From assembly GCA_963680875.1 (NCBI GenBank), contig OY804577.1:108635906-108699905 (forward strand): a DNA stretch of 64,000 bases. Reading direction: 5' to 3'. This DNA comes from Bathymodiolus brooksi (lineage: Eukaryota; Mollusca; Bivalvia; Mytilida; Modiolidae). Shown here piece after piece: positions 1-64,000 of this stretch (the first letter of the stretch is position 1; each line of letters starts with the position of its first letter). The notes beneath the pieces are model-generated. The model was not told where the DNA came from, made no database searches, and saw only the letters and a program-made list of their open reading frames with translations. The translations under genes were made by a program, and so were the position numbers.

Positions 1-352
1 AAAATATAACAGATGGCTCTTTACTGGTGATCACACAACAACACAATTATAACAATTCATACGTGTCCAACACATCCATATCACAGCTGTAAACCTAGGG
101 GTGTTAAGGTAATTAATTATGGTCTTAAAATAATATATTTACCTTTACAGGTGTACAAATATAGAATTCTAATTAACAGTAGTTATTCAGAAATAGACAT
201 TTATGAACATAAATACAGGCGAACCGTAACTCTATAAAAAACATGGCTTTGTTTTTATTGATATGACAATCTACCGCTAGGTTGCATGTATCGCAACAAA
301 ACACAAAGAGCTTATATTCTAAAAGAATGTAAGTAAAATTCGACTAGTTCGG
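1..352. other. no recognisable feature
   Basis: AT-rich sequence with no coding signal or clear repeat that I can identify. Confidence 0.5.
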
Positions 353-580
353 AATGTTGTGCCTGCCTATTTGCAAAATAAGCATCAATATATAAGGATG
401 TGGATACAACATTACGTGATAAAGTTTGTCAGTGACCTATGACAGGTCGGTGGTTTTCTCCTGGTACTCTGATTTCCTCCATCAATAAAACTGACCACCA
501 CGATATAACTGAATTATTGTTGAAAGTGACGTTAATGTTGTGCCTGCCTATTTGCAAAATAAGTATCAGTATGTGAGGAA
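353..580 (+). repeat. 47-bp direct repeats flanking a SINE fragment
   Basis: A ~47-bp sequence starting AATGTTGTGCCTGCCTATTT occurs at 353-400 and again at 534-580 in the same orientation, differing at only a handful of sites, the clearest of them transitions (C/T, A/G). A SINE body lies exactly between them. The repeats are far longer than a usual SINE target duplication, so this may be a local duplication rather than a normal insertion scar. Confidence 0.7.
401..533 (+). mobile_element. SINE family A, 5'-truncated body
   Basis: The stretch runs from 'acaacattacgtgataaag' through 'cggtggttttctcctgg' and 'aataaaactgacc' to 'gttgaaagtgacgtta'. It matches the body and tail of the full-length copies at 8.2 kb and 31.7 kb, but the tRNA-like head is missing. 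Confidence 0.85.
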
Positions 581-690
581 TATATAAATTTAATTTAATG
601 TAAAAAAAACTAGGCATTCAATATTATATCCCAGTCACCATAAGTGTTTAGAGAAAAGTATCAAAGAGATACACATGAACAAAGAGTTGA

Positions 691-893
691 AGGTACCAAA
701 TGGGGAATCAGAAATCGTAATTTGAAGACAATACAATGGCCAAAAGTAAAAGGAAAATCTACAAAGCACTACACAGAAAACTAAAGATTGAACTACACGA
801 ACCCAACAAAAACACAGGGTGAGCTCAGGTGCTCCGGAAGGGTAGACAGTTCCTGTTCCACTAGTGGTACCCATCGTGTTTCTCTTGTGAGTT
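691..893 (+). repeat. dispersed repeat M (mussel-type)
   Basis: It contains 'caatggccaaaagtaaaag', 'gaaaactaaagattgaac', 'gtgctccggaagggtaga' and 'ctgttccactagtggtaccc'. Related copies lie at 11.4, 12.35, 26.1, 32.9 and 33.2 kb. From memory the family is very abundant in mytilid genomes and often sits at the ends of larger elements. No coding capacity is seen. Confidence 0.7.
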
Positions 894-895
894 GT

Positions 896-1005
896 CATGT
901 ACTACTAGTATTTGTGTGTTAGGGTTGCCGATTTTACTTCTTTCTACGATTTTTATATTGGATTTTGGAATTGTTGCTACAACGTGGTATTTTTTTTATT
1001 TTCAT
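896..1005 (+). repeat. dispersed repeat X, fragment
   Basis: The order 'tgtgtgttaggg', 'ttctacgattttt', 'ggattttggaattgtt' and 'acgtggtatttttt' is the same as in the copies at 5.06, 5.4 and 57.6 kb. It directly follows repeat M, so M and X may be parts of one composite element. Confidence 0.65.
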
Positions 1006-1150
1006 TTTATATATATCATTGCAAACTTCGCAAGAAATAAATCTTGTTTTGTTCGAAAACTTTTGATCGGAGACTTTACAGAAACAAATGATAAAATATA
1101 TTGATGAGATCTTTATGAAATAGTTTCACGTTCGCTTAATTTGCAAGCAA

Positions 1151-1535
1151 TAATCTTACGAAAGTCATGAATAAAGTTGCATAATATCATATTGGTTCGA
1201 TAACCAAAATGGTATACTTTTGGTATATTAGAATATGACCATGTTTTTAGGTATTACATGGTTCTTTTCTACTTCTTCGACAAAATACGGACAGACTTAA
1301 AAAAAATTGAAGATTATGTCAGAAATTGCATTTTCATAGGCAGAACAATTTTTTTTTTCAAATTAAATATATTGTATATCTAAAATCTCACGAAAGTCAT
1401 GAATGAAGTTGCATAATATTATTATTGGTTCGATAACCAAAATGGTATACTTTTGATATATTAGAATATGACTCTGTTTTTGGGGTATCACATGGTTCTT
1501 TTCGACTTCGTCTACAAAATACGGACTGAGATATT
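1151..1535 (+). repeat. tandem duplication, ~150 bp, ~230-bp spacing
   Basis: The block 'acgaaagtcatgaataaag ... ggttcgataaccaaaatgg ... acatggttcttttc' is present at about 1151-1300 and again at 1381-1533 with scattered substitutions. A short AT-rich spacer separates the copies. Confidence 0.8.
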
Positions 1536-1647
1536 GTACCTTTATTGGCTTCACATGTCCTTCTTTTACAAAAAAGGATAATTCTGAATAAAATGAACAA
1601 TATTTAAATTTTGTGCTGATCTAATAGTAATATCCAATATATATAAA

Positions 1648-3045
1648 TAGTTTCTTCCTGATTAGAAATTCCCAGTAATGTATTCATTATAACCCTATCG
1701 TACCACTCTGTCTGCTCAAGAAACCGAATTTTCAAATTGCTGACTTATTTAATAAAATTGCTTTGTCATATAAAGAAAAATATCTGCCACCTGTTCAATA
1801 TTTAAAGGTAATAGTCTTTTCAAATGTGAAACAAGTGACCGGATTTCATATTTACCGACAAAAAACCTATTACATGTACACACATTACATATGGTGTGGT
1901 TTTCGTGCAATTTCATTGGCTAAATCAGTGATATACCGAATATTTAATGTATTGTTTCCACTGTGAAGAAACCAGACGCCTTGTTTCTATTTTAAGCAAA
2001 AATATTGACGCTATGTTTCAAAAATTTAAAAAAAATTCCAAATTTTCAAAAGATTTCAAAATTTTCATTAGATTTCAAAATTTTGAAAAAATTTAAAAAA
2101 TTTCAGTTTTCATAAAATTTCAAAATTTTGATATTTAAATAATAATATTGAAAAACATAATTATGTAATATAAAAATTAAGGACTTTTTACTCTGTCAAT
2201 ATATTATATATTGACCTCGTAAAAAGTCCATAATTGATAAATATTATTTATTGTGCATAACATTTTATGTAATATATATATAATCAATATATAGGCTTTT
2301 CCCTTGATTGTATTTAAATTTTCAATTTGGTCACACACCCCTTCGTGCATATCGTATTCATGTATACAAACATAATTCCGCCTCACTATGAGTCAGGAAA
2401 GTACATCGCGTAATACAAAAAATGTATTTAATTTCTCTTTTATAACTATAAATTTACAGTAAAATATACAATTGGTCAACAGTCTTTCTGCACTTAAATA
2501 TTCCTTTATATTTCACACAAAATTATGATTTTTTTCTCTAAAAATTTATGTCAAATAATTTCTTACTTGATTTTCATGAAAGTTTCACTAATAAAGGTAA
2601 AAATTAATATAATTTCTTCATCATATATATATTTTGTATAATTTTATTACTACTTTTCCTTAAAATATGATTAAAACAATAAAGTTTACCCTTTTTCACC
2701 AAATGTAATCATAGAAAATTGTAAAAAGTTAATTTTTTTCACCAAATATTACTATATAATTATAGAAAATTGTGACACCGAGAATTTACATTTATGTGTA
2801 AATTATAAATTCTTGTTCGAAAAAAACCCAACAATTTGAGAATATTAAAATATATGCTTATTAATTCTGCAGATTGTAAATGTTAAGAAATGACTTCAAC
2901 AGAATTTTCTGAAAATAAGTGGATTTATTAGAAACATACGGGTAATTATCCTAGTGCTGAGATACTTTTGACCCGTAAATATAGTTACGTATAATATTTA
3001 AAATGAAAAGAAAAACAAAATACTGGAACGCAAATTTTACTTTCA
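1648..3045 (+). repeat. duplicated segment, copy 1
   Basis: Blocks here, for example 'tttcttcctgattagaaa', 'atttaaattttcaatttgg', 'atgagtcaggaaagtacatc' and 'atactggaacgcaaatttt', recur in the same order at 3896-4722. Copy 1 also contains a very AT-rich low-complexity tract at about 2000-2160. No coding signal is seen. Confidence 0.75.
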
Positions 3046-3059
3046 TATCTTTACTTTAC

Positions 3060-3840
3060 ATATCTTTATTTCTCATCAACCAACATGGTATAGAGATACA
3101 AAATACAAAATAAACTATCTACAATATTTACATAATATATGTACAGGTTGGTAGCAGTTCAGTTAACACACCTTTATTTATGATGGCAGCAAATCTACAT
3201 AATTTTTTAAGGTCATATTTATTTTTAGATGTCATAATTTCCTTGAATATCAAAGAATTAGGTCTGTTTCTAAACTTTTCTTTAAGATACAGTTTTCTTT
3301 GGTTATTAATATTATCACATGTAAATAAATAATGGAATTCATCGCCAATTTCATTTTTTGAAAATAATGTACACAATTCTGTCTTCTCTTAGTATATTAC
3401 ACCAGCATCCTCATTCAATTGGTAATATTTGGTTTGTTGCACTCAATCTGCCAAGAGTAGTTAAGTCTTTGTCTTTTAAAATATTAAAATAACTATCATA
3501 TTCCAGATATCTTTGAAAATCTGTAGTTTAGACGTTTTGGCGAACTATAAAGTGTAGATAGCCAAAATTGTCGGAATTGATCTTGAAGTCTAACTTTTAT
3601 TACTTGCTTTAGCCATATATCAGTTATAAAGGTTTGTGTCTCCCATACATATGTACATGTATAACCACAATTATCAAATACACCTTTTACAAATTTAATC
3701 CAATCAAAATTTATATTGTTGCTTAAACTTAAACTATGCATACACTTGTATATTTGAAACGATAACTTTGACTGTTTACCAGTTAACAATCTTGCCCAAT
3801 ATGATATAATTCGGGTTGGGTCAGGTACAAACATGTGGTG
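3060..3840 (-). pseudogene. 3' end of a non-LTR retrotransposon ORF (LINE)
   Basis: The minus strand holds two reading-frame pieces, 3496-3834 (112 residues) and 3128-3376 (82 residues), which together look like the C-terminal region of a bivalve non-LTR reverse transcriptase protein. The first contains ISYWARLLTGKQSKLS and LQDQFRQFWLS-type stretches. The second contains NEIGDEFHYLFTCD, the conserved Cys/His-type tail that follows 'LPIE.GRW...R.C..C' in this family. A degenerate version of that linking motif is readable between them across a frame change. The RT and endonuclease domains are absent, so this is a dead 5'-truncated copy. It sits exactly at the junction between the two duplicated segments. 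Confidence 0.8.
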
Positions 3841-3895
3841 AGATTCATCACGTTATTCAGGAGATCACGCTGTCCACAGATGCAGGTATGATATA

Positions 3896-4722
3896 TTTCA
3901 TCATTTCTTCCTGATTAGAAAATAATAGTATTGTATGAATCAAGTGACCGGATTCAATATTCACCGACTAACCGATTACATACACGTGTTTATTTATATT
4001 ATTTATTGTGTATATCAGTTTATGTAATATAAATATAATCAATATATAGGAATTTTCCTTGACTGTATTTAAATTTTCAATTTGGTCACATGCCACTTCA
4101 TGTATATCGTATTCGTGTATATTCCGGCTCAGTATGAGTCAGGAAAGTACATCTGAACGTAACATTTAATGTCTCTTTTATAACTATCAATTTACAGTAA
4201 AAACATATAATTGGTCAACAGTCTTTCCGCACTTAAATATTCCCTATAAATTTCACACAAAATCATGATTTTTTCCCCAAAAAATTCATGTCAAATAATT
4301 TCTTACTTGATTTTCATAAAATTTTCAGTATTAAAAGTAAAAATGAATATAATTTCTTCGTCATATATAATTTTTTAATGATTTTTATTTTACTTAAAAT
4401 CTGATTCAAGCATAACGTTTACTTTTTTCACCAAATGTAATCATAGAAAATTGTGACGTCGAGAATTTAATTATAAATGCTTATAAATAAAAGTTTGAAA
4501 TAATATTTGAAAATACTAAAATATACGCTGATTAATTCTGACTTTAAAGGCGAAAACAATAACAAAATAGGATAAGAAATGACTTCAGGAGAATTTTCTG
4601 AAGAGAAGTGATTTTTAGGAAATTATCTTAGTGCGGAGATACTTTTGACACGTGAATGTAGTTACGTATAATATATAAAATGAAAAGAAAAACAAAATAC
4701 TGGAACGCAAATTTCACTTAAC
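3896..4722 (+). repeat. duplicated segment, copy 2
   Basis: Shorter and diverged relative of 1648-3045, ending at the same 'tactggaacgcaaattt' point. It begins right after the LINE remnant. Confidence 0.75.
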
Positions 4723-5056
4723 TGGTCAGAATTTCCACCAATCTAGCAATTGATGTTTACTCATTTAACATACAAGTTTTATGGACAGAAAAATTGAACC
4801 AGTAATTGTCAACAATTCAACCTATATCAACAAAACGAACAACCATTCCCTCACCTCAAACTTTTGAACACAACGAAATGAACACTACATATGACGCTGG
4901 AAATCCACGCTATGGCTTGGGACCGGTACAAACATTTAGCGAGGGTTAAAGAGGTTGTCTAGTGTCTCGCAAACCGTCTGGATATGTGATTGTTGTTCAG
5001 GAGATGCAGGTATGGTACATCTCATTGCGAAATGTATTAGCGAGGAACAACAGAGA

Positions 5057-5160
5057 AGTGTCATTTCGATGTTACCTCTGTTTCTATGATTTTTCGATTG
5101 TATTTCGGAAGTTTTCCGATGGTGTGGTATTTTATGCTTTTTTTTTATTACTCTTTACAC
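5057..5160 (+). repeat. dispersed repeat X, fragment
   Basis: 'gttacctctgtttctatgat', 'tttttcgattgtatttcgga' and 'gttttccgatggtgtggtat' follow the repeat X order. Nothing else is recognised in 4723-5410. Confidence 0.6.
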
Positions 5161-5411
5161 TAGTACTTATATTTAATGAATAAATACATTTTCATGATAT
5201 TAAGTAACCCAATCATGTGGATTCAAACCTTTTAGATATCCACTTCAAGCTGATACTTGTACAGGTCCTCATTGTAAATAAGCTGAATGTCTTTCATACG
5301 TTATCCTACATTTGAAATTATTCAACATTTCAAGAGGTGATATTGAAATTTCAATAATTAACAAAAGTTTTAAGTTTAAAGTTTAGTTGAATTAGGAAGT
5401 TTTAAATAACT

Positions 5412-5516
5412 TTTCATTGAAGTGCCTGTATCAAGCCAGGAAAGTCATGAGGTCATGTATGTATGTTAGGGAGAGCATCTTTCTACGTTTTTTGATTGGA
5501 TTTTGGAATTGTTCCG
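5412..5516 (+). repeat. dispersed repeat X, 5' part that seeds the minisatellite
   Basis: 'gtgcctgtatcaagccagga', 'gaggtcatgtatgtatgtta' and 'gattggattttggaattg' lead without a break into the first GTTCCGACAGTGTGGTATT unit. The minisatellite unit is therefore the 3' end of this element. Confidence 0.75.
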
Positions 5517-8035
5517 ACAGTGTGGTATTAGAACTGTTCCGACAGTGTGGTATTAGAACTGTTCTGACAGTGTGGTATCTTAGAACTGTTCCGACAGTGT
5601 GGTATTAGAACTGTTCCGACAGTGTGGTATTAGAACTGTTCTGACAGTGTGGTATTAGAACTGTTCCGACAGTGTGGTATTAGAACTGTTCCGACAGTGT
5701 GGTATTAGAACTGTTCTGACAGTGTGGTATCTTAGAACTGTTCCGACAGTGTGGTATTAGAACTGTTCTGACAGTGTGGTATTAGAACTGTTCCGACAGT
5801 GTGGTATTAGAACTGTTCCGACAATGTGGTATTAGAACTGTTCCGACAGTGTGGTATTAGAACTGTTCCGACAGTGTGGTATTAGAACTGTTCCGACAGT
5901 GTGGTATTGTAATTGTTCCTACAGTGTGGTATTCGAAATGTTCCGACAGTGTGGTATTAGAACCGTTCCGACAGTGTGGTATTAGAACCGTTCCGACAGT
6001 GTGGTATTAGAACCGTTCCGACAGTGTGGTATTAGAACCGTTCCGACAGTGTGGTATTAGAACCGTTCCGACAGTGTGGTATTAGAACTGTTCCGACAGT
6101 GTGGTATTAGAACTGTTCCGACAGTGTGGTATTAGAACTGTTCCGACAGTGTGGTATTATAACTGTTCCGACAGTGTGGTATTAGAACTGTTCTGACAGT
6201 GTGGTTCCAACAGTGTGGTATTAGAACTGTTCCGACAGTGTGGTATTAGAACTGTTCCGAGAGTGTGGTATTAGAACTGTTCCGACAGTGTGGTATTAGA
6301 ACTGCTCCGACAGTGTGGTATTAGAACTGTTCCGACAGTGTGGTATTAGAACTGTTCCGACAGTGTGGTATGCGAACTGTTCCGACAGTGTGGTATTCGA
6401 ACTGTTCCGAGAGTGTGGTATTCGAACTGTTCCGACAGTGTGGTATTAGAACTGTTCCGACAGTGTGGTATTAGAACTATTCCGACAGTGTGGTATTAGA
6501 ACTGTTCCGACAGTGTGGTATTAGAACTGTTCCGACAGTGTGGTATTAGAACTGTTCCGACAGTGTGGTATTAGAACTGTTCCGACAGTGTGGTATTAGA
6601 ACTGTTCTGACAGTGTGGTATCTTAGAACTGTTCCGACAGTGTGGTATTAGAACTGTTCTGACAGTGTGGTATTAGAACTGTTCCGACAGTGTGGTATTA
6701 GAACTGTTACGACAATGTGGTATTAGAACTGTTCCGACAGTGTGGTATTAGAACTGTTCCGACAGTGTGGTATTAGAACTGTTCCGACAGTGTGGTATTG
6801 GAATTGTTCCTACAGTGTGGTATTCGAAATGTTCCGACAGTGTGGTATTAGAACCGTTCCGACAGTGTGGTATTAGAACCGTTCCGACAGTGTGGTATTA
6901 GAACTGTTCCGACAGTGTGGTATTAGAACCGTTCCGACAGTGTGGTATTGGAACCGTTCCGACAGTGTGGTATTAGAACTGTTCCGACAGTGTGGTATTA
7001 GAACTGTCCCGACAGTGTGGTATTAGAACTGTTCCGACAGTGTGGTATTAGAACTGTTCCGACAGTGTGGTATTATAACTGTTCCGACAGTGTGGTATTA
7101 GAACTGTTCTGACAGTGTGGTTCCGACAGTGTGGTATTAGAACTGTTCCGACAGTGTGGTATTAGAACTGTTCCGACAGTGTGGTATTAGAACTGCTCCG
7201 ACAGTGTGGTATTAGAACTGTTCCGACAGTGTGGTATTAGAACTGTTCCGACAGTGTGGTATACGAACTGTTCCGACAGTGTGGTATTCGAACTGTTCCG
7301 AGAGTGTGGTATTCGAACTGTTCCGACAGTGTGGTATTAGAACTGTTCCGACAGTGTGGTATTAGAACTGTTCCGACAGTGTGGTATTAGAACTGTTCCG
7401 ACAGTGTGGTATTAGAGCTATTCCGACAGTGTGGTATTAGAACTGTTCCGACAGTGTGGTATTAGAACTGTTCCGACAGTGTGGTATTAGAACTGTTCCG
7501 ACAGTGTGGTATTAGAACTGTTCCGACAGTGTGGTATTCGAACTGTTCCGACAGTGTGGTATTAGAACTGTTCCGACAGTGTGGTATTAGAACTGTTCCG
7601 ACAGTGTGGTATTAGAACTGTTCCGACAGTGTGGTATTAGGACTGTTCCGACAGTGTGGTATTAGAACTGTTCCGACAGTGGGGTATTAGAACTGTTCCG
7701 ACAGTGTGGTATTAGAATTGTTCCGACAGTGTGGTATTAGAACTGTTCCGACAGTGTGGTATTAGAACCGTTCCGACAGTGTGGTATTAGAACTGTTCCG
7801 ACAGTGTGGTATTAGGACTGTTCCGACAGTGTGGTATTAGAACTGTTCCGACAGTGTGGTATTAGAACTGTTCCGACAGTGTGGTATTAGGACTGTTCCG
7901 ACAGTGTGGTATTAGAACTGTTCCGACAGTGGGGTATTAGAACTGTTCCGACAGTGTGGTATTAGAATTGTTCCGACAGTGTGGTATTAGAACTGTTCCG
8001 ACAGTGTGGTATTAGAACTGTTCCGACAGTGTGGT
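5517..8035 (+). repeat. 25-bp minisatellite, about 100 units, with higher-order structure
   Basis: The unit is ATTAGAACTGTTCCGACAGT plus GTGGT (25 bp), repeated head to tail for 2.5 kb. Variants (ttct for ttcc, gaaccg, gaattg, 'tatcttag', truncated 'gtggttccgacag') recur in order. Landmarks at 5728/6619, 5905/6796 and 6369/7260 are each 891 bp apart, so a ~0.9 kb block was duplicated. A second block at 7681/7931 repeats at 250 bp, exactly ten units. No coding role is likely. Confidence 0.97.
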
Positions 8036-8212
8036 ATTTTATTAATCACTTGTGTGTATTTTTGATATTTAAAAAAATGTATATTTTACAGTTTACCAAA
8101 TATAGTCTTACTGTAACTATTTATTTTATATTTTTTTCCTTGATTAATTGATTGGCGTTTAACGTATTTAGGTAAAAAAAAGGCGTCACTATTAATGGGC
8201 GTATAAGGGGTC

Positions 8213-8460
8213 GTCGTGGTCGTCATCGTATGATAGTTGGTTTTACAAATACCCATGCAATCAGTGCCTATCACCACTAAAGTTATGAGTTGGAATCCCG
8301 TTCAGCCGAGGTGTATTAGATACAACATCATAAGCTTGTCAGTAACTTGCGGAAGGTCGGTGGTTTCTCCGGGCACTCCGGTTTCCTCCACCAATAAAAC
8401 TGTCCGTCACGATATAACTGAAATATTGTTTAAAGTGGCGTTAAACACCATAAACCAAAC
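8213..8460 (+). mobile_element. SINE family A, full length
   Basis: A tRNA-like head at about 8213-8310 includes a degenerate B box in 'atgagttggaatcccgttc'. It is followed by the conserved body ('cggtggtttctccgggc', 'cctccaccaataaaac') and the tail 'aaagtggcgttaaacacc'. It begins a few bases after the minisatellite flank. Confidence 0.85.
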
Positions 8461-9288
8461 TATAAACCGATTTATTTTGTATTCCTTTTCCCCTGATTAA
8501 TTAAGTGTTTAACGTGTTTCATTTTGGTAAAAAAAATGTGCCAATTATATGATTTAATTGACATAAGTACCCATGAAGGTAACGGAATAATAATACCATG
8601 TTTCTATTACCCCTGGGGGTACCTGTCATCCAGAGTAACCAGTTTATATCACTACATGTCAAACGGCACAATATATCAAAACAAGACCTACATATTTGCA
8701 TTCGAATGCAAACATGTCCTGTTACATTATGTTTGATTAATCGATTTTTATTTATTTTTAAAATATGAACTTCGTAACACCGACATTCTTTGATACTTAT
8801 TGTACCTAAGAAAAAATTGGTTATCTTTGATGATCAACTTGACATGTTTTAAAAACCAGAAAGGACAGTATGACAAAAATGAAAGTTATCTCTAGTATTG
8901 ATAGCTTAACCGAGAATATGTATAGGTATAAAGTGCAATCTGACATATCATACGAGAGACGGCGTATTTTACACGTAATACCAGACCGATTATAGCATTT
9001 AATGGGATTAATTTAACCATAAAAAACCAATAGTGCATTTATATTTGAATCTCAAACATTTCTTGTTAATATCTCTACAAAAGTCGACCAATATATATAC
9101 GATATAATAACGCTGCTAAAAGAAAACGGTAATTACTTTTAACAGTTGTATGCATGGGCAAGAATTAGTTCAGTTTCAAATGTGAAATTATTTATTTATT
9201 AAAAAATGTAGACTTCGGTTTTATTTGGTTCTTATTGCATAATATAAAATACCCTGCATATTTCTAAATATTTTATATTTTACCACGT
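8461..9288. other. no recognisable feature
   Basis: AT-rich spacer. Short open frames near 8520-8740 lie on both strands and have no motif. Confidence 0.5.
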
Positions 9289-9450
9289 ACGCTCATGGCG
9301 AGGTGTACTCGATACAACATTATGTGATAAAGTTTGTCAGTGACTTGCGACAAGTCGGTGGTTTTCTCTGGGAACTCCGGTTTCATCCACCAATAAAACT
9401 GACCGTCAAAATATAACTGAAATATTGTTGAATGTGGCGTTAGCTACCAT
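9289..9450 (+). mobile_element. SINE family A, headless copy
   Basis: Starts at 'catggcgaggtgtactcg' and runs to 'gaatgtggcgttagctacc'. The body is well conserved; the tRNA-like head is absent. Confidence 0.85.
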
Positions 9451-11396
9451 GGCACTGCACTGTCCTGATTGTATAAAATGTTCTTAATTAAAGAAACAGC
9501 AATATTAACGTTACGCGCGCTATTGGTGATACTTTGACTAAATAGAACATGAAATAAGTAAAACGAATGTAGATTTTTTTTAGATTGATGGATTTTTATT
9601 TCCGATACATGCTTGTATAGGGAATTATACGAATAATTGTTTTATTATATTAGATTAGGCTTATTTTTGCTTTTGAAAACGAATTTATTGGAAGAAAACG
9701 TCGTTAACGCACAATTTTCTCATGTAACGCGTTACAAAATATCCGTGTCTTTTACATTTTTCTCAGTAAAAACCTAAAAATACGTTTTTCGGACCATTTT
9801 TTTGTGGGATCGGAAGCAGAGTCAGCGTGCTCTATGATCCCATTAACGATTTCTGATTAAAGCAATGCTTGAAGGAAAAAATCGGTAAGTTCATGGAAAG
9901 AAAAGAACGTAACGCTGAAGGAAAAACATCTGCATGTCAAATAACAAGCTTTATTTCAGCTATGTCTTACAAAATGTTTACAATAAAGTGTACATATCAA
10001 ATGTTATTATCTTATAAAACGAAAAAGTCTTTTCAAAAATGATTTTTTTAAAGCAAGTTAAAAAATATTCCTAAAGGAGTAAGGTCAACAAAATGTCCAG
10101 TTGCAACTTGACGTAAAAAAAACACGAAGTATAAAACTTTACACATTCGAAACTATATTTTTCGCTCATAATTTTCGTGCTAAATCCAAATAACAAACAA
10201 TTTTCATTTTCAGTGGCAGAGAATGAACTTAACAAACTTGATTTCGGATAAAAATTACGATTTCTACGTAAAATTGTAGAAGGTTACCCAATTTGTCCAG
10301 TAAACGTTTTTTCTTATCGACGGCAAAATAACGTCGCGCTACTTCTATATTTTTCTATAGTTTTCTATTAAAATTAAAACAAATAAACAACTAAAAAAAG
10401 CGAAGCTAAAAATAATCAAACGATATCAAAACTTGAAAAACAACAAACAAAAGAGCGAAAACAAAATACAAAAATATACCAAACCTGAAAAAATAACGAT
10501 GTGTTTCCGCTTACACAAGCGACCCTAATTAAAAATGAATTCATGACCTTAATTTTTGTGTGTGTCATTTTTGAACAAGCATTGCAAAAAAGAATGTGTG
10601 CATTGTAGAAACTATAATTATGTAATAGTTAAAAAAAATCGCGAAATATAATTGATTTATATGAAAATTAAAAATGTGAACTGAACTATTTTAATTATAA
10701 TTTCACTAGATTATACATAAGATGTTACGAGAAATTTTCAAGAATACAACGTATACAATCAATCAATAAACAAACCGAATATGATAATCTCGTTTTAGAG
10801 CAAGATATACTTTCAAAGAAAAAATAATAAAGTACAGTCACATAACATAAACGATAAATAAATACAAAAAGGGAATACAAACGAAATAAATAAGGAAACA
10901 AACAAACATTGAAATAAACACCTAAAGGAAAACACCAACAACACAAATATATACAAGCAAGCCAAAATAAAAAAAAAAAAAAAGTGAAATTCTGAAATAA
11001 AGAACAATACATCAAAACACACCCACACCACCTCCATCCTAACCAAACCCACGGTATGCAAACACAAATAAGGAAGGGAAAAAAATGAAAAAGAAGACGC
11101 TAAACGTTCTTTTCAACGTTAATTATGTGTAACGTCAATTGTCACCAACATCGCGCGTAACGTCAATATGCATTGAATGCTGCAGTCGTGTCTTACATGT
11201 AACCGTCGAAAAGCATGGATGTCACCAAATGTGCTGTGCAATACTACACACACGATGTGTACCTGCTTATATAATGACACAAAAAAAAATAGTTAAAGAT
11301 CTACAAAACACTAAATGCTGCACATGCGATTCGTGTTTGGTTAGAATTGGTATGTTTTTGTACTCAAAATATTTTGAAGACTTTTACAGGGTGAAG
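9451..11396. other. AT-rich spacer without recognised features
   Basis: Long A-rich stretch, notably 10,380-11,000. Minus-strand frames there encode low-complexity Phe/Tyr/Leu-rich peptides typical of poly-purine DNA, not genes. Confidence 0.5.
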
Positions 11397-11520
11397 TCAT
11401 GCCAAAGGGGCAATCAAAAGTCGTAAATTGAAGAAGGCCAGAAAATACAGTGGCCAAAAGAAAATTGGACTAACAATGATCTACAAAACAGTATGTATAG
11501 AAAACTAAAGATTGAGCAAC
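11397..11520 (+). repeat. dispersed repeat M
   Basis: Contains 'caaaaagtcgtaaattg'-like sequence, 'cagtggccaaaagaaaa' and 'aaaactaaagattgagcaac', in the order seen at 691-893. Confidence 0.65.
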
Positions 11521-11702
11521 ACAAAGGTCAAAACACGAGGAAAAACCCCACTAAAACCGTTCGTTGCCACTCTAGATTCATCATTGGGAAATATCATGGC
11601 GTCAATACAAAAACACAAAGGTCATCAGACGAAAAAAAACCACTAAAACCGTTCGTTACCTCTCTAGATTCATCATTAGGAAATATCATGGCGTCAATAT
11701 AA
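11521..11702 (+). repeat. ~93-bp tandem duplication
   Basis: 'acaaaggtc ... ccactaaaaccgttcgtt ... tagattcatcatt ... aatatcatggcgtcaata' is present twice, at 11,521-11,610 and 11,615-11,702, with a few substitutions. It is attached to the 3' side of repeat M. Confidence 0.85.
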
Positions 11703-12206
11703 ACTCGGGTACCGTTCGAATTAAAGTATCCCAATATTTATCTGTATCGATATGCTCCCAGTATCTATTCATGATTTACCGCATTATTTACTTGACCCAT
11801 ATAATAAACGCTATGTCATGTCAATACGATAGAAATGTGAGTTTATATATAGAAAATATATAATAATACCTATGTAATATAATTCATATATAGGTATCAT
11901 TTTATAGTTGATATTAAGACTTCATACTGTATTGTTATTTCTCATACGGAGATGTTTATTTAAACAATATAAACAAGAAACAATAATATTACACGTGAAA
12001 GGAAGATGAAAGGTGGATCACCCCTAGAGGACATATGCTCTTATTTATTACTCTGAGTATAACACGTTTATACATGATGTTATTATACTGAATATATATA
12101 TAAATATTCAATATAAAATCGTCCGGAAACATTCAAACATTAACTGATATTTGTCTCCAAATTGCTTTCCTGGACATAGAAGGTTTGGCATAGGTTCAGT
12201 TTATAG
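11703..12206. other. no recognisable feature
   Basis: AT-rich; nothing supported. Confidence 0.5.
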
Positions 12207-12350
12207 TGTTTAGTGCCTCTTTCAACACTATTTTAGTTATATCGTGGCGGTCAGTTTTATTGATGGAGGAAACCGGAGAAAACCACCGACCTGTCGCAAG
12301 TCACTGACAAACTTTATCACATAATGTTGTATCGAGTACACCTCACCATG
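12207..12350 (-). mobile_element. SINE family A, minus strand
   Basis: Reverse complement of the SINE body: 'gatatcgtggcggtcagt'-type tail, 'ggaggaaaccggagaaaacc' and 'tcgagtacacctcaccatg'. The tRNA-like head is missing and the sequence passes directly into a repeat M tail. Confidence 0.85.
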
Positions 12351-12390
12351 TAAGCATTTCCTGCTCCACTAGTGGCACCCGTCGTGTTAC
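12351..12390 (+). repeat. repeat M, 3' tail
   Basis: 'ctgctccactagtggcaccc' plus 'gtcgtgttac' matches the 3' part of repeat M and abuts an oppositely oriented SINE. Confidence 0.7.
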
Positions 12391-12664
12391 TTTTATATAT
12401 TCGTTTAGCTAGCACACATGTATGTGTGTCGTATATATTGTACAAAATTATACTTCTGATATGTTTATGAGTGCACCTGGGGGGTAATTTGGGATTTAAG
12501 CGCAAGCAGCAAATACCAATTTTATATTATCTGGTTTAACCCGACCTAGGCCTGACACCATTACAACACCTATGCGGTCTTCATCTCGTTATTGTTGTTT
12601 TGTAATGATAATTAATATCCCGGTATTGCAAGCATCCTGTTGAATGTAATTTTGTTTCTTGACT

Positions 12665-12912
12665 GCCACATCGATTGTCACGCTTGGTACAACTGAAACC
12701 ATTACTGCCGCATCTACTGTCATGCTTGATACAACTGAAACCATTACTGCCGCATCTACTGTCACGCTTGATACAACTGAAACCATTACTGCCGCATCTA
12801 CTGTCACGCTTGATACAACTGAAACCATTACTGCCACATCTACTGTCACGCTTGATACAACTGAAACCATTACTGACGCATCTACTGTCATGCTTGATAC
12901 AACTGAAACCAC
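12665..12912 (+). repeat. 42-bp minisatellite, six units
   Basis: The unit begins ACCATTACTGCCGCATCTAC and is 42 bp, a multiple of three, so open frames appear on both strands. The plus-strand frame would encode a Thr-rich 14-residue repeat (TITAASTVTLDTTE). There is no signal peptide, no splice context and no unique domain next to it, so I call it a minisatellite. A mucin-like exon cannot be excluded. Confidence 0.9.
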
Positions 12913-13892
12913 TTTATGTATTTTGCTTTATTTCATTTTGACACAATGTTTACAATTTTCTTTATTTTCTGAAATTGTTTAAAAACAAATGTAAACATGG
13001 AACATATACTATATTTAGAATCCATGATTATCCCAAACTACATTTTGTCAGCATTTTCTTTTAGGGTGACCAGTTTTTATTCACGGACTAATTTTCCTTG
13101 ACGCTTAATTTGTTATTTTTTTTTCTTTATTTGCCAACTTTTCTCTTTGTTGGTTAAAATATGATGACTGGTTTAATGCCTTTTTGTCGAATTTGAAGGG
13201 GCTGTTGCTTGTGGAATGCTGAAAATATATTCGACGTCATTATTCCAAGTTGATACATTTGCCAAAATGCTCATTTCAAATTCAGAAACAACTGTGATAA
13301 CAATATTTTCTGTTCTTATAACCATTAGACGTAAATGAACATCCTCCACGGCATGGTACACTTACATTGATGACGCAAGCTCTGAATGTGAAGTCATGTC
13401 AGTTTTAACATTTCAAATTTCATCAAATGTGTCTTTCAGAAACAGATGCATAATAACGGGTATAAATGGGTCATTGACAACCGTCGTATGGGAGAAAGTT
13501 TTTGCCCATCCATTGTATGATAGCCCGTACGATATTGAAAGCGTGGACGTATAGAAATACGTAATGATGTTGAGGACTTGCTTTGTGCAATTGCATCTAT
13601 AGATTGTGCTTATAGTGGTATCAACGGCATCATATGGTGCATATTCCGATTCCAGATGGCGTGTTTATGGATTAAATAGAAATATTCCGAATGCCTGAAA
13701 TCTAGATTTAATAGTTTCCAGTATAAGAGCACGTTCCCAGGCTTTCTGAAAAACGACGCCATGTTTGTTTATTTATGTTATTGTTAGGATAATGAAAAAG
13801 AAATTATTTTCATGAACCCTCATACGTTTTTGAGAATGGTCCAAAGCACTCCAATCTAACCACAGTTGATAATGTACGGAAGGCGGTGGTAA
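12913..13892. other. no recognised gene
   Basis: A minus-strand frame at 13,173-13,361 (62 residues) reads like ordinary protein (LANVSTWNNDVEYIFSIP) but matches no family I know. The rest shows nothing. Confidence 0.4.
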
Positions 13893-14080
13893 GCACAGTA
13901 TAGGAACCTGTGCGCCTGAAATCTCTTATTGGCGTGCTCATCTGTAAACTGCATTAGGGTTTCGGTGGACTTCGACATCTCACGCTTTCACGGCAGGTAA
14001 GTTTTTCTATGTTTTCATTAAATTCTAATAACCTGTATGTCCAAAAACTTGACAGAATGCGTATGATTGATTGATGCAGG
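13893..14080 (+). repeat. left inverted repeat with exon-like core
   Basis: 'cacagtataggaacctgtgc' ... 'cggtttc'-like sequence ... 'ggcag|gtaagttttt'. The first ~115 bp match the right copy with about ten differences. Weaker similarity continues past the splice donor ('acagaatgcgtatgattgatt'). The donor-like GTAAGT at 13,997 points into the element. Confidence 0.85.
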
Positions 14081-14089
14081 GACTGCATC

Positions 14090-14755
14090 TTTGTTTTTTT
14101 AATGCATTAGCCCTATAGCGTCATATTTATCATTTTAACATGTTCTTTTGAACAAGGATAAAATAAGATTGTCCCATTTGACCCTTTATCCTTGAATAAT
14201 ATTCTCGATACTTGTGTTGGTAATGTCAATAGATATGAACACAGTATATGCAAAATTACAGATATGAATACCTCAGCATTGCCAAATAAATAGACATTTT
14301 AAAATATATTCAATGTAGGCTGTTTGACTCGTCCAATTTGACAACTGTAAATCTGTTTACAGTGTCGTCTGAAGACTGTTTGACGTTCCAAAAGGTACTG
14401 TTTAGAAGTATTTGGTGCTTTATTCATACTTTTATGATGCACTAATGAAAGAAATGAACTGCATTTTTTGTATATAAGAAATTCTTTTTAAGACCGTCGA
14501 ATATAAGTAACGCTACCTGGCATCGAATTATATATTAAATGCTCTGTAAATTGCAAAGGAAGTCAAATAGCTGGATCATGTTGGCTTTGGATAATCTTGC
14601 TAAAAGCAGAAATCCAAACTTTAAAGCATTAACAATGCCATAGATTATGCTACAGCAGTTTCAGATGTCGTATAACTGCTAATTTTCATTTACTGCATAT
14701 ACCAAGTACATCACATTCAAGGGAGGCATTACTTCCTTGTGCCGTAGTATATAAG
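14090..14755. other. internal sequence of the composite element, no feature
   Basis: AT-rich; nothing recognisable on either strand. Confidence 0.4.
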
Positions 14756-15103
14756 GGTAATAACAAAATTACCGAACTCCGAACAATCTTACAAAGGGAA
14801 AGTCAAAACTCATAATTATATAAACAGACAAAATCAGTCAACAACCGGAAAACTGTGAAAACCGTAATGACCCTTACTTGGTACAGGCATTTCTAAAGAA
14901 ATGGTGGGTTGAATCCGATTTTAAGGCGCCAAACCTCCCGCTCTCATTACGGTTCAAAGGTTGCGGCTGTCACTGTAACAGTATTTAAATACAGGAACAA
15001 AATAGGTAAAATAGTTGTCAAAGCAGTACCATATTCGGTGACGTAAATGTCAAAAATATTTTTACGTCACACATTGACAAAAAAAATTTTGACTTCTTTA
15101 TCT
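14756..15103 (-). other. probable 3' untranslated tail of the RT element
   Basis: Directly downstream of the RT stop on the minus strand. 'ataattatgagttttgactt' followed by 'tccctttgtaag' (read on the minus strand) resembles the tail that follows this RT family in other bivalve copies, from memory. Confidence 0.4.
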
Positions 15104-16060
15104 TTATACATTTTCACTATATGAAAATGCATCGCTTATAATTTTTTCTGCAGAGACGGAATATATTTCGACAAGATATTGGTATCGGAATATAAACTTT
15201 TTAAGAGATCGAATAAGGCGAATCTTTTTATAGCCCTGGTCCAGTAGCCTGTTTCTCAGATGAAGATGACGTTTCATGAAATCAGAATAATTGCTACTGG
15301 CCCTTGCATAGCGAATCAATTGCGAGATGTAAACACCATATGCAGGAGAAGCTGGTATATTGCTGCACATGTTTGGAAAATTTATGATTTTAAAATTGAA
15401 GTCGTCCCGCTTATCATAAATTTTAGTACTGAGTTGACCACTGTCGTCAAATTCGAGGTATAAGTCCAAAAATGATGCGGACGAAGCTGTATCGGTGGTC
15501 TCTTTATCTTCCAGCTCTGGAGGATATATCAATGGAAGAAATTCTGCAAATCTAGAATTATTGATATATAAAACGTCATCAATATACCTGTATGTGAAAT
15601 TAAAGGCTCTAGCCTCATGAATCTTCTTATCTTTTACAAGCTTTTGAAGAAACTCCGACTCATATGAGTATAAAAATAAATCGGCTAGAAGAGGGGCACA
15701 ATTCGTACCCATTGGTATGCCGACGACCTGCTGAAACAGTGTCCCTCCAAAGGAGACAACTATGTTATCGATGAGGAACTCCAGCATACTGATCACTTGT
15801 TCCTCGGAGTAGCATGTTTTACCTTTATGAATTTTGTTTGAAAAATATGTGGAATTGTAGCCTAACACAACAAATTTTGAGCCATAGTTTCTATGACTAA
15901 AAGCTTTATGAATTGTTTCTTTTAAGCAGGTTTTTAATTTGTCATGCGGTAGGGTGGTATATAGAGTTGAAAAATCAAAAGTTTTGATGGAGGATACCTG
16001 AGAGAAAGATCTTGATTTCAGGTTATCCAAAAGATCTTTAGAGTTTTTCAAAATCCACAT
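15104..16060 (-). pseudogene. Penelope-like reverse transcriptase, N- and C-terminally incomplete
   Basis: An open frame of 318 residues carries the RT core in order: FDFSTLYTTLPHD (residues 28-40, finger/palm motif A region), GIPMGTNCAPLLADL (114-128), YRYIDDVL (157-164, the catalytic YIDD box), SFLDL (196-200) and YDKRDDF (215-221), then SNIP and SQLIRYAR. This ordering is that of Penelope-like and related single-ORF metazoan RTs, not of LTR or typical LINE RTs. The frame starts at an internal Met; upstream, related sequence (KMAFIAG) continues on the same strand but is cut off by a stop and a frame change, so the N-terminus is broken. No GIY-YIG endonuclease follows the stop. The enzyme would copy element RNA into DNA. 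This copy is probably dead, although the core itself is uninterrupted. Confidence 0.85.
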
Positions 16061-16140
16061 GTATACCTGATGAATCTAACAATTCCGCCTAAACCGGCGA
16101 TAAAGGCCATCTTGAAACTGAAATTGGATCGAGCGTATGC

Positions 16141-17158
16141 TCCATGTTAAAACCTTGCTTTAAGCTTAAAATGAAGTCGTTTCTTTTCATTATATTGATT
16201 AAAAATAGTTCATTTCCTTACCTGAATTTATCTCATTTATTTTCCACCTAATGCAGCTGTAATGAGTAGAACATTTGAATTTCGGGGAAAGGGGTTAGCT
16301 TGGGAGATATAGAGAGATCAAATTATCTTTTTAACTCGTTCACCAATATTTTTTTCCGCCAAAGCCGAGGATATTTAACCTTTTTCATACAATTCATAAT
16401 ATGAGCGCGGATTGAGGAAATTTAAGGCTTCTAAAGTGCTAGAATAAAATTATGTGTATTTATTTTCACAAATATTAAGATAATCATATTTATTTGAAAA
16501 ATCAACAGACCCCCCCTCCCCCCGAAAAAAAAATCAATCATAGTTTCCGTATCCAAAGAATTATGTCTTGGTAGTTTACGAAATACCAGTGTTGTCTACA
16601 TTATGGTAAGCTGAGGGTTGATATTTACTGCCGATATTAAATTTCTCTTCAGTTTTCCAATTTAAATCGATGTAATTAGTCATGCGCCTCATATAAAGAG
16701 AAATTATTTCCCATGTAGTAAAAAAAAAAGAACTATTAAAAGTCAAAGTAACCATGTATACAACGACTTTTATTACTACAAGATCTATCCTAACGTTTCC
16801 ACAGAATGGAACCTAAGCCATCTTTAGCTCACCTTTCTTGGAATTAAAGCAAACGCGAGCTTTCTCTATTACTCATTATAATGCAATGTTGTTTGTAACG
16901 TCGATTTTGATTGGATGACGTCTAAATTTTCATGTCATCAATTCCACGGTTGATGCCATCGGAGAAACGACGCAAGCGCAGGCGTAAACTGAAAGATTTA
17001 AAACTTCTCATTTTAACTGCGTTTTCTTCTGAATACATTATAATGGAGATAGCAGTATTGTTTTTGAAGCTTTGCCGGCATCAGTTTTGATTTGATGGTC
17101 GTAAATACCCGTTTACTTGCTCCGCTTACGCGTCGCCAGTAAACTCAATTTGCGGTTA
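16141..17158. other. decayed interior between the finger frame and the RT
   Basis: No readable protein. Two similar ~60-bp stretches near 16,875 and 17,035 ('cattataatg' followed by 'ttttgattgg/ttttgatttg') suggest an old internal duplication. A C/A-rich homopolymer tract lies at 16,508-16,534. Confidence 0.4.
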
Positions 17159-17503
17159 TCAAAACACAAATCTAATTCGAATCAAATTCCAATGATGTGT
17201 TGGCGTTCGATGAAGGCTTAAATCGCTTGCTCTGTCTAGGGCTTGGAGTCTCTATCGATATTGAATCCTTAATAAATATTCTGTCTGGCTCTGCCAATAC
17301 GACATTCTTTCCAGCAAGAATATCATCTAAAGGTTTAAATTTGTAATTTACTGTTGTATATCCTAAAACACCTCCCTTTTCGCAAATTTTAATTTCTTGA
17401 TCTTAAATGTTTCTGCATTATGTTTCTCAATGAGGTGGTTGAATATGTCTTTGAATAAATCGATTTTTTCATTGCAATAATAGCATAGGTACCCGCTTTC
17501 CAT
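17159..17503 (-). pseudogene. C2H2-type zinc-finger leader of a transposon protein, frameshifted
   Basis: The ATG at 17,503 opens a frame beginning MESGYLCYYCNEKID and continuing FNHLIEKH, a C-x2-C ... H-x4-H finger. About 34 codons in, near 17,400, the frame shifts; the new frame carries GGVLGYTTVNYKFKPL and VVLAEPDRIFIKDS until a stop near 17,165. The pattern 'finger, then (K)xxYxTxNFxIxPxD' resembles, from memory, the N-terminus of a large multicopy protein family in mussels. Directly upstream is a strong splice acceptor (TTTTGTCTTTTGTAG) ending at 17,508, so the ATG lies four bases into an exon. The bulk of the protein is missing. Function is unknown; the finger presumably binds nucleic acid. 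Confidence 0.6.
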
Positions 17504-17507
17504 TTTG

Positions 17508-18044
17508 CTACAAAAGACAAAATATGCCATTAAAAATCAATCTTATATGCATATGGCATCAATAAGAGATTTCATTGTTTTCTGTTTTGTTTGAAATGTA
17601 AGAGTAATAAAGCATAAATGTTAGTTGATTGTTAATAAATACAAATTTAGCACGTCAATCAGGTCACAGACCGTTTTCAAACGCGACGTCAAACAGACTT
17701 ACACAGCTACAGCAAACAGCCGACAGCACACTCATTTTTTCAATCCAATTTTTTAGTGGGAAAAATTATGTTTTCTTTATCACTTCTTTGTAAAAAGAAT
17801 GCTTCTCACATCCAAAACTATCCGTGCAAATACAGTCTAAATTGGAAGCCATTTAGGCATAACGAAATGGAATGTTTACCTTTTCTGGTAGTAACAACAA
17901 ACGTTTGATACTCCATTCTGAATGTGTTGCGTTATTTTATCCAAAGAAACTTTAGCGTCCGTTAGAGTAATGAATCATGTACATTCTGTAACTTTTTTAC
18001 ACAGATACATCGTATCTGTCGATAATAAATTCCGAAAAACTTAC
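17508..18044 (-). other. candidate 5'-UTR intron
   Basis: On the minus strand a consensus donor AAGCAG|GTAAGT lies at 18,045/18,044 inside the right inverted repeat. A pyrimidine-rich acceptor TTTTGTCTTTTGTAG ends at 17,508, four bases before the finger-frame ATG. The predicted intron is 537 bp. Leader introns are known in some Penelope-like elements; splicing here is inferred from sequence only. Confidence 0.5.
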
Positions 18045-18148
18045 CTGCTTTGAAAGCGTGGGCAGTCGATTTCCACCGAAACCGTAATGCAGTTTACAGA
18101 AGAGCACGCCAATAAGAGATTTCAGGCGCACAGGTTCCTATACTGTGG
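17970..18148 (-). repeat. right inverted repeat with exon-like core
   Basis: Minus-strand reading: 'cacagtataggaacctgtgc' to 'aaagcag|gtaagtttttc'. It mirrors the left copy and probably supplies the leader exon of the minus-strand unit. A CCAAT pentamer is present in the opposite direction. Confidence 0.85.
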
Positions 18149-19914
18149 GTAAAGACAATATTATATTTTCTTCTTTGGAAGTCATAAAGCTTCTGGTGAA
18201 CGATAGGAATTCAAAATGAGCAATTCTGATCTTGCATCACTACAAATTACAAAAGAAATGTGTTTACACCACATTTCACTAAGGGGATCGTTCATTCATG
18301 CTTTCTGTTGGTAATTCCAGACAGTCTCTATCGGGGCATCAATAGCGCATTAAAACGAAAATACATGTATCTAATTTACTGCACACGAGTGTTTTTATAA
18401 TTGATTTATAGATATTTATATCGATATCAAATTTTAATCCAAATATTTTTGAAGGAGTTGCTCTGTCTTTCATGTTTTCCATAATTGTTCCCCAAATCGG
18501 TATGACCGTATGAGTTCATTCCCACCCGCATGCCTTTGTTTTCTTGTTTATTATTCTATTGATATGACAACTTTGCTCAAAACAACCTATTTTGAAAAAG
18601 ACAGCTGACCTTTTAAGATTTGCTACACACGTAAAACGGAACAATACAATAGAGACAGACATAAACATACACTTGTAACGCATCACGAGCAAAGGGGGTT
18701 GGGGGGGGGGGGGGTATTTTTGCTTCAGAAACAACCTATAACTGTTAAATACACGTGTCTGTACGACGTGTGAAAAGTACTAAAAAATCCAGTTGAATTT
18801 CCCTTTTATTGTCAAAACTATGATGATGCAAATATATGTGGGAGGCTGATTACTATAAAGAATGATTATGTGTATTGCGTAATACACTTAATGTCCTTTC
18901 AGATATGACATAAAAGGAAGTATGATATAATTTTAATTGTCAATTTTCGATATTGTATCCTAATTAAATTTATATCATATTCAGTTATCTCTTGCTAAAA
19001 AGATAACTGTGTACGAAAATATGAATTGCTCACTTGAGTAGAAAAATAGAAAATAAAACATCTTTAGGGAAATGCAATATTACATGAATTGGAATACGTG
19101 GACTTTCATTTCGTTACTCCCAATATTGGAATGCACTGACTTCAAACATAATAATTATAGTGCATTTATTTTTAACGTTAATATCTATTTATCCATTCAT
19201 GCAAAGTTATGAATGGAAAGCAATTTACGATTTTCCACAATCTTTCTTTTATGCAATAAAAATGAGCAACATCTGCTGAAGACATGCCAATTTGATTAAG
19301 TGGATGCTGCAACAATACAAATTTTCATTCATAAAATGTTTTCACTTGAGAGCCATATTTTCGATCTGTTTGTATAACAATATATCTATGCAATTAGGCC
19401 ATCCGGAAATACATCAACACCCACTTCCTATGGATTCATACTAGGTTTATCTCCATGGGAATAAGTTAGAACTGTTTTTCAATCAAAGCCAAACAAAATA
19501 AGGAAAATATATCATTCTCTTTGTGCACTTTTCAAAATGAAAGAGGAAGTTAGATCCAACATGGAAATATGGGAGTTCCAAGAATAACACAAACGAAACA
19601 ATCCAGAACAAAGACGATGCATAAAAAACGCCTAATCGTCACTCCAAATATGTACTGGGATGTATATAAATAAATGCATATACTCCCAGAATCCCGCCAA
19701 TCCTTTTTCCGTTTCCAACTCCATTCGGCTGATACATATAGACGCAAATGTAAGAGGCATCAAAGAATGTGACTGCTTCACTATTTTTAAAATTATTATA
19801 TTTTTGTTAATAACAGATTACGTTTATAATTATAGCACTGACTAGTTAAAAAAGGTCATGCTAAGAATGATGTTCAGTCGTTAGCTCTGCTATTTGTTCC
19901 AGAGAGTATCATCC
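18149..19914. other. no recognisable gene
   Basis: AT-rich spacer. A pure G tract of more than ten bases lies near 18,702-18,714. Confidence 0.5.
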
Positions 19915-20001
19915 ACTCAGTAGTCAATGTTTCTGCATTGACATGCTTTATTATATATATTTATTGTTGAAATTTACAGTTCCTAAATAATGTAATTATA
20001 A
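19915..20001 (+). repeat. direct repeat flanking the TTAA element, left copy
   Basis: 'gacatgctttattatatata' ... 'gaaatttacagttcctaaat' ... 'aatgtaattat' recurs at 23,738-23,822 in the same orientation. These are host repeats outside the element's own ends. Confidence 0.85.
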
Positions 20002-20005
20002 TTAA

Positions 20006-23000
20006 AGGGAAACTTGGCGATTTTTTACATGTTAGCTAAATATGTTCCTGGTGATATAAACTACATATTCACAAAGTTTTATCGACATATTTCCACAAAT
20101 AACGAAACAAATCGCAAATTTGTAATTTTAATTTCTAATTTTTTCATGGGTTGTGACGTTTTAGCACGATAATTGCATTATGGGATTGAAATTTAAAGTC
20201 TGGGTCGCTGATGTTAAATTCGCTTCATTTAAAGCGCTCAAAGGACTGTAATTTAAATCTAATAACCGTTGGAAAATTAAATACTGAAGTGAACAGCTAC
20301 GTACCTTTATGACAAACAACTATTTTAAATGAACAAAATGTTTCATTTCCTTAATATTTACAACGGAAAGAGTGTTTTACAACAGTCACCTATATTCACT
20401 ATATGTAGGATCCCTTTTACAATTATGCTCATTTTGTTTTACTGCTAATGTGCTGAAAAATATAATGGATAATTTTGACAACGCGTAACTTGTGTATTAA
20501 TCGGATTAATAAAATAGGAATTTGAATACACACTGTTTGCTTTCCAAGACGAGTTGGTAGATCGTTTATTATTTAATAAAGATAAAATATTTTTAAAACA
20601 TTAGAATAAATATAATGTTGAAATAACAGGAACAATTATAATTGTAATTATGTTTTAGATGATAAAAAAAAGTATACACCATCCTTGAAATTATAAGTTT
20701 TCATTATTAGAGGCGCCAAATTGGCCTAACTGTCTCATCATAATTAATATGTATTCACAATTTTAACGATCGATGTTCATAAAAGATGTTTTAATTTTAA
20801 TTAAAGAACTAAAAATTAAAGGTTAGGAGATCGGGTGGCAACTGAGTTTACAAAGTTAGTGTTTAAAGAAAAAAACCTCTTTGCTCAGTGACCCCCAGAA
20901 GGCACAAAACCTAAATATATGATTTTTTTCAGCTTGGAACCCCGTAAGCAAACTTGACCTATAATTTTGATATCCACTGATATTCATTCAGACAAAGTTC
21001 GGAAGAGATCATGATCGTGAGCGGTATAAACAGATGAAGAGCAGTCAAAATATACAGAGATTAGGCCACACCAAATTTACTTCTTGTTCTTCGGATTTTG
21101 TGCTAAAAACGTTGGAGCGAGCAAGTGATTTAAAAATGTTAATTTCTTTTCCTTTTTTTGTTTGTTTGTCATTTTTGATGAGCGAAAGGTAAAAAATTAT
21201 GCGGAAAATATATTTCTTGATTTTTTATGTATTTTCAGAAGCGAGAGACCATATTTTAATTTTAAATATTTTATTCTTCAATAAATTAAGGCAAATAATT
21301 CCTGAAATAAGAAGTGAAAGGCGGGATTTATTTATTTTTATTTTCATTCTGAAAACGACAGGTACATCCACACCGGTTCACTCAGCAGGGTACCTAATAT
21401 TGCTTAATGAGTTTAGGTCCACACAGGAAGTCGCCAGGCAGAACATATCCAGAAATTGAGGGTACTTTCCTCATAAATATTCATCATATTTAAATTAGAT
21501 TTTGATTACGTGACTGCAGTTTCAAGCTTGATGGATCGTTTATTAGATTTGTCAAAAAAATAGCCTATAGTACGGAAATTCAATGTGTCCGTCAATGATT
21601 CGAAAATTAAAAGTTATTGTTTATTTCCGCAAAGTTTTTCTTCTGTCAAAATTCAAATATTTTTGTTTTGTAACGATTTTAGACATGTCTTTGATATCGC
21701 GATCATGCAAAAATGATCATATTATATTTAATGTGGGAACCCCGAGTTTAGAAGCTAGAAATATAAGGTTAGTTAATATAATTACATATATTATTGAGGA
21801 ATCTAAATTAATTTCAGAAAATATGTCGCCAAATGTCATTCATTGTTAAATTTTGTGTCACACGCCACCAGTTTCATGTATTTCAGACATTTTTACATAG
21901 ACTCTTAAGGCCAAAAAAGGGTTCGTCGCCTCGGATTTTCATTTAGTCCAGGAACCTCGAATATTTAATTGTTTTCATTAATTTTTATTTCATTTAATTC
22001 AGCTTGATTCAATGTATCATTTTCAAGTTCAGAAAATGACACACATGCAATTATGAATGATATCGTCTATATAGATCATATGAAAATTGCAGACGTCCCG
22101 GCGTCGCCATCTTAGATATGCAAATGAGCAAAGTGCTCATCATTTCTGGCTATGATATACAAGTGTCATTTTACATCCGGTCGACAGGACTCTGACCAAT
22201 TACTTGAATACATGTGTCACAATCTTTGGCAATAATCAGAAACGCAATACACATTTTGTGACCCGTTAACGCTACCCGTGACTAGAATAGGAGATGCAAT
22301 ACACATTTTAAAGGTTCTAATAGGTGATCAAAATTCACGACCCTGATCAAGTATACATTAGGAATGGGTGCATATTAATGCACACTGGCGGATCAAGGGG
22401 GTGTTCGACAATTTAGTAAAATTCGTGTATAAATTGGGTGAAAATTGGCAAACAAGAGCCTGGGACCCCGTTTTCAAAACTGCTGGATCCGCGCCTGATG
22501 CAACAATGATTCTGGGGCTATTTTCACAAAAAAATCTTAAGATTAACATTGATCGTAAGTTATATTGAATTGTTCATTTTTATCTTGATTTTTTTGTGCC
22601 TTATCAGAAGGATATAGCAACAACCAAAATTATGAAGTAAAGCAGGGTGAACAGGGCAGGGTAGAAAATTCTTCTTGCAAACCCCAAAAAGCAAAATAGA
22701 CAAAAAACATTCGTATGCAATTTTTCCTTATCAAAAATACAACCATATTTTCTATGACTATTCTGAGATTAATCAGAAGGGTCCGCCAGTTCGAAAGACG
22801 TGATTAAAATAAACAAAAAATGTTTTCTTTACGCAGAGACATATTATATGTTACGCTTTGTTCAAATCAGAAATAACCGTTATGAAAACAGATTAATCTT
22901 TTTACTGTTGGCGAATAAGAATATTGTATTTCCATAAGCAAATTATTATATTACGTAAGAGATGTACCCTGAAGTATTGTATAATAAACTTTAAAAGTAT

Positions 23001-23721
23001 TTATAATACTCATCGTCTGTAATTGTCATATGAAAACTATTACAAATTATATGTTTACATAATCCTCTCAATTTTATGGCTTCCTACCCTGTAACTTTCT
23101 GTGCTTTTAGCTAAGAAGCAGAGCTTATGTGTAGCTTTATTGTAGTGCATGAACGATCGATTACAAAGTGCGATCTTATAAATAATATCATTAAAACAAT
23201 TTTGCCCCGTAGTATAGGCCTATTTTTATTTTTTTACGAATTCATGGCATTTTTCCGATGTCCGTTCTTTTTTTTCCACATAATTTCGTGGTTCTTCAAT
23301 TTTCGAAATAAAATCTTTTGTAAATGTGTCTCATTAAAGACGGACCGTTTTCTCCGATTCGTTTGATTTGCCATAAGTATATAGAAACAAAACGTAAATC
23401 TGCAAAAAGTGATTGTGTAATAAATTCATATATCTAGAATAATAAGAAAAATAAAAAGAATTACGCCTGACAAGCCATATCGACACTGAATGAGGACCCC
23501 GGTTTGTCACGCTTGTTTTGGGTCGTGGTGGTATTTAGACATCACGTGATAATTGGTATCGAGATGCTATCAAAATGGCGACATCCATCTATCGTTGACC
23601 GAATTTTAAAATCGATTTCATTCCCTTATCCAACATAATAAAACGTTGATATACATTTAAACATCCATATTTATGCATCAGGAAAAACATATAAAAAATA
23701 TTTTTTTTGCGAAGTTTCCCT
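20006..23721. mobile_element. TTAA-flanked non-autonomous DNA transposon, 3.7 kb
   Basis: Left end TTAA|AGGGAAACTTGGCGA and right end TGCGAAGTTTCCCT|TTAA form a short terminal inverted repeat with TTAA on both sides (20,002-20,005 and 23,722-23,725). TTAA target duplication is the hallmark of piggyBac-like elements, though the first bases differ from the usual CCC start. No transposase is readable inside. Short open frames at 21,199-21,459 and 21,583-21,849 have no motif. A MITE is nested at 22,383. Confidence 0.65.
22383..22497. mobile_element. small MITE, hAT/'GGCGGATC'-type ends
   Basis: It starts CACTGGCGGATCAAGGGG and ends GCTGGATCCGCGCCTG, an imperfect inverted repeat, with ATGCA immediately outside both ends (22,378-22,382 and 22,498-22,502). 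Ends of this type are common on small DNA elements in many invertebrates. It has no coding capacity and is nested in the larger TTAA element. Confidence 0.6.
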
Positions 23722-23737
23722 TTAAAGGTAATGTTCT

Positions 23738-23822
23738 CCAGTAGTCAGTCTTTCGGCACTGACATGCTTTATCATATATATTTATTATTGAAATTTACAG
23801 TTCCTAAATAATGTAATTATTA
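23738..23822 (+). repeat. direct repeat flanking the TTAA element, right copy
   Basis: Partner of 19,915-20,001 with several substitutions. Before the transposon arrived the locus probably held a tandem pair of this ~85-bp unit. Confidence 0.85.
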
Positions 23823-24149
23823 ATATTAATATGATGATAGGTGTTACCTAACTTGGGACGAAGTCCAATAATTTTTTTTAAAGAATAATATGAGACAGGT
23901 GCTACCTGTAGTGCCAGCGAAGCACAATCCACATTATGTAATATTTAAATCATGTAAATCCTTGGGATGATTGAAATAGAACTGTTATTTACTTTTGTGT
24001 ACTTTTTGGAGTGTACTGTATTACAATATAAGGATGCTCTTTCCATCTATTGAAACAGGCACGGCCATGAATGCTCGCGAATCTGAAAATGTTCTGCCAA
24101 TTTCACGCTCATTCAGTGCATCAAAATAATGTTCAGATGTTTTGAGCCG

Positions 24150-24370
24150 TGATATATCGGGGACGACTTTTTCTTAGGGTCGAGATATATCGGGGACGAC
24201 ATTAATAACCGGAAGTAGTTCCAGATTACTGCGCATCCGATTTTCTGCAGATTTAACCATGTATTGGTTTCCGGTGTGTCATTTCCGGTGCATGAAATTT
24301 AAGCCATTAGTGATATGGATCTGGAATCAAAATATTGCTATTTCTACCATAGTTGGGACTAAAGGTAAGT
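24150..24370 (+). promoter_or_regulatory. candidate promoter and non-coding or short first exon
   Basis: Two copies of 'gatatatcggggacgac' (about 24,151 and 24,184) are followed by an ETS-type CCGGAAGT at 24,209-24,216, 'actgcgca' and further 'ttccggtg' sites. A 15-codon frame (24,315-24,362, MDLESKYCYFYHSWD) ends just before a perfect splice donor, AAAG|GTAAGT, at 24,364/24,365. This looks like the 5' end of a spliced transcript, but no downstream exon could be identified. Treat as a prediction. Confidence 0.3.
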
Positions 24371-24438
24371 TTCTCCCTCCTCAGACATAGTAAGGTTCTC
24401 CCTCCTCAGACATAGTAAGGTTCTCCCTCCTCACATAG
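24366..24438 (+). repeat. 25-bp tandem repeat, three units
   Basis: 'ttctccctcctcag acatag taagg' repeated three times immediately after the donor-like site. Each unit holds a pyrimidine tract ending in CAG, so it mimics a splice acceptor. Confidence 0.9.
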
Positions 24439-26134
24439 GTTGCCTTAGACGATTTTGACTATCCTGTTTAGGCGCTTGGTTTATTTGCTCCCAAATACTT
24501 TTAAATTATTTGTCTTTCCAACCTTTTGTGTACATTAGTAGTAACATATATACATGATGAACGTTATACCAAAACCGCATCGTGCACACTAAATTAGATA
24601 TCTACGTTTTTATTTAAGAAAGGCTAGATGAAAAATCATGTCTTGTTTTATGTGTTCAATGATTTTACTGATATTGATCTTTTCATAAATTGATTGGTGC
24701 TTAGTTTTGTTTTATCACCATTGGTGCAATATCTTTTTATCTATACAATGATACAATATCAATAAATTAGCATTCACAGACAAATTGCCATCAGTAATTA
24801 ACAATTGCTTTTATTAACTTTACCGAACAATATGTTATGGAGAATACACTCCAATTGTATAAAAATTATTTAGGTTTGTAAAGGTCGAGTTATTTCATAT
24901 TCTTTCTTTATATCCTTACATTTGCAATGTTCAGAAAAGCAAGTAACACTACAATTAAAAGTATAAAACGATAACATTGTGTGAGGGTGCTCGAGTATGT
25001 AGTGGGCAGTAAATAAGCAATAAGATTAATGTTAATAATGCGTGGATATATCTTAATATATCTAAAGTGTATATATCTTGTGAAATGTCTATTTACAGAT
25101 CAAAGCTACACATTCCACCTGGCGTGAGGTTATTGCGTTAGTTTGGCTATATCCTGGGAGCATAAGATCTTAAACATGCTGCTTTCTGTCTGCAGTTGCA
25201 TAAATAGGGAACATGCGGGAGTACGCGTTTTTCGTAATATCCCCCTTGTGCGTAGAACCCCGAGATTGCGAGTCAAAGAAACAGACACAGGCAACATCTA
25301 TGCTAAATGTAAAATCCTAGAATACAGCTCTGTTATCTAAATCTTGTAATTCCAACAGACACAGTCATTTGAATTTTGATAGGTGCTGATCTAAAAACAA
25401 GAAATGTAAATTTCAGTTAAGTTGCTCAGCGTGCCCTTTGGTTTTCAATTTTATGAAGAAATTGACTACTTGATCTAATGTCGCTGCTTGAACTTTATGA
25501 ATGCTACAGGCTCAAAGGTAGGTGGTATTTACATTTAATGCAACATATGAAATGAGGAAATGTTTCGCAAATAAAAGTCCCATAAATCTGGGCGTATATA
25601 CCAGAATCATCTGAACTAAACTTTTTCTCATCAATCATCACAGCGTCTAATGTCAAATTATTCTGTTGAAGCAGATTTAAGTTATCGTATAGGTACTTCA
25701 TATGAATTGTGGACACACGGACAAGGTCATTACAACTACGGAACTGGCCGATATTCGTTGGGGCCCTAATATATATATATAATTTATGATTCGAGATCAA
25801 CATCAATTTCTCTGGTTTTTTGTTTTTATTTCAATGGCGACATGTTAGATTACTACGAATATTTAATTAGCCATCTCTCCATTCATGTTTTATCGTTGGA
25901 CGTAGTTCTTTCAATTGAAAACGTAAGTAGTGTTATAAATACATATGCAATGCAGTTTATTTGATAGAATAATAAACAAACAATCAGGTCAACAAAAAGT
26001 GACCGAATTAAACTTTCCCGTGCCAAATACACCGTCTCGATGGTAGAATAGTTAGCATGTTTACCAATATGTTAGCATGTTAGCAATATTAAAATCAAAT
26101 TAACAATTAATTTTGCTGGTCTAGTACTGGAAGA
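24439..26134. other. mostly featureless; one unassigned minus-strand frame
   Basis: A 100-residue frame at 25,504-25,806 (minus) has balanced composition (VSTIHMKYLYDNLNLLQQ, LDAVMIDEKKFSSDDSG) and is preceded by an acceptor-like '...atatatattag'. I recognise no family; it may be an exon of an unknown gene or chance. Confidence 0.25.
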
Positions 26135-26210
26135 AAATCTTGAAGATTCCAAAGGGGTAATCAGAAGCCGTAAATCGAAGAGGAACAGACAATAGAATCG
26201 TCGAGATACC
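26135..26210 (+). repeat. repeat M fragment
   Basis: 'ccaaaggggtaatcagaagc' 'cgtaaatcgaagagg' matches the 5' part of repeat M. Confidence 0.6.
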
Positions 26211-26610
26211 ATTTAAAGGTAACTTGATAGGGCTTAAACAACAATCACCTCCTCATTTCAAGTACAAGTCAGGAATATGTACATTAGTAGTAATATATAC
26301 AGACATTTGAGCGCGTTAATCTTGGACAACTAAATCAGTGTGTCTGCTAGGTAAGGTGACATTATGATCTCATTGAAGTAGAAAATGATATCCGGACAAG
26401 TACAAGGCCAACTATTATCTGCCATGATTAATTTCTGAACATGTTGGCTAAATCGATTTATTGAAAGCTGACATTCAAATACAAAATGTATCGCAATCAG
26501 CGTAATTTACATATTTTCGGCACAAATGGGCAAAAACGCATTATGTTTCATCAAAATCCGTGACATATTTGACATCTTCCAATAAAAAGGTAATACTGCT
26601 CAATATATAT

Positions 26611-26759
26611 ACAATACTTGTGCACTGTCGAAGCATATGGGTAATATGTGTATGAGGCTTAGAAACGCGGGAAAAGGCGAGGCTTCGCCGAATCTTTTCC
26701 CGCGTTTCGCGCCGAATACACATATTTACCTACATGCTTCGACAGTGCACATGTATTGT
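26611..26759. repeat. 149-bp fold-back palindrome, copy 1
   Basis: The arm ACAATACTTGTGCACTGTCG ... is mirrored by CGACAGTGCACATGTATTGT. Inside, CGCGGGAAAAG pairs with CTTTTCCCGCG around a GGCGAGGCTTCGCC core. The whole could fold into one long hairpin. GC-rich core in an AT-rich setting. Confidence 0.9.
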
Positions 26760-27386
26760 ATTTATCCTGCAATTCTAAATCGTAAATAAACGTTTACTGG
26801 ACGATGATAAAAGTATATGAAATAATTTTGTGTATGTATTTGAAAACAATATCCCCCGATGTGCCCCGTTTTGCATTTGTATGTTCTATTTATAACTGAC
26901 CAATATCAAAAAATGTTCTATTTATAACTGACCAATATCAAAAAAAATATTAGGCAGGCTATATTGGTGGGTAAATGCTGTCATTGCAGGATAAATATAC
27001 AATACTTGTGCACTGTCGAAGCATATGGGTAATATGTGTATGAGGCTTAGAAACGCGGGAAAAGGCGAGGCTTCGCCGAGCTTTTTCCCGCGTTTCGCGC
27101 CGAATACACATATTTACCTATATGCTTCGACAGTGCACATGTATTGTATTTATCCTGCAATTTTAAATCGTAAATAAACGTTTACTGGACGATGATAAAA
27201 GTATTTGAAATAATTTTATGTATGTATTTGAAAACAATATCCCCCGATGTGCCCCGTTTTACATTTGTATGTTCTATTTATAACTGACCAATATCAAAAA
27301 ATGTTCTATTTATAACTGACCAATATCAAAAAATATATTAGGCAGGCTATATTGGTCGGTAAATGCTGTCATTGCAGGATAAATAG
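26760..27386. repeat. tandem modules with ATTTATCCTGCAAT inverted ends
   Basis: Each ~239-bp module between and after the hairpins starts 'tttatcctgcaatt' and ends 'attgcaggataaat', an inverted repeat suggesting a MITE. Each also holds a 32-bp direct duplication, 'tgttctatttataactgacc' onward. Hairpin plus module form the 388-bp tandem unit. Confidence 0.75.
26999..27147. repeat. 149-bp fold-back palindrome, copy 2
   Basis: Near-identical to 26,611-26,759, 388 bp further on. The two belong to a tandem duplication covering about 26,605-27,386. Confidence 0.9.
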
Positions 27387-27541
27387 TTTTATTGGTTCTA
27401 TAGGTGTATTTTATCACTATTTTTTTTATAGTAACAGCAGCCATGTTGGATGATTGACGGAGTCATTGGATAATATTTTGAAAGTAGGCAAAATTAGGCC
27501 AAGTTTGGTTGATATTGATTCTATGGTTGCAGAAGAAAAGA

Positions 27542-27690
27542 GTTTTGAAATGAAGTTTGTGAAGGAATCCAAAGAATTTTGAAATGAAATGGTTTATGAC
27601 GGAAATCCAAAGAATTTTGAAATGAAATGATATATATGACTGAATCCAAATAATTTTGAAATGAAATAGTTTATGCCGGAAGCCAAGTGA
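27542..27690 (+). repeat. ~40-bp tandem repeat, about four units
   Basis: 'ttttgaaatgaaatggttta' ... 'gaatccaaagaa' repeats with variation. Confidence 0.8.
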
Positions 27691-28214
27691 TGGTAATAGT
27701 CTACATGACCTTTTCAGAATTACATTGTAATCAGTGAAGTTATAATAGTAAATTCCATTTTTTTTTTTTTTAGTTTTAATTGTCGCCCATGCATTTGATT
27801 TAGTAGAACGTGGGATAAGAGAGAAAAGATTTATTGCCTAGACGAACTGAATTTCGAGTGCAAAAGACCTTTGATATCTTGTTTGCATCATACATTATGC
27901 TAGATAATTAAAAGAAAGACAAAATCAAGGTTGTATTCATTTCTGCCTAGTTACAAGTATAATGTAATTTACATTAGCAAATATATTGTTTGTCATTACT
28001 TACCTATACTGATGACAAAATATACGACTAATTAAAATATAGATGTCGGATAATTATCAACCGTATTTATTGTTTATTGTTGAGGTGTACGTATTTAGTG
28101 TTGTTTCCGCTACATTATTTTCCAGTAATAGGCAGAGATTTGAACTGAATGATCAAACTAAAGCACAAAAAAGTCATAAATAAACGTTAGAGTATCGATT
28201 TTGTCTCTTTTTGC

Positions 28215-28270
28215 CATTTGTCTATTGTACGTTGAAACTGTTCCGACAGCGTTGTATTTTTGGCGTCTCA
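28215..28270 (+). repeat. repeat X, 3' fragment
   Basis: 'gaaactgttccgacagcgtt' 'gtatttttggcgtctcatttta' matches the X end that built the 5.5 kb minisatellite. Confidence 0.6.
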
Positions 28271-28729
28271 TTTTATTTCTTCTACTATAGTTTTCGTCTT
28301 TAAGCGTATCATATGTAATAAATTTATCTTATTTTTCAAAAGTACATAAATTATTTTATTCATTATGTGAAAAATATTATCTTTAATATGTATCATGTTC
28401 CATAAACAATAATAAAACAGATAATATCAAAAGTTTAACATAGAAGATTTCTTTGTATATATAGTTTATTGGATATAATTTACGATTACGATTTCTGATT
28501 ATCCCAACAAGACAATGTTAAATATTTTAATCTTCATCAAGATTTCTAGTCTAGACAAACTACTTGATAAAATTAGACACATTAGACACATTAGTACAAA
28601 AAGAGTATTTTGCTATATCAAAATCATAAATATGATTTTAATCAAGTTTTTTTTAAATTACATACAAAAGTATCTTCTTAGATATAATGTTTAAAAATAC
28701 ATAAAACAAGGCAATGTTGTCGTAACAGC

Positions 28730-29480
28730 AGCATGCCCCACCCCCACATATATTGAACTGAACAGTTTTGATAGAGCACCTGTCTTTTAGTTAACAGTCT
28801 ATAACATTGTCTGGAAGACACGATTATCCAGCTTCAAAGCTGTACCATAATTACGATATGTTTTAACAAAAAATTACTATGTCGAAAGGCCACTATACCC
28901 CGCCCCCGCCAAATAATATGATCGACTGCACATCATGAGCAATCATCATACCAAACTTTAAAGCTATCAGACGAAAAATTTGATCAGCTACAAATCATGA
29001 CCAAGAATCCCACAAAATATGAAAACTATCGGACTAACGACCTCAGAGGATTTGCATTCACAAAGGACAGTCAAACGTGTATCAAGAGGTCATCACTAGG
29101 ACAACAAAAAGTGGCCTTATAAGACAGGAGACCTCTTAAAAGAGGTTCATTTCATATGATATTTTCTACGACTGGACAAGAAAAGGATGATCTCTTAATA
29201 CAGGTGACTGCTTAATAGAGGTGACCTTATGGGCAGGTCTGACTGCATGATTATATTGAATATTTATGAAAACGTTAAAGTTCCATAACTTCTACAAAAA
29301 TCGCCAGATCATAATGGCGGGGTAATCTGACCAATTACACTTCATGACCAATCATCCTAATAAATAAGAAATATATCGGAGTAACAATCTCAGAGGAGTT
29401 TCATTCACAAAGTGAAGTGAGAAGGACGAATGAACGAACAAACCGACAAACTATATGCCCCTATTCCCGATATCGTCAAA
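28730..29480 (+). repeat. diverged dispersed repeat with internal duplication
   Basis: The block 'cctcagaggatttgcattca' 'caaaggacag' near 29,040 recurs as 'ctcagaggagtttcattcac' 'aaagtgaag' near 29,395. 'ctcttaatacaggtgactgc' and 'gaacaaaccgacaaactata' 'tgcccct' resemble common invertebrate repeat phrases. The exact family is not known to me. Confidence 0.4.
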
Positions 29481-31238
29481 CATTATATCACATTTTTGGA
29501 CTAAAGGCTATACCCGATAGTGTCAACCATTACATCATGGACTAAAACATATTCCCGATCGTGTCCAGTCAGACCAGAACATCTGTATGAAATATGATAT
29601 ATGATGAACAAGTAGTAACCAACAAATTGGAATATATTATAGACTATTATTAAAATATCATATTATCTAAAAAAGCTGTGATTTAACCAAATATTTATAA
29701 TCCTGATGTTACTGAAATAGATTATAAAATCCAGCAAGCAATAAGCTAGTTTATCATTGAACTTCAAGTCGGAAAATTCGTCCAATCAAAATCAAGCTTT
29801 GATGCGATAAACAATAAATCACAGGAGAAAGCGAACGTAGTCGATTTGTCACCTTAAAAGAGGATTTATTCAAAGAACCTTTGGACAGCCCCGGTTATAA
29901 ATGTTACATTTTAATGGAATTATGTATATTTATATTCTTTTCAAAGTATTAGTATTGTTATGGATTTACAAATCACAACATTTAAATAATATGATACGGT
30001 ATTATGATAAAACAATTATAGCCTTTTGTTGCGGCCTATACATGTTTTTATCGATCCATGAAAAATATAATTTGACCTCGGACTTCGTACTCGTTTCGAT
30101 ATGCTTTCGTCTCGTCGGGTCGATAAAGCATGTATTGGCCTCATCAAAGGGATATAATTTTATATTATACTTACAAATACATGCAAAAACGCTCATTTTT
30201 CATCATAAAAAGTCAGTTGAACATTCTTAGTCTTCAATGATGACTTCATTGATGTTCATTTTCATAAAGTTAACATCAAGACCACGTGACATATATCTTC
30301 ACGAAAAGGAGATCTTGTAAAACAGAAATAATTAAATAAGATACGTAATGATAACCACATCCTCTAGAATGTGTCAAGCTATTTCCATTCCTCACGATTC
30401 TGTAATTAGCATAATTAGGGCAAGAGAACTTGAGACGTTTTTGTTAGATTTATGAATGATGTTGACGTCATTGGGGTAGAGTTCATATAGGTCAACTGGT
30501 TATTTTAAGAGATATCTCTTTGTATCGACAGACTGTTGACAATTACCGACATCATTGTATACAAAATAGATAGTTAAATGTGTTAGGATCCCTTTGATCG
30601 CATATGCATTCGCACTTAGACTTAACAACACACTCATCATAACTGCCTTTTATTTCTTATTTTATGTCTTAATAGGTTATCTCATAAGGAGAGACAGTTC
30701 AATAGGAGATTGAAAAACATGTACATCAGCATGAAAAATTGATATCAATCTGAAAACAGTTTTTCCTTTGGGTCTTTGAATCATGAAATGCCCGTGATTT
30801 TTGGTCAACATTTTGGTTTACTATGGCACAATAGTAACTGCTGACAATCTCGCATTATAGCATCACGCAATCGTTGTCATTGGTGACGCAATCCTTCTTC
30901 TAAGACACGACACCATGCAAACATAAAACAAAAACAAAACAAAGACACATGCTAAATATTGTCAGCGATATTGATAGGAATACGAAACTAAATATTCAAA
31001 TATATGTTGGTTTAATTTATTTCAAATTAGCGACAATAATTCAAAGTGTGTTCCTCGCAAAGTGTCACTAACGATCAGCACGTTAAATGCAATAATTTAG
31101 CTCCATTTAAAAAAAAACATTTGGACATATCACAGCCATCGGATCAAATAAACATGCATTATAAATATAAGTTATTCAATGATAATGTAATAATAAGAAT
31201 TTTCAATTTTCTAGTAGCTGGTGCATTAACGATTTGAC
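29481..31238. other. no recognisable gene
   Basis: AT-rich. The longest frame, 29,901-30,230 (+), encodes a hydrophobic peptide without motif and is overlapped by an equally open minus frame, so I do not call it. Confidence 0.4.
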
Positions 31239-31636
31239 CTAGATTTTGGTGATACAATAAGGTGATGACTGTAATTTGGTGATACAATAAGGTGATGACT
31301 GTAATTTGGTGATACAATAAGGTGATGACTGTAATTTGGTGATACAATAAGGTGATGACTGTAATTTTGTGATACAATAAGGTGATAACTGTAATTTGGT
31401 GATACAATAAGGTGATGACTGTAATTTGGTGATACAATAAGGTGATGACTGTAATTTGGTGATACAATAAGGTGATGACTGTAATTTGGTGATACAATAA
31501 GGTGATGACTGTAATTTGGTGATACAATAAGGTGATGGCTGTAATTTGGTGATACAATAAGGTGATGACTGTAATTTGGTGATACAATAAGGTGATGACT
31601 GTAATTTGGTGATACAATAAGGTGATGACTGTAATT
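31239..31636 (+). repeat. 30-bp minisatellite, about 13 units
   Basis: The unit GGTGATGACTGTAATTTGGT plus GATACAATAA is almost perfectly conserved. Because 30 is a multiple of three, all minus-strand frames stay open and give repetitive pseudo-proteins; these are artefacts. The high unit identity suggests recent expansion. Confidence 0.97.
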
Positions 31637-31692
31637 GCAGCAAAAGAATATTTCGAACATTTATCCATCTATTCTTATTACATGTATGTCTA

Positions 31693-31941
31693 ATGGTCAT
31701 GATCGTATGGGAGTTGGATTTATAACTACCTGTGCAATCAGTGCATATCACCACTAAAGTTGTGAGTTCGAATCCCGTTCATGGCGAGGTGTACTCAATA
31801 CAACATTATGTGATAAAGTTTGTCAGCGACTTGCTACAGGTCGGTGGTTTTCTCCAGGTACTCCGATTTCCTCCACCAATAAAACTGACCGCCACGATAT
31901 AACTGAAATATTGTTGAAAGGTGAGTTAAGCACAATAACCC
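31693..31941 (+). mobile_element. SINE family A, full length, best-preserved copy
   Basis: tRNA-like head with A-box-like 'gggagttgg' and a clear B box in GTGAGTTCGAATCCCGTTC (about 31,763-31,781), then body 'cggtggttttctccagg', 'aataaaactgaccgccacg' and tail 'attgttgaaaggtgagtt'. The internal pol III promoter elements mean it was transcribed by RNA polymerase III in its source form. Confidence 0.9.
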
Positions 31942-32639
31942 TAACACTATTATGCCTAATGTAACTTCAGTGGATAACAGTCGGTTCAGGGTGGGGTGTG
32001 GAGGAGGGTAAGTAGAACATAGAAAGTAATATTAATAATTTATCCAATGTGTGCGTTTCGTGGTTTCCTTTTATCATTATCCCCAAAATAGGAAATAAGT
32101 AATGTGCCATTTTTCTATTTCAGTTAATATATTCGTTTGTTTGCCTCGTTCAGTTTGTTTTGGAGGACGGTACGACCTTTAAATTTATTGTTCTGGTGTT
32201 TTTGTACTTCATACAGGTCCTAGGTCATGATGTCCACTTTGTGTACTCGACTATTAAAAAATGGTGACAAATATTACCACTAATAGCATACCAGTAATTT
32301 GTGAGTGGACAGCAATAAATCCTGTGAGGTTATTAGATGTTTCAGCCTTATCCTACAAATGTATGTCTGCTTATTACCTATTGAGTATACATACGTATGC
32401 TAGTGCGTTCTAAGTACTATATAATTATGGCAATTTTAGAGGATTAGAAGAAGATTTATCTGGTAATTAAGAAACTATTTCAAAAAATATTTTATAGGTC
32501 TTGTCTTATCATCTCTTTTAAAAACCACAATGACATATACAAACAGACTGGCTGCATGGTATATCTTATCACATGAAGATTACCAAGGTCAAAATAATAT
32601 TTTTGAGTGAATCAAGCTAGGTAAACTACAATAGTAAAG
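31942..32639. other. no recognisable feature
   Basis: AT-rich spacer. Confidence 0.5.
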
Positions 32640-32866
32640 ACACACAAGTTAAACAAAAGAAACGAACAATGGTGAAAGAAAACTTTATCCAAATAAACAC
32701 GAGAGAGACTCTGATTTTTCTGGAAGAGTTAACAATGGTGAAACAAAGTTTGTTCTGATAAACAAAGAAGAAACACCGAGTATTCCAGAAGAGCGAACAA
32801 TGGCGAAACAAAACTGTATTCTAATAAACACGAGAGAGACAGCGGGTTCTTGGAAGAACTAACATC
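32640..32866 (+). repeat. ~67-bp tandem repeat, three units
   Basis: 'gaacaatggtgaaagaaaac' ... 'ataaacacgagagagac' ... 'tggaagag' occurs three times with substitutions. Confidence 0.8.
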
Positions 32867-32915
32867 TACTTCCCAAAAGACAAGTTAAGGTCTTAGAAAG
32901 ACAAGTTTGAAGATA

Positions 32916-33035
32916 TCAAAGGGGTTATCGGAAGCCGACAAACGACAGACAACACATTGGCCAAAGAAAAACTCTGCTGCTCCGGAAAGGTTAGCCGTTC
33001 CCGCTCCACTAGTGACTCCAGTCATGTTATTGTAT
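32916..33035 (+). repeat. repeat M
   Basis: 'caaaggggttatcggaagcc', 'gctccggaaaggttagc' and 'ccgctccactagtgactcc' in repeat M order, with an internal deletion. Confidence 0.65.
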
Positions 33036-33242
33036 CTGATAAAGTAGCATGCCCGTCTTCTACATAAAAAATACTGTGTGCTCTGTAATATTACAATTAT
33101 TTTAGAATCAAACCGGTAATGTGCAGATGGTCTTTCTATTAAGCTATTTTATAAGTGTTAAGTAGTTTTATTATTGATTATAATATATGCTTCATCATAG
33201 CTGATGTATGTGATATTGCATTATCTGACAAAGAAATCGCTG

Positions 33243-33465
33243 ATGATTTCAAAGTTGGTAATCAGAAACCGTAAAAGGAAGAATGACAGACAATACAAAG
33301 GCCAACAGAAAGGAGACTATAAACCAAACAATGATCCACAAGACACTACACACAGAACTAATGATTAAGCAACACGAACCCGACTACATACGCGGGTGAA
33401 TACATGTGCGTGTGGAAGGGTAAGCAGCCTGATCCACTCGTTGTACCTGTCAGGTTACCCATGTA
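33243..33465 (+). repeat. repeat M, longest copy
   Basis: Runs from 'gatttcaaagttggtaatcag' type start through 'gattaagcaacacgaacccg' to 'cctgatccactcgttgtacc'. Confidence 0.7.
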
Positions 33466-34084
33466 AAAGTAGTTGATATGTTATATTCGGGGATAAGTCA
33501 TGAATGACTAACAAAATATACCCGTGCAGATATTCAGTAAAGGTTAACCAAATGAAAAGAAGGCGGTTGTAAATTTTTCGAAGTGACCTTTATACCGTAT
33601 AATAAAGCACCCAAAACATTATATCTGTAATTAATTACATTTACTGTAAATAAAACCATTAAATATAACCTCTATTGTAAATGTGCATATTTTCAATATG
33701 AATCACATTTAATCGAATATAAAAACTTTTAATAAAAATGCTCTAAATCTGTTTGTTGTAATAACAAACACGATATCGGTCAATTTTTAGTGTATATTTG
33801 TAAACGTCCTTGTGCTTTTTTTGTCTTGTTTATCTGGATTATGAAGAAAAAAAACGAGAGATAATCTTTGCTGCGTGCTGAATGTACTAAAAATACAAAA
33901 TATATATAAAACTGTAGTTGAGATAAAAAAAAACTATAAAACTTCTAAAACGATTTATTTTTCAATGAAAATACGGGCGCTCGTGGCATGGACTTAGCTC
34001 TCCTTCTTTAACTTTCTGTTTGCATATTTATTTCATCTCTTTTTCCTTTATTTATCGTGTTCATGTTCTTATATAAAACAAATC

Positions 34085-35013
34085 GGCATGTTATAAAACA
34101 TGGAGTGGAGTCTGGAGTCTTTTTTGGAGTGGAGTTTGGAGTCTATTTTAGAGTAGAGTTTGGAGTCATTATTGGAGTCAAATTTGGAGTCATTTTTGGA
34201 GTCGATTTTAAATTCAATATTGCCCATATATAACAATATAACTTGAATATAGATATTTTAATTATATTTATGAAGGAATTTAATCCTTTGTTTTGAAGAT
34301 TCAAAGTATAATGAATATATCAGTTCAATATTGACAAGGGATTCAGTAAAAAGTACCATGATGGAGGTACATGGTACCATTGAGAAAGTTTTAATGTCCT
34401 GTGTCCAGATGGTTAAATCATATTGTTATTTTATTACAAATGATGTGTAATAAGGAAATCAACCAGCCATGATCATGAGTTTAACTGTTTCAATCTGGTC
34501 AGGGAGAATAACCTTTGTATGTCAGTGCATTTAGTATCCAACAGATTAATGACCCTTAATTAAGATTTTTTTTTGTGTTGTGAGAAATGATTAGTGTGAT
34601 GATTTCTGTTTTTCTTAACTACTGTAATCAGCAGTTGGAAATTGATATGATAAGAGTTAACTCTTGAAAAAGACAATTATAGAATATTTTCGTTGACATA
34701 TGCATATGAATATCTGTGTTGATATATCATACTACATGTAATAAAAGTTAAATATTTGTACATTGATGATCCACTAGAGTGATAATTAAATATTACAGCA
34801 ATACCATAATAATTCGGATGTTCTATTCTCATTTGCCATCCTGGTTTGACCAACCATGGATGTATAAATCCATAGGTGGGTTATACATCTATGGACCAAC
34901 AAAGGTTTTATGGGAGACAAATTTTGATTCCTTTCTATAGTCGATTTTGGAGCTACTATTTGGTACATTTCTCCCCAAATGTTCAATGCGTTGTGATACA
35001 CAGATGTCATTTG
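34085..35013. repeat. left arm of a large inverted repeat (fold-back)
   Basis: The arm begins 'ggcatgttataaaacatgg', then a run of 'ggagt'/'tttggagtc' short repeats (34,101-34,210), then ~800 bp of unique sequence. It matches the reverse complement of 46,612-47,698 at roughly 95% identity by eye, with one ~160-bp insertion in the right arm. Long inverted arms with short tandem motifs near the tip resemble fold-back elements. Peptides read from the two arms differ mainly at replacement sites, so the arms are not coding. Confidence 0.9.
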
Positions 35014-35425
35014 ATATTATTTTTAAGTGAAAAAATATATCGGCAAACGAGAAACCTGTATACTAAAACTATTTATAAAATCATCACATCTTACTGTACA
35101 TGTAGAATGTTCATCTATTATGTTCGCTTATCTAAATCTGGCCTAGGTTATATTACCATACATTAATTTTGAGGTCAGGAACAGTTTTCATCACCCACTT
35201 TGACTTATAGTGACACTGTATTACTCTTTTTTCAAAAGTGCAAAACCTTACCTGAGAATGTTTTGTTTCCTAGAAATACATGTCATAGATTATCTTTGAT
35301 GCTTTAGGAATTGAAATATGACAGTGATGTTCCTGTCATTGTTGTCAAAAAGATTACAAATGTGTTATGAACTGCATGCATCTGTCAATTGATCTTTAAA
35401 AATCTAAATACATATACTACAATAA

Positions 35426-35670
35426 TGTCGTACCGAGTGCAAATATATATTAGACACGCGAGTGTAGGGATGCGTGTAAATATGTAATACTAACCTATAA
35501 ATAATAAATATTCCAGGTCAGGAAACAATCATACAAATTACAATGAAATGTGGACAATCATGCAATGGATACACGTGGTTGAAGGTGGCAAGAAGTGACG
35601 TCACATATATCTGTCTATAGATGGCTTCCGTGTAATACTCCATAAATGGTGCACCTCCGAATGCACCACA
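35426..35670 (-). repeat. 3' LTR
   Basis: 245 bp, TGTCGTACCGAG ... AATGCACCACA on the plus strand. Contains a palindromic CRE-type TGACGTCA (35,596-35,603) and a CACGTG E-box (35,572-35,577). Differs from the other LTR at two positions. Confidence 0.97.
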
Positions 35671-35684
35671 CTCCTCCCCTCCCT
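35671..35684 (-). other. polypurine tract
   Basis: Minus-strand AGGGAGGGGAGGAG directly abutting the 3' LTR, the expected primer for plus-strand DNA synthesis. Confidence 0.9.
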
Positions 35685-36036
35685 GTAGAAGCTATCCTAC
35701 ACCTAGATAACATGTTCATCAACACGAACAAAAAAGAAATAATAAAATAAAAAAAATCCAGAGCTACTAGACCAATAATTTAAATGCAAGATACCTTCGC
35801 TGCATCCCAAATAAACAAAGGAGAGGATAAATAAAAAAACAGCAATCTTAACCTCAAAAAAATCATTTGTAAAATAAAGAGTGATTATGTACAACAAAAC
35901 ACACCATTTAACATCAGTATATAAGAAATGCAGACAACTATCAGTTAACTTGAGGCGAAGCTGCATGCCCCAGCACTCCTGTTAACAATAAACTCAAATG
36001 AAACAGTATTACTCCACTGGTACCAGATAAAAGAGG
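35685..36036 (-). other. 3' untranslated region of the retrotransposon
   Basis: Between the TatD stop and the polypurine tract. Holds a sixth copy of the recurrent motif (35,954-35,976). Otherwise A/T-rich without coding signal. Confidence 0.7.
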
Positions 36037-37937
36037 CTATCGTTTACTGTCCAACCCGTAGAATTGTATGGTATTCTGGTTGATGGCCGTCATGAGCACA
36101 CTAAGGGGAACATTCCTGAGTCTACCGACTTCCTGTGCCACTACCTCCAGATTCCATGGATGATTAATTTTACATTCTGGGTAGGGTGGCAGGAAAGGAG
36201 CATCAGTTTCCAAAAGGATTTCCTTAGTTTCCATTCTGGCCACACTATCAGCAGAGGCTCTATCAGTAACTGTCTTCCAAGTGACTCCAAAACGGACATG
36301 TGGAAGCGACCTCCACTCCAGAAGCTCCTCATAGGTCCCGGTAAAGCAGTGGCGGTGATACTTCAGGTCTGTTAGTCCAGTCTCTTTGATCACTTGCAAT
36401 GTTTTGCTGGCAGCCTGTCCAGTTCCATTGTCCCTACAGTGCAAAACAACAGGCAGGTTCCGATCTCTGGCTAAGAATAGCATCCCTATCAGAGCCTCCT
36501 CCTGATTCCGGGCCATCCTCCCTCTACATTCATTCTCATTTGTGCACATTGGGTCGCACCTGCAACGGGTGGTATGGTCAATCCCAATCTCGCCAACAGC
36601 TACACATTTCGACTCTACCAGAAGGCTACCAAGTTGGTCTAATTGGGAGCGTGTTACCCCATGAGCAGCTATATGTGGATGTATCCCAAAGGTGACAAGC
36701 AGCTGTTTTGACCCCTCAATGTGCTCTCTCCATCTGTTCCAACTCCTTGGGAATACATAGTTGCATACTCCATAGATCAGGGTGGCGGAACAATTTGGCG
36801 CAGCAATAATCTGCAGGTGCTGAAAACCACGAAGACGTTCACGCTGGATAATCAGGTCTAAATGAAAATGACTGTCTATTATATCTATCCGTGGTCCAGA
36901 ATCCTCTTCTTCCTCTTGTCGAGCTCGGACTAGATCTCTCACTACATTCATTCCAGTGGCAGTTAACTTCCTATGGCTGTTCCGGAACTGCTCTTGTCTA
37001 CTACTTCCAACACGTGACAGTAGCACTGATGTCAACTCCCAGTTGATAAGGCATATGACGTGGTTCGGTGGGTTCACGGTGAACTCTTCTGGTTCGTCAT
37101 CACTGTAGTTGGTGGCATAAAACTGTAGCAAGGGGATGTCGTCATCTGTAAACCCACTCCTGGCGTCCTGATATAACTGGTGCTGGATAACATGTCGGAG
37201 TAAATCATCAAGTGAGTCACACTTTAGCCATGTTGCAAGTAGAAATAACCCACCATTTACCAGCTGACACCAATCATGAGAGTATGGTTTATCGCTGCTT
37301 TACCTCTCTGTGCTTCCTGCTGATGGCAAATCCAACAAGCAGTGGTGGGCATCCAAAACCAGGGAAAATGCTTTCGCATTACATGCCTTCTAGGACGGTC
37401 AACCTTTCCAAGACAGACGGGACAGGAACGGATCCTCTTGGATTTCGACCTAGATTGTCGTATCGTCTCTAATACTAACGGTGCCTCTAACATGTCTGAA
37501 ACGAAGCGGATTGCCTCAGTACCAGGACATGCTGCTGATTCCGGTTCCTCCCGTCTGGTTTTATCTCTAGTTGCAGTTGAGGCGGGGCAGGTAGCCTCAG
37601 ACCCAGTACAATCACCACTGGCCAGTCTTCCATATATTCCCTCATCAATCACTTGTCTTGAAGCCTGTGGAGGAGGTTCTTCCAGACTTGTCATCTCCTG
37701 ATCTGATGCAAGACATTCATCTACCACCAAATAATCAGACCCTAAACCCGATAATGAACCAGTATGAGGGGAGGAGTGCCTACTGGACAGAACACTTTCA
37801 CTATTGCCAGAACCTGGGTCCATCTCCTCTGCCTTAGAACTGCTCTTTAGACTGGTCTCCGATGGAGTATATGGTCCGTAGTCCAAACAATCAATGTCAT
37901 ACATGTCATACTCTGTTGGCCTTTCCTGTGATTCCAT
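36037..37937 (-). pseudogene. zinc-finger + TatD-family metal-dependent nuclease (third ORF), one frameshift
   Basis: The ATG at 37,937 opens 226 codons: an acidic/Ser-rich N-terminus, a C2H2 finger (C172-x2-C175 ... H185-x4-H190) and a second Cys pair CWIC (201-204). Between about 37,257 and 37,300 the frame shifts by -1 into a frame carrying a full TatD domain. Numbered from its internal start at 37,131, the metal-site motifs are DSHFHLD (H88, H90), VGEIGID (E181), VVLHCRD (H231), HRHCFTG (H261) and ETDAPFLPP (D310). TatD enzymes are TIM-barrel, divalent-metal nucleases acting on DNA or RNA; TATDN2 members act on RNA. A Cys cluster (C190, C192, C196, C202) interrupts the domain just after E181. 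The ORF lies 74 bp after the integrase stop, where env would be. Its role in the element is unknown. Confidence 0.9.
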
Positions 37938-38011
37938 AACTGCAATTACAGATTAAGACGGATTATCAATAACTATTTACACTATTTACATCCTATATAT
38001 ATATGCGTCTT

Positions 38012-39994
38012 CTAAGACACATAATCTCTCAGATGGGAAGGCTTCCGTATTGTCCTTCCCTTGGTAGACACACCGACAGTGTCCCCATCTTGTGCCTCTG
38101 GCGGAGCTTCACGCCCCAACACAGACTTGTCAGCATCTTGGCCGGGAACCCGAAAATCAGTGGGATAGGCCTGCTTAGTACTATTATCATCGTCTGTCTG
38201 CTCATCTGCAGGTCCCCACTGGCTGTCCTTACCATCGTCCTTCGTTCCAGTACCTGGTCCATCCAAACTAGAGGGTCCTAGTAAAGGGAACCCATCGCAG
38301 TATGGAAGTGTTTCATCAGGATCAATGCCTGATTGTTCTAGATCAGGCATGGGGGTGTTAAACAAATCATGACGTAGCTTCCGGAGCCACAGGGGAATGT
38401 GTCTATCGTGACATCTTTTCAGACGGTCATGGTGTACCACGTACTCCCTTTTCTTATCCTGGATACGATACAGTGGAGGACGGCTGCCAATGACGAGGAA
38501 TGGTCCCATCCATGGCGAACGTAGTTTACTGCTCTGTCCTATTTTGGACGACGAATCCAGTTTGTATACAAGATCGCCTTCTTGGTAGGCATGCTGCACT
38601 ACGTGCAAATCGTAATCTCTTTTCTGCCTGGCCTGACTGGTACGGAGGTTATCTCTGGCAAATTGGTGTACTTCTCGCAGACTATCTGCCAGTTTTACGA
38701 CCCAGCTGTCAGGATCCAGTTGTTCTTGACATTGTTGTGGGATGCCTAAAAGTAATTGTACAGGTTGAATAGTCTCCCTTCCAAGCATAAGCTTGTTTGG
38801 AGTATAGCCAGTTTGGCGGTTGACCATAGAGTGGAGAGCCATTGAAAGAAGAGGAATATTTTTGTCCCAGCGTCTACTTTTCTTTTCAATATAGCAGCGT
38901 ATCATCTGTAGCAGCACCGTGTTGAATCTTTCGATTTGACCATTGGATGAGGGATGATACGGGGTCGTCCGTGTCTTAGCTACCTCTAGTATGGTACATA
39001 ATGACTTGAAAAGGTTCCCGGCAAAATTTCGTCCCTGATCGGTGTGCACCTCAAGTGGGCAACCAAAAGTAACCACAAAATGAACAACAAACTTTTCAGC
39101 GATGGTTAAGGCTGCCTGCTCTGGAATGGCCGCCATCTCCACCCACTTTGTAAACTGATCGATCATCATCAATACATACCGGTTACCATCTTCACTGGTG
39201 TTGAAGGGCCCCAAAATGTCAAGGTGAACTCGTTCCATGGGGAACCCTGCGTGGAATGATTGCAAACCGGCCCGTGGTTTTATATGGAGTTTCTTATTTT
39301 GATTGCATGTGTTACATGTTTTGACATATTGAATACAGTCCTTAGACATGTTGTACCATATAAAAGACTGCTTCACTCTCTCTAATGTTTTCCTTTGGCC
39401 AAGATGACCTGACGATCGGCTGTCGTGACAAAATTGTAACACTTCCGACTGGAGGCCTCTGGGAACTACCAAACAAAGGTCCTTGCCCGGCCTTTCAATC
39501 CACTGATAGTATAGAACCCCTTCTCTAAATACCAGACAGTCGCGACAAAGCCATAGGGCCCGGGTGGCTGGTCCATGAAGCCTTAGAACAGAATCAGTTG
39601 GAGTCTGCTTAGATTCCAACCAATCAATCATGGGTTGCAGGTCATGATCTTCTAGCTGTAAGGAACGGATCTCGAGTTGAGAATAACTGGGTGCCCAATT
39701 ACTAGTTTTAGAAAAATCCTCCTGATAAGGAATAGTCTCATCCGGGTCAAACTCATGGACTGTTGTGTCCTGTTCATGGCTAATTGATGAACGCGGTGCT
39801 TTACGCCCCAGCAGGTTCACTTGCGAATCAGCACCATCATCCCCAGGATTCACTTTGACAGTTTTAACTGACAAGGGCACTACATCATCCACATCCTCTG
39901 TAAATCTGAACCATTGGTGATGTGCCCGAACACAGTATGCACAACCTCCACACGGGAGGGACTCAGGAACTGCTCCAGCGTGTAGCAGTCGCAT
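38012..39994 (-). pseudogene. pol: integrase region of pol
   Basis: Open frame of 660 residues. The zinc-binding HHCC module is H190, H197, C227, C230. The catalytic triad is D259 (HLDILGPF), D319 (VHTDQGRNF) and E355 (NGQIERFN), and a GPF motif lies at 497-499 (WMGPFLVI). The C-terminal ~130 residues are an acidic, Gly/Ser-rich tail with no chromodomain. Two linkers share the phrase DPDETxPY (84-90 and 559-565), and each has an LGRxAP motif nearby (62-67 and 626-631). The enzyme would insert the cDNA into the genome. The frame is out of phase with the RNase H frame by one base, with the switch near 39,990. All catalytic residues are present, so the protein itself looks undamaged. Confidence 0.95.
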
Positions 39995-40497
39995 TCTGTC
40001 ATTTTATCGGGCATTCTGCTCAAGCTGTCTTCATTAAGGTGTTTCTTCCCTGGACGGTGCACAATCTGTATGTCGTACTGTGCCATCTCCTCCAGCCATC
40101 TGGCTAGTTGTCCCTCTATGTGCTTAAATCTTGTGAGCCAGACCAAACTGTTGTGATCTGTCCGCAGCGTGAATCGGCGTCCTAGAAGGTAGTGTCTGAA
40201 ATACCTACAAAATTTCACCACTGCTAACAGCTCCTTTCTTGTAGTACAATAATTGCGTTGGACTTTTAGCAACACGTGGCTAGCATAGCAGATCACTTTT
40301 GTACCCTCTTTCTGAATCTGTGAAAGGACGGCTCCAATTGATAAATCTGACGCATCGGTGTCGAGAATAAAGTGTCCGTCCGGTGTGGGATAAGCCAAAC
40401 AAGGAGCAGAGATAAGGGCTAACTTGGTTCTTTCAAACGCTTCAGTGTGTGTGGCCTCCCAAATTGGCATATCTGTGGCGTGCGCCAAGTCATACAA
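39880..40497 (-). pseudogene. pol: RNase H region of pol
   Basis: 205-residue frame holding the Ty3-type RNase H: D48 (LDTDASD), E89 (TTRKELLAVV), D114 (LRTDHNSL) and D157 (LNEDSLSR), with the W-rich ARWLEEMAQYDIQIVHRPGK stretch before the last. It degrades the RNA strand of the RNA/DNA hybrid during reverse transcription. It is separated from the RT frame by an in-frame stop (40,575-40,577) and a -1 frame change near 40,500. Its own C-terminus runs out of frame past about 39,990. Residues needed for activity are intact. Confidence 0.93.
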
Positions 40498-40574
40498 GGA
40501 AGCGTCATTTCAGCAAAGTCTGAAACATGATCCCGATGATAATTTGCAAAGCCAAGGAATGACATGAGTTCTTT

Positions 40575-42284
40575 TTATGTATTTGGCATGGGCCATTTCT
40601 TGACAGCGTTTACCTTTGATGGCGAGACTGACACACCTTTTGCACTTACTAATTTTCCAAGAAATTCAACCTCATCTTTAAAAAGCTCACATTTCTTGGG
40701 CTTTAACTTGAGATTGAACTCACGGAATCTGTAAAGCACATTCCTCAAATTACGAAGTCCATTCTCAAATGACTTCCCTAAGACTATAATATCATCCAAA
40801 TACACTAAAACCTGTGTCCAGGTCAGGCCCCTCAGAACCAACTGCATGGCTCTTTGGAAAGTAGCCGGTGCGTTGCACAGGCCGAATCCCATGCGTGTGT
40901 GCTCAAATAGACCATAACGGGTTATGAATGCGGTCTTCTGTCTGGACTCCTCGTCAAGCTCGATTTGGTAATACCCACTAGCCATATCTAACGTACTAAA
41001 ACAAGTCGTTCCTTGGAGGGTATCCAAGCAGTCTTCAATTATAGGGAGCGGATAACAATCTTTTGTGGTCCTATCATTAACAACACGGTAATCCACACTC
41101 CACCTGACTGTACCATCTTTCTTTCGGACCAAGACTGGAGCTGACGCCCAAGACGAGGTGGAGGGCTGTATTACTCCTGCATTAAGCATCTTGGTAAGAT
41201 GTTGCTGCTCATGTTCCTGAAAACCAAGTAGTGTTCTTCTCATCTTTTGCTTCACAGGTGTGGCATCCTTCGTATCGATCTTGTGCTTTACCGCGGTTAA
41301 ACATCCCAGATCTAGGTCGTGTTTTGCAAAGACATCCTGGTATTCTATTAACAAAGACTTCAGTTTCTTACGCTCCTCAGGATTTAGCCCTTTGATAGCA
41401 CGATCATACATGTTCCCCAGGTGTGGTGGAATGATGTCACTTGGTTCATTCTCAGTCTCTGTATTTAACTTAGACTGTTTGATTTGGATGTCTGGTGACC
41501 ACAGAGTATTTTGCGAAGCATTATGCCCCAGCACCTCTGTGGAACATTCCATCAGACCTGAAACAGCCTCTGTTTGTCCCAGTACAGTATCTTTTCTAAG
41601 TTTCACATACTGGTTGCTATCATTTACTAGGTTAACTGGACAAACATTTCCAGTACACAAACTGCTTGCAATGAGGACTTTAGTAATTGGCACTGGTTCC
41701 ATAATGAAGTTGCCCCTTAATGGTTCTTTGAGTGGAACAGCTACAGTCATCATGGAATTCGGGGGAATCTTGATCGTCTCATGCAGTAATATCCGTGCAA
41801 CACTGTTTTCTGTTGTCTGGTTAGCAACCAACTTGGCTTGAATTAATTCCCCATTTATCTTAACTGTCTCGGCTCCTAATCTTATTACTGCTTTATGGGC
41901 TTCAAGAAAATGAAGTCCCAATATCAAGTCATCTCGTAAGGGAGCTGTGCATACGTCCCAAGTAATTGTCTGGCTACCAATCTTAATATGTACGTTCTTC
42001 ACAATGCGCCCATACACTAATTGTTCTCCAAGTCCTCTGAGCTTCACAAGTCCTTCATCTCCATGTTCTTCTCCACAAATTAACTTCTCATTTACTAATG
42101 TGATCATCGCTGCAGTGTCAACTACAACTTTTACTGGTATATCATTCAGAAAGGCATTCATCAGGAGATGCTTGCCGGAAGTGTGCCTTACCATCACTTC
42201 AGTTTCCGCTATACTAGACTGGCCTAATTCTGAGTTATTCCGGGCCAAGCGTTGGCCGCTGGGCTTGACCCTTTCTTGTTTAAA
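40575..42284 (-). pseudogene. pol: protease and reverse transcriptase region of pol
   Basis: Open without a stop from the frameshift site at 42,284; no AUG is needed. Numbered from 42,248: the aspartic protease has VVVDTAAMIT (catalytic D44, a D-T-A variant) and the second-half motif LILGLHFLE. The RT follows with VRWSVDYRVVN, FSTLDMASGYYQIEL, GFGLCNAPATFQRAM and the catalytic VLVYLDDII (YLDD 483-486), then ECLF/EFLG-type thumb motifs (CELFKDEVEFLG). The frame ends in TAA at 40,575-40,577, within the sequence leading into RNase H, which continues in the same frame just beyond the stop. The stop is therefore a lesion. A recurrent-motif copy (VLGHNAS, about 238-244) lies between protease and RT. 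Confidence 0.95.
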
Positions 42285-44717
42285 TCCTCACTTTCTCTAT
42301 CTGAACCGGTGGATGTGTCTCTTCTTCGGAATGGAGCATTCCTGCCACCACGATTTTGAGTCCTATGTCCCTGGTATGGTGAGGGAGAACGAGATCTAGT
42401 CTGTCTGGATTGGTCCTGTCCCCTGTAACCAGTTGGTGGAGTAGGCGACCGATATCTGTGTCGTTGAAATCTTGTTGGTGCCCCTTCAGGGCTCTTGGCT
42501 CTTGCCACTATATTGTCATTGACAGCCACACTTAGCTTTTGTACTACCCCAACTAAATTCCGCAACTCATCTTCCAGAGAAGAGCTTGGCTTCTCTTGTA
42601 CCTTTTTCTGGTTTCGTTCTGGTGTACTGGATCTATCTGAAAAGGAGACTTGTCTGTGAGCATAACTGTGGCTTGTTCGGACTCCAAATATGGCACGCTG
42701 GTTAGCTATGTATGTCTTGACCATTTTCACAGCCTGAGTAATGGAAGACGGGTCTTTTTCAAGAACACTTCTTGCAGCTTCTTTGTCTCTGCACCCACGA
42801 AGGAATGCTTCCGTGGCTATCTGGTCTACGACTTCCGGATTCCCCTTATCAAAACCATCCAGCGCCATAAAATATATTCTTTGAGAGAATTCTTCTAATG
42901 GCTCACTTTCCTGTTGTCTCATAAACTGTAATTGTCGCCTCTTTTGTGCTAAAACGTCTGCGCAAGTCTTCTCCCAAGACATTGTATTCCACACTAGTGT
43001 TATGAACTTTACGTGTGTACTCTAATGCGGAATCTGTTAAGCAGTCTAATAATTTGCATGTTTTCGTTTCTCCAATCCACCCTTTGCGACCTGCAGTTCG
43101 TTCGAATTGATACATGAATGCTTCAAAAGTAGGTTTTCCTGAGCCACTAAACAGTGGCATCTTGGGTGGTTGTGGACTTTTACTCTTGGCTCGAGTTCTA
43201 GCATATTCTGACCAGCGCGAGTATTCTTGATCAAAAGACTCATCATCAGACGAATCTATGTCTTTTCTACGGCCTCTTTCTCTTTTCCTTCCTCGAGACT
43301 GTCCACTTACTTTTTGTCCTCCACTGTCTGCAATGATATGCGGAGCTTCACGCCCCAGCGGTGCACTAGCAGACTGCTGCCCAGTAGCAACTGTGGTAGG
43401 AGGCGTGCTTGTTGTTACTATATTTGCCCCTATTCGAGGAGGAAATTCTTGATTCATTATATTTGACCATTGGTAATTCGGATTCGTTGGGATTAGGCTA
43501 CTGGCTTGAATCAGGTCACCTAACGGGCCCTGGACAAATTGCGGAGTACCAAACCCCAGCAAGGGCGGTGGTGGTACCTGAAACATCTGATTGTACAGTT
43601 GTGAACCAGAAACTGGTATGCTCTGTGTACTGGCTAAAGGAGGTGTAACATTATTTCCATATGATCCTGATACATGTTGTACTGGCATATTTGTGCCACT
43701 GACTGTGGGGAGTCTTTCAGTTGGTCCATGGGTACTTGATGGGTGTACGTATGATCCACCAGTCATGGGCATGTTCCCATATGATCCCTGCATGTTTGGT
43801 AACAGTGTCTTCTGATCACCCATTGTTGGAATATTACCAAGCTGTCCTGGCATATTAGGTGGAGGCAACCCTGGAACAACACCGACCATGGGTAAGTTCC
43901 CAAACTGTCCTTGTATAGATGGCGGAGCAATCTGCCCCAGCGGAAGTACTGGACTGTTTGTGGATATCATGTTTACCTGATTAGTTGGCGGACTGATATG
44001 CGCCGGTTCAGGTGCAACGGTATTTTGGTTTTGTGGCGGTGGCATACCATGTATGTTGTTGACCCCAGTTGTAGCTTTTGGCAATACAGGTGGTAGTGTT
44101 AAATGATTTTGAATGGGGGATACCAATGGCTGTGTGACAAAATCAGCAGTAGCAAGATTATCATGAATAGGTGTGCTAGCTGTTGGATGTTGCTTTTCCA
44201 ATTTTTTATCTTCTGTCTTATATGCTGGTATTCCATATATCTTAGGCTTTGCCCCTTTTTCTTCAAAGTCTTTGACTACATCCATTGTTTTGCTGATGAA
44301 TTCTTTCTGTTTTTGTATTTCTTCTTGATGTGGTCCTTTTAACTCTATTAAGCTGTCATCAAAATGGTGTTTCTTTGCCCCTGGGTCCCCTAGTATAGTT
44401 TTGCCGGCACCTTTAATGGATTTCTTGGGTTCTAGATTTGAGGGTGAAGCTGCACTCAAAAATAGTTCACTCTTTTTCTTTTCCTCCAATAGTTGCTTAT
44501 TCTGTTGTATGATTTCATTCAACAGTGGCGACAAAGTAGATGAGAATGCTTCTGCAAGGGCTGAAGCAATGGCCTTTGTTTGGTCTCCACTTGCTTGCAT
44601 AGGTGGTTGATCCTCCGGTTCTGTAACTGTTATGTTCAGTTCTTGATTCTCAGAAGTGTCAACCTCCTGCAACCCTAGGGCTCCTTTATCAGCGCCAGCT
44701 TCCAAATCAGACATCAT
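42224..44717 (-). pseudogene. gag: gag, split by one frame change
   Basis: The ATG at 44,717 starts MMSDLEAGAD. Residues 1-100 are acidic with a helical stretch (SPLLNEIIQQNKQLLEEKKK); about 180-450 is Pro/Gly/Asn-rich and probably disordered, then a basic Arg/Ser stretch. Capsid-like sequence starts near residue 515 (MPLFSGSGKPTFEAFMYQFE, LLDCLTDSALEY). Near 42,940 the frame changes; the second frame continues the capsid (LQFMRQQESEPLEEFSQR, IATEAFLRGC). It ends in an Arg/Ser/Pro-rich basic tail without any CCHC zinc knuckle. Gag would form the particle and package RNA, here apparently through the basic tail. The frame change sits in the middle of the capsid, so it is a lesion rather than a programmed event. 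Confidence 0.93.
42242..42284 (-). promoter_or_regulatory. -1 programmed ribosomal frameshift signal
   Basis: On the minus strand the heptamer T-TTA-AAC (42,284-42,278) lies in the gag frame, 54 nt before the gag stop. A 6-nt spacer AAGAAA follows, then a 9-bp stem GGGTCAAGC / GCTTGGCCC (one G-U pair) with a 12-nt loop. A -1 slip enters exactly the protease-RT frame, which is open from that point. Spacing and phase are textbook. Confidence 0.88.
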
Positions 44718-45621
44718 TTAACACTGATTTTCAAGGCTCAAAAATTGTATGTAAAATACCAGTAAGATTTATTTATTATTATATCCTATTTGCCTGTGTG
44801 TATGTGTGTATCACAGTGTAAACATGAATAGGTATGCAGATACACTATGTATGTATGTAGGTACGTATGTGTATGTATGTATATGTGTATATGTATGTAT
44901 ACGTGTATATGTATGTATATGTGTATATGTATGTATATGTGTGACTTGAGTCAAAGTACAAACTATCTCAAATCACAGTAACAAATATCTCAGATCACAA
45001 TTTGTTTTGCGACCAAAGAAAATACAACAATATATCTCAAGTTAATATCAACCCAAGACAATACACAATCAATTAATAATCAAATATCTCAAATCAAAGT
45101 ATGCTCTGACCCAAAACGAAATATAATATTTGTGTATGTATGCTGGTGTAATGTTTTGTTGTTGTTTGTTTGTTTTTTTTTTTTTATGTTTTGTTTGTTG
45201 TCTCTTGAAAATAACAAACAGATTTAATTTTCACTGTAAATCAATTTATATGACAGCAAAAATATTAAATTTCAATTCAAAAATATCAAAATGTAAACAT
45301 ACCTTACGTATGTCAACACAAAACAGCTGATTCAAATTTGTTTGCATACGGGAGTCAGTTCCCCGGATGTTACTTCTCATTATCACTTCCTGCAAGAAGC
45401 CCTTAATGGCCGACTTCAGAAATTTCCAGTCTACGACACATATACACAAATTTATTTCTCGAAAATGAGGGTATTTTAGCACGAAAATTTCATCAAAATC
45501 AATGTGTATCGCGATTCTGTGTATTTTTATGTCATCACACGTAAATCCTAAAAATAAAAGTTTTACAAAAATTTGAAAAAATTCGAAAGCGGGAAAATTG
45601 TGAAGTTGAAATATCAGATTT
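44718..45621 (-). other. retrotransposon 5' leader
   Basis: About 0.9 kb between primer site and gag. It includes repeated 'aatatctcaaatcaaag'-type phrases, a poly-T tract near 45,172-45,184 and the TATG microsatellite. A 142-residue frame crossing the primer site (45,246-45,674) is judged spurious. Confidence 0.6.
44786..44942 (+). repeat. TATG/TGTA microsatellite
   Basis: Imperfect tgtatgtatatgtgtatatg repeats just upstream of the gag start, inside the retrotransposon leader. Confidence 0.9.
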
Positions 45622-45641
45622 GAATCCTGTCGACGACGCCA
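45622..45641 (-). other. primer-binding site, tRNA-Ser type
   Basis: Minus-strand TGGCGTCGTCGACAGGATTC starts one base inside the 5' LTR. Its complement, ...GAATCCTGTCGACGACGCCA, has the T-arm and acceptor form of a eukaryotic tRNA-Ser 3' end plus CCA. The exact isoacceptor cannot be fixed without the species' tRNA set. Confidence 0.85.
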
Positions 45642-45642
45642 A

Positions 45643-45887
45643 TGTCGTACCGAGTGCAAATATATATTAGACACGCGAGTGTAGGGATGCGTGTAAATAT
45701 GTAATACTAACCTATAAATAATAAATATTCCAGGTCAGGAAACAATCATACAAATTACAATGAAATGTGGACAATCATGCAATGGATACACGTGGTTGAA
45801 GGCGGCAAGAAGTGACGTCACATAGATCTGTCTATAGATGGCTTCCGTGTAATACTCCATAAATGGTGCACCTCCGAATGCACCACA
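45643..45887 (-). repeat. 5' LTR
   Basis: Direct repeat of 35,426-35,670; differs at a GGTGG/GGCGG and an ATATATC/ATAGATC site. Carries the same TGACGTCA (45,813-45,820) and CACGTG elements, likely promoter inputs for minus-strand transcription. Confidence 0.97.
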
Positions 45888-45891
45888 ATAA

Positions 45892-46565
45892 TATAATAGT
45901 GCTTGAGTTAAATGGAAAATTTTTGTATGTATGACATTGATACATATCTGTCAACAACTTTTTATATCCTTTATTCACCACATTTTATTTTTTATTTTGA
46001 TTACATCATCTTGCATGGAAGCGAGAGGAAAAATATTATATAGTCTGTAACATCTCCATTTGAAGAAAATGTTTTGTTTACTTAATCTATATGATATTGA
46101 AGTATTATTAATTAGAAATTCAATGCAAGTAATATGATAGTTTCAAACCCAAGATTGAGTAAGCAATTGAAGAGTAAATCTCTGTGGAGAAACTGCACCA
46201 AAATGTGATTGGGGTGGGGGGTCAATAAACCCGAAATTTATTTTCAGTGGTTCACCATTAGTATATTCAGAAAAAGATGGGCTTAAAACATCTCAGGAGC
46301 AAAAAAACACACTCTTGCCCCAACACCCCCTCCCCCCTGCCACAGCGTCCATGCCTCCGACGCCGTTTTTGTGTTAATGTATCTGACAGTTTCTAACAGA
46401 TTTATGACTTACTATTTATCCCTTCATAATTTTTGTTTATTTACTTCAGCCATAGATTTTAATGTAGTCAATCCGTAAAATAATACCTTCAACAGGAAAA
46501 AGATTATAATGACTATTTTTGTAAATGAAACCAAATGCATTTTTGAAAAGAATTATAAAAAAAAC
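45892..46565. other. right half of the fold-back spacer
   Basis: Continues the pre-insertion sequence to the right of the retrotransposon. A G- then C-rich patch lies at 46,209-46,340. No gene is seen. Confidence 0.5.
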
Positions 46566-46611
46566 CACTCCAAAAATGACTAAACTCCACTCCAAAAAAA
46601 GACTCCAGACA

Positions 46612-47698
46612 TAATGACATCTGTGTATCACAATGCATTGAGCATTTGGGGGGAAAATGTACCAATAGTAGCTCCAAAATCGACTATAGAAATGAATTCA
46701 AATTTGCCTCCCATAAAACCTTTGTTGGTCCATAGATGTATAACCCACCTATGGATTTATACACCCATGGTTGATCAAACCAGGATGGCAAATGAAAATA
46801 GAAAATCCGAATCATTATGGTATTGCTGTAATATTCAATTATCACTCTAGTGGATCATCAATGTACAAATATTTAACTTTTATTACATGTAGTATGATAT
46901 ATCAACACAGATATTCATATGCATATGTCAACGAAAATATCCTATAATTGTCTTTTTCAAGAGTTAACTCGTATCATATCAATTTCCAACTGCTGATTAC
47001 AGTAGTTAAGAAAAACAGAAATCATCACACTAATCATTTCTCACAACACAAAACAAATCTTAATTAAGGGTTATAAATCTGTTGGATACTAAATGCACTG
47101 ACATACAAAGGTTATTCTCCCTGACCAGATTGAGACAGTTAAACTCATGATCATGGCTGGTTGATTTTCTTATTACACATCATTTGTAATGAAATAACAA
47201 TATGATTTAACCATCTGAACACAGGACATTACAACTTTCTCAATGGTACCATGTACCTCCATCATGGTACTTTTTTTACTGAATCACTTGTCAATATTGA
47301 ACTGATATGTTCATTATACTTTGAATCTTCAAGACAAAGGATTAAATTCCTTCATAAATATAATTAAACTATTTATATTCATGTGAATATATTAGGATAT
47401 AGGTACAAGGCGCAATTACCTATATAGGTAAGACGCCTTCAAAATCTAAATAACAACAATATATTCAATCATGGATTATCTATGTTAGAACTGAGGAGAG
47501 ACGATCTCCAACTATTTTTAATTCATTACTCCTTTTTTGTGTCTATGTTGTATTGTTATATATGGGCAATATTGAATTTAAAATCGACTCCAAAAATGAC
47601 TCCAATAATGACTCCAAACTCCACTCCAAAACCGACTCCAAACTCCACTCCAAAAAAAAAAGACTCAAGACTCCACTCCATGTTTTACAACATGCCAA
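46612..47698. repeat. right arm of the large inverted repeat
   Basis: Mirror of 34,085-35,013. 'actccaaa' repeats bound it on both sides (46,566-46,611 and 47,583-47,680). A ~160-bp insertion near 47,390-47,550 includes a small hairpin (AAGGCG...TTACCTATATAGGTAA...CGCCTT). Confidence 0.9.
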
Positions 47699-48457
47699 AC
47701 AAATCATAGGGTAACAACCGCTTGCATATATCCGTCTTGTGGTCTTATTTTCACCAAGGCAAGAAAGTTCGAAAGTTTAAAAATCGTACAACTGCTCGCT
47801 TCATGTACGTTTCATGCACATTATTTCTATTATATCATTCAAACTTAGATAGTGTCCGTTCTGTTCTCTGTTCGTGTTTTCTATGTACGACAATACAATT
47901 ATCCAGAAATGTAAGATTGTCATTCCTTTATCACCACATTTTTCGTAAAGTCCATTTCTTATGACGGAAGTAGATACTCACCACAGTTTTAGTTGACGAC
48001 GGTGTGGCTAGTGAGTTCCGAATGTTATAAATGAAACAATAAGATATGAAAGGCTGCAAAAACTTTCGGGGATTTTTAGCGCAAATATAAGAGACGTGAA
48101 TTAGAAAAATTACTGATGAGGGAAAAAAGTTTGAACTTTGTTATATTCACCCTGTTTATTTGTGGATATGGGCTTTTTGTATTATAATTTATTTTGGGGG
48201 TTTGGGATATGGAATCATTAAAATCATATTCAGGGGTGAACTTATTTGTTCCGGAAGTACTGATTGCATTTTTTTTGTGTTCAGTTTTATAGGGTAGTAA
48301 AAACATTAGAAACATTGAAAGGAATCTCTTCCTCGTTTCATACAAAATGTACCTCGGTCAGCGCTTTTACACGTCAAAAACTAAAACAGAAAATTACATT
48401 CATTCAGACTAGACTTGATAAGCGAATATCTTCCTGTTGATATGATCTAACTGTTGA
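47699..48457. other. no recognisable feature
   Basis: AT-rich spacer. Confidence 0.5.
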
Positions 48458-48475
48458 CATGCACACATGCACGCA

Positions 48476-48523
<48 letters not shown>
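48458..48523 (+). repeat. (GCAC)n(CA)n microsatellite
   Basis: 'gcacgcacgcacgcacgcac' grading into a CA run. Confidence 0.98.
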
Positions 48524-48525
<2 letters not shown>

Positions 48526-49088
48526 GAAATAAAATAACTAGAATTCTCCAGGTTTACATCCGCGCAATTGCAGTCAAAACTTATGCGGTTCCAGGCTATC
48601 AAAATGGCTGCTACAACTGGAAAGATAGCCATCATCAGAGAACCCAAAAAGAAGCATTCGCCTCCCTAAACACAATGTTAGTATCACGTATTGTCTGTCC
48701 TTCTACGATTTATGGCTTCTTTGGTATTTGCAAACGTTATTTCATGTGCGAAGTATGATTTCCTTGTTTTTAAGTTGATGTGACATATGGTTTTACTTCG
48801 ACATATCTGGTTAAACGATTTAACCAGGATAAATTACAGTGAATTCGTTCTTATTCGTGGAGTGCCAATGTTCGTGTATTTCGTAGATACAGTAGTATCA
48901 CACCACGAATATATATGTACCAGTCATATAATGGGGTCCAGGAACTTAAATTTTCCTCAAATCACGAAAATTGGTAACCACAAATTTAAATGGTTGTATA
49001 GTAAGCTGAAAAGTTAGAAACGAACGAACACAATATTTACTTAGTACCAGTAATCCAGGCTTAACCGAGGTCAATATAACAAGGTTTG
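48524..49088. other. no gene; degenerate dispersed sequence
   Basis: 'ccacgaatatatatgtacca' ... 'aaatcacgaaaattggtaac' near 48,902-48,980 resembles an abundant bivalve repeat phrase, low certainty. Confidence 0.35.
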
Positions 49089-49128
49089 ATAGTATATTGC
49101 TGAAAGTGGCGTTAAACACCATAACCCC
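49089..49128 (+). mobile_element. SINE family A, 3' tail only
   Basis: 'tattgctgaaagtggcgtta' 'aacaccataacc' is the conserved tail. Homopolymer T/A runs follow at 49,186-49,305. Confidence 0.7.
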
Positions 49129-49603
49129 TAAAAGAGGAGATACTATATGTCACATATTGAAAGTAGTTGCCTTGCAATACAATATTTTTTTTTTTAATCT
49201 AATATTTTTTTTCTTCAAATTTAAAAAAAAAATATTTTATTCAAAAAGATTTTTTTTTGATTTTTTTTTTTGTTATCTTATATTTTGATTTAAAAAAAAA
49301 TACAAAAACAATGTACTAATTTCAACTAATCCATGAAGGCGATGATGTAACATTTCGGTGCATTACTGCCAATTCGAACATTAAAAAAAGAAACATTTAA
49401 ATTTACCGAACGATATATTTATATACACATAAATTGTACTAAATACGATGACTGAGCAAAAATAAATTACACAGGTGAAGTAAAAGATCAACGCCCTTTA
49501 AGAATGTATATGTACTGCCAAATGCAAGGTCGTTATTTGATTAGAGAACACATAGTGTTGTTTACTTCTTAAAACTCAGCTGATTTTAACAAAATTTGAT
49601 ATA

Positions 49604-51170
49604 TACACAAAGAATAAAGTTAAGCACCCCCTGATATATTAAAACATAATAAGTTACACTAAGCTTAGATTCGAATATTTATATTGATTATAACAAGAAC
49701 AATGTTTCATTAAAAAGATGTGCTCACACAGGTGTGACCATTATGTCTAATATCGACTAGTCATGCACGCGAACCATGCCTCTCACGCATTACTAAAAAT
49801 TCAGTATGTTCACGCTTCGAATTTGGGTATTTAAGTCCGGTGTTTTAAAAAAATTATTCATTCTCAGTAAGCATGGTACGAAGGCGAATATCAGAAACAC
49901 AAAGATGGCAAATAATCGGCATGCATACAACAGGGATGTCCATCGAAGCTATTGGACGTCAGATGGGCTACCACTATACTGTAGTCAGCCGACTGGTGAG
50001 AAAACACAAACAAACCAATAATGTGTAAGACTTGCCAAGATCCGGCAGACCACGGGTAACATCTGATCGTAACGACAGGACATTACAGTGTTTGGTTAGA
50101 CGGATGCCATTCGCAACCAGTCCCGTACTCTAACAACACTGGCTGCCCAATAGACGTCTGTCAACAAGAACAGTTAGAAACCGTCTAAAATCAGCGGGAC
50201 TTAAATCAAGGAGAGTCATTAAACGTCCACTGTTGGCAGACCGACATCGACGATCACGTTTGGCATGGTGTTTAGCACGATGTGGTTGGAATTTAAGGAC
50301 ATGGCGCAAGATCCATTGGTCAAACGAGAGCCGATTTCTGCTTCATGTAACCGACGACCGGATGAGGGTTTGGAGACACAAAAATACAGCCCAACTGTCC
50401 CTTACAGTGGAGGCTCAGTAATGGTCTGGGGGTGTATCTCTCATGACTGCAAGCTGGATTTAGTCGCCATACAAGGCAACCTAACTGGTGATCAGTACAT
50501 CAGAGACGTCTTGCAACCAGTTGTTGTCTCCCATTTCGACAACCACCCACTAGCTACAAGGCCTGTGTAATATGGATGACAACGCCAGGCCTCATCGTTC
50601 AAGAGCAGTAACCGCCTACCTCCAAAGCGAAGCCGTGACTTCTGTTCATTGGCCAGCCATGAGCCCGAATTTGAATCCCATAGAGCATATTTGGGCCGTC
50701 GTATACTGGCTCGGGAACCTCACGTGCAAAACATTTGTCAGTTGGAAGCAGCATTGCATCGGGAATGGCAGCAGCTATCACAACAGGACATCCGACGTCT
50801 AACTGGAGGGATGAGACGCAGGGTTGAGACCGTCATCCAAGCACGTGGGGGTTACACTCGGTACTGAACTTTGAACAATAGATGTCGTCAAATGATTGAT
50901 AAGTGACGTTTTGAAAGTGAAATGACAATCATATCATGCTTTTTGAACGGTGAAGGTCAATACTTAAAATGGACATGTTTTAATGAAAAAACTGGCCTTG
51001 TGATATTGTGATTAAATATTCATTAAATAAACATTTTTTTTGATTTGTTTTGGTGGTTTCTTATAGCCAATGTAATGCACTAACAGGTCACCATTGCGTT
51101 CTTGAGATTATCTGGTAAGTAATCATTTCATAAAAACATCGGGGTGCTTAACTTGTCAGCTGTTTAAGTA
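49604..51170 (+). mobile_element. Tc1/mariner-like element, plus orientation, inactive
   Basis: Left end TACACAAAGAATAAAGTTAA followed by GCACCCC, with TA just outside (49,602-49,603). The right end is near 51,129-51,170 with GGGGTGCTTAACTTG, which matches the inner part of the terminal repeat but diverges at its tip. It contains a broken transposase. The subterminal sequence is shared with the minus copy at 52,479-54,097. Confidence 0.85.
49873..50867 (+). pseudogene. Tc1-like transposase, multiply frameshifted
   Basis: The ATG at 49,873 starts MVRRRISETQRWQIIGMH, the first helix-turn-helix, with GRQMGYHYTVVSRLVRKH following. A GRPR hook (SGRPRVTSDR) joins the DNA-binding half to the catalytic half. 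The first catalytic position reads HWSNESRF: Asn replaces the Asp seen in the minus copy (HWSDESRF). Then come SVMVWGCISHD, MDDNARPHRSR (second Asp) and WPAMSPNLNPIEHIW (final Glu), and the conserved end GGYTRY. Several stops and frame changes (near 50,026, 50,130, 50,420, 50,570 and 50,700) break it. Length and order match a ~330-340-residue DD34E Tc1 transposase. Not functional. Confidence 0.93.
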
Positions 51171-51430
51171 CAGGTAATAAATATTTGGATTATGATCTTA
51201 CCTTGAACTCTTACCGCTTTATCGTGGAAATCGAATATTACATGCACTAATTCAAAATAATCTTATTGCACTTTCTTTATACATAAGAAAGACAAAGAAA
51301 ATAAATTAATATTAATTTAATAGTTGATAGAATTTACCGCTTGTTATTAAATATTTGCAGCTTTTTTTCTTTTGTTTTGTAATTGTATATGCTGTATAGC
51401 TGACAATTAAGCACCCCGATGTTTTTATGA
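51129..51430. repeat. inverted repeat of Tc1-type ends
   Basis: 'tcataaaaacatcggggtgc' at 51,129 is mirrored by 'gcaccccgatgtttttatga' ending at 51,430, both with an AGCTGACAA-type tip. The second is probably the end of another, otherwise lost, related element. Confidence 0.75.
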
Positions 51431-51940
51431 TTCTAATTTTAAAGCATTGTACGTTACCACAATGTAATCTTATTTTTAAAGATTTTAAAAGAAATCACAC
51501 GTTATTATGGTCTGATCACATTGAATCGTTAAGATGTCCTTGATCATCATTTCCACGTGGCAAGGAAGACCTTGAAGAAATAATAGTGCTTACATAAGCC
51601 AGGTAAATCCAAGGTTATGATCACAATAGACAATAGAAGGAAACCTGGAAGACAAAATCATTAGAAATGAAAACAAGAAACGCTGCGTGTAAAGTACAGG
51701 GGTCTTTAATAAAATAATGATAATAATACAAAGAAAGATATTTAATTTAGTACGAACGATGCGTTTCTGAAATAACCTTCACCACGTACACTCATGGTCA
51801 AAAGATTCGAAAGCCAAATAATTTAAATTCTTTTTCGGGAGCAAGTAAACCAAAGGGGCCTAAATAGGATAGCCAAATTAGTATTGATTACCTATCTTTG
51901 GGGGAAACTGACCTCAGCTTTAATGAATTATATTATTTAA

Positions 51941-52327
51941 GGTGGTACCATACACTTCAGGTAAAATTTGATCTGCTCGTTTAATTTTCTTATTTTTTAT
52001 TGATTACCTATGTTTGGGGGAAACTGACCTCAGCTTTGATGAATTATATTATTTAAGGTGGTACCATACACTTCAGGTAAAATTTGATCTGCTCATTTAA
52101 TTTTCTTATTTTTTTGGCAGTGTGTTTGAATATATCCACTGTAATAAATATCAAAATTTTAACAAATTCCAACCAACAGACTCAGAGCTATAATTCACTA
52201 GCCACATAGCAGCTTTTCTCTCTGTGGTTTTGATCACCGAGATGCTTGCAATCTGCATACAAACATCATATGATCAAAACGTTCAACTGATTTTAAAGAG
52301 CTATCTCCCTGTAGTGTATATACCACC
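51941..52327. mobile_element. TTAA-flanked MITE
   Basis: TTAA|GGTGGTACCATACACT at 51,937 and GTGTATATACCACC|TTAA at 52,328 form the ends. A 116-bp tandem duplication (51,882-51,997 and 51,998-52,113) spans its left border plus host sequence, so the left end is present twice. Confidence 0.7.
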
Positions 52328-52478
52328 TTAAGAACTGTAAATTGCGAGCATAAAACTATATAATAGACCAGTCATGACAAAATATTGACTATTGAGCTGG
52401 TGATACCCCTGGGAATATTAGTCCATCAGCAGAGGTAGCTACCAAGTTAACGTAATCAAAACGTAGATATTTAATATA

Positions 52479-54097
52479 TACACAAAGAAAAAAGTTAAAC
52501 ACCCCCATGTTTTTTTGAAATGACAAATCATATGACAAGCATCACGAGATTACTGACCAGATAATCTCAAGAACGCAATGGTGGTACAGTTGTTAGGACA
52601 TTACATTGGCTGTAAGAAACCACCAAAAAAATCAAGAAAAATGTTAATTTAATGAATATTTAATCACAATATCACAAGGCCAGTTTTTGCAGTAAAACAT
52701 GTCCATTTTAAGTATTGACCTTCACAGTTCAAAAAGCACGATAAGATTGTCATTTCACTTTCGAAACGTCACTTCTGAATCACTTGACGACATCTATTGT
52801 TCAAAGTCAGTACCGGGTGTAACCCCCACGTGCTTGGATGACGGCCTAAACCCTGCGTCTCATCCCTCCAGTTAGACGTCGGATGTCCTGTTGTGAAAGC
52901 TACTGCCATTCCCGATGCAATGTTGCTTCCAACTGACGAATGTTTTGCACAGGAGGTTCCCGAGCCTGTATACGACGGCCTAACAGGTCCCAAATATGCT
53001 GTATGGGATTCAAATCCGGGCTCATGGCTGGCCAAGTAACAGAAGTCACGGCTTCGCTTTGGAGGTAGGCGGTTACTGCTCTTGAATGATGAGGCCTGGT
53101 GTTGTCATCCATATACACAGGCCTAGTGGGTGGTTGTCGAAATGGGGGACAACAACTGGTTGCAAGACGTCTCTGATGTACTGATCACCAGTTAGGTTGC
53201 CTTGTATGGTGACTAAATCCAGCTTGCACTCATGAGAGATACACCCCAGACCATTACTGAGCCTCCACTGTAAGGGACAGTTGGCTGGATGTTCCTTGGG
53301 GCTTAGGCTGTATTTTTGTTTCTCCAAACCCTCATCCGGTCGTCGGTTACATGAAGCAGAAACCGACTCTCGTCTGACCAATGGATGTTGCGCCATGTCC
53401 TTAAATTCCAACCACGTCGTGCTAAGCACCATGCAAGACGTGTTCGTCGATGTCAGTCTGCCAACAGTGGACGTTTAATGACTCTCCTTGACTTAAGTCC
53501 CGCTGATTTTAGACGGTTTCTAACTGTTCTTGTTGACAGACGTCTATTAGGCAGCCAGTGTTGTTAGAGTACGGGACTGGTTGCGAATGGCATCCGTCTA
53601 ACCAAACGCTGCAATGCCCTGTCGTCACGATCAGATGTTACCCGTGGTCTGCCGGATCTTGGCAAGTCTTTCACATTGTTGGTTTGTGTGTGTTTTCTCA
53701 CCAGTCGGCTGACTACGGTATAGTGGTAGCCCATCTGACGTCCAATAGCTTTGAAGGACATCCCTGTTGTATGCATGCCGATTATTTGCCATCTTTGTGC
53801 TTCTGATATTCGCCTTCGTACCATGCTTACTGAGAATGAATAAAAAAAATTAAACACCGGACTTAGATACCCAAATTCGAAGCGTGAACATACTGAATTG
53901 TTAGTAATGCGTGAGAGGCATGGTTCCGTGCATGACTAGTATAGTCGATATTAGACATAATGATAACACCTGTGTGAGCACATCTTTTTAATGGAACATT
54001 GTTCTTGCTATAATCAAAATAAATATTAGAATCTAAACTTAGTGTAACTTATTATGTTTTAATATATCAGGGGGTGCTTAACTTTTTTCTTTGTGCA
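52479..54097 (-). mobile_element. Tc1/mariner-like element, minus orientation, inactive
   Basis: Ends TACACAAAGAAAAAAGTTAA and, mirrored, TGCACAAAGAAAAAAGTTAA, with TA on both outer sides (52,477-52,478 and 54,098-54,099). 1,619 bp with ~27-bp terminal inverted repeats. It sits exactly in a TA of the 0.3-kb tandem repeat. Confidence 0.92.
52807..53824 (-). pseudogene. Tc1-like transposase, frameshifted
   Basis: Starts at 53,824 with MVRRRISEAQRWQIIGMH, then the paired helix-turn-helix (SFKAIGRQMGYHYTVVSRLV), GRPR hook, HWSDESRF (first catalytic Asp kept), MDDNTRPHHSR (second Asp), WPAMSPDLNPIQHIW and the terminal GGLH/TR region. In the last catalytic box Gln replaces Glu (PIQ for PIE). Frame changes near 53,560, 53,430, 53,110 and 53,000 and a short insertion around 53,300 disable it. 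With the plus copy it forms an inverted pair 1.3 kb apart. Confidence 0.92.
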
Positions 54098-54560
54098 TAG
54101 TTTGTACGATACTTTTCTGGAATAACCTTCATTAAGTACAAACATAGTGAAATGATGAGATAGCCAAATAATCTAAATGTCGTTTGGAGCACATAAACCA
54201 AAGACCCTAAATAGGCTAGTAAAATCGACCATGGGGAAATTGATCTCAGCTTTAATTAATAAAATTTAGGAATTGTAAATTTCAAACATAAATAGATATA
54301 ATAAACCATGTCAGTGTCGAAGCGATAGACATTGTACAAATGGTTCCCTCGGAGACTATTAGTCCCCCAGCAGAGGTATCGACTCAGAGATGGTAAGAAT
54401 AACGTAGATATCTAATTTAGTGTGTACACGTTTCTGGAATAACATTCATCAGGTACGAATAGTGTAAACAAAAATTGGAAAGCTAAATAATTTTAAACAA
54501 GTAAACCAAAGGTCATAAACATGATAGCCAAAACGGCTTACGTCACCTATGCTTGGATAA

Positions 54561-54764
54561 TAAAATCATTTTTTGACATCTTTGTGTTCCTTTGCAACTT
54601 TACAATCGTTTAAATAAGTGATAATTATATAATATTTAAAGTATGTTTACGTCATGGACGCTGACTAACACATGGAAAGTCAATTTACTAGTTCTGCTAA
54701 AAACATAGTTTATGTTTGATAATGTTTGTACTTTAAAAATAAAACGATTTGATTTAATGATTTG
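54561..54764. other. no recognisable feature
   Basis: AT-rich spacer between the tandem repeat and the SINE. Confidence 0.5.
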
Positions 54765-55020
54765 ATTTATTGTGTTTAACGCCACTTTCAGCAATATTTC
54801 AGCTATATCGTGGCGACCAGTTTTAGAGGTGGAAGAAGCCGGAGTACCCGGAGAGAACCACCGACCATGGGCAAGCAACTGGTAAACTTTATCACTTGCA
54901 GCTGCGAGTCGAGTGCACCCTTTTGTAATTTACACAGCCGGGCGCCAACCCACGCCATATTGGTGATAGGTTTGTATGAGTTGTTAGGTAATCCAACCAC
55001 CTAACTAATTGAACCACCCG
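54765..55020 (-). mobile_element. SINE family A, minus strand, variant head
   Basis: Reverse of the tail (GTGTTTAACGCCACTTTCAG), the body ('ggagtacccggagagaacc') and a tRNA-like head. On the minus strand the head runs GGGTGGTTCAATTAGTTAGG (A-box region) to GTGGGTTGGCGCCCGGC (B-box region). The head differs from that of the 8.2 and 31.7 kb copies, so this is a sub-family. Confidence 0.8.
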
Positions 55021-55828
55021 GGCCCCCTACAACCACCTAACTCATTGAACCACCCGGGCCCCATACAACCACCTAACTAATTGAACCACCCGGGCCCCCT
55101 ACAACCACCTAACTCATTGAGTCACCCGGGCCCTACAACCACCTAACTCATTGAACCAACCGGGCCCCCTACAACCACCTAACTAATTGAACCACCCGGG
55201 CCCCCTACAACCACCTAATTCATTGAGTCACCCGGGCCCTACAACCACCTAACTAATTGAACCACCCGGGCCCTACAACCACCTAACTCATTGAACCACC
55301 CGGGCCCCCTACAACCACCTAACTCATTGAACCACCCGGGCCCCCTACAACCACCTAACTCATTGAGTCACCCGGGCCCTACAACCACCTAACTCATTGA
55401 ACCACCCGGGCCCTACAACCACCTAACTCATTGAACCACACGGGCCCTACAACCACCTAACTAATTGAACCACCCGGGCCCTACAACCACCTAACTCATT
55501 GAGTCACCCGGGCCCTACAACCACCTAACTAATTGAACCACCCGGGCCCTACAACCACCTAACTCATTGAACCACCCGGGCCCCCTACAACCACCTAACT
55601 CATTGAACCACACGGGCCCTACAACCACCTAACTAATTGAACCACCCGGGCCCTACAACCACCTAACTCATTGAGTCACCCGGGCCCTACAACCACCTAA
55701 CTCATTGAACCACCCGGGCCCCCTACAACCACCTAACTCATTGAACCACCCGGGCCCCCTACAACCACCTAACTCATTGAACCACCCGGGCCCTACAACC
55801 ACCTAACTAATTGAACCACCCGGGCCCT
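54993..55828 (-). repeat. 34-36-bp minisatellite derived from the SINE head, about two dozen units
   Basis: Plus-strand unit CTACAACCACCTAACTCATT GAACCACCCGGGCCC, with alternatives 'ctaatt', 'gagtcacc', 'cacgggcc' and ccc/ccccc length variants. The unit is the reverse complement of the A-box side of the adjoining SINE, so the array grew from the SINE's 5' end. Confidence 0.95.
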
Positions 55829-55844
55829 AAAATAAAACGAAAAA

Positions 55845-55970
55845 CAAAAAATACTACATTGTCGGAACAATTCCAATATCAGACGAAAAATCGTAGAAAG
55901 AGGCAAAATCGATACCCCTAGCACACAAATACATGACTACTCACTTAACTGTCTTGATACAGGCACTTCA
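55845..55970 (-). repeat. repeat X, minus strand
   Basis: 'actacattgtcggaacaatt', 'aaaatcgtagaaagagg' and 'gtcttgatacaggcacttc' are the reverse of repeat X, directly beside the minisatellite. Confidence 0.75.
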
Positions 55971-57096
55971 ATAAGTGGCGGGGTTAAACTAGATTTATGA
56001 ACCCAAATCCATATTTATGTAAAGTTGAAATGTTGCTATAGGCTAGGGGGAAATGCAGAACACATGCAACACTTTGACAAACATGAAGGATCATCACATT
56101 CAGCTTTGAGCATCGATCGATTAGGGTCATATCAGAGGTCATAATGAATTAATCGGAGATCGTAGTACAATTTTTGCTTCATGGACACATTTCATCCGGA
56201 TTTTATGTAGTTATATCGCAAATTCGCATGAATAGAAGAGCCGCGTGTTTGTGAAGTAGTTTTCAATATTTCTTATTAAATATATATTTAACAAAATGAC
56301 ATGTGTTATCCCATTATGTGTGGTATTACTTTGTTTTTCATTCTACCACTTGTTTGCCATTATAAATTTTCACAGCTTGAGAGTACTATACCAACTGCTC
56401 CAACGTATAGAGTTTATATTTCACAACTTATTCGTTACTTTTGAACTTGCAGTTTGTATTCAGACTTTATATGACGTCTTCGTCTTCTGAGTACTAAACT
56501 ATTAATTCAAGGACTTTTCACACATATTCTCATCTTATCTTTCAAAATGTTTTTCGGAAGATAATCAACACCTAGAGAGTATTGAGTCGCTTGCGTACAT
56601 ATGTCTGATATGACGAGATATAATATTGGCAATTAGATTTTGTTTTCGCTGTTATACATTCAGATGGCCTTGTGTAGTATATAATATTTAATTGGTTATT
56701 AATTATAAGGCCATCTGCTCTCTTTTACATAACTAATATTATTATATATCTTTATTCTCTTAAACCATTGTTATACATAGGTATAGAGATACATACAAAC
56801 TAAAATAAATAAAGAGGCAAAGAAGCGAAAGAAGGGAAAAAAACATAAACATATACACGAATACATGCCAAAGAGCAACAATGACAAATTAAACAAAAAA
56901 GGAAATAATAATAATAAAAAAGAAATACTTATATATTAACGAAAGACATACATGTCATGATGATATTGGTAGTGAACATAAATAATAGAAAAAGACATAG
57001 ATTTAGCCTGGGGCTATTCATATGACAATTTATATGCCACAAAGAATAAATATGTTATGAAGAACGTTCCAGATTATGACTCATCGTTCTTTACAA
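55971..57096. other. no recognisable gene
   Basis: AT-rich. Short frame 56,296-56,490 (+) encodes a hydrophobic peptide without motif. Confidence 0.5.
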
Positions 57097-57106
57097 CAAC
57101 TATGCT

Positions 57107-57452
57107 CAATCGTAACTACTCGGCCATTCTCGCTACCCTACAAATAACCTCGTATGCATTAGGCGTATAAATCGCACTACTTTTCACATGTCAGTTACAT
57201 GAAAGTTTGATAAAGTTATATTTTAAACAATTTTCTATATTTCAATTATTTTAATGGATAAAAGTTAAAGTTTTAATTAGTTTTGCATGATTAGATTTTA
57301 CTTGGTATGTTTTCCATATTGGATTTTCGTGGACTATATTTTTGTGCGGCTTAACTTAACTTAACTTCCGGCAAACAATTTAAGAAGAATTTCTACTGTC
57401 TACGTACGAGGTTATTTGTAGGGTAGCGAGAATGGCCGAGTAGTTACGATTG
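57107..57452. mobile_element. Mutator-like MITE, 346 bp
   Basis: 48-bp terminal inverted repeats, CAATCGTAACTACTCGGCCA onward, perfect over their length by eye. They are flanked by a perfect 10-bp direct duplication CAACTATGCT (57,097-57,106 and 57,453-57,462). Long inverted repeats plus a ~10-bp target duplication point to Mutator-like transposition. No coding capacity. Confidence 0.88.
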
Positions 57453-57591
57453 CAACTATGCTAACCTAATTATAATTGGGAGAGTTGGCATTTTACTCAC
57501 ATGTGGAAAACACGTGCATGACTGCATCATTTCACTAAGAAGGAAGGTGTGGGGCCATCAAACTAGTTTAATCCCGATACTTTTTCTTATA

Positions 57592-57690
57592 GAAGTGATT
57601 GTACCAAGCCAGAAAGGTGAGAGGTCATGTGTATGTGTGTTAAGGGCGTCGAATTTTCCTCCTTTTGTACGATTTTTCGATTTTTGAACA
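57592..57690 (+). repeat. repeat X, 5' part
   Basis: 'gtgattgtaccaagccagaa', 'gaggtcatgtgtatgtgtgt' and 'ccttttgtacgatttttcga'. The minisatellite-forming 3' end is absent. Confidence 0.7.
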
Positions 57691-58679
57691 ATATTATCTA
57701 TATGCGGGATAGATTGTTATTTTAATATCAAGGTGTTGAAAATCCATAATGGAAAAACAAACTGAAGTTGTTTCTTTTGTCATAGAGTTTGGTAGAAAGT
57801 TGACAATTGTTGTCGAAAGTCGCATTGCTATACGACAAAAACTCCAAATGTACTTGCTGGCATATCACATTTGCTTCTGTGTGGTGTTTTAAATGTATTT
57901 AATACAATTCATTCATGATGAAATTTATTTACAAAATGTATTTCATATCGCCTTCTACAGTGGATATTACATAATGTTATTTTCATTTAAATTCATATTC
58001 TTTTTTTTGGTAAAAAGTCTAATGGATATTAAAATTGACCGTCAGTTGCTAACATAATTGTAGAGAGCCATAGGGAAGATTAGCTTATTGTTACGGCTAA
58101 CTGTGTTAAGACCTCTTGAAATAAAGTCATTACTTACTTACTTACTGTCACAATTATACAAAATAAAGGGAGGAAACTCTACTTCCGGTAGAAATAATAC
58201 CAAAGCATTTTTTTGGAGCCAGTGTATCACAGAACTCAGAACCTTGCAAAAAATGTGACCCAGGGTTATCACCATTGAGGTATATTTATTTTATGTGCAT
58301 TATGGATTATGTCTTTAATCTATAGAGATAGATATAATTATGTGTAAATAATTACGTCATAGAAAAGGGAAATAACTACGTGAAAAGGTTATATCAATGA
58401 GGGAAATTCACAAAATATTATTTATAAAAAGTAGAGATGCTTAGAAAATCAAGTACCCTTTTAAACTTCCTTTCAAAAATTAAGCGATCTTACATATAAA
58501 TGCAAATAAACACATTTAAGCCAAGTATCTTTATTTCTCATCACAAAATAAGATTGGTAATGATAATGAAGAATGGAGAATACCAGTGGATAATGGTAAT
58601 TTACTGGAACGACAATGTAACTTTTAGTTTGGGCTGTGTTTTGATAAGAAAAAAAATATGTCTCCCAAATTTATAGAAA
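57691..58679. other. mostly featureless; possible LINE 3' end at 58,040-58,146
   Basis: 'gacctcttgaaataaagtca' followed by (TTAC)n at about 58,109-58,146 looks like the 3' terminus and simple-repeat tail of a non-LTR element. No coding part remains. Confidence 0.35.
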
Positions 58680-58681
58680 TA

Positions 58682-58713
<32 letters not shown>
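58680..58713 (+). repeat. (ATTG)n microsatellite
   Basis: Eight or so ATTG units. Confidence 0.98.
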
Positions 58714-58716
<3 letters not shown>

Positions 58717-59166
58717 AATAATATATTGAAGACAAACAAAAAACAAATAGTATGACCATGCAGTTTTCAACAAAAAAAATTGGTAAAATTTGAAGAAAAA
58801 TTGCGCGAAAAATACATTTCTGGTTCGAGGAAAAACACAGCAGCAGCCATCTAAATTCAAAAGATGGGTCCACTTAAGATAGATCACAATTCAGAATTGA
58901 TAGACGTATTGTTGTCATTGTTGGTTCATATTCAGATCAAAAATGAAATGTTCTTTTCTGAGCAAATACAAATATCAACAATTGAAGACCAGACAGATAT
59001 AACAATGATTTAGTTATCAAGTATACAAACGGTGCTTCATTGTTTATTTTGTGATGTGAAATCTGACACGCCGTGATGATGTTTGTAAGAATACCTATTT
59101 AAATACCAATCCGACCTGGATTTAGGACATTTATCTACCGTTAAAAGGACTTCGTCCTGTATTACC
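58714..59166. other. no recognisable feature
   Basis: AT-rich spacer up to the transposon end. Confidence 0.5.
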
Positions 59167-59224
59167 AATAGTAGGGTGCCCGACGAAAGATTTTTGCGAA
59201 TTTGCCTTAACGGAATTACACACA

Positions 59225-60524
59225 CCTGTATGATACATCGTTGGAATGAGGAGAACAAGCCGCATCGAAATAAAGAATTCGTCGCTATGTAGTGTGGTCA
59301 CGTTATTTTTAAACTGGGGTCAAAGGTCAAGATCTAAAAATTGGAACTAACACACCACAAGTTTTAAAAGGCTCCCTTCTTCGACAAGACTGTGAAGAAC
59401 TTTAAACTGGAATGCCAATTTTATTTGTTAATCTTAATATTTTATTATTTTATGCTTATTTTTTATTTTACATTGTTTGAATATATAGCAAAGGCCATTT
59501 TCTAAAAAAAAATGCCATTTTACAATTTTCGTATATATGAGAAATAAAAGTGACCTTGACCTGTCATAGTTTGAACATTTCTCATTTTTATTTGATATTC
59601 ATTTAAAGGAAATCTTCAAATTATTTTTTAACCCTTAACATTTGACAACTGGTGGACGGATTCCAAAAAAAAACATGTTTCAGTTATGGTACACTTTGAC
59701 TAATTACTGGTAAAATATCTTATTAACCTCAAACTTCGTAAAAGGTACTAAAATTCAAATTTAATGGCTTATGTGTTTGCAACATATCATTTGTAGGGTC
59801 AATCAATACTTAACGAATATTCTGTGCAAAAACATGGCAATTTATGGAAAGGTCAAACGCCATTTGTTTAAAAACGTAAGGTCTATGGACATATTATGCG
59901 TTTGGACGATGTGTGGCTACAAACCACTCTGAACACTCCAAATATCTCAGGTGTTTGGCAAATAAGAAAGTGTTCTCTTGTTAGTTTGAAAGCCCACCAA
60001 CCACGTCAAGGTCAGAGTCCACTGGCAGGTTTGTTTTTTTTTATTTTTGTTTGTTTGTTTGAAACATCGGCAGTAGTATACCGAAGGAACAAAGGAACAA
60101 GTCATAGAAAATATTAAAGAAATCATAGTCCGGAGACTGGGCAAATTCCAGAAAAAACATAAAACGGAAACAAGCTACGACATAACCACCACAACATATA
60201 AAAAGAACACCTTAAAAAACATTGCAACAAATGAAACTGCTATTTACTGAAAAACACATAGTACGTATGAACTTGTCTAAGTTTACTAGCACAGAAAACA
60301 GTGATGCTTGCCTAAAACAGATATTAGACCAAGTCTCAATGAAACAAAAGACGTCAACGGGAAGTCGTGGTAACTGGACAACTATGACTAACGTGAGTTG
60401 ATGGTCATAATGTTGGAAATGAAAGACTGTTTTATCTGAGATCATAGTTTTGATAACAACAGTTTTATTCGGTGAAATAGATGGAGACTGGATGAAAAAG
60501 AAAAAAAAATTGAGATCATATGTC
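59225..60524. other. interior of the transposon, no readable gene
   Basis: AT-rich with phrases such as 'ggggtcaaaggtcaag'. Nothing coding is supported. Confidence 0.4.
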
Positions 60525-61640
60525 ATCATCTTCATCAGTATTTCTACATATTGCTAGGTGGGTATTTTCATTGCGGCATAAATCGCTAGTTTGGCAAGGG
60601 CAAAGGTCTGTGCAAGATAGAATTTGCTCAAAACAAATGCATCCTTTCATGCACACAGATTTCCTTTGCAAGTACAAACAAGGTCTTGCTAAAAATCAGA
60701 AGACATCTGGCCTTTGGAATAAACTGGAACTAATTCATTCCTGTCTTCCCATCCAAATAGCACTGCAGACTTCATTAGCGGTTTTGCAACATGGGCAGTC
60801 ATCCAAATATGTATCTGTAGTGAGGATCGCAAAACATGCTGAGTGAAGGTGGCTTCACATGGTGGAAGTTTGGCCAAACATGCATCCCTCAGTGTCGCTA
60901 ACCTTACCCTTAATTTGTTAAGATCGACGTGATCTTCCTTCAGTTTTCCTTTTTGGTCGTACAGTCGACAAACAAGTTTACTGGCGGCATCTATAGATTT
61001 ATCAGTGTCACAGTCTGCAAGGGTGTACTTTAAAAACGGTTCGTTTGCCAATCCCGAACAAGGATTATGTGGAATCACATCTTGTGATGGCATGTGCAGC
61101 TGGTAAAATGTTACATAAAACAGGATTGAGGATGCTACAGATCGAATGTACGGGAATGAAAACGCCCATCCTTGGTGTTTGTGATAGAACCCGTATGAAA
61201 CCATAATTCCTGTGTATGTTGCATTGAAGGAAAGAAATGGATGCATAGAATCAAGAAATCTGTATCAGGCGATTTAACAATGATCCGACCTTTGATTCCA
61301 CTTTCACCGAACGTTTTGTCTGCATGGATAGCATGTAAAATCATACGAGTGTCCGCCTCTTCATGTGTACAGTATAACTCTTGGCAATCGGAGACTTCAT
61401 CTCTGCAGATTTTCTTGGCAATGATTAGAAGCACCAGAAAGATACGGAACTTCCCCGGATGACATCTCAAGAGATGATAAACGATAGTGTTGCACAATCG
61501 ATTTGCCAAGAAATTTTATCAATGCTTGTCTATTAGCAGCGACTGCAAGAAACCTTTTCCAATCAGGAATCGGTCGGCCTTCTATGAAACTGAGCCATTT
61601 CCGGACTTATAACGTATCCTGCAGGATTGGTCCGTGTATT
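60525..61640 (-). pseudogene. 'THEEADTR' transposon protein, C-terminal two-thirds, frameshifted
   Basis: Minus-strand pieces in order: PDWKRFLAVAANRQAL (near 61,600), then a 124-residue frame (61,135-61,509) with YCTHEEADTRMILHA, IIVKSPDTDFLILCIH and ELWFHTGSITNTKDG. Next is a 185-residue frame (60,689-61,246) with KLRVRLATLRDACLAKLPPC, EATFTQHVLR and PVYSKGQMSSDF. Last is a Cys-rich tail readable to about 60,525 (CICFEQ, SCTDLCPCQT, LCRNENTH). I know this family from many metazoan genomes as multicopy, transposon-linked and uncharacterised. The ADTR...SPDTD core looks like a PIN/FEN-type metal-binding nuclease fold (inference). At least three frame changes and stops make it dead. The N-terminal third is absent or unreadable. 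Confidence 0.75.
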
Positions 61641-62639
61641 AGAAACACATGAATTAAACAAATTTTAAAACCAATCAACGGCCGACATAAAAATGAATGT
61701 TTTTAAAACATAAAAACCACAAACAATTCTACTGAACAATTAAAACCAATATATTTGCCATAAAAGAAGAGAAAATACTAAATGCATTGAGACAGAGATC
61801 GTGCTAGTTAATGACCGGCGAGCGACACATCATTAACAAAAACCGGTACATAACAATCCGTGTATGACAAAGAGGAAATTTACAGTTATTTGAGTTTATA
61901 TTTTGCCAATTTCTCAACAACCGCTGACATTTAGATTATGATTTTTGACACACATGTACATTTCATCAATATGTTTTCTTCAAAATCAAAGTACATTTAT
62001 AATGTAGTGTAATTACTTTGCTTTTGTTGAAAATACGGTTAATTTGGGGTTAAATTTGAGGCTTAAAGTAAGGCTGATATACTCTTTCAAAAATCAATTA
62101 TTTACAACCCTTTTTTATTTTAATTATATCTTTGATACATTATCTCTTATGTAAAAACCTTTTTAGCTATTTAAATAGCGGAGAATATTTTTATTTTTCA
62201 TCCTGAAAATACCATGTACAATGTGTCAGCCGAGGGTACCTTTGAAAAACGTGAAATTAGAAAAATCGTGACCACAGAAACTTACGACGACAATTAAAAA
62301 TATAAAATGTAATAATTTTTCTAGCGTTTAATACCAAAATTAGCCGTGTGTAATTCCGTTAACCCAAACTCGATAACTAAGCGTCTTTTTTAACACTGGG
62401 CACCCTACTATTTATTGCTCTCGAGGATTTAAATTATTTGGTTTTCCGATCACTTGACAATGAAGGTGATGAAGGTTATTATGATGGCGCGTCGTGAACG
62501 CTGAAATGGATGCATCCAGGGTTTTTTTCCCCAAAAAACAAATATAAATTCATATTGTTATATAAAGTTTTTATTCTAGAATATTCTAGTAACAGAAAGA
62601 AACAACCAACCATCACTTTAATAAATAAAGAAAAAACTT

Positions 62640-62666
62640 AATGATCATATATATATATATATATAC
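62640..62666 (+). repeat. (AT)n microsatellite
   Basis: Short AT run. Confidence 0.9.
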
Positions 62667-62791
62667 ATCTACAACTGGTCTGGGTGTTCATAATTAAATT
62701 CCTTGGAATAAATGTCTTTTTCTTTTCCGGAAGTAGTTCGATGCTTTCCTATGAAATTGAATTCTTATCGAATTATAATATACCCATTTGG

Positions 62792-63162
62792 AACCACATC
62801 GATGGTGTAATGGTTAGAGTACTCGCGTCTCGAGTTCGGTAGATCGTGAGTTCGAGCCACCGGTCGAGTTGAACCAAAGACTAAAACTGGTATTTGTTGC
62901 TTTTCCGTTAAGCACGCAGTACTAAGGAGTAAGAGCAAAGACTGGTTGGTTCGGAATTAGAATAATGTGTCCGAGTGGAGCAACATACCTACTCGCGGAC
63001 TGTCGTTTCAGTGAGCTAGCACTATCAAAATCCAACTCAGTATGTTGATCTAGTACAAAGCAGACATTATTATCTCATCAAAATGTAACTTGTTCTAGTC
63101 ATGATATGGCTGAAATATTGCCCAATAGACGTTAAACAATAATCACTCACGTATTACCGATT
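62792..63162 (+). mobile_element. SINE family B, complete insertion with target duplication
   Basis: tRNA-like head with A box in GATGGTGTAATGGTTAGAGT and B box in GTGAGTTCGAGCCACC. The body is 'gtgtccgagtggagcaacat' ... 'tttcagtgagctagcactat', the tail 'atggctgaaatattgcccaa' 'tagacgttaaac'. Flanked by perfect 11-bp repeats TACCCATTTGG (62,781-62,791 and 63,163-63,173). The tail resembles that of SINE family A ('aactgaaatattg...ggcgttaaac'), suggesting both use the same LINE partner. Confidence 0.92.
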
Positions 63163-63173
63163 TACCCATTTGG

Positions 63174-63560
63174 TATCTTCAAACCATTTGGAAGAACGAT
63201 TTTGTAGGAAATGGAATTAATCTAAATGAAAAATACGTTGCACATTATAGATTAAAATATACTATGTAAACGATAACTGGAAAATTCAGTAAGATACATC
63301 GATATACACTTATTGTCACCATTTGAAATGAACATTGAAGGTTGCCAACTCTCCAGGGTTGAAAACTTTATGTTCACCTCACATGAAGGTTATACCTTTT
63401 TTAGTATATCGAAACTACCCTAAGATGTTTAAAGTTGGACAGTTTTGATTTGTAGAAGACAACAAAATAATTTCCTGTTTAGAAAATATAACTTTACAGA
63501 ACCGGACTGAAAAAAACACCGGCATTTTCAACACACTTCCGGTTGTCACGGTTTGCAAAC
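63174..63560. other. no recognisable feature
   Basis: AT-rich spacer. Confidence 0.5.
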
Positions 63561-63564
63561 AAAT

Positions 63565-63730
63565 GCAATAAATATTATATCAGTGATGATTGGACAATGC
63601 AATCAATTAAATCAGTGATAATTGGATAATGCAATAAATTATATCAGTGATAATTGGATAATGCAATAAATAATATCAGTAATAATTGGCCAATGGAATA
63701 AATTATATACATGATAATTGGACAATACCA
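63565..63730 (+). repeat. ~39-bp tandem repeat, about four to five units
   Basis: 'atatcagtgataattggata' 'atgcaataaatt' repeats with drift. Confidence 0.88.
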
Positions 63731-64000
63731 AAACATATCACTGGGAACCCGAATGCAATAGATATAATATTAATGAGAAAGAAGCACATTATATACATGA
63801 TTTTGCTATCAAAATATAATCATAGTGATCGAGTATTTGATTTTTAATACCAAGCCAGCAATTTCTCAGCTTTATCATGTAGTTGACAAGCTACATATGT
63901 AAACCAATGATGATGATGATGCCTGCTTTTAGGCCGCAGTTTGATATGCTACTTCAGTCGGAAGTCTTTACTCTTACCACCTTGATCATGCATGCTTTAA
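63731..64000. other. no recognisable feature
   Basis: AT-rich, with a short (GAT)n run at 63,908-63,920. Confidence 0.5.

What the first reader, a model, noticed from the sequence alone, without database searches (positions are those of the whole stretch)
36037..37937. A Ty3/Gypsy retrotransposon carries a zinc-finger-TatD nuclease where env would be
Seen: between integrase and the polypurine tract, inside near-identical LTRs, lies an ORF with a C2H2 finger, a CWIC pair and all TatD metal-site motifs (HxH, GEIGID, VVLHCRD, HCFTG, ETDAPF). Known: TatD proteins are metal-dependent nucleases and TATDN2 acts on RNA; Ty3 elements normally add env or nothing here. Inference: the nuclease is a captured gene used in the element's life cycle, for example trimming RNA/DNA hybrids, removing template RNA or acting against a host defence. 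I know of no standard description of such an element, and 'TATDN2-like' gene expansions in bivalves may be copies of it.
Basis: partly seen in the sequence, partly recalled or inferred. Interest (0 to 1): 0.92.

Follow-up and report, generated by a model that had tools for sequence, protein, structure and literature searches.

The report
Retrotransposon family carrying a TatD nuclease
A group of virus-like jumping genes in what is probably a mollusc, with relatives in oysters and mussels, carries a zinc-finger TatD nuclease as a long-conserved third gene in the place where related viruses keep their envelope gene; what the nuclease does for the element is not known.

Summary
A Ty3/Gypsy element (35426-45887, minus strand) carries a zinc-finger/TatD gene between integrase and the polypurine tract. 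In this copy a 34-bp deletion splits the gene into two frames; five other copies have one open frame of 624-649 aa. It is no one-off passenger: 15 of 15 window-family integrase loci found keep all or part of it, seven further families of this genome have it at the same place, and between families it is under purifying selection (omega 0.17; integrase 0.10). Bivalve proteins share the layout. New here: a second finger, a conserved helical segment, and a splice-acceptor-like site 0-15 nt before the start codon in 7 of 7 readable families, which suggests an env-like spliced mRNA. Against strict need: in one distant lineage 25 of 33 integrase loci have no TatD match (3 of 3 checked lack it), and a deleted derivative has lost the gene. 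Best reading: a separately expressed accessory nuclease, probably nuclear, acting on RNA:DNA hybrids or nucleic-acid ends; a role against host silencing remains open. Nuclease ORF3s have a precedent (DEDDy, bdelloid rotifers); no TatD one was found in my searches.

The parts
35426..35670 (-). 3' LTR, TGTGG...CGACA
45643..45887 (-). 5' LTR, 2 differences from the 3' LTR
35422..35425 (.). target-site duplication TTAT (3' side); partner at 45888-45891
35671..35683 (-). polypurine tract GGGAGGGGAGGAG
   Evidence: the 20 nt before the 3' LTR are identical in 10 of 12 fetched F1 loci
45621..45641 (-). presumed primer binding site after the 5' LTR (TTGGCG...)
   Evidence: sequence; no tRNA was matched
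45297..45305 (-). candidate splice donor AAG|GTATGT, the only site scoring 6 of 7 or better in the 1600 nt after the 5' LTR
   Evidence: function inferred
42903..44717 (-). gag, N-terminal ORF (separate frame in this copy; continuous with the next in L055)
   Evidence: no Pfam hit
42224..42994 (-). gag, C-terminal ORF
   Evidence: no Pfam hit above cut-off
40575..42248 (-). protease-reverse transcriptase ORF (RVT_1 1.7e-30)
39880..40497 (-). RNase H ORF (7.8e-33), four motif patterns present
38012..39994 (-). integrase ORF; three motif patterns and GPF present
37940..37959 (-). splice-acceptor-like site 2 nt before the ATG of the TatD gene
   Evidence: function inferred
37257..37937 (-). N-terminal half of the zf-TatD gene: acidic region, basic KSKRIR stretch, fingers
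37368..37424 (-). first C2H2-like finger (CPVC...H...H)
   Evidence: by pattern
37275..37337 (-). second C2H2-like finger (CWIC...H), cut short in this copy by the deletion
37278..37279 (-). site of a 34-bp deletion relative to copy L053, which shifts the frame
36037..37299 (-). C-terminal half: helical segment with PPNHVICL..W, and TatD domain
   Evidence: helices from the model of P0001
36055..36879 (-). TatD domain; DSHFHLD 36856-36876, GEIGID 36577-36594, LHCRD 36430-36444, HRHCF 36343-36357, ETDAPF 36193-36210

Best explanation
The window holds a broken copy of a Ty3/Gypsy LTR retrotransposon belonging to a set of element families whose third gene, between pol and the 3' LTR, encodes a protein with an acidic N-terminus, one or two C2H2-like fingers, a helical segment and a Group II (HxH) TatD metallonuclease. 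Shown: element structure, recurrence at one place, homology over the multi-domain protein, purifying selection between families. Inferred: the gene is expressed from an env-like spliced mRNA by way of the acceptor just before its ATG; the protein enters the nucleus, binds nucleic acid by its fingers, and trims or cuts RNA:DNA hybrids or 3' ends that arise when the element is transcribed, reverse-transcribed or integrated (as TATDN2 acts on R-loops). It can be dispensed with, or supplied in trans, in some subfamilies. My estimates: element gene 0.97; active nuclease 0.85; spliced expression 0.75; substrates of the element's own cycle rather than of host silencing about 0.45.
For: 18 of 20 fetched TatD loci have integrase just upstream on the same strand; 1 (L044) has only protease-region sequence there, 1 (L041) is a TatD-LTR fragment; the F1 LTR lies downstream in 12 of 12 window-family loci fetched. 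15 of 15 window-family integrase loci found keep all or part of the gene. Distant lineages L051 (RT 55%, TatD 30% identical) and L056 have the same order. Profile match A2-A3, probability 99.9, E 2e-35, from the first finger through the helical segment to the end of TatD. TatD omega 0.171, lnL gain 319.8 over omega 1; L051-L052 NG86 0.208. Model of P0001: TatD part mostly above pLDDT 90; best PDB matches are TatD nucleases, TATDN3 among them. Acceptor in 7 of 7 families against 5 of 35 other ORF starts. Highest 19-residue hydropathy below 1.6 in 6 of 7 proteins, 1.62 in P0009, so no clear envelope-like membrane anchor. RNase H and integrase motifs are present in the window and L031, so TatD does not replace a lost pol activity there. 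TATDN2 has RNA 3' exo- and endonuclease activity on R-loops (PMC12709183, passages).
Against: No transcript, protein or activity was seen. 25 of 33 L051-type integrase loci have no TatD match; 3 of 3 fetched confirm the absence, and five of the 25 have pol frames of 1524-1525 aa. A deleted derivative (13 tail matches, 1 fetched) has lost most of the gene. Within the window family omega is 0.75. Only 6 of 14 own-genome rows match all five metal-site patterns; 8 dead or diverged copies miss at least one. Pfam sees no finger; no second finger by pattern in P0016, P0018, P0019, P0031, P0032 and L051.
Confidence: 0.6

Rival explanations
1. Counter-defence: the nuclease destroys host nucleic acids that silence the element (piRNA precursors, nascent RNA hybrids, immune DNA or RNA) rather than processing the element's own intermediates.
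For: Probably separate expression; pol already has RNase H; TatD-less copies coexist with TatD-bearing ones in the same genome; TatD nucleases serve in conflict elsewhere (QatD model matched far below its cut-off, 57.7 against 230 bits; parasite TatDs on extracellular traps, PMC10085689 passages).
Against: No target is known; constraint on the active site suits either role.
Confidence: 0.28
2. The protein is mainly a nucleic-acid-binding export or packaging factor, like CERV of Cer1, and the TatD fold is used for binding.
For: Spliced non-env third protein precedent (PMC10309623, abstract and passages); finger patterns at the N-terminus.
Against: Metal-site residues nearly invariant in the 22-row alignment; 26 of 31 homologues match all five motif patterns; omega 0.17.
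Confidence: 0.1
3. The gene is translated by reinitiation or readthrough after pol, and the acceptor-like sites are T-rich spacer.
For: The spacers are mostly AT-rich; a chance site arises in 0.09-0.25 of shuffles per family; in the window the ATG lies about 75 nt after the pol stop.
Against: Joint shuffle probability 5.2e-6, and 7 of 7 against 5 of 35 controls.
Confidence: 0.22
4. A one-off captured passenger with no role.
For: This copy's gene is broken; some subfamilies lack it.
Against: Recurrence across families and species and omega 0.17.
Confidence: 0.02
5. The TatD gene was acquired or exchanged several times among element lineages rather than inherited from one element ancestor (compatible with the best explanation).
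For: In the integrase tree L051 and L056 sit apart among 120 pols whose TatD status is unknown; at least 3 changes of the label. Mixed pol and 3'-region identities in L057 and L058 point to recombination.
Against: The same finger-helical-TatD protein in the F clade and L051 points to one ancestor of the protein itself.
Confidence: 0.45

Closest known systems
Bdelloid rotifer LTR retrotransposons (Juno, Vesta) with DEDDy exonuclease or GDSL esterase ORF3 (PMC5408684; outline, abstract and section 3.3)
   Same: Enzymatic, non-envelope ORF3 in a retrovirus-like LTR element; one type is a nuclease; shared between unrelated element lineages.
   Different: Different enzyme fold (DEDDy, not TatD), other hosts; no zinc fingers mentioned in the section read.
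Ty3/Gypsy (Metaviridae) elements with env
   Same: PR-RT-RH-INT order, LTRs, TSD, GPF motif; third gene in the env place with an acceptor-like site before it.
   Different: Third gene is a TatD protein without a clear membrane anchor.
Cer1 CERV (PMC10309623; abstract and passages)
   Same: Non-env accessory protein from a spliced mRNA of an LTR retrotransposon.
   Different: CERV has no obvious homology outside nematodes and is not a known nuclease.
TATDN2/TATDN3, Group II TatD proteins (PMC10085689 and PMC12709183; abstracts and passages)
   Same: HxH-type TatD fold and metal-site motifs; TATDN2 has a long N-terminal region that often holds an NLS.
   Different: Here fused to finger patterns and a helical segment and carried by an LTR element. 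No TATDN2 sequence was compared.
Orchid Ty3/Gypsy elements with an m6A demethylase domain (PMC9289625; title and start of abstract in a listing only)
   Same: Ty3 element with an acquired enzyme domain.
   Different: Other enzyme, plants.

Membership tests
Ty3/Gypsy (Metaviridae) LTR retrotransposon | PR-RT-RNaseH-integrase in that order | tested here: met
Ty3/Gypsy (Metaviridae) LTR retrotransposon | LTRs with TG...CA ends and a 4-6 bp TSD | tested here: met
   TTAT
Ty3/Gypsy (Metaviridae) LTR retrotransposon | GPY/F motif in integrase | tested here: met
   WMGPFLV read directly in the ORF
env-bearing (errantivirus-like) element | envelope glycoprotein with a membrane anchor in the third ORF | tested here: not met
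   third ORF is TatD; hydropathy maxima 0.92-1.62 in 7 proteins
Troyka LTR elements | 5'-CG...CG-3' termini and 3-bp TSD | tested here: not met
   TG...CA and 4 bp; defining features from the abstract of PMC12440569
TatD nuclease family (PF01026) | profile match above the curated cut-off | tested here: met
   151.9 bits against 27
TatD nuclease family (PF01026) | metal-site motifs HxH, GExGxD, H, H, D (set recalled) | tested here: met
   all five patterns in the window and in 26 of 31 homologues; patterns were loose (P0013 and P0033 match by variant residues); the other five are fragments or, P0022, differ beside the HxH; 6 of 14 own-genome rows match all five
TatD nuclease family (PF01026) | nuclease activity | not testable with these tools
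   needs an assay
C2H2 zinc finger | profile match to a finger family | tested here: not met
   no Pfam finger at E <= 1 in the N-terminal half or at E <= 0.1 in P0001, P0019, P0031, L051; C-C-H-H spacing patterns are conserved, so it looks like a finger but is not filed under a family
TATDN2 orthologue | falls in the TATDN2 clade | not tested
   only the Group II HxH motif was checked; the tree held other TatDs as outgroups, no TATDN
DEDDy ORF3 elements | DEDDy exonuclease fold | tested here: not met
   third ORF is TatD

The most novel reading that the evidence does not exclude
A whole assemblage of mollusc Ty3/Gypsy lineages has for a very long time used a zinc-finger-guided TatD nuclease, made from an env-like spliced mRNA, as a nuclear weapon or tool against RNA:DNA hybrids, and a good part of the 'TATDN2-like' or 'tatD' genes annotated in bivalves (perhaps also the TATDN2 label in the giant squid Hox cluster and in an oyster heat-tolerance interval) are this retroelement gene.
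Probability: 0.3. Interest if true: 0.88.

Novelty: new variant of a known kind. Interest (0 to 1): 0.73.

Why it matters
A nuclease gene held under selection inside a retroelement says that the standard Ty3 enzyme set is not enough, or not safe, in these hosts. Natural subfamilies with and without the gene in one genome make its role open to comparison. It also warns that 'TATDN2-like' gene counts in bivalve genomes may partly be transposon copies.

Tried and rejected
Viral contigs: two scans (single protein, alignment A1) found no relative. Viral fold library: one hit at E <= 0.001, an uncharacterised Yasminevirus protein (E 1e-10). Considered: TatD replaces a degenerate RNase H; rejected for the window and L031, whose RNase H patterns are all present; in L047, L048 and L050 some patterns were not found in the aligned pieces, which are broken copies. 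Considered: the tail-only matches are independent remnants; the one fetched is an internally deleted derivative. Pairwise NG86 between families was saturated, so a codon model was used; the omega = 1 run also held kappa at 2, and one of ten integrase rows (L044) was dropped as under 40% filled. TatD and integrase trees agree on the families but not on the order of the deep ones, so strict co-inheritance is not shown. A search with part of L051 pol showed no protein with both pol and TatD domains among the 120 shown of 925. In one search, 52 of the 85 TatD matches were entered (the other 33 are further pieces of the same or neighbouring places; by eye none lies near an integrase locus counted as TatD-less).

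Literature searched (papers holding the terms / listed): TatD + retrotransposon 14/14; TATDN2 + oyster 2/2; Ty3-mollusc-LTR-additional ORF 47/20; LTR-captured-host gene-bivalve 251/20; TATDN2 69/30; TatD + transposable element 27/25; deoxyribonuclease-TatD-expansion-bivalve 21/15; Gypsy-PHD-integrase-bivalve 25/10. No TatD-bearing LTR element was seen in these listings; the papers not listed, Repbase, subscription journals and most preprints were not seen. The mollusc LTR survey PMC6238403 has no occurrence of TatD, nuclease, envelope or PHD in its main text. PMC7264820 (passages) mentions splicing for a plant env-like ORF, no nuclease.

Caveats on the splice-site test: the 20-nt search range and the threshold were set after seeing the cases; for L056 the second ATG of the ORF was taken, which is post hoc (6 of 6 without it); loci with no usable start (L044, L045, L046, L048, L052) were left out, and other F1 loci were not counted separately.

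Full report
What is there. The element lies on the minus strand between LTRs 45643-45887 and 35426-35670, which differ at 2 of 245 positions and are flanked by TTAT on both sides. gag, protease-RT, RNase H and integrase ORFs follow in Ty3/Gypsy order, in several frames in this copy. Between integrase and the polypurine tract lie two ORFs in different frames, 37257-37937 and 36037-37299. They are halves of one gene: copy L053 reads on through the same stretch, and the window lacks 34 bp there. The second half is a TatD nuclease by Pfam (2.7e-44) with all metal-site motifs; the first half carries an acidic region and a C2H2-like pattern. The 'CWIC' pair is the start of a second such pattern, matched whole in 18 of 24 proteins scanned; P0016, P0018, P0019, P0031, P0032 and L051 do not match it. 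Pfam finds no finger family in any protein tested, so 'finger' rests on spacing and conservation.

It is an element gene. The genome is held (2.0 Gb, 136 contigs, unnamed); the TatD query gave 112 matches. The host is probably a bivalve: the named homologues with this layout are bivalve proteins; no name was given. Of 20 loci fetched, 18 have integrase directly upstream on the same strand; L044 has only protease-region sequence and L041 only a TatD-LTR fragment. All 12 window-family loci among them (L031-L042) have the LTR downstream. From the other side, 15 loci carry a window-family integrase (91-100% identity); 14 have a TatD match downstream and the fifteenth, L053, has the N-terminal part and then breaks off. 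Five copies besides the window have one open frame of 624-649 aa without stops (L002-L006). Five older families, whose TatD best matches are 41-49% identical to the window's, have the same order: L043; L044/L047; L045/L046/L048; L049; L050. Two more distant lineages follow suit: L051/L052, whose RT is about 55% and TatD about 30% identical, and L056 (integrase with a PHD-like C-terminus, then an acidic ORF with a C-C-H-H pattern that leads to the TatD match at C3:38566459). At C8:32.54 Mb a 46% integrase also lies just upstream of a 31% TatD match (not fetched).

Selection. Pairwise synonymous change between families is mostly saturated, so a codon model was fitted: omega 0.171 for TatD (10 rows, 413 codons; lnL -8954.5 against -9274.2 at omega 1 with kappa 2) and 0.104 for integrase (9 rows, 391 codons), while within the window family it is 0.753 (13 rows) and 0.841 (11 rows), as expected where most change is decay after insertion. 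The pair L051-L052 gives NG86 0.208 for TatD over 243 codons.

One protein family. Proteins with the same layout come from Mytilus trossulus, Saccostrea cucullata, Crassostrea angulata (P0019: 153 member sequences, 77 contigs) and unnamed sources. Profiles of the main family and of the L051 type match at E 2e-35 from the first finger pattern through a helical segment with a PPN...W motif to the end of TatD, so the fusion is shared, not only the nuclease. In a TatD tree the families of this genome are interleaved with other sources, for example L044/L047 in one group with P0007 and the two Mytilus rows (98/97), so several families are older than these host lineages or have moved between them. 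Against 29 other TatDs the set separates at 100/99, with one further row, P0036, inside it; animal TATDN1-3 were not in that tree and long branches are present. In other named species the link to a retroelement rests on two gene models: P0028 begins with sequence like the element's protease (29% over 103 residues, 5e-10) and P0012 reads on after TatD into RGEECGTT, which fits a PPT and an LTR beginning TGTGGT (my reading).

Structure. The model of P0001 (589 aa, mean pLDDT 80.5) has a disordered N-terminus (1-119), the finger and helical part, and a TatD barrel mostly above 90. The best Foldseek matches are TatD proteins, including YcfH and TATDN3.

How it is probably expressed. In 7 families where a start codon can be read (window, L043, L047, L049, L050, L051, L056), a YAG with at least 10 of 16 pyrimidines before it ends 0-15 nt upstream of the ATG, though the spacers look unlike each other. 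The rate at all ATGs of the same loci is 124 of 1149, at other ORF starts 5 of 35, and composition-keeping shuffles give 5.2e-6 for all seven together. The limits of this test are given under Tried and rejected. Env of simple retroviruses and CERV of Cer1 come from spliced mRNAs (PMC10309623, passages).

What speaks against a strict need. L055 is a derivative that keeps gag, the acceptor and the start of the TatD gene but has lost nearly all of pol and TatD; 12 other places match only the same tail (not fetched). In the L051 type, 7 copies at 99-100% have the whole 651-aa frame with the integrase match 313-314 bp upstream, but of 33 integrase loci of this type (40-41% identity) only 8 have a TatD match; 25 do not. 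All 3 of those fetched (L054, L057, L058) pass from the end of pol to the shared 3' region at the same junction. Since TatD sits at the same place in the other lineages I read this as one loss, but a gain cannot be excluded: in the integrase tree L051 and L056 lie apart among 120 pols of unknown TatD status. L057 and L058 have mixed similarities to L051 (97% at the end of pol with 87% in the 3' region, and 85% with 99%), as recombination would leave. The counts depend on which candidates the tool scored (67 of 2951).

Mechanism. The motifs, the fold and the constraint suggest an active metal-dependent nuclease. Known relatives act on 3' ends and AP sites (TATDN1, TATDN3; PMC10085689, abstract and passages) and, for TATDN2, on RNA in R-loops (PMC12709183 passages; PMC12754012 passages). 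A basic stretch before the fingers (KSKRIR here; RRKKNKGK and ERRKRQ in L051) would suit nuclear entry; this was not scored. I therefore favour a nuclear nuclease on hybrids or ends, with a counter-silencing role as the main rival. Both are inferences.

Known or new. Extra enzyme ORFs in LTR elements are known; the nearest that I saw is the DEDDy exonuclease ORF3 of bdelloid elements (PMC5408684, abstract and section 3.3). No TatD-bearing LTR element was seen in the listings. TATDN2 labels in the giant squid Hox cluster (PMC6962438, passage) and near an oyster heat-tolerance SNP (PMC10778899, table passage) could be such copies; this was not tested.

Noticed in passing
P0125: A Ty3 pol whose integrase C-terminus holds an in-frame Tpt1/KptA RNA 2'-phosphotransferase domain (PF01885) just before a PHD finger; next to L051 in the integrase tree (support 90).
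   Followed up: partly
L051, L056 and most of the 120 pols listed: PHD finger (PF00628) at the C-terminus of integrase; named sources include molluscs, sea urchin, crinoid. Perhaps a targeting domain.
   Followed up: no
L057 and L058: TatD-less L051-type elements with discordant pol and 3'-region similarities, as if subfamilies recombine.
   Followed up: partly
L046, and C10:101.59-101.74 Mb: Tandem-like repeats of an integrase-finger unit at about 2.1-kb spacing beside the TatD copy, in two similar blocks.
   Followed up: no
window 5506-8038: 25-bp tandem satellite, about 100 units.
   Followed up: no
window 31245-31636: 30-bp tandem repeat, 13 copies, 98% matches.
   Followed up: no
window 54994-55829: 34-bp tandem repeat, 24 copies, in a stretch with strong GC skew.
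   Followed up: no
window 15104-16060 (-): 318-aa ORF that looks like a reverse transcriptase (YRYIDDVL, motif recalled), probably another retroelement.
   Followed up: no
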